Source of the DNA: Nitrososphaeria archaeon
GTDB taxonomy: Archaea; Thermoproteota; Nitrososphaeria; JACIWG01
DNA: 39,190 nucleotides
Direction: 5' to 3'
Assembly: GCA_029776065.1 (NCBI GenBank)
Contig: JARVJP010000010.1
Span: 1-39,190, forward strand
Positions 1-39,190 of the stretch are shown piece after piece (the stretch's first letter is position 1; each line of letters opens with the position of its first letter). The translations under genes and the position numbers were made by a program. The notes beneath the pieces were generated by a model. The model saw only the letters and a program-made list of their open reading frames with translations, searched no databases and was not told the DNA's origin.

Positions 1-656
1 GGGTTACGACGACGATAGAGGATCTGACGCCAGCGGACCTGGGTAAGGCGGAGCTGGTGGAGGAGAGGAAGGTTGAGGAGGACAAGTGGGTCTTCATCGA
101 AGGCTGCAAGAACCCCAAGTCGGTAACGATCTTCATAAGAGGTGGAACTCAAAGAGTCGTTGAAGAAGTTGAAAGAGCTGTTCATGACGCGTTAAGTGTA
201 GTTAAAGACGTCATTTTGAAGCCGTATATTGTCGTTGGTGCAGGCTCTCCTGAGGCAGAAATTGCTCAAAAACTGCTCGACTGGTCTCAGACACTATCAG
301 GAAGAGAACAATTGGCAGCACAGAAGTTCGCGGAAGCAGTCGAAGTCATACCATTAACGATCGCTGAAAACGCAGGCATGGACCCCATCGACACACTCGT
401 CGAGCTAAGAGCCAGACACAGCAAAGGAGAGAAGACTGTTGGCATAAACGTGATGAACGGGAAAGTTGATGATGCAGAAAAATTTGGCGTATTTGAACCT
501 ATGGCTGTTAAGGAACAGATCTTCGCAGCAGCGACTGAAGCAGCAACGATGATCTTGAGAATTGATGACGTCATAGCAGCGAGCAAGATGAAAGAAACGA
601 AGCCGCCCTCAGAGAAAGGCGGTGCTGGAGAAACAGGTGGCATGGGTGGAGAATAA
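1..656 (+). CDS. Thermosome (group II chaperonin) subunit, C-terminal part
   Basis: ATP-driven cytosolic protein-folding chaperonin; subunits form a double-ring complex. The gene enters from the left edge: the reading frame is open from base 3, and the GTG at 57 is an internal valine, not a start. About 217 residues are present, covering the end of the apical/intermediate region and the equatorial C-terminal domain. Recognisable stretches are KVEEDKWVFIEGCKNPKSV, TIFIRGGTQRVVEEVERAVHDA, and the Gly/Met-rich tail ending GGMGGE that is usual in archaeal thermosomes. The first 120 bases use GC-rich codons (ACG, GCG, CTG), as expected of a highly expressed gene. A T-run follows the stop codon. 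Family assignment is firm; which subunit type (alpha or beta) cannot be told from this fragment. Confidence 0.95.
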   Translation, partial: VTTTIEDLTPADLGKAELVEERKVEEDKWVFIEGCKNPKSVTIFIRGGTQRVVEEVERAVHDALSVVKDVILKPYIVVGAGSPEAEIAQKLLDWSQTLSGREQLAAQKFAEAVEVIPLTIAENAGMDPIDTLVELRARHSKGEKTVGINVMNGKVDDAEKFGVFEPMAVKEQIFAAATEAATMILRIDDVIAASKMKETKPPSEKGGAGETGGMGGE

Positions 657-670
657 ACCCTCTCCCACAT

Positions 671-678
671 CATTTTTT
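671..678 (+). terminator. T-run terminator after thermosome gene
   Basis: Six consecutive T bases (673-678), 17 bases after the thermosome stop and preceded by a C-rich stretch. Archaeal RNA polymerase commonly terminates at such T-runs without a hairpin. Position is suggestive only. Confidence 0.4.
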
Positions 679-694
679 GGTGCCTAATTTTATT

Positions 695-1168
695 ATGAAA
701 GAAAAATCATTCTATGAAGTTGTTAAGAATTATCTATATATTTGTTCTGTGTTTAAAGTACCAGAAAGTTATTTTGATGAATTACAGTTTGCTACAAATA
801 AGATAGCTTTATGTTCTGAAACTATTTACAATAATATTTATTATTCAGAGAAATTAATGAACCCAAACGATTTGAGAGGCAAAAGGTTTCTACCTGCGAA
901 GATAAAACCAATAATTTCAGATCGAACAAAGAAGAAAGTGTTGGAAATGGGTCTCTCGAAATCTTCTCTAGAAGACCTAGTAGAGGAAAGTAAGAAGAAT
1001 TGGGTAAACGTTTTTTTGGCGAAGTTAGAGAGTAAAAGAAGTGTTGTAAACCTATATAGGTTGTCTGAACAATTTGAACACTTTTTGTTTGTCTCACAGG
1101 AGTGGATTGAGAAGCATCTAATTCCAGAAGATACGAAGGTCGTTTTGAGACCTAGCTACATTGTTTAG
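695..1168 (+). CDS. Hypothetical protein
   Basis: 157-residue soluble, highly charged protein that I do not recognise. In-frame TTG (677) and GTG (680) codons lie upstream, but they overlap the T-run behind the thermosome gene, so the ATG at 695 (protein MKEKSFYEVVKNYLYICSVF) is preferred. It is predicted mostly helical, with few cysteines and no membrane segment or signal peptide. Its last 17 bases overlap the convergent MFS transporter gene. It stands alone between the chaperonin and the transporter, so context says nothing about function. Confidence 0.6.
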   Translation: MKEKSFYEVVKNYLYICSVFKVPESYFDELQFATNKIALCSETIYNNIYYSEKLMNPNDLRGKRFLPAKIKPIISDRTKKKVLEMGLSKSSLEDLVEESKKNWVNVFLAKLESKRSVVNLYRLSEQFEHFLFVSQEWIEKHLIPEDTKVVLRPSYIV

Positions 1169-2327
1169 GAGAGTTCTGAAATGCTATGGAGACTTGGTGT
1201 CGACTATGTAATAAGACTATAGCGGTTAAAACAAAGGCAAGTGCGAGAGGGAGAAAGAAGACATAATTCATGTTATACCCTGCTACTAATCCTCCTAAAA
1301 TGGGTGCAACGAATAAACCGATTCCAGCAGACGATTCAAATAAACCCGCGTAATACCCCCTTCTCTCTTTTGAAGCTGTTAATATTTGGTATTGAACAGG
1401 AGAAAAGATCAGCCCAGTAAATACTCCGTATATAAAGAGTATAATATACCATAAGATGGTTGAAGTAAGAATGGCAATACAGGACGATAAAATCCCTATC
1501 GATATAGTAGAAAAGACTAAAGCGTTTTTACAGCCGAATTTCCTCAAGATCGAATAGGGTAGCATAAATGACAAAACTTTGCCTGTATTTGAAACTGTCA
1601 ACATGTATCCTGCTTGCACGACCTGGACGTTGTTCAAAATCGCAAAAATCGAGAAATACGTTGAAATTAGCATTATGCTGAACCCAAACATCAAGGGGAA
1701 AAGAAAAATCACCTTATCTCTCTCTTGTTCAGAAGTTGTATCCTGTCCTTTTGTGCTGGTTTTTAATGCCCCTTTTTTTAGTGCTAAACTTTGGATTATC
1801 ACTAAAAACATGAAAGAAGACGTTATCAAAAATGTGTCTCTAACATTGAAGACTTGAGAAACAGTTCCCCCAACATATGGGGCAACAGTGGCCCCAATAC
1901 TCCATGAGATGTTATAGAGTTTTAACTTGTAGGCATCTCCACCAACATAAGCTTGAAGGGACGGCCAAATGAATGCCCATCCAAAACCTTCCATAACCTT
2001 TAGGGGAACGAAGAATACCGGATTTGTAATAAAATAATAGATCGCAAAAAGCCCGATAAGAAAAATGGCTCCATAAATGATTGTCTTCCTTTGCCCAATT
2101 CTATCAGAAAGACGCCCAACAATAATAGTTGCAAAGATGTATGTGATCATATGTACGCCACCAATAATTCCTATTAAAAACCCATCAGCACCTAAATTGT
2201 ACGCCAACACAGGGAGGTAAGTAAGAGACATGATAAACGCCGTCTGAGCCAGGAATGCGATAATATCGGGTACAGCTAAAAGATCGATTAAGATCTTTAC
2301 ACTCGATCTATCTTCTTGGTCATCCAA
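1152..2327 (-). CDS. Major facilitator superfamily (MFS) transporter
   Basis: Membrane transporter with about 12 hydrophobic segments in 391 residues, the usual MFS size. The loop between helices 2 and 3 carries the MFS signature GRLSDRIGQRKTII (around residues 70-83), followed by the glycine-rich helices expected of the fold. A charged central loop (KKGALKTSTKGQDTTSEQERDK region) separates the two six-helix halves. Substrate cannot be inferred. The start used is the TTG at 2325-2327; no later in-frame start would keep the N-terminal cytoplasmic tail. The gene is divergent from mobB, with about 100 bp between them, and its 3' end overlaps the hypothetical gene on the other strand by 17 bases. 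Confidence 0.88.
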   Translation of the reverse strand: MDDQEDRSSVKILIDLLAVPDIIAFLAQTAFIMSLTYLPVLAYNLGADGFLIGIIGGVHMITYIFATIIVGRLSDRIGQRKTIIYGAIFLIGLFAIYYFITNPVFFVPLKVMEGFGWAFIWPSLQAYVGGDAYKLKLYNISWSIGATVAPYVGGTVSQVFNVRDTFLITSSFMFLVIIQSLALKKGALKTSTKGQDTTSEQERDKVIFLFPLMFGFSIMLISTYFSIFAILNNVQVVQAGYMLTVSNTGKVLSFMLPYSILRKFGCKNALVFSTISIGILSSCIAILTSTILWYIILFIYGVFTGLIFSPVQYQILTASKERRGYYAGLFESSAGIGLFVAPILGGLVAGYNMNYVFFLPLALAFVLTAIVLLHSRHQVSIAFQNSPKQCS

Positions 2328-2429
2328 AGTATGTTATCAACAACTGCCCTAACATTTAATGAGATAAACTTTTTGCCAACCTTTTTAGAAATACATATTA
2401 ACATCTCACACGACATGATATGGTACTTT

Positions 2430-3023
2430 ATGAGAGTCTTTTGCGTTGTTGGTGAATCAGGTTCTGGGAAAACAAAGCTTGTCGAAGAACTTGTTAAAGA
2501 ATTAAATTCCATGGGTTACTCGGTATGCACCCTAAAACACACTAAACTCAAATTCTTCGATACAAGAGGGAAGGATACAGCAAGGCATTTGCAGGCAGGA
2601 GCCGTAATGGCTTTAGGGATTGCTCAAGATGAGTCTATTGCTTTCATAAAGAAGAAAAAAGTAGATGAAATAATTGAAGTGATCCCACCCATCGACTTTC
2701 TAATAATTGAAGGAGGGAAGAGATATGTTTGTCCTAAAGTTCTTGTAGGCGATAATAAGGTTATTAAAGGAGATTATATTGCGAAATGGAAAATTGGTGA
2801 CTCTATTGATAAGGTCGTTGAAGCGATCATGGCTTTACCAGCAGACTCTGTTCAACTTTATGTTGATGGCAACCGTGTTAAGATAAAGCCTTTCATACAG
2901 AGAGCAATTTTCTCTATACTTATGGGTTTCATCTCAAACTTGAAAGGCATAGAAAACAGGGGAAGATATTTAACCATCAAGATTAACCTAAAAGAGCTCA
3001 ATTCTACCAAGTCTGACAAATAA
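2430..3023 (+). CDS. mobB: Molybdopterin-guanine dinucleotide biosynthesis protein B (MobB-like)
   Basis: GTP-binding P-loop protein that assists late steps of molybdenum/tungsten pterin cofactor assembly. The protein (197 residues) opens with MRVFCVVGESGSGKTKLVEE: a Walker A motif, then the MobB features TLKHTKLKFFDTRGKDTARH and FLIIEGGKRYVCPK. An in-frame upstream extension to 2316 would add 38 residues, but the P-loop strand normally begins right at the N-terminus, so the ATG at 2430 is chosen. The C-terminal third (LYVDGNRVKIKPFIQRAIFS) is an extension seen in archaeal members. The cofactor link fits the aldehyde ferredoxin oxidoreductase gene elsewhere in this window. Confidence 0.85.
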   Translation: MRVFCVVGESGSGKTKLVEELVKELNSMGYSVCTLKHTKLKFFDTRGKDTARHLQAGAVMALGIAQDESIAFIKKKKVDEIIEVIPPIDFLIIEGGKRYVCPKVLVGDNKVIKGDYIAKWKIGDSIDKVVEAIMALPADSVQLYVDGNRVKIKPFIQRAIFSILMGFISNLKGIENRGRYLTIKINLKELNSTKSDK

Positions 3024-3080
3024 AAAGTTATTGGTCGTTGTTCTCTATGCATACCACCTAATAGCAAATAACTGTGTATA

Positions 3081-4022
3081 CTAAAATAACATCATCATTA
3101 TTATAGGAAAGACTATCGCAGCATCCCCGTTAACAAAACTGCTATGAGCGTTCGGCTTGATCTTTCCCCATGTTATTGCCTCCTTCGGTCGGGCCCCACT
3201 TAAACTTCCATCATATTCTTGTGCCGTTGATATATAGACAGCATAGTCAAGTCCATCCTTGAACTGGTTCCACCAAATTGTATGATGCTTACTTATCCCC
3301 CCACCAATGATGACCGCTCCACTAGTTTTAGCTTTGAATACAATGTCTGATAACTCATTCTCGTCCTTGAATGGATTTAATGATAGCTTGTGCAACCCTG
3401 AATAAGTAAGCATCGCTGTTCCAAATGCTCCATCTAAGAAACCAGGTACATAGACGGGAATGTTCTTTTTGTACGCAGTATATATTAGGGAGTCAGAGTT
3501 ACCTATATCCTTAGCTATCTCTTCTATTATCTCCCTTACACCGTAGGTTTTAGATTCATCTAGTCTATGCAATGTCTTGTAGACTACGCGCTCTACTACT
3601 GGCCCATAATTCTCTATCGGTATGAATATGTTTCCCAGTCTATGTATAGCCAGCTGCTCAAGGTACCTGTCATCTATCTCAAAGGTTCCTCTAAAATAGC
3701 CTTCACCACAGGTTCTCGCAATATCGTGGTCGATTGAACCACAGGTTGTTATTATAATATCTATTAACCCTTTGTTGATCGCATCCTTGATTATTCCTCT
3801 AAACCCAGTTGATACTAGGTTTCCTGTGAATGAAAAGAATTTAACACAGTTCTTATCCTCTATCATGCTTTTGATGATTTTCGTTGAATTGTAAATGTCT
3901 GCTGCTGAAAACCCCCATATTTCTTCAAAGAGCTTCAACATGTTTGGTAGCGTCTTTAAGTCCTTTATACTAGGGTCTTTTATTTTAGGCCCTAGAAGTC
4001 TTTTTCTTTCATCCTCAGACAT
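3081..4022 (-). CDS. dys: Deoxyhypusine synthase
   Basis: NAD-dependent enzyme that transfers the aminobutyl group of spermidine to a lysine of translation factor aIF5A, the first step in making hypusine. The 313-residue protein shows SFTGNLVSTGFRGIIKDAI, the NAD-binding glycine-rich segment AVIIGGGISKHH with the catalytic lysine (K245), and TAQEYDGSLSGARP (about 266-279), all hallmarks of the family. The start at 4022 is supported by a GGTGA Shine-Dalgarno five bases upstream; an ATG at 4043 is also in frame, but a TATA-like sequence lies at its edge, which would place transcription start near 4022. The gene is transcribed alone. Confidence 0.95.
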   Translation of the reverse strand: MSEDERKRLLGPKIKDPSIKDLKTLPNMLKLFEEIWGFSAADIYNSTKIIKSMIEDKNCVKFFSFTGNLVSTGFRGIIKDAINKGLIDIIITTCGSIDHDIARTCGEGYFRGTFEIDDRYLEQLAIHRLGNIFIPIENYGPVVERVVYKTLHRLDESKTYGVREIIEEIAKDIGNSDSLIYTAYKKNIPVYVPGFLDGAFGTAMLTYSGLHKLSLNPFKDENELSDIVFKAKTSGAVIIGGGISKHHTIWWNQFKDGLDYAVYISTAQEYDGSLSGARPKEAITWGKIKPNAHSSFVNGDAAIVFPIIMMMLF

Positions 4023-4087
4023 TAGCTTCACCACGTGATACATGTTATATTAACTAATTAACTGTTCTTGAATGAGGATGTAATCAA

Positions 4088-5137
4088 TTAAATTGGGGTA
4101 GAAAGATATTTCTTAGCGTTTAACGCTATCTTTGATTTAACAAAGTTCTTAGGCCAAGAATAGGCCTTAGCCTCTGATAAAAGTTTGTCTATTAAATCTA
4201 TGTCTCTGTTGTTCAAAGCTTTAAAGGTGATCGATAACGTTCTGATGCCTTCTTTATTTGAGTATTTTGAAGTCGATGTTTTGATCAGCTCATATAAAGC
4301 GACCCATTTGGAGACAAGTAAAGCTCCCATAATAGAATCGTCTTTTCCTTCGCATCTGGCTAGTTGATTTAGATGGAGTTTTAGGTTGATATTACATATT
4401 TGTAAATACTTGTTTACGTTATTTGAGGTTATGTTTTCAGAAACAGACTTTGTTAGGCGTGAGAAGAACCCTGTGGGGTTGTCTAAACTTTGGGGAAACT
4501 GTTGTCTTTCTTCTAGTATGTTCTCAGGTCCGGAGGTGATCGAAGTTAAAGTTGTGTTGCAATCGCATAATCCATGAAATCCATCTATTATTAAGTATCC
4601 TCTCTCACATGACGACTTTGAAAGCCAGATTAGATTCAATAGGCTTTGAATGAACTTCTTACCACTTTGCTCAGAAGAAGCCTGTCTTGTAACAATCTTC
4701 CCCTTCGAAAAAATTAAAGCATACTCTCCTCTATCGTCTTCTACTTTTGAGAAACCTAGTTCTGGAGACGATCTACATTGAAAGATGGATTGAGTGTTAA
4801 GAAGGAATTCTATTTGCTTTCCATCAAACAAGTACATTGAAAGGTTCTTAATCCTTAGTGGGTAGTACACGAGCATGAACTTCTCCGGGTCTGAAGGGCA
4901 AGGGGAGATGCTTTCAAATCCAACGCTTTCTTCGAGCACATCTGGTTCTATCCCCTCATCGACCATCTTGTAGATTTCTTCTAACAAATGCTTTTCCTCG
5001 TTTAGAAGGTAGGGGCAACTGCTCGGATCCATTCTTCCTTTTGAGATAAGTAGTGTTGCTATTCTACATGTCGTTTGATCGCAGAGCCCACAGTTTTCTG
5101 ATGGCATCTTATTACTTAAATCGTGTATGAAATGCAA
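4088..5137 (-). CDS. Fe-S cluster-binding protein of unknown function
   Basis: The N-terminus carries ENCGLCDQTTCRIATLL...SSCPYL, a Cx2Cx4Cx16C pattern (C16, C19, C24, C41) typical of the small 4Fe-4S domain found in corrinoid/acetyl-CoA-synthase proteins (PF04060-like). The remaining 300 residues are not recognised; a second cysteine cluster (SSCERGYLIIDGFHGLCDC) lies about the middle. The gene directly abuts the cysteine desulfurase: the desulfurase stop (5138-5140) is immediately followed by this TTG start, with GGTG six bases before it. An ATG at residue 11 is an alternative start. Co-transcription with a desulfurase suggests that its cluster is built from the sulfur that enzyme supplies, or that it is a scaffold or partner. 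This is inference. Confidence 0.7.
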   Translation of the reverse strand: MHFIHDLSNKMPSENCGLCDQTTCRIATLLISKGRMDPSSCPYLLNEEKHLLEEIYKMVDEGIEPDVLEESVGFESISPCPSDPEKFMLVYYPLRIKNLSMYLFDGKQIEFLLNTQSIFQCRSSPELGFSKVEDDRGEYALIFSKGKIVTRQASSEQSGKKFIQSLLNLIWLSKSSCERGYLIIDGFHGLCDCNTTLTSITSGPENILEERQQFPQSLDNPTGFFSRLTKSVSENITSNNVNKYLQICNINLKLHLNQLARCEGKDDSIMGALLVSKWVALYELIKTSTSKYSNKEGIRTLSITFKALNNRDIDLIDKLLSEAKAYSWPKNFVKSKIALNAKKYLSTPI

Positions 5138-6346
5138 TTATAACACCATGGTGTCTACAATATGTTTTATTGTGTCTGCAAGCTTAGTGATCTCTCCCTC
5201 TGTGTTATAGAAGTAACTTGACACACGAACTATTCCATTAGGTTGGCCTAAGACTCTTTTTGTGCAGACTTGTGCACATAAGTGGCCACTTCTAACTTCA
5301 ATTCCACTGGTCGAATCTAGTATCATAGCTACCTCAGACGGGTCTAACCCATTGATATTAAATGCTAGTAAACTCGTTTTATCGTTTGGAGAGGGGCCGT
5401 ATATTTCCAAACCTTTAATATCGCCAATTAATTCATGAGCTAATCTTATCAGTTTCTTATCATGAGATAGAATGTTATCGAAACCTATCTGGCTGACGTA
5501 CTTTAACGCGTCTGCTAAAGCCATAGCTTCACAGTACGCTATAGTCCCTGCTTCAAACTTTGATGGCGGTTCTGCATAAGTGAAGTGAGTTGTTTCCACA
5601 TCTACTATAGAACCTCCTCCGACAAATACTGGCTCCACTTTATCAAAACATGTATCACGAATGTAAAGTATTCCTGAACCTGTCGGCCCACATATCTTAT
5701 GGCCACTTAAGGCGAGGAAGTCAACGCCAAGCCTTTTAACATCCAACTTCATGTGTGGTACTGACTGTGCAGCGTCTAGAACCGTGTACGTGTTATGTTC
5801 ATGTGCGACCTTTACTATGTCTTCAACTGGTAGAATTGTTCCCAAGACGTTGCTGACATGTGTAAAAGCGACCAATAATGTCTCTTCATCGATTTTTTCA
5901 GCAACATCGTCCACGGTAATAACCCCGTCACTGCGTTTAGGGAAGACGATTCTAAGTTCTCTCCCCTCTTTATAGCATTTCCTCATCCACGGTAAGAGGT
6001 TACTATGGTGCTCAAGCGCCGTAACTACAATATTTCCTCCATATTCACCAAGATTCAAACCATTTGCGACCATGTTAAGCCCCTCGGTGGTATTCCTTGT
6101 AAATACAATCTCCTTTTCTGAAGCGTTTATAAAGTTGGCACAGGTGTGTCGAGCTTCATTAAGTTTATCTTCAGCTTTCCTTGCCGCGAGATGTATACTT
6201 CTAAGAGGGTTCGCTCTATAATATGCATAGTACGAGGTTAGTGCATCTATGACAGGCTTTGGTGTTAATGTTGTTGCAGCATTATCCAAGTAGATTAATC
6301 CTTCAGAAAGAGCGTGGAAGTCTTTTCGAATGCTTTCTAGGTCCAT
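5138..6346 (-). CDS. Cysteine desulfurase, SufS/CsdA class
   Basis: PLP enzyme that removes sulfur from cysteine as a persulfide for Fe-S cluster and thiolated-cofactor synthesis. 402 residues, full length for the group II (SufS) type. Visible features are IYLDNAATT near the N-terminus, TALEHHSNLLPW with the PLP-stacking His113, LDAAQSVPH with Asp191, ALSGHKICGPTGSG with the PLP lysine K217, and RSGHLCAQ with the active-site Cys357 in the short lobe loop typical of SufS. Promoter: a TATA-like element about 27 bases before the ATG suggests a leaderless transcript. It is the first gene of a two-gene operon with the Fe-S protein. The cysK-cysE operon in this window would supply its substrate. 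Confidence 0.95.
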   Translation of the reverse strand: MDLESIRKDFHALSEGLIYLDNAATTLTPKPVIDALTSYYAYYRANPLRSIHLAARKAEDKLNEARHTCANFINASEKEIVFTRNTTEGLNMVANGLNLGEYGGNIVVTALEHHSNLLPWMRKCYKEGRELRIVFPKRSDGVITVDDVAEKIDEETLLVAFTHVSNVLGTILPVEDIVKVAHEHNTYTVLDAAQSVPHMKLDVKRLGVDFLALSGHKICGPTGSGILYIRDTCFDKVEPVFVGGGSIVDVETTHFTYAEPPSKFEAGTIAYCEAMALADALKYVSQIGFDNILSHDKKLIRLAHELIGDIKGLEIYGPSPNDKTSLLAFNINGLDPSEVAMILDSTSGIEVRSGHLCAQVCTKRVLGQPNGIVRVSSYFYNTEGEITKLADTIKHIVDTMVL

Positions 6347-6514
6347 TCTGATTTGAAGCCTAACAAAGCTAAATATAAAGTTATAATATCCTTATTTCGA
6401 ATTATTACTTATTAACATATTTAAACTTAGAGGCATGTAAGCAATAAAACTTTTTTGGAATAGATGCTTATTTGTGCATTATTAAAATATTTGGCTTTCT
6501 AATTATTGTTGGTT

Positions 6515-6532
6515 AAAGAAAAGCATTTATAT
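6515..6532 (+). promoter_or_regulatory. BRE/TATA promoter of ferritin-like gene
   Basis: Purine-rich BRE-like AAAGAAAAGC (6515-6524) followed by TTTATAT (6526-6532), 38-44 bp before the start codon. A GGTG Shine-Dalgarno (6557-6560) lies nine bases before the ATG, so this mRNA should carry a short leader, unlike many neighbours. Confidence 0.6.
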
Positions 6533-6569
6533 CATATTAACTTGTTAAATAAGTAAGGTGTAATAAAAT

Positions 6570-6989
6570 ATGGCATCTAAAGAGCTAAAGAAATTGCTTA
6601 ATGAATCTATTGCTAGGGAAATACAGGTCAGTATTCAATACATGTGGCAGCATGTCCAATGGGGAGGTATTAAAGCGTTCTCGGTTAATGAGAAATTGAA
6701 GGAGATCGCTATAGAAGAGATGAAACATGCTGAGATGATCGCTGAAAGGTTATTCTACCTCGGTGATACTCCTACCACTAAACCAGCCCCTATATTCGTC
6801 GGTGAAAAGTTGAAGGAGATGTTAGAGCAGGATGCTAAGGATGAAGCTGGTGCAATAGAGCTCTACAAATCTGTTATAAATAAGGCGAAGGAAGAAGGCG
6901 ACTATACAACAGCTCACATATTCGAAGAGATTCTGGAAGACGAAGAAGAACACCACGACTTCTTCACATCAGCATTAGAAGACCTCTAG
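6570..6989 (+). CDS. Ferritin-like diiron protein (bacterioferritin type)
   Basis: Iron-storage or peroxide-detoxifying four-helix bundle. 139 residues, the short end of the bacterioferritin family. The ferroxidase ligands are in place: E17 in AREIQVSIQY, E50 and H53 in IEEMKHAEMIAE, a glutamate in DEAGAIELYKSV, and EDEEEHHDFF in the last helix. It is preceded by its own BRE/TATA promoter and followed by a hairpin and T-run, so it is probably a single-gene transcript. Whether it forms a cage, and whether it binds haem, cannot be read from the sequence. Confidence 0.88.
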   Translation: MASKELKKLLNESIAREIQVSIQYMWQHVQWGGIKAFSVNEKLKEIAIEEMKHAEMIAERLFYLGDTPTTKPAPIFVGEKLKEMLEQDAKDEAGAIELYKSVINKAKEEGDYTTAHIFEEILEDEEEHHDFFTSALEDL

Positions 6990-7006
6990 GTCTCCCACCT
7001 TTTTTT
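6980..7006 (+). terminator. Terminator after ferritin-like gene
   Basis: Inverted repeat AGACCT/AGGTCT (6980-6985, 6988-6993) spanning the stop codon, then a seven-T run (7000-7006). The two-base loop means the inner pairs cannot all form; the T-run is the stronger signal. Confidence 0.5.
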
Positions 7007-7048
7007 ACACAAAGGTTATAATATCGCCAAAGGAACACACTTGATGGT

Positions 7049-7567
7049 TTGAGTTCTGAGCAGATCGAAGATATCATAAGGAAGGTCTATGAGCGATACA
7101 ATAAGAACCCTCAGGGATGGAGGGTGGTTATTGGAAATGACGATAAAGGTTACCCAACCATCCTCTTCTACTCACCAGAAGAGGTTTGGGAACTAAAGTT
7201 GGATAGCTTTTATAAACCTAATCCCATTGTCGTTGCTTCAAGCCAACCAACTTCAAAGGAAACAGAAGATAGCACGCTGGAAAGCCCAGGTTACGGGTTT
7301 AGGCCAGTAGACGATAGGAAGGCTAGAGCAATTATAGAGTCACTCAAGAAGAAGAGTCTACCGAGTGAACTTGTTAAGAACGTGCTCAAAAAGGAACCAA
7401 TCTCTCTAGAGGAGATTAGGGATGAGAGGATGGTCCTCCATGGCCCTATAATACACGCCCCTAAACTCCCTATAATATCAGAGCAGCAAGTTGACCTCGA
7501 CATCAAGTTAAGAACTGAGCTTCAGAAACTGCTTATGAATAGGGGAATTGGAAGCATGTACGCATAA
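7049..7567 (+). CDS. Hypothetical protein
   Basis: 172-residue soluble protein I do not recognise. The N-terminal half (GWRVVIGNDDKGYPTILFYS, VWELKLDS) looks like a small beta-rich unit; residues 88-115 are a lysine-rich helix; the C-terminus ends LLMNRGIGSMYA. The start is a TTG at 7049; the nearby ATG at 7044 hits a stop at once. The stop is 14 bases from the rhomboid protease start, so the two are very likely co-transcribed, and the protein may act with or on that membrane protease. No motif supports a specific role. Confidence 0.7.
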   Translation: MSSEQIEDIIRKVYERYNKNPQGWRVVIGNDDKGYPTILFYSPEEVWELKLDSFYKPNPIVVASSQPTSKETEDSTLESPGYGFRPVDDRKARAIIESLKKKSLPSELVKNVLKKEPISLEEIRDERMVLHGPIIHAPKLPIISEQQVDLDIKLRTELQKLLMNRGIGSMYA

Positions 7568-7581
7568 GGGTGTAACGGCTG

Positions 7582-8163
7582 TTGGAGATTGTTTTAGAAA
7601 GGCCTATTTGGACCTTTATTCTCATTGGGGTCTGCACTGTAATGCACATTTTGCAATATTTCACAACATTATGGCATTATCTAGCGTTCTACCCAGCTTA
7701 CTTTGTTGACCTACCGTGGACCTTTGTTACCTCAATATTCCTACACGCTAACTTTGAGCATTTACTCTTCAACATGATCGCGCTCTTCTTCTTCGGCTTA
7801 GCTTTAGAGAGCATGGTTGGTAGGAAGTTGTTTGCAACCATATTCTTCCTATCAGGAATTGTAGGCAATGTGGGTTACCTTGCAACGGCATTAAATCCGA
7901 CAATACCTGCTATTGGCGCCTCTGGCGCCATCTACGGAGTTGTTGGCACTTTAGTGGTCTTGACGCCTTTTAGAAAGGTCTTCCTCTACGGATTATTTCC
8001 TCTCCCACTTGTCGCTGTGGTTGCGTTTTGGGTTTTGCTTGACCTTTTTGGGTTATTTGCTCCAACAGGTATCGCGAGCGGTGCGCATTTAGGGGGAGTC
8101 ATAGTGGGCGCCATATTTGGCTGGTATTTAAAAAGAAGGACGGTTCTAATTAGGTATATGTGA
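7582..8163 (+). CDS. Rhomboid-family intramembrane serine protease
   Basis: Six-helix membrane protease that cuts substrates inside the lipid bilayer. 193 residues, a compact core without extra domains. The catalytic serine is S114 in GASGAIYG; the partner histidine is H169 in SGAHLGG; the oxyanion region HLLFN (60-64) has the expected His and Asn. The start is a TTG at 7582, with GGGTG about ten bases upstream. It lies 14 bases after the hypothetical gene, forming a pair. No substrate is apparent nearby. Confidence 0.93.
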   Translation: MEIVLERPIWTFILIGVCTVMHILQYFTTLWHYLAFYPAYFVDLPWTFVTSIFLHANFEHLLFNMIALFFFGLALESMVGRKLFATIFFLSGIVGNVGYLATALNPTIPAIGASGAIYGVVGTLVVLTPFRKVFLYGLFPLPLVAVVAFWVLLDLFGLFAPTGIASGAHLGGVIVGAIFGWYLKRRTVLIRYM

Positions 8164-8178
8164 CAGAGTAACCTTTCT

Positions 8179-8790
8179 TTATTCTTTAATATAAGTTTCT
8201 AATAGGGGTCTAAGCACGTTTTTAAATGGAGGAATTCCTACACCTATCACCTTTTTGTATCCGTTGCCATCATTTACTATTATGGAGCTGCTTGCGTTTG
8301 GTATGACTATCCCCCAAGAACTAAATTCGTTGTAAAATCCTAGCTCTTTTGATAAAAGTGCTTTAATTGGATCATAGTGTGAAACCATAACTGTGACCCT
8401 ATCATCTCTTTCCTCTACAAATTCTGAAGTTCTTAAGTAGATTTCTTCAAAGGTTTCTAAATCCCCAAACCGCTTGTTGCAGAAAAGTACCTTCCAATTG
8501 ATCGAGTTCACTTTCCTATTATTTAGCCTTCCAAAATATCTTTCTCTAATCCTCTCTTCAACTATTACTTCGCACCCAACAACTTTAGATATGATTTCAG
8601 CTGTTTGCCTTGCCCTAAGAACAGGGCTTGTGTATATCTTCTCTATTTTAATTCCACTGAGTTCTTCTCCGACGATTTGAGCTTGTTTCATTCCCTTTTC
8701 AGTTAATGGGAAAGCTTCGTTATCATGGCTGATTATCTTCTTCACGTTCGCTATACTTTCTCCATGCCTTATCATCAGAAGTATGTTCAA
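8179..8790 (-). CDS. Histidine phosphatase family protein (phosphoglycerate mutase-like)
   Basis: Phosphatase or mutase using a phospho-histidine intermediate. The N-terminal MNILLMIRHGESIANVKK contains the RHGE catalytic motif; FPLTEKGMKQAQ, IYTSPVLRARQTAEII and the later VMVSHYDPIKALL supply the other conserved residues. Starting at the TTG at 8790 puts the first strand six residues before RHGE, as in most members; a TTG at 8802 adds four residues. The 203-residue protein lacks the extra insertions of true glycolytic mutases, so a small-molecule phosphatase is more likely. It follows the polyprenol-kinase-like gene on the same strand by about 40 bases, so a common transcript is plausible. 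Confidence 0.88.
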   Translation of the reverse strand: MNILLMIRHGESIANVKKIISHDNEAFPLTEKGMKQAQIVGEELSGIKIEKIYTSPVLRARQTAEIISKVVGCEVIVEERIRERYFGRLNNRKVNSINWKVLFCNKRFGDLETFEEIYLRTSEFVEERDDRVTVMVSHYDPIKALLSKELGFYNEFSSWGIVIPNASSSIIVNDGNGYKKVIGVGIPPFKNVLRPLLETYIKE

Positions 8791-8832
8791 GAAGAATATC
8801 AACCCATTGCTTTAATGGGGTGTTTTTAAGAC

Positions 8833-9450
8833 CTATATAATATTAATCAAAACGCCTGTGGTCATTGTTATAAATGGAACTGATAAATTATCGTCTATCC
8901 ATGGTTGATATTCGGCCAAGGTTGCAACAACTGCACACGCCATCCCATTTAAGCCTAAGAATACATACCCTATTATGATACAAGAGACTAGCATTGCTAC
9001 GCTCCCGCTCCAATGCTTCGCCCTTTCTTTTAGAAACCTGGACCGAACCATTCCTGTGAATGAATCGCCGACAGCCATGAAGAGCATTGCGACGCCTGCG
9101 ATCATCCTAGTTGAAGCATCCCAAAATAGAATACTTAAAGCGGAAAAGCTAACGCAGAAGAACACTTCGCCATAATTCTTTTTTTCTTGAAACCATGAAA
9201 GTTCTTTTGCTTTTATGTGAGGTAGAATTAAGACGAGTGTGAAGAACACACCAAAAACAAAGAAGATGTATGGTTCATTGAATAGGTACATGTAAGAAAT
9301 GACGGCTGGAGATGCGGATAAGTGGATAAGTTTTCTGTTAATCCATATATTAGAAAACCTTCTTGTTACAAATACTGTTGACACGATTATAGAGAAGAGC
9401 GCTAAAGCAAGTAAAAAGTCATAAGTAAGTTCTGTAGCTCCAAAGCTCAT
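8833..9450 (-). CDS. Dolichol/phytol kinase-like (CTP-dependent polyprenol kinase) membrane protein
   Basis: Integral membrane protein with about six to seven helices. Conserved spots match the SEC59/VTE5 polyprenol kinase and cytidylyltransferase superfamily: RKLIHLSASPAVI (first loop), KKNYGEVFF, AVGDSFTGMVRSRFL (the GDxxxG nucleotide site), KHWSGSVAML, and AEYQPWIDDNLSVPF (the E...DN motif). Its substrate is probably an isoprenoid alcohol such as dolichol or geranylgeraniol, used for glycosylation or lipid salvage; this is family inference. The start is the ATG at 9450; a TTG two codons upstream is possible. It shares strand and close spacing with the downstream phosphatase gene. Confidence 0.8.
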   Translation of the reverse strand: MSFGATELTYDFLLALALFSIIVSTVFVTRRFSNIWINRKLIHLSASPAVISYMYLFNEPYIFFVFGVFFTLVLILPHIKAKELSWFQEKKNYGEVFFCVSFSALSILFWDASTRMIAGVAMLFMAVGDSFTGMVRSRFLKERAKHWSGSVAMLVSCIIIGYVFLGLNGMACAVVATLAEYQPWIDDNLSVPFITMTTGVLINII

Positions 9451-9563
9451 GGACAAAGTTGAAAATAATCTTGTTTATAAGTTTGCCTAAGCTTAGAATC
9501 TAAAAAAAGTAAAAGCGAATATATTTTAAATGATGATCGTTGGTTGTAGTACCTTTTATTTAA

Positions 9564-11180
9564 TTATTTTTTTCTTTTATAGAGGTCTGTAACTGTTTCC
9601 ATGTACACATCGTAGAATTTAGTTTCCTCCAAAGTGTTGTGGAGTTTTAAGTATAGGGTATACAATTGATTATAAATTTCTCGGTTCTCATGTATTGGGT
9701 TTTCCTTTTCTTCTACTTTAACGATCGTCTCAACTGGCTCGATAAGGTCTTTGTAGAGCCCAACGGCGTACCCACCTAGGATCGCAGCCCCTAAGTTACC
9801 TCCTTCATCTATATTTATCCTGCAAAAGGGAACACCTAAAATGTCTGCTTTAATCTGCCTCCAGACTTTGCTTCTCGCCCCACCCCCGATTCCTCTGACC
9901 TCGTCGCATGTTACTCCTGTAATCTTCTTCCATCTATCTAAATCCGCTCTCAGTTTGAACGCAATCCCCTCCATTATGGCTCTGATTATCTCACCCCTTT
10001 TAGTGGTTAGAGTAAGGCCGTAGATTAAACCTCTAGAGTTCGGATTTTCAGGTCTTCTCTGCCCCCCGAAGTTTGGTGGTATAAGTAGGCCTCTTGAACC
10101 AGGTGGAGCTGCTTCTGCTTCGATATCCATTAGCTTGTAGGCGGACAGGTTATACTTTTCAGCTATGTTTTTCTCGTAGCAGAACAGCTCGTCTCTGAAC
10201 CATCTTAGTATTGAACCCGCATGTTGAGTCCCTCCCCACGCTCCAGAGTAAAGACCAGGAACTATGTGAGTAAGCCCGCTAATTCCGTTTTCGAAGTCTA
10301 GCACAAATTTATCTGAGGCGACCATGATCGCATCTACTGTACCAGTCATATCTACCCCCCTACCAGGTTTCGTGAAGCCTGCTCCATAGAAGGTGCAAGC
10401 CCAGTCGCCCCCTCCTGCGGCAACCGGCGTTCCTTTGTTTAATCCTACTTCCTCGGCTGTGGTTCCTGAGACCTCTCCTACAATTTCCCATGGTTCATGT
10501 ATTTCAGGTAGCATGTCCATTGGTACGTCGTATTCTTGTAAAAGCTCTTCAGACCATCTGTTCTTCTTTATGTCAAACAAGTTCGTTGCGAAAGCGTCAG
10601 TACGATCCGTAGAAAAAACACCTGTCAATTTGAAGACTATAAAGTCTTTTGGTAGTAAGAACTTGTAAGTGTTCCTATAGACATCCGGTGCGTTCTCTTT
10701 GATCCACAGGATCTTTGAAGCGGTGTATGCTGCATCTAATGGGTAGCCATTAATTTCAAAGACTCTACGCGCACCTACTTTATCGGCGATCCTCTGAACT
10801 TGAGGTTCAGATCTTCGATCTACCCATGTTAGACATGGGAGCAACGGTTCTCCATCTTTGGATATAGCAGAGGGTCCATGGCTTTGGCCGCATACACCTA
10901 TCGCTACGACGTCTTCAGGAGATATTTTTGCTTGTTTAAAGCACTCTTTTATCGTTGATGTAGTTGACTTCCACCAAAGGCTTTGGTCTTGTTGAGCCCA
11001 ACCTGGATGTGGGGAGTCGAGAGGGTACTCCTTATAAGATGACCCAACCACCTTTCCCGTTGCTGTGTAAATTGTGGACTTGACTCCCATTGTGCCTAAG
11101 TCAATTCCGAGAAGATAAATATCATTGTTCATGCTTGAGATGACTGTTTCCACAGTATTTAGATTTTTTGTTGAAATCAT
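9564..11180 (-). CDS. FGGY-family carbohydrate kinase (xylulokinase-like)
   Basis: Cytosolic sugar kinase of the FGGY family, phosphorylating a ketose or polyol with ATP. 538 residues, the usual size plus a short N-terminal tail. Domain I opens with YLLGIDLGTMGVKSTIY (phosphate binding) and carries GQSHG (98-102), which resembles the xylulokinase signature, and DRRSEP. The catalytic Asp is D259 in GGGDWACTF. Domain II has the ATP-site segments GIGGGARSKVWRQIKADI and DEGGNLGAAILGG. The ATG at 11180 is used; M17 (MNNDIYLLG) is an alternative closer to the family N-terminus. It is divergent from the pyruvate-kinase-domain/HAD pair, with 54 bp between, so a shared regulatory region is possible. 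The exact sugar is not determined. Confidence 0.88.
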   Translation of the reverse strand: MISTKNLNTVETVISSMNNDIYLLGIDLGTMGVKSTIYTATGKVVGSSYKEYPLDSPHPGWAQQDQSLWWKSTTSTIKECFKQAKISPEDVVAIGVCGQSHGPSAISKDGEPLLPCLTWVDRRSEPQVQRIADKVGARRVFEINGYPLDAAYTASKILWIKENAPDVYRNTYKFLLPKDFIVFKLTGVFSTDRTDAFATNLFDIKKNRWSEELLQEYDVPMDMLPEIHEPWEIVGEVSGTTAEEVGLNKGTPVAAGGGDWACTFYGAGFTKPGRGVDMTGTVDAIMVASDKFVLDFENGISGLTHIVPGLYSGAWGGTQHAGSILRWFRDELFCYEKNIAEKYNLSAYKLMDIEAEAAPPGSRGLLIPPNFGGQRRPENPNSRGLIYGLTLTTKRGEIIRAIMEGIAFKLRADLDRWKKITGVTCDEVRGIGGGARSKVWRQIKADILGVPFCRINIDEGGNLGAAILGGYAVGLYKDLIEPVETIVKVEEKENPIHENREIYNQLYTLYLKLHNTLEETKFYDVYMETVTDLYKRKK

Positions 11181-11234
11181 TTAAACTGTTTGGTTTAAGG
11201 TTTAAAAACAGAAATACCTGTAATTTCTATAAGG

Positions 11235-11810
11235 ATGTATGGTGATGTTATGGAGGGTGTAGAATACTTTAAGGAAAGTGGGCAATTGACTGAAGAAGTC
11301 CTTAAAATAGTTAAGAAGTATGCGGAAGCAAATAAAATAAGGGATATTGTTGTCGCATCCACAACTGGGGCTACAGGAGTAAAGGCGTCTGAAATCTTCA
11401 AAGGCTATAACCTCGTTGTTGTCACGCATTCAGCGGGGTTTAAAGAACCAGGAAAGGTTGAACTTTTAGAGGAGAATAGGATCGCCATAGAAAAGAATGG
11501 AGGCCGGATATTAACTACAACTCATGCTCTTAGTGGTGTTGAACGAAGTCTTAGGAAGAGGTTCAATATAATAGGCCCCTTAGAGCAGATAGCTTACACG
11601 TTGCGGCTTTTTGGTCAAGGCACAAAGGTCTGTGTAGAAATCGCTATAATGGCTGCTGACGCAGGTCTGATACCCATAGATAAGGATGTAATAAGCATAG
11701 GGGGAACGTCTAGAGGTGCTGATACAGCCATTGTCTTAAAGCCAGCTTACTCAAGCGACTTCTTCGATCTTAAGATCAGGAAAATACTGTGTAAACCTTC
11801 AAACTTTTAA
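11235..11810 (+). CDS. Free-standing pyruvate kinase C-terminal-like domain protein
   Basis: 191 residues matching only the C-terminal alpha/beta domain of pyruvate kinase, with no catalytic barrel. Visible landmarks: IRDIVVASTTGATGVKASEIF, NLVVVTHSAGFKEPG, and the C-terminal VISIGGTSRGADTAIVLKPA. In true pyruvate kinases this domain binds the allosteric effector; stand-alone archaeal versions have no known activity. Starts at 11235 and 11250 are both in frame; a GGTGAT lies three bases before the second. Its stop codon overlaps the next start (TAATG), so it is translationally coupled to the HAD phosphatase. Opposite it lies a sugar kinase, which suggests a role in carbohydrate metabolism. 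Confidence 0.85.
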   Translation: MYGDVMEGVEYFKESGQLTEEVLKIVKKYAEANKIRDIVVASTTGATGVKASEIFKGYNLVVVTHSAGFKEPGKVELLEENRIAIEKNGGRILTTTHALSGVERSLRKRFNIIGPLEQIAYTLRLFGQGTKVCVEIAIMAADAGLIPIDKDVISIGGTSRGADTAIVLKPAYSSDFFDLKIRKILCKPSNF

Positions 11811-12661
11811 TGGAAATCCTAGACTTTAAAAGCCTTCGACAAATCTACCTAGATGGTCGTGGCATGTCAACTAGTATCCGTGCTGTGTTCTTAGACTTGG
11901 ATGGGTCTGTCTATAGGGGAAATACGGCTATCCCACACGTTGGTGAAACGATTACTTGTCTTAAGAATAAGGGCTATAAGGTGCTTTATGTAACGAACAA
12001 CGCCTCTAGGACACGTGAAGAATATGTGGCGCATTTTAAGCGAATAGGTTTACAGGCTGAAGAGCAGGAATTTTACACGTCTGCTATGGCTACTTCCACC
12101 TATATGCTCCAACGATACGGTTCTAATAGGCGAATTTATGTAATAGGCGCTGATTCGTTAAAGAACGAATTACAAAGCAAGGGATTTATCATTCTGAGTG
12201 AAGAAGAAGCAAAGAAGGCGGAGTTTGTTGTACTATGCCTAGACACTAACGTCACATACAAACGTTTATGCGCTGCCTGCTACGCAATACAAAATGGTGC
12301 CAAGTACATTGCGACTAACCTCGATAAAACATTACCTGTTGAAGACGGTTACAGGCCTGGTGCAGGCGCCATCTCCGCTGCAATAACTACTACAACCAAT
12401 GTTAGACCTTTCTTAATAGGGAAACCTTCGAAGATCATAATCGAAATGGCTTTAAAGTATATAGGGTTAACTAAAGAGGAAGTTCTCTTAATCGGAGATA
12501 AGTACGAGACGGATATTAAGGTTGCAAAGAAGCTGAATATGAAATCTGTTCTAGTCCTAACCGGTGTTACAAAGGCCGAGCAATTAAAGAAAATACCTGA
12601 TCACATGCAACCCGACCACGTTCTTCCCAGCTTGAACGAAATATTTACCATCCTTAAATAG
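11810..12661 (+). CDS. HAD-superfamily (subclass IIA) phosphatase, NagD-like
   Basis: Sugar- or aryl-phosphate phosphatase. Motif I is VFLDLDGSVYRGN (nucleophile D29, acid D31); motif II is VTNNASRTREEY; a IIA-type cap follows; the lysine of motif III lies in FLIGKPSKIIIEMAL; motif IV is LIGDKYETDI. The ATG at 11810 overlaps the previous stop codon; an ATG at 11864 (MSTSIRAVFLDLDG) would fit the family N-terminus better, because members usually begin just before the DxD strand. Coupling to the pyruvate-kinase-domain protein, and the divergent sugar kinase, suggest a phosphorylated sugar intermediate as substrate. This is inference. Confidence 0.9.
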   Translation: MEILDFKSLRQIYLDGRGMSTSIRAVFLDLDGSVYRGNTAIPHVGETITCLKNKGYKVLYVTNNASRTREEYVAHFKRIGLQAEEQEFYTSAMATSTYMLQRYGSNRRIYVIGADSLKNELQSKGFIILSEEEAKKAEFVVLCLDTNVTYKRLCAACYAIQNGAKYIATNLDKTLPVEDGYRPGAGAISAAITTTTNVRPFLIGKPSKIIIEMALKYIGLTKEEVLLIGDKYETDIKVAKKLNMKSVLVLTGVTKAEQLKKIPDHMQPDHVLPSLNEIFTILK

Positions 12662-12771
12662 TATTGTTCATAAATAACCAGAACCATATAGATGACTTAT
12701 CTATCAAATATTGGTAAAGTATTCAATTTTAAAATTAGGCGATTTTCCCGTAGCCGATAGAGTATCTAATT

Positions 12772-12929
12772 ATGAAGATGACACGAACATTTTGTAGAAC
12801 GATCACACTAATTATGGCTTTTACTCAAGCATTTGGTTTAGCTACTCACATCTTAAAAAAGTAAGGAATAAGAATTTGGATGTGAAAGAACTTCAGAGTA
12901 TACTCAGAATACAAGGAGCATACATCTAA
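12772..12929 (+). pseudogene. Possible decayed tyrosine recombinase (integrase) C-terminal fragment
   Basis: One frame of this gap reads FGLATHILKK up to 12861 and stops; shifting frame at the A-run (12855-12860) continues as VRNKNLDVKELQSILRIQGAYI to a stop at 12929. Joined, this resembles the box II segment of tyrosine recombinases, where RHxFATHLL is followed by a DxxxxQxLLGH segment. Key residues (the arginine, the LGH triplet, the tyrosine) are missing. It overlaps the stop of the flavoprotein gene by four bases. Could be chance similarity; low confidence. Confidence 0.28.
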
Positions 12930-13624
12930 TACCCAGGCCATTGTTCCTTCTTAATCCTAGTTGATGGAATGTTCAGTTGAACCAAGAGAACATCCATAGC
13001 TCTCACCATCGCAGGAGGCCCACATGTATAAAATATTCTATCAAGATAATCTGGTATTTCATTTCTAATCATATCCCTATTTATCACCCCCGAATACCCC
13101 TTCCAATCTGAATCTGGTTCGTCTAGTGTTAAAACGATCTTAAGATTAGGGTTTTGTTTTGGCATTTGCTCTAACTCCTCTCTGAACACGATATCCTTCT
13201 CTGTTCGATTACCATAGAGCAATGTTATCCTGGTAGTGAGCTTCATGTCCGTTGCATACCTGCAGATACTCCTTAAAGGTGTTATACCAATGCCTCCGGA
13301 TAGCAAGGCGATCTTATCATACTCACCTGTGAAAGTGAAGTTCCCAAAAGGCCCATCTATCTTTACCCAGTCACCAATCTTTAATGTGTCAAGCGCGTTA
13401 GAAAATTCGTGTCCAGTAAGCTTCTTTGTGAACTCGACGTATCCCTTCTCAGTAGGGCTGCATGAGATTGAGAATGGTTTCTTTGTTGGCGTGTCGTTGA
13501 TCTTTATCGTAACGAACATGAATTGTCCTGGTTTATGATTGAAATCCTTTGGAGCTTTAAATCTGAAACTCTTAACATTATAAGTTCTCTGAATGATTTC
13601 TATTACAGTTGTTTCAAATTCCAT
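12926..13624 (-). CDS. FAD/NAD(P)-binding oxidoreductase, ferredoxin-NADP reductase family
   Basis: Flavoprotein that moves electrons between NAD(P)H and a carrier. Residues 1-95 form the FAD-binding barrel, with KKPFSIS (48-54) where RxYS usually sits; the arginine is replaced by lysine. Residues 104 onward form the nucleotide-binding domain, with LLSGGIGITPLRSI (108-120), LLYGNRTEKDIVF and FYTCGPPAMVRAM near the C-terminus. The protein ends WPGY at 232 residues, without a fused 2Fe-2S domain or a cysteine cluster, so it needs a separate electron partner. It is divergent from a small membrane protein; no operon partner on its own strand. Confidence 0.9.
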   Translation of the reverse strand: MEFETTVIEIIQRTYNVKSFRFKAPKDFNHKPGQFMFVTIKINDTPTKKPFSISCSPTEKGYVEFTKKLTGHEFSNALDTLKIGDWVKIDGPFGNFTFTGEYDKIALLSGGIGITPLRSICRYATDMKLTTRITLLYGNRTEKDIVFREELEQMPKQNPNLKIVLTLDEPDSDWKGYSGVINRDMIRNEIPDYLDRIFYTCGPPAMVRAMDVLLVQLNIPSTRIKKEQWPGY

Positions 13625-13701
13625 TTAGGTTCACTTAACTAATCTTCATCCATAATAACTTGTTGTTTTCTTTTAAATACCTTACCGCCTTCGGATAATA
13701 G

Positions 13702-13709
13702 TTTATAAA
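13702..13709 (+). promoter_or_regulatory. TATA box giving a leaderless transcript
   Basis: TTTATAAA 24-31 bases before the ATG at 13733, the spacing expected if transcription begins at or next to the start codon. No Shine-Dalgarno is present. Confidence 0.6.
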
Positions 13710-13732
13710 TGACCTATATCAATTAAGTAACA

Positions 13733-14092
13733 ATGTCAAAGCCTTCCCTTAAAGGGCTAAGGTATGGTGAATATGGTCTCATATTGATATTAGCAATCTT
13801 AGGATTCTCAGGTATTCTTTACTATGGTAATATAATACCATTCTACATAGAAATTTACTTAGGTTTATTACTAACCACCTTCGGTGCTTATACAATAGCT
13901 TTTGTATTATATTATAGAAAAAGAGCAACTAAAGAAGAAAGAAACTATATGTTCTTATGGGGATATGTGTCCACTGCCTTAGGAATCTCACTGCTTGCTT
14001 ACATGTACACGTTTAACCTTCTATTTAATACTAGTCTCGCAGTATTTATCGGTGCTATTATAGCACTCTTAAGTGCAAAATATGTTAGGTAA
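13733..14092 (+). CDS. Small four-helix membrane protein, unknown function
   Basis: 119 residues with four hydrophobic stretches (about 15-32, 37-60, 75-93 and 95-114) joined by short loops; the central loop YYRKRATKEERNY is strongly basic and probably cytoplasmic. No motif is recognised. The TATA box 24-31 bases before the ATG indicates a leaderless message. The gene is divergent from the flavoprotein gene, with about 108 bp between them. It could be a small multimeric membrane component, but nothing in the sequence identifies a partner. Confidence 0.72.
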   Translation: MSKPSLKGLRYGEYGLILILAILGFSGILYYGNIIPFYIEIYLGLLLTTFGAYTIAFVLYYRKRATKEERNYMFLWGYVSTALGISLLAYMYTFNLLFNTSLAVFIGAIIALLSAKYVR

Positions 14093-14161
14093 GAGCAGTT
14101 AAACCTTCTATCTTAAATTCATCATGCATATGTCTTGATAGTAGCGAGTGTTTTACCAAGT

Positions 14162-14500
14162 TCAAACTTTTAATACTCTGATTTTGAGTACACCGTTTTT
14201 GAAGGAGGATGTCACTTTTTTAGGATCTATTTTATGAGGTAGTTTTATAACCTTTCTGAAGTACTTAGATTCCATCCTTTTTTGAGCAAAACCCCATCTC
14301 TCAAACCTTATCACCTTAGAGCATTCCGCCATAATTAGGAGTGCGTCCTCAGAAAACCTAACCTCTATACTTTCTCCCCTAACATATGGAAGGTCGACGT
14401 ATACTTCGAAAGCACTATGAGTTTCCCTAAGCTCGACCAAGGGCTCTAAACATCCCTCAACATCTTCCCATAATGAATCAAAATCTTCTGGAAAACCCAT
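14162..14500 (-). CDS. Hsp20/alpha-crystallin family protein
   Basis: Small heat-shock protein that holds unfolding proteins in a soluble state. The alpha-crystallin domain runs from PLVELRETHSAFEVYVDLPY to the end; FRKVIKLPHKIDPKKVTSSF and KNGVLKIRVLKV give the conserved GVL strand, with an IxV-like terminal motif. At about 112 residues it is short, with a minimal N-terminal arm. The start at 14500 is chosen because GGTGAT lies seven bases before that ATG; upstream GTG and ATG codons at 14512 and 14509 overlap the stop of the preceding gene. It is co-transcribed with the PAC2-family gene, joining two protein-quality-control functions. Confidence 0.85.
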   Translation of the reverse strand: MGFPEDFDSLWEDVEGCLEPLVELRETHSAFEVYVDLPYVRGESIEVRFSEDALLIMAECSKVIRFERWGFAQKRMESKYFRKVIKLPHKIDPKKVTSSFKNGVLKIRVLKV

Positions 14501-14508
14501 CTTATTCA

Positions 14509-15261
14509 TCACCTATACATTAGTGGGAGTTCCCCCTCCACATTCCTGTAGGTGCTGGGCGCAACCCTTTCTGTCTGCTTAACAAGATCCCTTGCTTTTA
14601 AGCGTATCTCTTCAGCGTTTTCAAGCAAAGGTTTTACGTCGATGCTTACAGAAAGAATTGTACTCAAAGAAGTCAGAAGCTCTGCAGCAGCACCAGGGTC
14701 AGGATATTTTAAGAAGGATTGTGCGATTAAAGCTATAGCGGGTAGCCCTGCCTTCAAACATTCCTTCAAAAAAAGTGCATATGTTCCTGAAATAAAACCT
14801 TCTTGTAGTACTTCAATTTTATGCTTTGAAAGTAAGTCAACATGCTCTTTTTTCGAGACAACACCGTATACTGCTGGTTTCTCTATTTCAAACCTATTCT
14901 CCACTGGGATTCCTGTTAAAGCGATGAGCATGCTAGCATTAACTGAGTTTAACCATTCAACGACCTTCTTTGTAAGTGAATTCAATAGTATTAAAGGTAA
15001 GGCTATCTCAGAAGTTAAGACGATGTAATTTTTATTACCATATATTCTTATTGGGTTCAAAAGTTCACCGTTGTGGACAACCATTATTGGAGGTATTAAA
15101 GAAGTTTCTATGTAAGCGATTTCCTCTAACCCCCAACTTTCAATTAAGTGCATGGATGCTATTGCCCCAGCTAGACCGACATCAGGAAAACCTTCGATGG
15201 CAACAGGATTTTCAAACTTTATATCCTTCTTCATAACGATCTGTAAAGGTTCTTCGGACAT
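14509..15261 (-). CDS. Proteasome assembly chaperone family protein (PAC2-like)
   Basis: Archaeal relative of proteasome assembly chaperone 2 (PF09754). 250 residues; the N-terminal NPVAIEGFPDVGLAGAIASM, the central IPPIMVVHNGELLNPIRIYG and the KYPDPGAAAELLTSLSTIL segment are typical of the family. The C-terminal 40 residues are charged, likely helical. The start at 15261 (MSEEPLQIV) is chosen because a TATA-like TTTTATAC ends just before the ATG at 15291, so transcription probably starts near 15268. It lies directly upstream of Hsp20, with GGTGA for the latter overlapping its stop codon, so the two form an operon. Confidence 0.88.
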   Translation of the reverse strand: MSEEPLQIVMKKDIKFENPVAIEGFPDVGLAGAIASMHLIESWGLEEIAYIETSLIPPIMVVHNGELLNPIRIYGNKNYIVLTSEIALPLILLNSLTKKVVEWLNSVNASMLIALTGIPVENRFEIEKPAVYGVVSKKEHVDLLSKHKIEVLQEGFISGTYALFLKECLKAGLPAIALIAQSFLKYPDPGAAAELLTSLSTILSVSIDVKPLLENAEEIRLKARDLVKQTERVAPSTYRNVEGELPLMYR

Positions 15262-15399
15262 GCCAGCCAATTGATAGAATAAAAAGAACATGTATAAAAT
15301 GTTTTTTTACATTATCAACAATCTATATATTATGGTTCTAAACTTGTTTGAATACTATGTTTATAAGCACCTTATTTATGATTTTTGGTAAGATAAAAG

Positions 15400-15912
15400 A
15401 TGAGTGACATAGTTGAAAAAGTAAAAGAAGAGAGAACACTACTTGAAAAGATCACATCCTACATCCCAGGATACCACGGTTACAAAGAAAAGGAACTTAG
15501 AAGAGAATCAGATAAAATGATTAGAGAAAGTGTCGTTAGAATGTTAAAAGAAGCTAAGACCCCTTTAAACGAAGCTGTTAGAGAAGTCTCTGATTCAGGA
15601 AATGTGAGCTCCTTCAAATATGCAAACCGCGCGTTAGCAGTGTTAGATAGAGTAACCAGCAAGATAGAACATGCAGATTATGGGTACTCAGGCTTCTTTG
15701 ACGCTGTAAAGGTTAAAGAAGATAAGCTTGATAAGCTAATCGAATTCGATCTAAGCTTGTTAGATGCCGCAAAGACGATTAAGGACTCTTCGTATAAGGT
15801 GAGTAGCCAAGCCGATATGAGCAAATCATTTGATGAATTTAGGAAAAAACTTCTAGAGCTAGAAAGCACACTTTATAACAGGGAAAGTATTATTTTCGAG
15901 GTAAGTAAGTGA
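15400..15912 (+). CDS. Coiled-coil protein partnered with SPFH protein
   Basis: 170-residue, almost wholly helical, charged protein with no membrane segment; long heptad-like stretches run about residues 28-60 and 110-165. I know of no catalytic motif. A TATA-like sequence (TTATTTAT, about 15371-15378) sits at leaderless spacing before the ATG. The stop codon (TGA, 15910-15912) overlaps the ATG of the SPFH/zinc-ribbon gene by one base, so the two proteins are translated together and probably interact. Similar small helical proteins accompany SPFH genes in other prokaryotes, but that is general knowledge rather than a motif match. Confidence 0.75.
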   Translation: MSDIVEKVKEERTLLEKITSYIPGYHGYKEKELRRESDKMIRESVVRMLKEAKTPLNEAVREVSDSGNVSSFKYANRALAVLDRVTSKIEHADYGYSGFFDAVKVKEDKLDKLIEFDLSLLDAAKTIKDSSYKVSSQADMSKSFDEFRKKLLELESTLYNRESIIFEVSK

Positions 15913-16868
15913 TGCCAGATATAATTGAGTGGACGACACAAGACGAAGACGACATTGTTTATAGATACCCAAAAAACGTAATCGGCTGGGGTAGTCAACT
16001 AGTCGTAAGAGAATTTCAAGTAGCAGTATTCTTCAGAGATGGGAAGGCGTATGACGTCTTCCAAGCGGGAAGGCATACGATAACAACACAGAACCTCCCA
16101 CTATTAACGGGTATTCTAAACAAGATAACGGGCTTCGATAAATCACCTTTCACTGCAGATGTAATCTTCGTGTCCACAAAACAGTTCAAGGGCCTTTTTG
16201 GCGCCAGTGGCCAAACGAACGACCTTGCTCCATTAAAGTTCTTTGGCGCCTACTGGTTCAAAGTCTCTGACGCTAAGATATTTGTCATGGAAGTTGTTGG
16301 AGGGCAAAGTGTCTTCGAAACTCCTCAAGTCAACAGCTTCTTAAGAGGTTACATGAATGAACGCCTAATATCACAGCTTTCAAAATACGACATCGCCACA
16401 GTGTTTACCAAATTAGAAGAAGTCTCCTTTAAAGTTAAATCCTCTATCCTTGACGAATTCTCCCGAATAGGTATCGAGCTAACCGATCTAAAGTTTGAAG
16501 GAATTGACACAACACCTGAATATAGGGAGCGACTGTTCTGGCTTAAACAGACTGGTACCCCGACAACCGTTCTCCAAATGGATACAACGAAATCTGTGGC
16601 AGAATCACTTTCTCAATCACCTGGAGCAGCACTTGGCGCAGGTATGGTCATAATCCCACCACTAATGCAACCCCAACCACAAGCACAACCTCAACCAGCA
16701 GCACCCGCTATACAGACTCCAACACAGCAACCTGCAGCAACTCCAACAGCAACAGCAATCACTGCGCCAACAGGTAAGATAAACTTCTGTTATAACTGTG
16801 GTACGGACTTAAGGAACCTTCCAACAACACCTAAATTCTGCCCAAACTGCGGCACTAAATTGACTTGA
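15912..16868 (+). CDS. SPFH (band 7-like) domain protein with C-terminal zinc ribbon
   Basis: Scaffold-type protein of the 'virion core protein/YdjI' SPFH group. Residues 15-215 form the SPFH domain (VIGWGSQLVVREFQVAVFFR, GRHTITTQNLPLLTGIL, LKFEGIDTTPEYRERLFWLK). A Pro/Gln/Thr-rich linker (about 248-287) leads to a zinc ribbon, CYNCG...CPNCG. There is no N-terminal membrane helix, so membrane attachment, if any, is indirect. The ATG at 15912 overlaps the previous stop codon, and GAGGT about nine bases before it acts as Shine-Dalgarno; a GTG at 15909 is possible. It is coupled to the coiled-coil gene. Role unknown; stress or membrane-surface organisation is the usual guess. Confidence 0.88.
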   Translation: MPDIIEWTTQDEDDIVYRYPKNVIGWGSQLVVREFQVAVFFRDGKAYDVFQAGRHTITTQNLPLLTGILNKITGFDKSPFTADVIFVSTKQFKGLFGASGQTNDLAPLKFFGAYWFKVSDAKIFVMEVVGGQSVFETPQVNSFLRGYMNERLISQLSKYDIATVFTKLEEVSFKVKSSILDEFSRIGIELTDLKFEGIDTTPEYRERLFWLKQTGTPTTVLQMDTTKSVAESLSQSPGAALGAGMVIIPPLMQPQPQAQPQPAAPAIQTPTQQPAATPTATAITAPTGKINFCYNCGTDLRNLPTTPKFCPNCGTKLT

Positions 16869-17224
16869 GACATACTTTGTTCATAAACATGAACTAATAA
16901 AGCAAAATAAAAGGTTGTGGTTTCTATTTAAACTAAATCCCTGCAATCAGTACTTTTTTTTATCCTCTATTAAACTTCTTTTTAGCTTGAACAACATTCC
17001 ATTACCTTCTTTCAGTAGATATTCTTGAACCGTTAACCATATCCTCCCTTATTTTAGGTAGTTCTACAACTTAGTAAGAAAGTAGCCTTTATTTAATAGG
17101 TAAAATTTTAAGCTCTAACATAAATTTCATTTTTAAAAAAATTGCAGATGTATTCGCATTATTCCAATCTTATTAATTCTGTTAAATCAAAATACTTTTA
17201 TAAGAAAGTCTCAAATATCAAGTT
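16869..17224. other. Intergenic region, 356 bp, AT-rich
   Basis: No convincing gene. On the minus strand 16947-17048 is open for 33 codons without a start codon or Shine-Dalgarno; it may be a relic or chance. The right end holds the OsmC promoter: a TATA-like CTTTTATAAG (about 17195-17204) at leaderless distance from the ATG at 17225. Confidence 0.6.
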
Positions 17225-17653
17225 ATGCCCTTGTTAAAGACAATAGTTGTTGACTGGCATGGAAAGCTACGTTTCTCAGGTAAAAACGAGAAAGGGTTGT
17301 CTGTAAATTTTGATGTCCCAGTAGAAAAGGGTGGGGATGGAACTGCTATGACACCTATGGAGACTCTATTGGCATGTTTAGGTGCATGCACAGGGATCGA
17401 TATCGTATTGATTATGAAGAAGAAAAGACAAAACTTGCATGGTCTAACAATTGAGGTGACAGGAAATAGGAGGGACGAGGACCCTGCGATCTATACAGAG
17501 ATTGGGATTAAATACATCGTAAGAGGTAAGTCCTTAAGCAAGGAAGTAGTTGAACGTTCTATTCAACTTTCTGAAGAAAAGTACTGTTCAGTTTCAGGTA
17601 TGCTAAGGAATAGTGCGAAGATAACTACGTCTTATGAAATTGTTGAACTGTAG
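17225..17653 (+). CDS. OsmC/Ohr-family peroxidase
   Basis: Thiol peroxidase for organic hydroperoxides. 142 residues; the two redox cysteines are in ETLLACLGACTGIDIVLI and in SEEKYCSVSGMLRNSA. The beta-rich N-terminus DWHGKLRFSGKNEKGL is typical. The TATA box 21-30 bases upstream, and the lack of a Shine-Dalgarno, point to a leaderless mRNA. It is convergent with the aldehyde oxidoreductase gene, whose stop lies 16 bases away on the other strand. Confidence 0.92.
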   Translation: MPLLKTIVVDWHGKLRFSGKNEKGLSVNFDVPVEKGGDGTAMTPMETLLACLGACTGIDIVLIMKKKRQNLHGLTIEVTGNRRDEDPAIYTEIGIKYIVRGKSLSKEVVERSIQLSEEKYCSVSGMLRNSAKITTSYEIVEL

Positions 17654-17668
17654 TTTCTATTAAATTGT

Positions 17669-19555
17669 TTAACTTAATAAGATACCGTTCTCTTCCAACT
17701 TGTGATCTATAAAGTCCAATCCTAAACCTTTGAGTGTGTTCTTTTTAGGGTAACCGTTTTTATCCCAGCAGTGATGTTCATAGTACTTGTCCAACAATAA
17801 TTCGTATTGTTGCAAGTCTAAGTTATACTTTCTAGCTAAGGGTCTATTAAAAAACACCGCAGGAGGTATATCGTTCTTCCGACTCCAACCTATATGCAAT
17901 ATGTTATACGCTCTTTCTATTGTTTGGACCTTTTCTCCTACTAGCAACAGGTCTGAAGCTGTGAACTCTTCTCCCGTTGCTGTTGCGAGCAAGTTCGCGT
18001 AATGATCAGGTAATAACATGCTAAATCTACTACTATGGGTGAACATACACATACCAAGACAATCTAGAGCCGCATTAAGCCTCTCCATATACACAACTAA
18101 CTTCTCCTTGTTTACGTATGATTGAGGCTCTTCAATAGCGGGTATACCGAAAAGCTTGATCAATATTTCAGCAGGTGTACCTTTTAACCTTTCCTCGATG
18201 ACTCCTCCCCTTGTATGTGTCCCCCCTCTAGGCGACACCGTTACACCTAATGCCCATCCAACAGAAGTCCATAGGCATTCAAAAAGATCATTACCATTCA
18301 CATGAACACATAACGCTTCTGAGCCCCTACCGATCTTCCTTGAAGCACTTAAACACCCTTGTGAGAGTAGGCCCCCAAACCCTTTTCTATATGCGATTTG
18401 CTCTATCATATTGTTTACCCATTCAACATCACCCCATTCCAGTTTTTGTCCTTCTGTAAGTTTGTTGTCAATAATTCCTTTTTGGTAACAGTCGATTGCC
18501 CATGCTAGCACGTTTGATGTCGCATCTTCGTCTAAGCCGTATTCGTTGCATAAGTAATGTGCTTTAAGCACATCTTTTGGTTCACTGATGCCAAGCTTAG
18601 CCCCGAAGTTATGGATGGTGTTACCTTGAAGTGCTTCAACATATAGATGACATCCATTATCAGCAACTTTATGTATTGCCCAGCACCCTATTGGGCAACC
18701 TTTGCAAGTCTTACTACCAACCTTATACTTATAGAATTCATCAGGCATAAGTTTCTTTTTTAAATCTTCTGGAGGGACTTCTCCTGAGAAGTTTCTGTAA
18801 GGTGATTCTATACTCCAAGGTTCGGTGTAACAGTATACTCCATACTTCATCCTTCTGTTGTTAAATTCATCCATGGAAAGAGCTTCTAAGCAACTTTCTT
18901 TTGCTTTGTCAAAATCATCTGGGTCTTCTACATCAATTGTCTTAGTGCCTCTTACAGCGATTGCCTTAAGATTCTTTGAGCCGAAAACAGCACCTTGGCC
19001 ACACCTACTAGCAGACCTATTTTCGCTAACTATAACACAAGCGCTATAGACCAGATTTTCCCCTGCAGGTCCTATGCATAGAACTTCAAAGTCTTCGCCT
19101 TCGCGCTCTTTAATAATTTTGTTGGTTTCTGAAACCGTTTTTAATCTAAGTTCCGGAGACCTGACAACTCTAGTACACCCATCATCAATTATAATGTAGG
19201 ATAATTCCTCTGCTTTGCCTTTCACAAGTAGGTTCGTTAAACCTGATCTTCTCATGGCGTAACCAAAGTCGCCTCCAGCATTAGCAGACCCTATCCCCCC
19301 AGTAAATGGATTCCTCGAATCTATGCTTATTCGAGAAGCTCCTGGAGCCCCTGTCCCACATAACAAGCCCGCACCTACTGCTAAAAGATTAGAAGGGTCA
19401 AAACAAGAGGTTCCTACAGAGTTCTCATTAAGTAAAATGTATTCGTTGACTCCTCTTCCTCCCAGAACAATTTTATAGTATTGTTTAAAATTTTCATAAA
19501 TAACCTTGTCATTTGATAGGTCTAATCTAACTACCTGTCCTTCTAAAACATGCAT
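17669..19555 (-). CDS. Aldehyde ferredoxin oxidoreductase family protein (tungsten-pterin)
   Basis: Oxidises aldehydes to acids, passing electrons to ferredoxin, with a tungsten bis-pterin cofactor and one 4Fe-4S cluster. 628 residues, full length. The N-terminal domain has the pterin-binding segments LGGRGVNEYIL, SRNPFTGGIGSANAGG and the NGND/PRGGTHTRG region. Cluster cysteines are C284, C287 and C291 (CKGCPIGC), plus C499 or C503 in ALDCLGMC. The aldehyde substrate cannot be told from sequence. Start: ATG at 19555. A 28-bp palindrome (19629-19656) abuts the likely TATA box (19618-19629), so this gene is probably regulated. YjbQ lies upstream on the same strand. Confidence 0.93.
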   Translation of the reverse strand: MHVLEGQVVRLDLSNDKVIYENFKQYYKIVLGGRGVNEYILLNENSVGTSCFDPSNLLAVGAGLLCGTGAPGASRISIDSRNPFTGGIGSANAGGDFGYAMRRSGLTNLLVKGKAEELSYIIIDDGCTRVVRSPELRLKTVSETNKIIKEREGEDFEVLCIGPAGENLVYSACVIVSENRSASRCGQGAVFGSKNLKAIAVRGTKTIDVEDPDDFDKAKESCLEALSMDEFNNRRMKYGVYCYTEPWSIESPYRNFSGEVPPEDLKKKLMPDEFYKYKVGSKTCKGCPIGCWAIHKVADNGCHLYVEALQGNTIHNFGAKLGISEPKDVLKAHYLCNEYGLDEDATSNVLAWAIDCYQKGIIDNKLTEGQKLEWGDVEWVNNMIEQIAYRKGFGGLLSQGCLSASRKIGRGSEALCVHVNGNDLFECLWTSVGWALGVTVSPRGGTHTRGGVIEERLKGTPAEILIKLFGIPAIEEPQSYVNKEKLVVYMERLNAALDCLGMCMFTHSSRFSMLLPDHYANLLATATGEEFTASDLLLVGEKVQTIERAYNILHIGWSRKNDIPPAVFFNRPLARKYNLDLQQYELLLDKYYEHHCWDKNGYPKKNTLKGLGLDFIDHKLEENGILLS

Positions 19556-19628
19556 CCACGATGACCTTCACATATACATATTAAAATCTTATTTAGTTCG
19601 ATTTGTTCAATTTTCAACTTTTTATATA

Positions 19629-19656
19629 ATATCAAACTTGATATCAAGTTTGATAT
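19629..19656. promoter_or_regulatory. 28-bp perfect palindrome (operator) upstream of aldehyde oxidoreductase
   Basis: The left arm ATATCAAACTTGAT is exactly the reverse complement of the right arm. It contains TATCAA and TTGATA half-sites in tandem, which could bind two dimers. It touches the minus-strand TATA box TTATATAAAAAG (19618-19629) of the oxidoreductase gene. A 25/28 match occurs at 28121-28148 upstream of an alcohol dehydrogenase. Confidence 0.8.
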
Positions 19657-19744
19657 ATCTTCCATAAGCTAGCTTACCGTAAATCATGTTCATGAAAGAT
19701 CAAATATACGGAACATCATTTAATGCAAATACTCCGGTTAGTCC

Positions 19745-20149
19745 CTATTCTCCGATCACTATTACCATAACCTTTCTATTCCTAGGCCATGGTTCGACCT
19801 CTACCCAAAGAATACTTTGCCAAGTACCAAGAGCCAAGCGACCATCATACACAGGGATTATGTGAGAAGGAGTAAGTAATGAGGATATTATGTGCGATGG
19901 TGCGTTCTGTGGATGTTCATAAAAGCCATCTTGTGAAACAAGTCTTTCAAGGAAGCTTTTAATATCTCCTAATAATGCCCTATCGTTCTCGTTGATGATA
20001 ATTGCCCCTGTTGCATGTGGTGCAAATATAAAAGTTATACCTTCACGAACTTTAGACTTTAATACGATGTTCTCCACACTATCTGTAATATCTAAGAAGC
20101 TTATGCCCTTACTAGTTTGAAAATATATTGAATCCTTCCAAATCTTCAT
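19745..20149 (-). CDS. YjbQ family protein (UPF0047, thiamine-phosphate synthase-like)
   Basis: 134-residue protein of the YjbQ family, members of which show secondary thiamine-phosphate synthase activity; the true role is unsettled. Conserved features: FIFAPHATGAIIINEND (His and Glu), HPQNAPSHIISSLL, and the strong signature IPVYDGRLALGTWQSILWVE followed by PRNRKVMV. Length is normal. An AT-rich element about 26 bases before the ATG suggests a leaderless transcript. It lies 189 bases upstream of the aldehyde oxidoreductase on the same strand, but the palindromic operator between them suggests separate promoters. Confidence 0.88.
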   Translation of the reverse strand: MKIWKDSIYFQTSKGISFLDITDSVENIVLKSKVREGITFIFAPHATGAIIINENDRALLGDIKSFLERLVSQDGFYEHPQNAPSHIISSLLTPSHIIPVYDGRLALGTWQSILWVEVEPWPRNRKVMVIVIGE

Positions 20150-20310
20150 ACTTAATAAAAAGGAACAGATATCTTAAAATATTTTCTAAATAAGTTATGC
20201 AACTAAAGATCATAAGAGAGAGAGTCATTAGCTATTAATCTATGGCCATGTTTCTAAATTCAGTGGCATGAGTACCTTTTATAATGCAGCTGCGTAAAAC
20301 ATTAGTCTGT

Positions 20311-21510
20311 TCAAAGATTCATCTTTCTGATCTGGATACCTAGAATTAATATCCCTACTATGCCTAGAAGGCCCATAAACACAAATACGGGGAAGAATGA
20401 TTTGAAATAGTCTATTATGTATCCTACCACAGCGGTCCAGAGGGAAACTACTGAGAATAAAATTGTGAAGTAGATGCCTACAGCCAGATCTCTTGAAGAC
20501 CTTTGAGTTACTTGAACAAGATGTGATTGAACTAAAGTTGTAAATGAAAAGCAGAAGAAGCCTAAGATGAAGAGGTGAACTGCTAAGATTATGTTCGCTG
20601 ACGAATACGCTGAAAGTAAAACTACACTTGCAACTGCGACAGCTGTAGAGACGATCGCAGTCTTCATGTATCCTTGCTTAGCTCCGATCTTACCTAGGAC
20701 CAGCGGTCCAAAAACCCCTCCTGCAAGCTCAATTGTGTAAAAGATTCCTCTGCCTACATCGTCAAGTTTTAGTCCGTCTGTTAGAAATATAGGGGTATAT
20801 GTGGTTATCATTACAATATCTATCGCCCCTGCAATGAAAACCTGTGCCAAAAGGATTGATAACACGCCCTTTGTCTTCAGAATCGTTAGAACATCAGACT
20901 TTAACGTGTTTCCTTTAATGTTTACTGCTGCTCTCTTACCTTCATTAAGGTACCATGCCATCGTTAAACCAACAACAAGGGGGGGAATTGCAAATACGAA
21001 TAACGAGACTCTCCAGTTAAATGTAACAGCAAGAAATGTCATGAATATCGGTCCAATAATGTTACCGATATAAGCTAAACCATAGTGAACACCTAACGCC
21101 CAACCAATTTGCTTGTCTTCAAACTTAGTTGATAAGATAGCTGTGCCCATTGGATGTGTTGGCGCAGTTCCAATATTCGATACCACCCTAGCACCTAAGA
21201 ATTCTAGGACACTATTCGATATACTTGTTAGAAATGTTCCAATTGACAAGAGCACGTTCCCTACTCCGAGTATTATAGGCCGGGCTATTCTCCTACTGAT
21301 GATGCTCGGAGCAAGTTGGAAGATTCCTCCTACCGTAGAAGAAAGAGCTACAGCGATTCCAAATTCGGTATAACTAAGATTTAATTCAGAGATTATTAGA
21401 GGGTATAAAACCGATGTGCCTATGAATATATGCTGCATCATATGAGATATCGTTACAATAGCTAGTGTTCTATTCGCGGATACATTCCTTTGCCCCTTAT
21501 CATTATTCAA
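20311..21510 (-). CDS. MFS transporter
   Basis: 399 residues with about 12 membrane helices. The motif A region is modified (SIISRRIARPIILGVGN around residues 69-85); the segment RVVSNIGTAPTHPMGTAILS in helix 4, and KIGAKQGYMKTAIV in the second half, place it in the MFS. The overall look resembles the fosmidomycin-resistance or organic-acid groups, but the substrate is not known. The start is a TTG at 21508-21510. It is divergent from the zinc alcohol dehydrogenase, with about 175 bp between them. It is not closely similar to the MFS gene at 1152-2327 by eye. Confidence 0.87.
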   Translation of the reverse strand: MNNDKGQRNVSANRTLAIVTISHMMQHIFIGTSVLYPLIISELNLSYTEFGIAVALSSTVGGIFQLAPSIISRRIARPIILGVGNVLLSIGTFLTSISNSVLEFLGARVVSNIGTAPTHPMGTAILSTKFEDKQIGWALGVHYGLAYIGNIIGPIFMTFLAVTFNWRVSLFVFAIPPLVVGLTMAWYLNEGKRAAVNIKGNTLKSDVLTILKTKGVLSILLAQVFIAGAIDIVMITTYTPIFLTDGLKLDDVGRGIFYTIELAGGVFGPLVLGKIGAKQGYMKTAIVSTAVAVASVVLLSAYSSANIILAVHLFILGFFCFSFTTLVQSHLVQVTQRSSRDLAVGIYFTILFSVVSLWTAVVGYIIDYFKSFFPVFVFMGLLGIVGILILGIQIRKMNL

Positions 21511-21686
21511 TTACTGTCGTAAACCTCCTAAATTGTAAACAGATAAAGTTTATTAACGAAATACACACTAATTTTTTTACTAATAGTTCTTTTAGGAAAA
21601 CCTTTGAAACACTAATCTTCTACTCCTTATTTATTGGATAGAAAATATTTTTAAATCGAATACATGCCCTTGTTTATGTGGAATAC

Positions 21687-22688
21687 ATGAGAGAAGTGTT
21701 ATTGTTTGAAAAACAAGATCTAAGAATAGTTGATTCACCTATACCGGAATGCGGGCCAAATGATGTCTTAGTAAAAATTAAAGCTTGTGGTATTTGCCCC
21801 ACGGATCTAAGGAAGTATCACTTAGGAAAAGCTGGAAGCCCTCTAATTCATCTCCCAATGAATTTAGGTCATGAATGGACTGGAGAAGTTATTGAAGCAG
21901 GTGTAAATGTGGACTACCCTTCGGTTGGAATGCGTATACGTGGAATCGACTTTTGTGGTTATGCAGAATACACATCAATAAATATACCTAAAATGTTTAA
22001 AAAGTTAAGAAATTGGGGATTTGAAGGCTCCCTTGAAGATTATATAGTTGAACTCCCTGATAATGTATCATATGAAGAAGGAACCTTTGTTGAAAACATT
22101 ACCATCAGTATGCATGCACTAATAGACCAAGCACTAGGCGGAGTTGGAAAAAAAGTTGTGATAATAGGCGCAGGGCAGATGGGGCTCACTCAAGTTTGGA
22201 TAGGAAAGTTAATGGGTGTAACAGTTATCGTAACAGATCTTGTTGATTGGAGATTAGAACTTGCAAAAAAATTAGGTGCTGATTACACTATTAACATAGC
22301 AGAAGAAGAACCTGTAGAAGCCGTAAAAAGAATAACAAAAGGAAAAATGGCAGACGCAGCAATTATCACAGTAGGCATCCCATCAGCTATTTATCAAGGA
22401 TTAAATATCATTGGAAACAGTGGAAGAGCAGTATTATTTGGCGGAGCATCACTTGATACAACTATCACATTTAATCCTAACATATTACATTATGGTGATA
22501 AAGCATTAGTAGGATGTAGTGGAGGACCTGCACGAGGTAGATTAGCAATAGAACTTTTAGCGTCAAAAAATTTTCCAGTCCAAGAGTTGTATTCTCACAC
22601 ATTCAAATTAGAAGAGCTACCTGAAGCTTTCAAAAAAATAACTGGAGGCAAATTAGAAAAGTATTTAAAAGGAATGGTGACTGTTTAA
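21687..22688 (+). CDS. Zinc-type alcohol dehydrogenase superfamily protein lacking the structural zinc site
   Basis: Medium-chain dehydrogenase. The catalytic zinc ligands are present (ACGICPTDLRKYH and NLGHEWTGEV), and the NAD-binding motif is VVIIGAGQMGLTQVW. The loop that normally carries four structural-zinc cysteines is here FCGYAEYTSINIPKMFKK, with only one cysteine, so the structural zinc is absent. ENITISMHALIDQ supplies the third catalytic ligand region. Residues such as GGASLDTTITFNP lie in the cofactor domain. ATG 21687 gives the usual N-terminus MREVLLFEKQDLRI; a GTG at 21678 is possible. Polyol, sugar or threonine dehydrogenases are candidate roles. Confidence 0.87.
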   Translation: MREVLLFEKQDLRIVDSPIPECGPNDVLVKIKACGICPTDLRKYHLGKAGSPLIHLPMNLGHEWTGEVIEAGVNVDYPSVGMRIRGIDFCGYAEYTSINIPKMFKKLRNWGFEGSLEDYIVELPDNVSYEEGTFVENITISMHALIDQALGGVGKKVVIIGAGQMGLTQVWIGKLMGVTVIVTDLVDWRLELAKKLGADYTINIAEEEPVEAVKRITKGKMADAAIITVGIPSAIYQGLNIIGNSGRAVLFGGASLDTTITFNPNILHYGDKALVGCSGGPARGRLAIELLASKNFPVQELYSHTFKLEELPEAFKKITGGKLEKYLKGMVTV

Positions 22689-22787
22689 CCAATTATTATA
22701 GAAAAAATTAAGAAATAAAAATTTAAACTACAAAATATATACTAAGGCTAGCAAAAAGTTATATATCGTAAATAAATATTAAAAGTT

Positions 22788-23180
22788 GTGAGAAAAGAAG
22801 AAATCAAAAAATTGCTAGAAAGATCAAAAAAATTTAAAGACGCAGCGGATTTCCATTTTTCTAGGGAAGACTTCGACCTAGCTGTTTTTAATTTAGAGCA
22901 ATCGTTACAACTATTCTTAAAAGGCAAGTTGCTTGAGAAGGGAATGGAATTCCCTAAAGCTCATACCTTAAGAAAACTTTTCTCGCTCCTGGGCGAATGC
23001 TTAGAAAGCTCAGAAGAATTTAAAGAATTTATATCAAAAAATTCTTTAGAGTTTGCAAGTTTAGAAGATGCCTATATAACTGCCAGATACTTTTTAAGAG
23101 ACTTTGAAAAAGCGGAGTCAGAAAGGTTAAGGGCGTTCGTTGAGGAGGTTGAGACCTTTGTCAGAAAATATTCTAATTAG
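22788..23180 (+). CDS. HEPN domain protein (toxin-antitoxin-type pair with MNT)
   Basis: 130-residue all-helical HEPN domain (PF05168-like). Characteristic pieces: AADFHFSREDFDLAVFNLEQ, LQLFLKGKLLEKG, KAHTLRKLFSLL, and AYITARYFLRDFEKAESERL. HEPN proteins paired with MNT nucleotidyltransferases often act as RNase toxins or as their targets, but this PF05168 type lacks the clear Rx4-6H RNase motif, so catalytic activity is uncertain. The start is a GTG at 22788, with a TATA-like GTTATATATCG 22-32 bases upstream, so leaderless. The downstream MNT gene overlaps its end by about 23 bases. A decayed relative lies at 26359-26744. Confidence 0.85.
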   Translation: MRKEEIKKLLERSKKFKDAADFHFSREDFDLAVFNLEQSLQLFLKGKLLEKGMEFPKAHTLRKLFSLLGECLESSEEFKEFISKNSLEFASLEDAYITARYFLRDFEKAESERLRAFVEEVETFVRKYSN

Positions 23181-23478
23181 AGAAGCTAAAAGAAGAGGAA
23201 AAATTTTTAAAAACTTGTCCTCTAATTTAGAGCAGTTAAAAGCCTTTCTCAAGGAGTTTGATAAAGATTGTAGAGTTTTTCTTTTTGGTTCTGTAGCGAA
23301 AAACGATTACGTATTGGCAAGTGACATCGATATTCTGATTGAAACCCAACTTAAACCGAATGAGGTTATTAAAATTCTAAGAGACACGGGATTCGATGAA
23401 CCCTTCGAGTTCCACGTGGTTAATAGAAAGGAGTTCGAAGTCTACAAGTGTTTTGTAAGAGAGTTGAAAGAAATTTAA
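23158..23478 (+). CDS. MNT-type nucleotidyltransferase (HEPN partner)
   Basis: Minimal nucleotidyltransferase. The catalytic signature is VFLFGSVAKNDYVLASDIDILIE, i.e. GSV followed ten residues later by DxD. Partners of HEPN proteins in this class can act as antitoxins by adding nucleotides to the HEPN protein. The start is the TTG at 23158 because GAGGAGG lies nine bases before it (23142-23148); an earlier TTG at 23140 is possible. It overlaps the HEPN gene, indicating coupled translation. About 107 residues, normal for the minimal type. Confidence 0.85.
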   Translation: MSENILIREAKRRGKIFKNLSSNLEQLKAFLKEFDKDCRVFLFGSVAKNDYVLASDIDILIETQLKPNEVIKILRDTGFDEPFEFHVVNRKEFEVYKCFVRELKEI

Positions 23479-23637
23479 CTCAATCTCTAACACTGTATAT
23501 GGAATGGGTTAAAGATAAGAAATAGAGTTTAACCCACAATTTAAGTTTTCTAACACACCCTGATTCATCTACCCTAACACAGATTTTCGCAATTAAAAAA
23601 TAAAAATAAATAAGGAAACTGAAGCTTTTTCTTTAAA

Positions 23638-23838
23638 CTACTGTTTTTTCTCACTTAGCATCCTTCTTAGCTCTTCGATACGCTTTGATATATCCTCTAG
23701 CGAAATTTCTAAGTCCTTTTTCATGTTTTCTAAGTATCTTATCTCATTTTCAGGATCAGGTGTGTACATTCTAGCCCATACTGGAGGCCACGGATGTCTT
23801 GGGCACCACCATCCACTACGTCGATACATCCACCCCAT
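23638..23838 (-). CDS. Small coiled-coil protein with Trp/Pro/Cys-rich N-terminus (DUF5320-like)
   Basis: 66-residue protein. The N-terminal 27 residues are rich in W, R, P and C (RRSGWWCPRHPWPPVWARMY); the rest is a heptad coiled coil (NEIRYLENMKKDLEISLEDI). This layout matches DUF5320-type small proteins that accompany Mrp/NifX/DUF134 clusters; the assignment is by pattern, not by a search. ATG 23838 is chosen because GGTGA lies eight bases upstream; a GTG at 23850 is possible. A palindromic operator at 23886-23905 abuts the TATA box AAATATAAATAG, so it has its own promoter, separate from nifX-mrp. Confidence 0.65.
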   Translation of the reverse strand: MGWMYRRSGWWCPRHPWPPVWARMYTPDPENEIRYLENMKKDLEISLEDISKRIEELRRMLSEKKQ

Positions 23839-23847
23839 TATCTTATT

Positions 23848-23865
23848 CACCTTATTTTTAAGGTG
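23848..23865 (-). promoter_or_regulatory. Hairpin overlapping the Shine-Dalgarno of the small coiled-coil gene
   Basis: CACCTTA/TAAGGTG arms of seven bases with a four-base loop, located between the TATA box and the start. The 3' arm holds GGTG, the Shine-Dalgarno core. If the 5' arm is transcribed, folding would hide the ribosome site; the predicted transcription start (about 23857) may cut it off. Confidence 0.35.
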
Positions 23866-23885
23866 TGATAAAACCTCTATTTATA

Positions 23886-23905
23886 TTTTGTGATATATCA
23901 CGAAA
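23886..23905. promoter_or_regulatory. GTGATATATCAC operator
   Basis: Perfect 12-bp palindrome GTGATATATCAC (23890-23901) with flanks TTTT and GAAA, symmetric over 20 bases apart from one pair. It overlaps the edge of the TATA box of the small coiled-coil gene. Two more near-identical copies lie at 25294 and 25340. Confidence 0.7.
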
Positions 23906-23924
23906 TATTAGTGAATTTAGAACT

Positions 23925-24296
23925 TTAAATATGACGCGCTTTAGAACACCCCTCTGTCAGTTCCTCGAGTTCTCCTCTAACATAGGCTACAACTACTTCT
24001 TTTAATATATCAGAGTTGGCTTTAAAAACCGCTACACCCGCGCTTTGGAAACTACTCAACCCTCTTGGCCCCATACCATATACAATTATCGCATCAGGCT
24101 TCAAGTCTAAAATATTATCGTGAGTATATCTTCCACCTCCAAAATGTTCTCCAACATTTGATATTGTTTTCAAATTTATGATTTCACCTTTTTCATCTAG
24201 GTCTATAATTGCAAAATACAAGGTTCTACCAAAGTGTTCTGCAACCACAGAGTCTAAACCTTTTTCACCTTCTATAGGAACGATTAGTCTAGCCAT
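23925..24296 (-). CDS. NifX/NifB-type dinitrogenase iron-molybdenum cofactor biosynthesis family protein
   Basis: Small Fe-S/Mo cluster-binding protein of the NifX/NifY/NifB-C family (PF02579). About 123 residues; ARLIVPIEGEKGLDSVVAEHFGR opens the fold, GEHFGGGRYTHDNIL and VYGMGPRGLSSFQSAGVAVF follow, and the tail ends in GCSKARHI. Such proteins occur in non-nitrogen-fixers as carriers of Fe-S or Mo/W-Fe clusters. There is no nitrogenase in the window. GTG 24305, ATG 24299 and ATG 24296 are in frame; 24296 sits five bases after a GGTGA. The start region overlaps the Mrp stop, so the two are coupled. Confidence 0.88.
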   Translation of the reverse strand: MARLIVPIEGEKGLDSVVAEHFGRTLYFAIIDLDEKGEIINLKTISNVGEHFGGGRYTHDNILDLKPDAIIVYGMGPRGLSSFQSAGVAVFKANSDILKEVVVAYVRGELEELTEGCSKARHI

Positions 24297-24301
24297 CATG
24301 G

Positions 24302-25198
24302 TCACCTAGCCGACCTTTTGTGTATCTTAGTCTTTTGTATTGCGCTCTTTCCTAAAGTACTTTCTTTTGAATTTATAAATTTATCAATTTTTTTGACAAT
24401 TTCCATAAATGCTTCTGCTGCTGGAGAGTCCTTATGTTCTATGATAAAGGGCTTACCGTTGTCTGCATCTTCACAAATCTTCTGATCTATTGGTATGCTT
24501 CCAAGGAACGGTACATTCAATTCCTCTGATATCTTCTTTCCCCCTCCAGACTGGAATATATCTACTTTTGCACTACAATTTGGGCATATGAAGCCGCTCA
24601 TATTCTCAACTATGCCTATCACAGGTAAATTGAGCCTTTTAGAGAAGTTTACAGCCTTCTTAACAACGATCTGAGAAACTTGAGAAGGTATTGTTACAAC
24701 TATTACACCATCTAAGTCAGGTAAAAGCTGTGCAATGCTCAAAGGCTCATCTCCTGTTCCAGGAGGAAGATCGATAAGTAGGAAATCAAGTTCACCCCAG
24801 ACAATATCTGAGAGAAAATCTCTTATAGCGTTCACCTTTAACGGTCCCCGCCAGATCACGGGAGTGTTCTCGTCTGGTAAAAGGAACTCTGTAGAAACAA
24901 TCCTTATTCCCATAGGACCAATCGCTGGGGAAACCCCTTCAGAGCTTACCTGCAAAGTCTTACCCATCAACCCAAGCATTTTTGGAACACTAGGCCCATG
25001 AAAATCTGCGTCTAATATCCCGATTGTGTTCATGTGCCCGTTTGCTGCAAGTGCTACTGCAAGGTTTACTGTAAATGTGCTTTTTCCAACGCCTCCCTTA
25101 CCGCTTATAACCGCGATCTTGTGTTTAACAGTACTCATCCTCGCTTTAATCTGTTTTTCAAGCTCTTGAAGGCGTTTAATGGATTCTAAATCGGTCAT
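24302..25198 (-). CDS. Mrp/NBP35-type ATP-binding protein (iron-sulfur cluster carrier)
   Basis: P-loop ATPase that carries and transfers Fe-S clusters. 298 residues. The deviant Walker A is SGKGGVGKS (32-40), the DxD segment is LDADFHGPS, Walker B is LIDLPPGTGDEP, and the cluster-binding CPNC (C205, C208) is in SGFICPNCSA. The last 25 residues are a basic extension (KSAIQKTKIHKRSAR). The stop codon overlaps the start region of nifX, so an operon is clear. A TATA-like element sits about 26 bases upstream of the ATG. The operator pair at 25294 and 25340 lies about 100-140 bp upstream. Confidence 0.94.
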   Translation of the reverse strand: MTDLESIKRLQELEKQIKARMSTVKHKIAVISGKGGVGKSTFTVNLAVALAANGHMNTIGILDADFHGPSVPKMLGLMGKTLQVSSEGVSPAIGPMGIRIVSTEFLLPDENTPVIWRGPLKVNAIRDFLSDIVWGELDFLLIDLPPGTGDEPLSIAQLLPDLDGVIVVTIPSQVSQIVVKKAVNFSKRLNLPVIGIVENMSGFICPNCSAKVDIFQSGGGKKISEELNVPFLGSIPIDQKICEDADNGKPFIIEHKDSPAAEAFMEIVKKIDKFINSKESTLGKSAIQKTKIHKRSAR

Positions 25199-25271
25199 AA
25201 AAATTTCGCCTGATTGAGATCGTAAATATTCTGGTGTTGTTTGTTTATGGGAGTTAGTTTGGAAGATTTTC

Positions 25272-25289
25272 TCAACTTATGAGAGTTGA
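25272..25289. repeat. Inverted repeat in the mrp/DUF134 divergent region
   Basis: TCAACT and AGTTGA arms of six bases separated by six bases, just left of the first GTGATATATCA site. It could be a second regulator site or a weak hairpin. Confidence 0.35.
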
Positions 25290-25293
25290 TTTT

Positions 25294-25305
25294 GTGATAT
25301 ATCAT
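25294..25305. promoter_or_regulatory. GTGATATATCAT operator copy
   Basis: Eleven of 12 bases match the palindrome at 23890. It lies between mrp and the DUF134 gene, 54 bp before the DUF134 ATG and 96 bp before mrp. Spacing to the next copy is 46 bp. Confidence 0.65.
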
Positions 25306-25339
25306 ATATATGTCTTATAATAAAACATATATAAATTTT

Positions 25340-25351
25340 GTGATATATCCT
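25340..25351. promoter_or_regulatory. GTGATATATCCT operator copy, between TATA and ATG
   Basis: Ten of 12 bases match. It lies between the DUF134 TATA box (ATATATAAA, 25326-25334) and the ATG at 25359, where a bound protein would block transcription start. The flank TTTT before the motif is shared with the copy at 23886. Confidence 0.65.
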
Positions 25352-25358
25352 ATAAGCC

Positions 25359-25694
25359 ATGTGCCCCTGTTGGTGTAGAAGACGAAGACGAGGTATGGCG
25401 GGTAGAATGCCAAAACCCATTATAACATCCTCCGTGCCAATAGCTGAGAGGTTCGACCCAATGCCAGCAGGAGAAGCAGAGCCGGTTTATCTTGATCTGG
25501 CTGAAATAGAAGCTTTAAGATTAATAGAATTGGAGAAGCTCTCTTTTGAAGAAGCAGGTGTAAAGATGAGAGTCTCAAGAAATACTGTTTGGAGGGTTAT
25601 TGAGAACGCTAGAGAAAAGCTTGCGAGAGCCTTAGTAGAGAATAGAGGAATTCTCATAGTAAAAGAAGAGACACTACCAAATCAACAAAAATAA
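25359..25694 (+). CDS. DUF134-family helix-turn-helix regulator
   Basis: 111-residue predicted DNA-binding protein (DUF134/UPF0251). The core is AEPVYLDLAEIEALRLIELE, then the helix-turn-helix LSFEEAGVKMRVSRNTVWRVIENAREKLARAL. The N-terminus MCPCWCRRRRRGMAGRMPKP has three cysteines in five residues followed by an arginine run, unusual among regulators and possibly a metal- or cluster-sensing arm. A TATA box at 25326-25334 sets a leaderless start at ATG 25359. It is divergent from the mrp-nifX operon and has an operator copy over its own promoter, so it is the natural candidate for the protein that binds the GTGATATATCAC sites. Confidence 0.85.
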   Translation: MCPCWCRRRRRGMAGRMPKPIITSSVPIAERFDPMPAGEAEPVYLDLAEIEALRLIELEKLSFEEAGVKMRVSRNTVWRVIENAREKLARALVENRGILIVKEETLPNQQK

Positions 25695-26031
25695 ACTTGT
25701 AATCACTACAGCGATAGGTAGAAAAATGGAAAATTGGTCTCCATTTAACTTTTAAGGAGACCATAGAACAAAACTCAAAAATATTCTATTACATGACTGA
25801 AGACAAAGAATAAATAGATTTTCTAATAAAACTGGTAATCAGATCTAACAAATAATAGGAGTATTATAAAATAGATAAAGAGTATATAGAGAAGCTGGTA
25901 ATTGCAGAGAAGAACTCCGCTTGAAGAATGTGTTGTGCATCACATAGAATAAAGAAGACGAGGTCGAAGTAAGAAGGAGAAAAAATTTAAATGCACTCCT
26001 CTGTGGAAATTGTTTCTAGCCACATAGAACA
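25695..26031. other. Intergenic region after DUF134 gene
   Basis: No gene supported. It contains a hairpin at 25735-25763 and short open stretches broken by stops. The right end borders the decayed MNT gene. Confidence 0.5.
25735..25763 (+). terminator. Hairpin, possible terminator of DUF134 gene
   Basis: TGGTCTCC and GGAGACCA arms (8 bp perfect) around a 13-base loop, 41 bases after the stop. There is no T-run after it, so it may instead protect the mRNA end. Confidence 0.4.
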
Positions 26032-26380
26032 TCAAACTTCAAACAGTTCTTCTTCTTTTATAAACCTTTTATACCAACGCTCAAATTTTTCAACAGAGGC
26101 TATATGAAGTTCTATAGGTGCTTCGGTGCTCATGTACACTTCGGCTTTGACTTCGTACTCTTTATCTTTCGAAGGACTCTTTTGGAGCACTACTAGAACA
26201 TCTATATCACTGGATGCAGTATATCTACCTTTAACGATAGAACCGAACACGTAAACTTTTGAATTTGATCAATGTCTCAAAACCAGCTTTTTTTACCCCC
26301 GGCGATGACTTTGTAGTTTTCCAGATTCTTAAGTAAGTGAGTTCTAGAATGTAATAGCTTATGGTATTCTTTCGATTGCA
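26032..26380 (-). pseudogene. Decayed MNT-type nucleotidyltransferase
   Basis: The C-terminal 72 residues are intact and open with FGSIVKGRYTASSDIDVLVV, an MNT active site (GS...DxD). Upstream the homologous N-terminus is found in other frames: KEYHKLLHSRTHLLKNLENY in one, VKKAGFETLIKFK in the next, then KVYVFGSIV. Frame changes fall at a G5/A7 run (complement of 26288-26300) and at an A4 run (complement of 26257-26260). No start codon joins the parts, so the gene is broken. It follows the broken HEPN gene exactly as the intact MNT at 23158 follows its HEPN. Sequencing error in homopolymers is the alternative. Confidence 0.7.
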
Positions 26381-26744
26381 GGCTTAAACACCTCTTTTAC
26401 AAACTTCAGCATTTCCTCGACTTCTCCTTTTTCATATTTCCTCGGCAAATATCTTGACCCTATGTAGGCATCCTCTATTTTAGTCAACATGACAACCCAT
26501 ATATTATCAAATAATCCTTCAGGCTAGTCTTTAAAGTTGAAAGATCTCTTAGCAAGTTCATTAAGGAATAAGTTCTTGGATATGTATCAACTTTTACTAA
26601 CAAATAATATTTTAGAATCAGTTGACAATATTGTTCTACATTAAATGCTGCCAAATCATAGTTCCCTCTCACAGATAATTCTTCCGCATTAGCAAGAAAA
26701 TTCTCAGCACGTTCTCGCAAAAGCTCCGCTTCTTCGAAACTCAC
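26359..26744 (-). pseudogene. Decayed HEPN domain gene
   Basis: Starts at a GTG (26744) with GGTGG five bases upstream and reads EEAELLRERAENFLANAEEL, NYDLAAFNVEQYCQLILKYY, TYPRTYSLMNLLRDL, typical HEPN, then stops early (YLIIYGLSC). In a shifted frame the rest of the domain continues: VVMLTKIEDAYIGSRYLPRK, then EVEEMLKFVKEVFKPAIERI, to a TAA at 26359. The frameshift is at about 26505-26517. The AYIGSRYLPRK segment corresponds to AYITARYFLRDF of the intact copy at 22788. Together with the MNT relic this is a second HEPN-MNT pair, inactivated. Confidence 0.75.
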
Positions 26745-27244
26745 TTATGCCACCAATATAATTGCATGCCTAGATAATATAATCTTTGGCGCCCTTCAAC
26801 TTGGTTTTAAGAATCGATCTATTTCCAAGCCATAGGAGAAACGTGAATTAAATTGAATGAAAATCAGAAAGAAGATCGTCATATATGATTTTTCGATAAC
26901 TTTTAACTCAAGAGAATGGTCACGTAAAAATCACGCAATAATGTGAACTTATACAAAGCTTACACTTGAATCGTCGATTGCATCTTTAGGCTTTCTATCA
27001 CAGTTATCCGTTTATTCCTTTCCTCCCTTCTAGACATTAAAAAGGTATACGAAGCTACCTTCGTTTCCCCCAGAGATGTCTGTTCTTTCTATTCCTCCGT
27101 CTCTTTTTCATCTTTGTATGACCTGTCAACTCGAACATCTTACTATATTGTAAGACGTATTAAATAGTTAAAAAGGAATAACCATAATATGTCATCATAA
27201 AATAGAATCTAATTAAGACAAAAACTAAGAAACGATCCGATATA
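26745..27244. other. Intergenic region, 500 bp
   Basis: No gene supported on either strand. A minus-strand stretch (26960-27088) is open for 43 codons but has a TAG before it and no start signal. A short hairpin ACGAAG/CTTCGT lies at 27049-27064. The region looks like decayed sequence next to the broken HEPN-MNT pair. Confidence 0.5.
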
Positions 27245-27412
27245 TCACTTCGTTGGCGCCGTTGTCGGTGGGTGATTTGACTTCTTCTTTTCTAAGTATG
27301 CGTTATAGCACTTTATGCTACAAGCTATCCCATCTCGCCCTCCACTTAGTTTATAATATCTATCTTTATGCGTGTTAACATTCTTGCCGCAAATAGCGCA
27401 TTTATCTACCAA
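27245..27412 (-). CDS. Small zinc-finger protein (TRASH/MYM-like)
   Basis: 55-residue gene below usual ORF cut-offs. The protein has CAICGK (C5, C8) and then CSIKCYNAYLEKKK (C31, C35): a Cx2C-x22-Cx3C zinc or metal site followed by a basic helix, resembling TRASH/YHS/MYM treble-clef fingers, which can sense or carry metals. The tail is SNHPPTTAPTK. The start is a TTG at 27412 right after an in-frame TAA; no strong Shine-Dalgarno is seen, so the start is uncertain. The reading frame is open for the whole length, and spacing of cysteines and aromatic residues supports coding. Confidence 0.55.
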   Translation of the reverse strand: MVDKCAICGKNVNTHKDRYYKLSGGRDGIACSIKCYNAYLEKKKSNHPPTTAPTK

Positions 27413-27522
27413 TTATATCGTTTCCCATAGATACGCCCATCGAACTAGCAGATAAGTCTTTTCTAATATTAAAAATATTCTAGTAGAATATAAATATAAG
27501 CTCTCTAATACATTTATAGAAT

Positions 27523-28014
27523 ATGAATCGAAAGAGTATGCTTGCGCTGGTGGCCTTCATTGTTGTGGTTACCGTGATTATAGGATGGTTTATTCTAGGT
27601 AATCAACTGCAGAGTTCAAAAGGATTTTGTGTCTATCTTTCTAAGGGTGATGAACTGGTGATATCAGATAAAGACATAATGTTCTATAATTGGACTTCGC
27701 ACCATATCAAACTTAACGGCGAAGGAATTGAGAGGATCAAAAAAATAGACTTCTTTGAGAAGCTATACCACAAATCCTTCGTGGTTATGTTGAACGGAAA
27801 AGAAATGTATAAAGGCTCTTTTTGGTCCGACATAGATTCCACTTCTTACTCAGGTGTAGTAATAATAGACGTTTTAGCTGTTCAAAATAATATTACAGAT
27901 ACCTTAAGAATAGAACCATGTTATCCTTCTGTACAGTTCTGCGAAGGCGCAGATCATAGAAATAACCCAGAAATATTAAACTATTTTCAAAGTATTGGCA
28001 AGATAGTATTCTGA
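27523..28014 (+). CDS. Membrane-anchored or secreted protein, unknown function
   Basis: 163 residues. An N-terminal hydrophobic helix (about 6-25, after MNRKS) is a signal peptide or membrane anchor. The outer part is beta-rich: ELVISDKDIMFYNWTSHHIK, SFVVMLNGKEMYKGSFWSD, and a C-terminal piece with two cysteines (EPCYPSVQFCEG) that may form a disulfide. I recall similar NWTSH-containing secreted proteins in several archaea and bacteria, but none with a known role. A TATA box TATAAATATA lies about 26-35 bases before the ATG. No gene partner. Confidence 0.75.
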   Translation: MNRKSMLALVAFIVVVTVIIGWFILGNQLQSSKGFCVYLSKGDELVISDKDIMFYNWTSHHIKLNGEGIERIKKIDFFEKLYHKSFVVMLNGKEMYKGSFWSDIDSTSYSGVVIIDVLAVQNNITDTLRIEPCYPSVQFCEGADHRNNPEILNYFQSIGKIVF

Positions 28015-28120
28015 CATATTATAGCAGCAATCTTAAATAGAGAAAGAAAGGATTCTTTTAATGACGACCCTCTTGTTGTTCCAGCGTGTATATTTTTGGC
28101 TTTACTTACCATATAAGGAA

Positions 28121-28148
28121 ATATCAAAGTTGATATCAAGCTTGATTT
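28121..28148. promoter_or_regulatory. 28-bp near-palindrome matching the operator at 19629
   Basis: Matches the aldehyde-oxidoreductase palindrome at 25 of 28 positions (differences at motif positions 9, 21 and 27). Left arm ATATCAAAGTTGAT, right arm ATCAAGCTTGATTT. It lies about 55 bp upstream of the TATA box (28203-28214) of the alcohol dehydrogenase. Confidence 0.75.
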
Positions 28149-28247
28149 AAACCTATCAGCTTTAAAGGTACTGTGTTCATAGTGCGGTAATCAGGTTCAA
28201 CAATTTATATAAAGCATAGCGGTTTAGTTACCTAATGGTGCTCATAT

Positions 28248-29261
28248 TTGAAGGCTATGATTCTTAAACAAATTTCGAGAGTAGAAGATATGCCTCTAAA
28301 ATTGGAAGACGTTCCAAAACCAGATTTAAAGCTAAATGAAATTTTAGTTAAAATCAGAGCCTGTGGGATTTGTCGCACTGAATTGGACGAAGTTGAAGGA
28401 AGACGTATCCCCAAGCTTCCAGTGATTTTAGGGCATGAAATTATAGGTAATATTGAATCTTTAGGTCCATCAGTCAATAAATCTAAATTAGGTGACCGTG
28501 TTGGTGTAGCGTGGATATATTCTACATGTAGAAAATGTAAGTTCTGTTTAAGCGGGCAAGAAAACCTATGTGAAAATTTCCAGGCTACTGGATGCGATGC
28601 AAATGGAGGCTATGCTCAATACATTAAAGTTCAAGAAGATTTTGCATATAAGATTCCTGACAAGTTTAACGATACAGAAGCTGCACCCCTTTTATGTGCG
28701 GGAGCAATCGGGTACAGAGCATTAAGACTTACCGGTTTAAAAGACGGTGAGACTATCGGTCTTTTCGGTTTTGGAGCCTCAGCTCATCAAGTTTATCAAC
28801 TTATAAGATATTTATATTCTAATACAAAGGTCTTTATTTTTACAAAAAGAAAAGGCGATTTGCCATACATTTTTGCTAAGGAAATTGGTGCTGACTGGGT
28901 TGGTGAGACAGGAGAGAATCCGCCAGAGAAACTTGATAAAGCAATTGATACAACGCCTTCAGGAACACCGACAGTTGAAGCATTAAAAATTTTAGATAAA
29001 GGTGGCCGACTGGTTGTCAATGTCATAAGAAAAGAAGAACCAATTCCACAATTAACATATGAACACCATTTATGGTATGAGAAGGAAATAAAAAGCGTTG
29101 CAAACATCACTAGAAAAGATGTAATAGATTTCCTAGATTTAGCCGCCAAGATACCAATAATTCCTAAGACCAAAGAGTTCAAATTAGAAGAAGCAAACAA
29201 GGCATTACTTATGTTAAAAAGGGGAGAATATCATGGTGCTGGTGTATTAAAAATAGAATAG
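28248..29261 (+). CDS. Zinc-dependent alcohol dehydrogenase
   Basis: Medium-chain NAD(P)-dependent alcohol dehydrogenase, 337 residues. Catalytic zinc: ACGICRTELDEVEG, VILGHEIIG, LLCAGAIGY. Structural zinc: TCRKCKFCLSGQENLCE, all four cysteines. Cofactor site: TIGLFGFGASAHQVYQL. Start is the TTG at 28248, because GGTG lies seven bases before it and the resulting MKAMILKQ matches the family N-terminus. TATA box at 28203-28214. The upstream palindrome shared with the aldehyde oxidoreductase suggests that alcohol and aldehyde oxidation are controlled together. It differs from the enzyme at 21687, which lacks the structural zinc. Confidence 0.94.
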   Translation: MKAMILKQISRVEDMPLKLEDVPKPDLKLNEILVKIRACGICRTELDEVEGRRIPKLPVILGHEIIGNIESLGPSVNKSKLGDRVGVAWIYSTCRKCKFCLSGQENLCENFQATGCDANGGYAQYIKVQEDFAYKIPDKFNDTEAAPLLCAGAIGYRALRLTGLKDGETIGLFGFGASAHQVYQLIRYLYSNTKVFIFTKRKGDLPYIFAKEIGADWVGETGENPPEKLDKAIDTTPSGTPTVEALKILDKGGRLVVNVIRKEEPIPQLTYEHHLWYEKEIKSVANITRKDVIDFLDLAAKIPIIPKTKEFKLEEANKALLMLKRGEYHGAGVLKIE

Positions 29262-29467
29262 TTTTCTATTGCTTTTATTCTCAAACTAATTAAGTATCAG
29301 GTTCATTGCTAATACATTGTTGTTTAACTTGTTCAATAATGTAGCTTGTTTGCATTCATAATACCAATTAATGTTTAAATATAAGTATTCAAAGTAATCA
29401 CATATTAGTACTGAATAAATGATAATTTCCTTTAAAATTTAAATAAAGGTTTTTTTATGTTAAAATC

Positions 29468-30412
29468 ATGAAATCACCTGTACATTCTAAAAGAATTTTA
29501 CTAGTACTAATAACAATCGTTGTAATAGTGATGTCTCCAGTTAGCGTGGTTTATGGCCAGCTTCCACCACAGTATTGGGGTCACGTTTTCGAAGGAGCCT
29601 ATCTCAGAGTCGGATTAAACGACTACGGTGTTTTGGGTATAGAATATGAAGGCTGGCCATATTATTCTGTAGGTTTTCAATATCCAAAGGGAAGTGCATA
29701 TGAGTCTTTAGCTACAGGTTGGTGGGGCGACGGATGGTCTGTCTTCTACGATGAAGCTTATGCAGGTTTTAGCCCAGATGATGGTCCATGGGGTACAATT
29801 GAGGATGTGATACCAGACAAATGGTTAGATATAGTTAAATATGGTTATATCAAAACTTGTGTCATAACAACCAATGATGAACAGCTTGAAATAACATTTA
29901 AGTTCGGGTTCATGTATTATAAAAAATACTTAATACTAATTATGTTCATAAAGAATATCGGTTTAACAACTATTGAAGACTTGGAGGTTAAAAAAATCGT
30001 CGACTGGGATGTATGGTATCCAACTATAGACGATTATGGTAATTATTGGGGTATGGACAATATTAGAAAGCCTAACATGAACCTCGCTGTAGCCTTTATC
30101 AACTCCAGCCTATATGAGGGCTCTAGACCTATATATATGGGGTTTGCTTCACGTGAAAAACCTACAGATTATGATCTAAACTGGGACGATTACTATACCA
30201 GAGGAATATATGAGCCCACAAAGGTTTCATTGTCATATAAAGGTAAAAGCCCATGGCTAGAAGATGGCTGTCCTGTCTACCAATGGCTGCTCGGCAACTT
30301 AAAGCCTGGAGAAACAAAAGTCTTGCACTTTGTATATGCTGCTGGGGACTCCCTAGAAGAACTAGAAAAGAATGTTGCTCAAGGTTTCAAAATGGCTGTA
30401 ACCATACGTTAA
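29468..30412 (+). CDS. Secreted protein with aromatic-rich beta domain, unknown function
   Basis: 314 residues with a clear signal peptide (KRILLVLITIVVIVMSPVSV, cleavage probably near VYG-QLPP). The mature part is rich in W, Y and G (GWWGDGWSVFYDEAYAGF, KIVDWDVWYPTIDDYGNYW) and looks like a beta-sandwich domain; KPGETKVLHFVYAAGDSLEE near the end is reminiscent of immunoglobulin-like or carbohydrate-binding folds. No C-terminal membrane anchor, so it is released or held by other surface proteins. A TATA-like TTTAAATAAA precedes the ATG by about 25-35 bases. No known family is recognised. Confidence 0.8.
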   Translation: MKSPVHSKRILLVLITIVVIVMSPVSVVYGQLPPQYWGHVFEGAYLRVGLNDYGVLGIEYEGWPYYSVGFQYPKGSAYESLATGWWGDGWSVFYDEAYAGFSPDDGPWGTIEDVIPDKWLDIVKYGYIKTCVITTNDEQLEITFKFGFMYYKKYLILIMFIKNIGLTTIEDLEVKKIVDWDVWYPTIDDYGNYWGMDNIRKPNMNLAVAFINSSLYEGSRPIYMGFASREKPTDYDLNWDDYYTRGIYEPTKVSLSYKGKSPWLEDGCPVYQWLLGNLKPGETKVLHFVYAAGDSLEELEKNVAQGFKMAVTIR

Positions 30413-30643
30413 ACTTCCTTTCCCTGTTTTTTCCAAAACTTAAACTATGTTCTAACTCCAATTCTTTGATACTTAATTATCAATAAAGTACCAGTAAAAA
30501 TCGCTTACCATGACATCCCCCTTCTTTGCGGCTAATAGCACTTAGTGATAGCGATCTATCATAGGGGTTAAAGGTGCTTTGATGATTTAGTGATATCAAA
30601 ACATCATATTTTACTTGGTTGTTCAAGTCGTTGTGATTTAATT

Positions 30644-30817
30644 CTATTTTATTCTTTTTTCTAAAACAGCCTTTTCTAAAAGGTCTTCTATTACCCTACT
30701 TCTATTGGATTTTATTACCCCTTCCTCTAATTCTTTAGCTTGTCTTTTCCTAACTAAGTCATCGATTTGCGTTAATAGATCTTCTTTTATTGCAATAGTT
30801 ATTTTTACTTTTTTCAT
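30644..30817 (-). CDS. Ribbon-helix-helix (CopG/Arc-type) DNA-binding protein
   Basis: 57-residue gene, too short for common ORF filters. The N-terminal strand MKKVKITIAIKEDLLTQIDD, a charged helix, then SNRSRVIEDLLEKAVLEKRI form a ribbon-helix-helix fold, as in CopG and antitoxin families. The ATG at 30817 has a TATA-like CTTTTATACT (30843-30852, plus-strand reading) 26-35 bases upstream. The next gene on this strand would be a toxin in a classical pair; only a doubtful 48-codon open frame (30480-30626) is there. A solitary regulator or orphaned antitoxin. Confidence 0.75.
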   Translation of the reverse strand: MKKVKITIAIKEDLLTQIDDLVRKRQAKELEEGVIKSNRSRVIEDLLEKAVLEKRIK

Positions 30818-31097
30818 ACCGTAATACCATCATCCTTTCATACTTTTATACTTTAAAATTATACCATGGTGTCTTAGTACACAAATACCCTTGTTGATGC
30901 AAGTTTATCTATTGCACTATCCTAAGCCAGAACAACAACCGCATAATAAATTTAGTTATAGACACTTTGCAAAGCCAAATACTAAAAAGATGTTTGTCCT
31001 CCCTTAACTTTAATTAAACCTTGAACCATAAAGAGCACTATAACCAAAAATATAATACTGTTCTACTCCTAAGCATTTTGGAGATGGACTATTTTAA

Positions 31098-31679
31098 ATG
31101 AGCCTAGGAAAGGGTGAACATTTCGAGATACCAGTGCACAAGCCGAGTATCAGAGAGCAGTTCTTCTTTCTTTTATCAGGTATGATTATCAGTGTTCCTC
31201 TGACCCTGTTTATAAACACCTCCATTGCAAGCTTCCTCGAAGGACTTTTTCATCCGTTTTATATTGCACTTTTATCTACAGCAATCTTAGCCCCAATAAC
31301 AGAAGAGTTCGCCAAGTCGTACCCTCTCTTTTATCGCCATGGAGAAACTGAGAGGTCAATCTTTAAATTAGGATTCCTTACAGGTCTAGGCTTTGGTATT
31401 TCAGAGTTTTTTCTATATGTGCTTGTTTATAGGGCGCCAGTATTTATTAGGTTGTTTGGAATATTATTTCACGCGTGTAACACATCTATTGTAGCTTTTG
31501 GCCTCGCTAAAAAACGTCTGCTTCTATTTTATCTTGTTGCAGTTTTCTTGCACTTTTCAAATAACTTCCTAGCCATCTTTGGGCCTATGTCTTTCCTAGG
31601 GGGGATTACGATCCTTATTCTTACTTATATGTTCTCATTAGTTTTGTACAAGAAGACTACAGAAAAAGCTGTGGATTAA
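31098..31679 (+). CDS. PrsW-family intramembrane protease-like protein
   Basis: 193-residue membrane protein with about six helices. Conserved metal-site residues of the PrsW/CPBP group: APITEEFAK (E69, E70, K73), FGISEFFLY (E103), ILFHACNTS (H125) and LHFSNNF (H152, N155, N156). PrsW proteases cleave membrane proteins such as anti-sigma factors; archaeal substrates are unknown. It is shorter than bacterial PrsW. Purine-rich GGAGATGG lies about 11 bases before the ATG. It is divergent from the ribbon-helix-helix gene, 280 bp away. Confidence 0.83.
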   Translation: MSLGKGEHFEIPVHKPSIREQFFFLLSGMIISVPLTLFINTSIASFLEGLFHPFYIALLSTAILAPITEEFAKSYPLFYRHGETERSIFKLGFLTGLGFGISEFFLYVLVYRAPVFIRLFGILFHACNTSIVAFGLAKKRLLLFYLVAVFLHFSNNFLAIFGPMSFLGGITILILTYMFSLVLYKKTTEKAVD

Positions 31680-31840
31680 CAACTTTATATCTAGTACATG
31701 TCAAGTTTGTTGTATATTGACATCTAAGACTTTAAGCTTTGTTATCTGTAATCATCAATTTCTTAAGTCAATAAAATCCTTATTCTTTGGCACCTATATG
31801 GTATGTGTCAAAAACTGAATTATTAAAGAATGGCAATAGT

Positions 31841-32926
31841 TTAATCAAGTTTTTTGGTAGTCTCTCTCATGTACTTTTTAGAATTAAGATTTCTATAACT
31901 TAGTTCTGGTGGTACAACTGTTACTTTAGTACCTGAGGGAATAGGGGATGTTATCCAAACGTTTCCTCCAATGATGGCGTCATCCCCTATAATGGCTTTC
32001 GCTCCTAGGACTGTGGCGCCGGAGTAGATTACAACGTTGTTTCCTATAGTTGGATGTCTTTTCTGTCCTCTTATGACTTTACCTTTTTCATCTTTTGGAA
32101 TACTTAACGCGCCTAAAGTAACTCCTTGATAAATTTTCACGTTATCTCCTATTTCTGTAGTTTCTCCTATAACCACACCTGTTCCATGGTCGATAAAGAA
32201 GTTTTTACCAATCTTAGCCCCAGGGTGAATATCGATACCTGTTATTGAATGAGCATATTCGGTCATAATTCTGGGAATCATCGGCACCTTTCTAACATAG
32301 AGTTCATGTGCGATCCTGTAAGTTGCAATAGCTAAGATACAGGGGTAGCTTAAAATAATTTCTTCAATACTTTGAGCAGCAGGGTCTCCATCATAAGCTG
32401 CTTGTATATCTCCTTTTAAAAGGACTTGAATATCGGGAATCTTCTCTAAAAGCTCCTTTGCAACCCTTTTTGCTCGTTTATGGCAAAAATTTTCGGGACA
32501 TTTTGTGTTTTTACATACGTACTTAAGACTTTGCTCAACCTCATAGGACAATCGTGAATAGATTGAGTGTAATGTGCTCCCTAATAAATACTTGATATTG
32601 GATTTTTTTATCTCATTTTTTCTCAAATAGTTAGGAAAGACCACGGTTAAGATCACATTTAACAACTTGATTACAGATTGTTTAGACGGAAGACCTTTTG
32701 TTGTTAAATATTCTACTCCATTTTCTTCATAGTTTCTCTTAATTCTTTCAACAAGTTCAGATAAACCTTTTTCTTCCCAGTTCTCCTCAACTAAGGTTGG
32801 TAAGTTAAACATTTCTTCAACAAGCCTTTTTGGGTCCCAAATGTAATTGGTCTCTTCTTTTACATCATTTCTTACTTCTATATCCTTTTTGGTTTCTGAA
32901 TTTGATTGATTCAACTTACCGACCAA
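31841..32926 (-). CDS. cysE: Serine O-acetyltransferase with long N-terminal extension
   Basis: Makes O-acetylserine from serine and acetyl-CoA, the first step of cysteine synthesis. The C-terminal half is a left-handed beta-helix of hexapeptide repeats ([60 protein letters not shown]) with the catalytic [11 protein letters not shown]. The 361 residues exceed the approximately 270 of E. coli CysE; the extra N-terminal helical part resembles EpsC-type serine acetyltransferases. A TTG start at 32926 lies two bases after the cysK stop, so the genes form an operon. A later TTG (residue 5) could also serve. Product feeds CysK directly. Confidence 0.92.
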
Positions 32927-32928
32927 CC

Positions 32929-33858
32929 TTACTTAAATTGAAATAATTCTGTACTAAGGTATCTTTCTCCTGTATCAGGAAGAACGACAACTAAAAGCTT
33001 ACCCTCATTTTCTTGTCTTCTAGCCACTTCTAAAGCGGCATAAGCAGCAGCTCCAGAAGAAATACCTACAAGTAATCCCTCTTTACGTGCTAACTGCCTA
33101 GCGGTTTCCATCGCGTCATCATCCCTAACTTTGATAATTTCATCTATAAGATCCATTCTTAAAACGTCAGGGATAAAACCTGCTCCAATTCCTTGTATTT
33201 TATGCGCACCTGGTTTCCCTCCGCTTAAGACAGGCGAATTAGCTGGTTCCACAGCTACCACTTTGAAATCAGGTTTACGTGGTTTGATATATTCGGCTAC
33301 TCCTGTTACGGTCCCACCTGTACCAACACCTGCAACCAGAATATCCACTTTGCCCCCTGTGTCACGCCAGATCTCTGGTCCTGTTGTCTCTTTATGAATT
33401 CTAGGATTAGCAGGATTCTTGAACTGTTGAGGGATAAATGAGTTAGGAATGGTTAATGCTAACTCCTCTGCCTTTTTCACAGCCCCCTTCATACCTTCTC
33501 CGCCTGGTGTAAGGACAAGCTCTGCTCCATATGCTTCAAGAAGTTTACGACGTTCAAGGCTCATCGTTTCTGGCATTGTGAGGATAAGCCGGTAGCCTTT
33601 AACCGCTGCAATCATCGCTAAACCTATTCCCGTGTTCCCACTAGTCGGTTCTATGATCACAGAGTTATTGGAAATCAGGCCTAGCCTTTCAGCATCTTCT
33701 ATCATGCTAAGGCAGATTCTGTCTTTCACGCTGCCTCCAGGATTTCTGGTTTCTTGCTTTGCTAATATGGTGCATTTCAAACCTTCTGTAATTCTATTTA
33801 ATTGGATTAGGGGCGTGTTTCCTATTGTTTCTAAAACTGAATTATAGACTTTTCTCAT
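32929..33858 (-). CDS. cysK: Cysteine synthase A (O-acetylserine sulfhydrylase)
   Basis: PLP enzyme that joins O-acetylserine and sulfide to give cysteine. 309 residues, the bacterial CysK length. PLP lysine K45 is in [17 protein letters not shown] (71-77) binds the substrate; [12 protein letters not shown] binds the PLP phosphate; [15 protein letters not shown] and PDTGERYLS close the protein. The ATG at 33858 has a TATA-like TATTTATATACC upstream. First gene of the cysK-cysE operon. The pairing and close resemblance to bacterial enzymes suggest acquisition from bacteria, which cannot be proved from this window. Confidence 0.95.
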
Positions 33859-34109
33859 ATGTTCTTCCTAGACAAAGTTATAGCGGTATATAAATATTAC
33901 ATAGTTATAGAATAACAAGGAGAAGTTTAGAAAATTATTGCGTTTATGCTAAATTCATCATAAATTAGTAAGTGAATATTAGATCCACATAAAAGTTAAT
34001 AGTCGCCCTCATCTGATAAAAATTTTCTTTGCTAATTGTCACTAAAATTTGTCATTGCACATTAAACTTTACCAAATAAACAAAAAAGATAAACCGGTGT
34101 CAAAGTTAG

Positions 34110-34427
34110 ATGATGGTCGATAACCAAGTTAAAGTTAAGATCGCACAGATAATAAACTATAGCCTATCCTTCATGGGAGAAAACTCGAAGAATGCTATAA
34201 TCTATCATTTTATGACTAGTAATAATCTAAAGTCTGAAGAAGAACTTGTTGACCATATTGAAGATTTTGAAGCTTACTTAACATCAGTCTTTGGATACGG
34301 TGTATCTTACATCCTTCCTGCAATGATCAATAGAATTTATAACCAGTTTAATATATGTCCAAGTTCAATTGCTAGCTTAACTTTAACTAAAGCTTTATCA
34401 GAAATCAAGCAAAGAAAGGCTCAATAG
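34110..34427 (+). CDS. Small helical protein resembling NitrOD5-type output domain
   Basis: 105-residue soluble helical protein. The pattern ENSKNAIIYHFMTSNNL, then IEDFEAYLTSVFGYGVSYIL and a final helix ending NRIYNQFN, resembles the NitrOD5 domain found in archaeal regulators, mainly by the FGxG segment and helix order. This is recalled similarity, not a search. The first two codons are both ATG (34110, 34113). It is 167 bp upstream of the Tat-exported binding protein, on the same strand, but with its own spacing; a signalling or adaptor role is possible. Confidence 0.55.
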   Translation: MMVDNQVKVKIAQIINYSLSFMGENSKNAIIYHFMTSNNLKSEEELVDHIEDFEAYLTSVFGYGVSYILPAMINRIYNQFNICPSSIASLTLTKALSEIKQRKAQ

Positions 34428-34503
34428 CATTACAGTATTTTCTGTTAACAGTTTCAAATTATGACCTTAACAATATATAGTAAATTTTCTTCATTATTAA
34501 AAC

Positions 34504-34524
34504 TGTCAACAACTATTTTTGACA
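34504..34524. repeat. Inverted repeat upstream of ABC binding protein
   Basis: TGTCAA (34504-34509) and TTGACA (34519-34524) around a nine-base spacer, about 70 bp before the start. A palindrome CTGTTAACAG (34442-34451) lies farther upstream. Possible regulator sites. Confidence 0.35.
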
Positions 34525-34593
34525 AAATTCTGTTAATTAGATACCTTTATCACTAACAAAGATTTAAATAAACCTTTTATATAAAATCTGTTC

Positions 34594-36084
34594 ATGTCAG
34601 AGAAGAAGATGGATCGGAGGAGGTTTATCTTTGTTGGTGCTGGTGCTGTTGCTGTGGCTGCTGTTGGTGGTGCGGTGTGGTATTTGACTAGGCCTGCGCC
34701 TGCTTCCACTACGACGCCTACGTTCACGTCTACGACGTTTACTAACCCGTATACGACTTCTCCTGGTGCGACGTCGGTGACGGTTCCGACGACGACGTTT
34801 ACGGTTCCGACGCCTACGACGACGCCTTCTGAGCCTAAGCCTGATAAGCTGGTGTTTCAGGGGCATGAGGTTCACAGGAAGGCAGCTGTTGGAGTAAATC
34901 GTCCTGGTGGCGTTGACTTGATCGCTGCCTTCACGAACTACACGGGTGTGAAGGTCGAGTGGATTACTCTGCCTAATCCTGAGAACTACGATAAGCTGAT
35001 GAGGGAGTGCTCTGCGGCTGAGGCTACCATCAACCTCGCCCACTGTAATACGCCTTGGTTCTCTCCGAGGGTTGCGAACTTGTTTGAGCCTTTGGAGCCT
35101 TGGCAGGAGAAGAACCCTATCGAGGACTTCAACGACTTCATTCCTGCAGCTGTGAAAACTGCAACCGTGGCTGGTAAGCTCTTCGGCATTCCTGTAAGAT
35201 CGTCTGGGACTGCTTTCTTCTATCATAAGGGCTACTTTGAGGAGAGGGGGGTGTCGCCTCCTAAGACGATCGAGGAGATGTACGAGGTGGCGAAGCAGGT
35301 TACGTTCACTAAGCCATCAGGCGAAAAGGTGTACGGATTTGCTGCGGTTGCCAATAAAGCCGAACTCTATGAATGGCTTGTTTGGATGGCTCGTGCTTGG
35401 GATGGTGATCTCGTAACCTTCGGTGACTACAAGGTGGTGTGTAATCAGGCGCCGGTTGTGCAGGGTTTGGAGATCCTTGCGAAGATGTATAAGGAGGGAC
35501 TGGTTCCCGCGAACTTCACACAACTCTCAAACCCCGACTTTGTCAACCTGGTGAAGGAAGGTAGGGTGGCTCAGTGCCCTGTAGGTGTATCTTACTCGGT
35601 GACGTTTAACGACCCTAAGACCTCTAAGGTAGCAGGTCAAATGGTGATGACTTATCCTTTGCCTGCTGCGCAGTTTAAGGATAAGTGGGAAGGATCATCC
35701 CCATCGTTCACCTTTGTCTGGTCTATGATCATTCCTAGGAACGCGAAGTATAAGGCGTGGAGTTGGGAGTTGATCAAGCACCTGTCTTCGAAGGCTTCGA
35801 ACCTTTGGCTGTCGATGCAGGGCACAGACGTTGGAAGAGCGTCGGTCTACAATAACCCCATTTACTATCAGTACTGGAAGGACGCAGGGGTTCCGAAGTA
35901 CCCTGACGTGCTCCAGAAGGTGCTGAAGTACGGTAGGCCACCTATCCCAGCTATGGACGAATTCTCCCAAGTAGCTGACATCATCGGCACAGAAGCCGAG
36001 CTCGCTATTCTCGGTAAGAAGACGCCTCAGCAGGCGATGGACGCTGCCAAAGCTGCAATAGAACCTCTCGTTCCCAAAGTTTAG
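34594..36084 (+). CDS. Tat-exported sugar-type ABC transporter substrate-binding protein
   Basis: Extracellular solute-binding protein, family 1 type (sugars or polyols). The N-terminus MSEKKMDRRRFIFVGAGAVA is a twin-arginine signal followed by a hydrophobic core. A Thr/Pro-rich stalk (about residues 33-80) then holds the mature domain off the membrane. Landmarks: TGVKVEWITLPNPENYDKLM, GKLFGIPVRSSGTAFFYHKG and KAWSWELIKHLSSKASNLWL. 496 residues. GC-rich codons (ACG, CCT, GCG) set it apart from its AT-rich neighbours. A TATA-like element lies 20-30 bases before the ATG; a strong hairpin terminator follows. The permeases lie outside the window; a MalK-like ATPase is at 38879. Confidence 0.92.
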   Translation: MSEKKMDRRRFIFVGAGAVAVAAVGGAVWYLTRPAPASTTTPTFTSTTFTNPYTTSPGATSVTVPTTTFTVPTPTTTPSEPKPDKLVFQGHEVHRKAAVGVNRPGGVDLIAAFTNYTGVKVEWITLPNPENYDKLMRECSAAEATINLAHCNTPWFSPRVANLFEPLEPWQEKNPIEDFNDFIPAAVKTATVAGKLFGIPVRSSGTAFFYHKGYFEERGVSPPKTIEEMYEVAKQVTFTKPSGEKVYGFAAVANKAELYEWLVWMARAWDGDLVTFGDYKVVCNQAPVVQGLEILAKMYKEGLVPANFTQLSNPDFVNLVKEGRVAQCPVGVSYSVTFNDPKTSKVAGQMVMTYPLPAAQFKDKWEGSSPSFTFVWSMIIPRNAKYKAWSWELIKHLSSKASNLWLSMQGTDVGRASVYNNPIYYQYWKDAGVPKYPDVLQKVLKYGRPPIPAMDEFSQVADIIGTEAELAILGKKTPQQAMDAAKAAIEPLVPKV

Positions 36085-36093
36085 CACAATATG

Positions 36094-36134
36094 CAGCCAC
36101 ATAAGGTAGCATGTGGCTGTGCACTTCTTTTTTT
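36094..36134 (+). terminator. Strong hairpin plus T-run terminator
   Basis: CAGCCACAT (36094-36102) pairs perfectly with ATGTGGCTG (36111-36119) around an eight-base loop, then a seven-T run (36128-36134). Located nine bases after the binding-protein stop. It looks like a bacterial intrinsic terminator and would separate this highly expressed gene from the FAD oxidoreductase. Confidence 0.75.
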
Positions 36135-36187
36135 ATCTTATAATATTTATATGATAACCTGGTGTGACATTTGGTGTGTAGTTTACC

Positions 36188-37567
36188 TTGTTAGTTGATT
36201 TTGTTAAATACTCGAAGGATGTTCCTGTTATAAAAACAGATGTCGTCGTTGTTGGTGGAGGTCCTGCTGGAATAGCTGCCGCATTATCTAGTGCAAGAAA
36301 CGGTGCGAAGACAATACTTGTCGAAAGATACGGGTTTTTAGGTGGGATGGCTACTGCTGGACTTGTAGGCCCATTTATGACGAGCTACTCTCTTGATGGG
36401 AAGGAACAGATAATCAAGGGCATATTCGAAGAACTTGTGACAAGGATGGAGAAACAAAATGGTGCTATTCACCCATCGAAGGTATCCTCTGGGACACCAT
36501 ACTCTGCATTTCTAGTCTATGCGCATAATCATGTTACTCCGTTTGAATCGGAGGTTCTGAAGGTCGTGGCGTTTGAGATGATGGAGGAGGCTGGTGTTAA
36601 GCTGATGCTGCATACATACTTCGTTGATGTAATCACAGAAGGATCTGAAGTGAAGAAGGTTATTGTAGTGAACAAGTCAGGTCTACAAGCGATCGAAGCC
36701 AAGGTCGTCGTGGACTGTACAGGTGACGCTGACGTAGCTTGGGCGTCGGGTGTTCCCTGTAAGAAAGGGAGAGATAAGGATGGGTTGATGCAGCCTGTTT
36801 CCATGTTCTTCAGAATAAGAAATGTCGACACAGAAAAGCAAAAGGAATACATCGCAAAACACCCAGGCGAACGACCATTCTCAGAGATCGTAGCAAAAGC
36901 TAAAGAGAAGGGGAGGTTTCCACTCGCTCGAGATGCCGTTTTAACCTTCGCCACGCCAAAGAAAGGTGAAGCACTTGTCAATGTTTCAAGACTTCATAAA
37001 ATAAATGGAACGATCGCTGATGACTTAACTAAGGCAGAAATCGAGGGAAGGAAACAAGTTATGTTTCTTCTAAAATTCTTTAGAGAAAACATACCTGGGC
37101 TGGAGAATGCGGAACTCGTTGAAGTCGCACCCCAGATTGGGATTAGGGAAACACGCCATATTATAGGCGAATACGTGATGACACAGGAAGATGTGCTTGA
37201 ATCGAAGGAGTTCGACGACGTTATAGGCCTAAACAGCTTTGCAATAGATATACACGACCCAGATGGGCCAAGAGGGCGGTTTGAGGGTCCGAGGAATAAT
37301 AAATACTACGAAATACCATATCGAATACTCGTCCCCCTCAAAGTGGACAACCTGCTAGTTGCAGGGAGACCAGTTTCAGCAACACACGAAGCAGCAGGCT
37401 CTCTTCGCGTCATGCCTCCTGCGTTTGTAACAGGTGAAGCAGCTGGGGCAGCAGCCGCTTTGGCCATCAAGAACAACACTATTCCCAGAAGGCTGGACTA
37501 CAAGAAGTTGCAATCCGTATTAGCCTCACAAAACGTTGTACTGCCCAAGAGAGTTCTGGAAAGATAG
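36188..37567 (+). CDS. FAD-dependent oxidoreductase (FAD_oxidored type)
   Basis: Flavoprotein of the fumarate reductase/PF12831-like group. 459 residues. The dinucleotide-binding motif is VVVVGGGPAGIAAALSSARN, then LVERYGFLGGMATAGLVGPF; a second FAD segment is KVVVDCTGDADVAWASG; LLVAGRPVSATHEAAGSLRV and TGEAAGAAAALAI bind FAD near the end. Substrate unknown; neighbours (sugar-type binding protein, M20 peptidase) suggest catabolism. The start is a TTG at 36188, the first in frame after a TAG at 36179; GGTG lies upstream at 11-base spacing. A weak hairpin follows. Confidence 0.88.
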   Translation: MLVDFVKYSKDVPVIKTDVVVVGGGPAGIAAALSSARNGAKTILVERYGFLGGMATAGLVGPFMTSYSLDGKEQIIKGIFEELVTRMEKQNGAIHPSKVSSGTPYSAFLVYAHNHVTPFESEVLKVVAFEMMEEAGVKLMLHTYFVDVITEGSEVKKVIVVNKSGLQAIEAKVVVDCTGDADVAWASGVPCKKGRDKDGLMQPVSMFFRIRNVDTEKQKEYIAKHPGERPFSEIVAKAKEKGRFPLARDAVLTFATPKKGEALVNVSRLHKINGTIADDLTKAEIEGRKQVMFLLKFFRENIPGLENAELVEVAPQIGIRETRHIIGEYVMTQEDVLESKEFDDVIGLNSFAIDIHDPDGPRGRFEGPRNNKYYEIPYRILVPLKVDNLLVAGRPVSATHEAAGSLRVMPPAFVTGEAAGAAAALAIKNNTIPRRLDYKKLQSVLASQNVVLPKRVLER

Positions 37568-37581
37568 GGTAACACCCTTTT
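37566..37581 (+). terminator. Weak hairpin and T-run after FAD oxidoreductase
   Basis: AGGGT/ACCCT arms with a three-base loop overlapping the stop codon, then four T. Short, but in the right place between convergent genes. Confidence 0.4.
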
Positions 37582-37603
37582 CTCTTTATTTAGATGAGCT
37601 ATG

Positions 37604-38767
37604 TTAAGTGAGCAGTTTTAGTGCTATTAAGGTGTAGATCTGTGCTGCTTTGACGACCTGATCTATTTCGATGTATTCATCTGCAGCATGTGCTTGATGT
37701 AGGCTACCAGGACCTAGAATAATGCTAGGAATTCTTCCCTGGTTTACGAAGAATCTCATGTCACAGGTAGCAGGGAAGCCTGATGCCCCAAAATCTGATC
37801 CGGTCACCTCCTTAACACATTCTCTTGCTACCTTTACTAAGCTACTTTCTAAGGGTGTCTCAGACGGTTCTGCGTAGTGCAGTACTTCATAGTTTGCGTT
37901 AAATGAGGGGTCTCCATTATGGAGTTTGTTTAGAACCTTGTCCACCTCATGAAGGGCTTGAGTCTTTGTTTCACCAGGGATAAGTCTCCTCTCAACAATT
38001 AACTCACAATAATCTGGTACAACATTCGACTTTACGCCTCCCTTTATTACCCCAACGTTTAAAGTTGGTTCACCTAAAAGTGGATGCCTTTGGTTACTGA
38101 GTTGAGTCTGTAAGTCTTGAAGTGTTAAACACAATTTAGAAGCTTTACAAATCGCGTTTACACCTGTTTGAGGCATGCTGGCATGAGCTGACTTCCCCTT
38201 AACAATAAACCTCAAATTCATGACTCCTTTGTGCGCAATTTGAACTTTCAACTCAGTTGGCTCACCTATGATCGCATACTCTGCTTTATACCCCCTCTCG
38301 AGTAGGTCTTTGGTCCCATATCCAGTTACTTCCTCATCAGCAACAAATTCGAGCACTAACCTCCCATTAACTCCTGTCTCAATTAATGCTTCTGCTGCAA
38401 TGAGCATCGCTGCCAACCCACCCTTCATATCTGAAGCACCTCGTCCGTAGATTCTTCCACCTTCTATATTAGCCTCATATGGTTCGTGTTTCCAAAGGGA
38501 GTAGTCGCCTACAGGGACTGTGTCTGTGTGGCCATTAAAGATGAGTGACTTTGATTTATTATCGTTAGAAATTATCCCAATTACACTAGGTCTTCTTTTA
38601 CTAAATTCAAGTATTTTGGTTGGGATACCAATCTTAGTCAATTGTTCTTTGATAAACTCTGATATTTTATTTTCGTTTCCAGGGGGATTTTCACTAGGTA
38701 TTCTAACTAGTTCTCTTGTTAAGTCAATTACTTTGTTAGTGTTGATTCGTCTTAAAATATCTGGCAT
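37604..38767 (-). CDS. M20-family metallopeptidase (ArgE/DapE-like)
   Basis: Zinc amidohydrolase removing acyl groups from amino acids or small peptides. 387 residues. Metal-site motifs: FNGHTDTVPVGD, YGRGASDMKGGLAAM, VADEEVTGYGTK and GEPTELKVQIAHKG, with LGPGSLHQAHAADEYIEID near the C-terminus (final His and catalytic region). A lid domain lies in the middle. Could act as acetylornithine deacetylase, succinyl-diaminopimelate desuccinylase or a carboxypeptidase; the sequence does not decide. It is convergent with the FAD oxidoreductase and lies downstream of the MalK-like gene on the same strand. Confidence 0.9.
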   Translation of the reverse strand: MPDILRRINTNKVIDLTRELVRIPSENPPGNENKISEFIKEQLTKIGIPTKILEFSKRRPSVIGIISNDNKSKSLIFNGHTDTVPVGDYSLWKHEPYEANIEGGRIYGRGASDMKGGLAAMLIAAEALIETGVNGRLVLEFVADEEVTGYGTKDLLERGYKAEYAIIGEPTELKVQIAHKGVMNLRFIVKGKSAHASMPQTGVNAICKASKLCLTLQDLQTQLSNQRHPLLGEPTLNVGVIKGGVKSNVVPDYCELIVERRLIPGETKTQALHEVDKVLNKLHNGDPSFNANYEVLHYAEPSETPLESSLVKVARECVKEVTGSDFGASGFPATCDMRFFVNQGRIPSIILGPGSLHQAHAADEYIEIDQVVKAAQIYTLIALKLLT

Positions 38768-38878
38768 TCTCTTCTACCTATAGAACAATCTATTGGTTTT
38801 ATTCCTTGCGGGTGAATATTGGCATAAGGAATGCTATAATCTAGTAAATGTATTTGGAAAATTTCCTTTAAAGGTCTC

Positions 38879-39190
38879 TCAGTATATTAATTCGCCTGTT
38901 ACCTTGTTAAAGAAGTGTATCCTTTGCTCGTTAAATGTTAAGTAGACCTTTTGACCTATTGACAAAGACTCACTTAACTCTGGGTTGACTATGGCTTTAA
39001 AGAGTGAGCTGTCCATCCTTAAATCCAATACCACTTCGTCGCCTAAAGGCTCTTGAACGTACACCTCAGCTGAGATATATGCCTCCTTTAGTGGCGCTTC
39101 AGCGTTAATAATAAGGTCTCGTGGTCGAACTCCAAATATAAGTTCCGTGGCTGACTTAGCCTTTATGGCCTCAGCGATCTCCTTTGGCAT
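38879..39190 (-). CDS. ABC transporter ATP-binding protein, MalK-like, C-terminal fragment
   Basis: Only the last about 103 residues are in the window; the 5' part runs past the right edge (the ATG at 39190 is internal). The sequence matches the regulatory TOBE domain after the ATPase core: ELIFGVRPRDLIINAEAPLK, YVQEPLGDEVVLDLRM, LSIGQKVYLTFNEQRIHFFN, typical of MalK/UgpC sugar importers. It probably energises the transporter whose binding protein is encoded at 34594. A gap of about 110 bp separates it from the peptidase gene on the same strand. Confidence 0.88.
   Translation of the reverse strand: MPKEIAEAIKAKSATELIFGVRPRDLIINAEAPLKEAYISAEVYVQEPLGDEVVLDLRMDSSLFKAIVNPELSESLSIGQKVYLTFNEQRIHFFNKVTGELIY

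Follow-up and report, generated by a model that had tools for sequence, protein, structure and literature searches.

Comparison with described SPFH operons

The pspA-ydjGHI operon of B. subtilis provides a functional lead for the archaeal gene pair considered here. YdjI is described as a soluble SPFH protein that binds PspA and is required for recruitment of PspA to the membrane, and the localization of both PspA and YdjI is reported to depend on the membrane proteins YdjG and YdjH (PMC8581546). An account of the operon's content gives pspA, a band-7 protein with a C-terminal zinc ribbon (there written YdjL), YdjG with zinc ribbons, a YpeB-related domain and a transmembrane (TM) segment, and the TPM protein YdjH (PMC11237479).

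The window, by which we mean the whole 39,190-nt stretch of Nitrososphaeria archaeon DNA that was analyzed, contains on its + strand a gene for a helical-bundle protein (15400-15912; 170 aa; called from its open reading frame, a structure model and NCBIfam) followed by a gene for a soluble SPFH (Band_7_1) protein with a C-terminal zinc ribbon (15912-16868; 318 aa; called from its open reading frame and Pfam). Like pspA-ydjGHI, the archaeal set includes an SPFH protein of the soluble Band_7_1 kind (in B. subtilis the Band_7_1 profile also matches, and the protein is said to end in a zinc ribbon), a nearby zinc-ribbon protein, with a TM segment in some relatives, membrane partners, and a helical-protein gene upstream of the SPFH gene. 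Unlike in pspA-ydjGHI, the archaeal helical protein is not detectably PspA, a small protein with three to four TM segments is found where B. subtilis has YdjH, many archaeal loci encode two proteins of a zinc-ribbon family (ZnR), and one lineage has a link to HtpX. No TPM (YdjH-like) match was found among the archaeal proteins scanned.

The archaeal pair also resembles the stomatin/flotillin-NfeD operons (SPFH1/2) in having an SPFH domain encoded within a short, conserved operon; unlike the SPFH1/2 proteins, the window SPFH protein lacks a TM segment and is soluble like SPFH8/9 of the same account, a likeness that falls short of a subfamily placement (PMC2636767). The N-terminal hydrophobic stretch typical of SPFH1/SPFH2 (stomatin/flotillin) is absent from its hydropathy profile, and a Pfam scan of eight window proteins, the pair and six of its neighbors, gave no NfeD match.

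Gene overlap and upstream sequence

The TGA of the helical gene (15910-15912) and the ATG of the SPFH gene (15912-15914) have one A in common, forming a TGATG on the + strand (15910-15914) that suggests translational coupling. These coordinates bear out the stop/start overlap claimed in the original prediction; the open reading frame tool places the SPFH start at GTG 15909, and ATG 15912 gives the 318-aa product. Rfam and tRNA scans of the whole window gave no matches, and a PHROGs scan gave weak matches and nothing stronger.

Two TATA-like boxes on the + strand, TTTATAAG (15360-15367) and TTATTTAT (15372-15379), begin 40 and 28 nt before the helical ATG, respectively, and are putative promoters. 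At the usual archaeal TATA spacing, the TTTATAAG box would give a short leader and the TTATTTAT box no leader. For comparison, 3% of ATGs in the window have a TTTATA or TTATAA box at a similar distance before them (20/651 and 19/664). A leaderless promoter had been proposed upstream of the pair: the boxes are present, and a leaderless transcript is possible.

Conservation of the pair across archaea

A survey of genomes was used to check whether the two genes occur apart in most relatives, and they do not. Among 41 genomes (the window's and 40 relatives), searched with the window protein alone for the helical family and with Pfam's Band_7_1 for SPFH proteins, 14 contain a full Band_7_1 gene, and in 14/14 the helical gene immediately precedes it on the same strand; G020 has a helical relative and no SPFH gene. 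Across 300 genomes of the phylum, the helical family was found in 153 and Band_7_1 in 141 (E<=1e-10), and 141/141 of the latter were also helical-positive. Coordinates were tabulated for 149 of the 153 helical genomes, which paired 139 of the 141 SPFH genomes (the other two, G125 and G203, are still helical-positive). The two genes lie within 3.2 kb of one another in 136 of these 139 pairs: the SPFH gene is directly downstream in 121, downstream at 0.3-3 kb in 7, upstream within 3 kb in 3 and on the opposite strand within 3.2 kb in 5, with the remaining 3 on separate contigs. Twelve helical genomes lacked an SPFH gene at E<=1e-10, and the three that were fetched (G133, G195, G318) each carry an SPFH frame close by that is weaker or fragmentary. 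In a second phylum, placed as euryarchaeal from the record titles of L088 and L091, the two families share one set of 57 genomes out of 115 and adjoin in 57/57, as judged by eye. The profiles recover their own rows by construction (A1 contains G000 and G039, of the 300; A4 contains the sources of L088 and L091, G329 and G330, of the 115). The pair is missing from about half of the surveyed genomes (147/300 and 58/115).

Twelve named loci, including those of Thermofilaceae, Brockarchaeota, Hermodarchaeota, Methanomicrobia, Thermococci and Theionarchaea, extend this pattern: the SPFH gene adjoins the helical gene or lies within ~1.1 kb of it in 11; the remaining locus, L092, is cut off by the end of its contig just past the helical gene. 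Among 71 sequence-distinct same-strand junctions, 19 overlap, 13 of them by exactly one base as in the window, and the gap is 0-20 nt in 32, 21-100 nt in 11 and >100 nt in 8, with the SPFH gene upstream in 1; because a script chose the start codon nearest the stop, these gaps are biased toward short values. Two more pairs, beyond the 71 junctions, are on opposite strands. With 19 overlapping junctions and 32 gaps of 0-20 nt among the 71, the coupling seen in the window is not a local accident. Taken with the overlap in the window, retention of the pair across genomes strongly supports the coupled helical/SPFH-zinc-ribbon pair of the original prediction. We found no description of this archaeal pair in searches of one open-access library.

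The SPFH protein

By its profile match, the SPFH protein is a member of Band_7_1 (PF13421; E 4.6e-33, 115.1 bits against a Pfam cut-off of 24), with the domain spanning residues 16-206 (15957-16529, + strand). Its model (mean pLDDT 70.7) resembles the SPFH domains of stomatin, prohibitin and HflK/C in a structure search. The domain is followed by a 39-residue linker rich in Pro, Gln, Ala and Thr (residues 252-290, including 9 Pro and 8 Gln; 16665-16781, + strand), over most of which pLDDT falls below 50, and by a single four-cysteine zinc ribbon of CxxC...CxxC form at the protein's end (Cys 293/296/310/313; 16788-16850, + strand). The highest 19-residue hydropathy mean is 1.16, consistent with the lack of a membrane helix. 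The first description of this protein, with no membrane helix and a ribbon behind a Pro/Gln linker, holds for the window, but its ribbon does not carry over to several relatives, whose SPFH proteins have no CxxC (e.g., L096, L097, L099, L104, L107, L161 and L162). The best reading, by analogy, is that the window SPFH protein would work like YdjI.

The helical protein

The helical protein is modeled as a bundle (mean pLDDT 81.6) with an N-terminal helix and helices at residues 31-66, 69-90, 107-136 and 140-169. This agrees with the all-helical character implied by its earlier label as a coiled coil, but on the model a helical bundle fits better. The residues P23, G24, Y28, R35, D38, R42, L49, G95, L110, D117 and R161 are invariant in the first 14 helical sequences, and the PG is missing from one of 23 wider members (L105). 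In the model these residues fall partly in two loops and at the start of a long helix, and they might form something like a docking face. An amphipathic N-terminal helix gained no support: the moment was at or above 95% of shuffles in 1/22 members.

The only named relative of the helical family is the Leptospira NCBIfam family LIMLP_15305 (NF047596). The homology spans nearly the whole archaeal protein (E 1.1e-14); unlike LIMLP_15305 members, however, it scores 54.7 bits, far under the curated cut-off of 210, and LIMLP_15305 equivalog status was rejected. Among nine archaeal genomes, NF047596 exceeded its cut-off in 0/9 and gave a weaker match in 9/9, with 0/14 in control genomes; the profile is weak and may miss members, as Sulfolobus acidocaldarius had no match though it carries a Band_7_1 gene. 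LIMLP_15305 is listed next to a non-coding RNA in PMC7567364. None of 685 Foldseek matches to the helical model was significant at E<=0.001, and the best VIA matches (Z 9.9 and below) were a plant Rx coiled-coil domain, a designed repeat, IncA, V-ATPase, HIP1R and talin, which is within the level expected from a common helical-bundle arrangement. The window Pfam scan also returned a Com_YlbF match (E 0.024).

Additional partners of the pair

The original prediction treated the pair as isolated, which proved incomplete: further partners exist, and one of them is inside the window. A 119-aa small membrane protein (13733-14092, + strand) is homologous to a gene of the SPFH operons of Thermofilaceae and Brockarchaeota. 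A profile built from four small membrane proteins of the operons, without the window's own, gave it 37.2 bits, compared with 10.9 for the best of 5000 shuffles. It has three hydrophobic segments over threshold (three to four in relatives) and lies 1.3 kb upstream of the pair on the same strand, separated from it by minus-strand HSP20 and PAC2 genes that overlap by 4 nt (14162-15291). The small membrane protein is patchy, occurring in 6/14 SPFH genomes, and two of the seven matches of its profile, A5, are the profile's own rows (G000, G026). A likeness of one small membrane protein to LiaF-TM (E 0.0035, below cut-off) was too weak and was set aside.

The zinc-ribbon family ZnR (profile A3) is a second candidate partner. 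In Thermofilaceae (L081) and Brockarchaeota (L084) the gene order is helical, SPFH, small membrane protein, ZnR, ZnR, while five of six loci fetched from the second phylum read ZnR, ZnR, helical, SPFH and the sixth, L159, has the pair without ZnR. Strong A3 matches (E<=1e-30) occur in 13/14 SPFH genomes versus 2/27 other relatives; four of the profile's 12 rows come from these relatives (G007, G017 with two rows, G039), and the matches in those three genomes are therefore by construction. Among 51 profiled helical loci (50 distinct, since L111 = L160), an SPFH gene was found in 49, ZnR in 29, the small membrane protein in 13 and HtpX in 1, counts that differ from frequencies because the loci were partly picked for odd gene order.

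The window's genome carries its ZnR gene on a separate contig (L121), where it stands back to back with a gene for an M48/HtpX-type protease (PF01435, E 7e-34); the ZnR product has no TM segment over threshold, whereas TM segments are seen in some relatives' ZnR proteins. The back-to-back arrangement occurs in G000 (the window's genome), G001, G002 (where the ZnR match is fragmentary), G004 and G026; in G020 the helical gene takes the place of ZnR beside the HtpX-type gene. These links are confined to 6/41 genomes. The linked gene is a second HtpX-type M48 paralogue (L121:6713-7741, L122:6367-7392, L123:5140-6165, L124:1832-2914; L015:2083-3180), and the other HtpX copies of these genomes sit elsewhere.

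Other genes adjoin the pair in particular lineages. An OsmC-like gene is next downstream on the same strand in the window (17225-17653; PF02566) and, by likeness only, also follows the pair in G003 and G004 (L002:2635-3066; L003:43-474), the other two pair-bearing genomes of the window's family. In four genomes of another family (L006-L009), a thioredoxin-like gene with a WCGPC motif is just past the SPFH gene on the other strand. A different multi-TM gene of 138-140 aa overlaps the end of the divergent, zinc-ribbon-free SPFH genes of L161, L162 and L099 (L161:6274-6696, L162:4918-5340, L099:4128-4544). In two genomes the pair is followed by a TPR-like protein, which weakly matches the MIT domain (E 0.0041, below cut-off), as well as by a larger zinc-ribbon protein (L104:5622-8088; L107:1723-4129).

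Bacterial plasmids have a related arrangement, in which a Band_7_1 gene is followed by a gene for a protein of the same ZnR family. The ZnR gene comes directly after Band_7_1 on Vibrio, Paracoccus and Comamonas plasmids (E 4e-31, 5e-28 and 2.3e-26); among six plasmid loci examined, from 20 plasmid records with a match, ZnR was strong in these three and weak in three (E 2e-5 to 0.0015). Unlike the archaeal loci, all six lack the helical gene, and a search of plasmids with a helical relative (L081) gave no match. These observations suggest an SPFH and zinc-ribbon core common to bacteria and archaea, with the helical partner exchanged. On the Paracoccus plasmid, a gene annotated as a 'toxic anion resistance protein' lies two genes upstream of the SPFH-ZnR genes (L169:2683-3858) and is perhaps another bacterial partner.

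Alternative explanations

If the helical protein were a highly diverged PspA/ESCRT-III member, the locus would be an ordinary Psp (YdjFGHI-like) system with an unrecognized PspA. The helical gene does occupy the position of pspA upstream of the SPFH gene, its product is modeled as all-helical with an N-terminal helix, and a weakly PspA-like protein is described in other archaeal ESCRT loci (PMC10936438). However, neither PspA_IM30 nor Snf7 appears among the Pfam matches of 23 helical members at E<=0.01, hhalign of the helical family against E. coli PspA gave a probability of 0.5% (a weak test with one PspA sequence), and no chain named PspA or Vipp1 is among the 39 PDB sequences listed by the helical profile search. 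The model is also a compact bundle with helices of 22-36 residues, rather than a single long hairpin, as judged by eye. PspA_IM30 exceeded its Pfam cut-off in 0/41 genomes, the window's included, and 0/115 genomes of the second phylum, compared with 9/14 named control genomes; this search covered 156 genomes (41 + 115). Below cut-off there were two fragments in other genomes of the 41 and 13 matches in the 115 (mostly within frames of some 1190 aa), and these seem to belong to long coiled-coil proteins. A PspA/ESCRT-III identity thus found no support in Pfam, the PDB-sequence profile search, hhalign, Foldseek or VIA, though absence of PspA and ESCRT-III among the VIA matches listed carries no weight, and we consider it unlikely. 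With no PspA over cut-off in the genomes searched, the locus is not to be filed as a Psp system, and the helical protein, judging from its sequence matches, should be filed neither with PspA/ESCRT-III nor with LIMLP_15305 equivalogs.

Alternatively, the pair may serve HtpX or some other membrane protease as scaffold and regulator, in the way HflK/C serves FtsH, with the helical protein delivering or gating substrates. The HtpX paralogue beside ZnR or the helical gene is consistent with such an adaptor, and several SPFH subfamilies are described as linked to FtsH (PMC2636767). Yet HtpX turned up in one of the 51 profiled loci and was not beside the pair in the others, and the linkage is to ZnR or to a lone helical gene, not to the SPFH gene; we regard this role as somewhat less doubtful than a hidden PspA, with roughly one chance in five left to it. 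Membership in an archaeal ESCRT/adaptin-type protein-sorting system seems improbable. Meth_adaptin ESCRT loci do hold an SPFH protein with a coiled coil and, like the archaeal SPFH protein here, a zinc ribbon; unlike the latter, theirs is described among ESCRT/adaptin-like genes (PMC10936438), none of which was found beside the archaeal pair among the genes scanned. Vps4, ESCRT-III and adaptin-like proteins had no match in the eight window proteins scanned with Pfam, and the archaeal pair operons differ in gene content from Meth_adaptin loci, their other genes having been scanned in part. The patchy presence of the pair among genomes could point to an anti-phage or mobile-element function, which is the least probable of these explanations and hardly credible: PADLOC gave nothing more than a weak match to the SPFH protein (E 0.035), viral_contigs gave six pattern matches and no relative, and the pair is retained across phyla with its helical member not found on plasmids. 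Defense or viral origin was rejected on the PADLOC and viral_contigs outcomes.

A candidate membrane-surveillance module

We give about an even chance, by analogy with YdjI, to the pair being the core of a PspA-independent archaeal membrane-surveillance and repair module built on a YdjI-type SPFH scaffold. That the proteins form a working complex is very probable. Complex formation, membrane recruitment, a role in stress and the action of the helical protein are all inferred from context.

SPFH proteins oligomerize. In the proposed mechanism, the soluble SPFH protein, of the YdjI kind, would assemble into an oligomeric scaffold at the membrane's inner face, where the small protein with three to four TM segments and zinc-ribbon proteins, some ending in TM segments, would anchor it. 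The SPFH protein's own zinc ribbon, where present, may bind membrane partners or a client from its flexible linker. The helical protein, putatively co-produced by coupled translation, would use its conserved PGxxGY...RRxxD and GYxG surface to dock on the scaffold and could then act as a regulated partner or effector, filling the place that PspA has in B. subtilis, or serve a protease. A dedicated HtpX-type protease may be linked to the module as a quality-control arm in the lineage of the window.

More broadly, and more tentatively, the helical family, with members in Thermoproteota, euryarchaeal and Asgard lineages and a distant relative in Leptospira, might be a standing partner of soluble SPFH scaffolds; together with the small membrane anchor, zinc-ribbon proteins and, in one lineage, HtpX, it would do the job of PspA without PspA or an ESCRT-III fold, a proposal that we hold to be possible but rather doubtful. 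How archaea without PspA sense and mend membrane damage is, in our judgment, poorly described. A pair retained in Thermoproteota, a euryarchaeal phylum and Hermodarchaeota, and whose SPFH part has a tested bacterial counterpart, offers a concrete candidate for this function.
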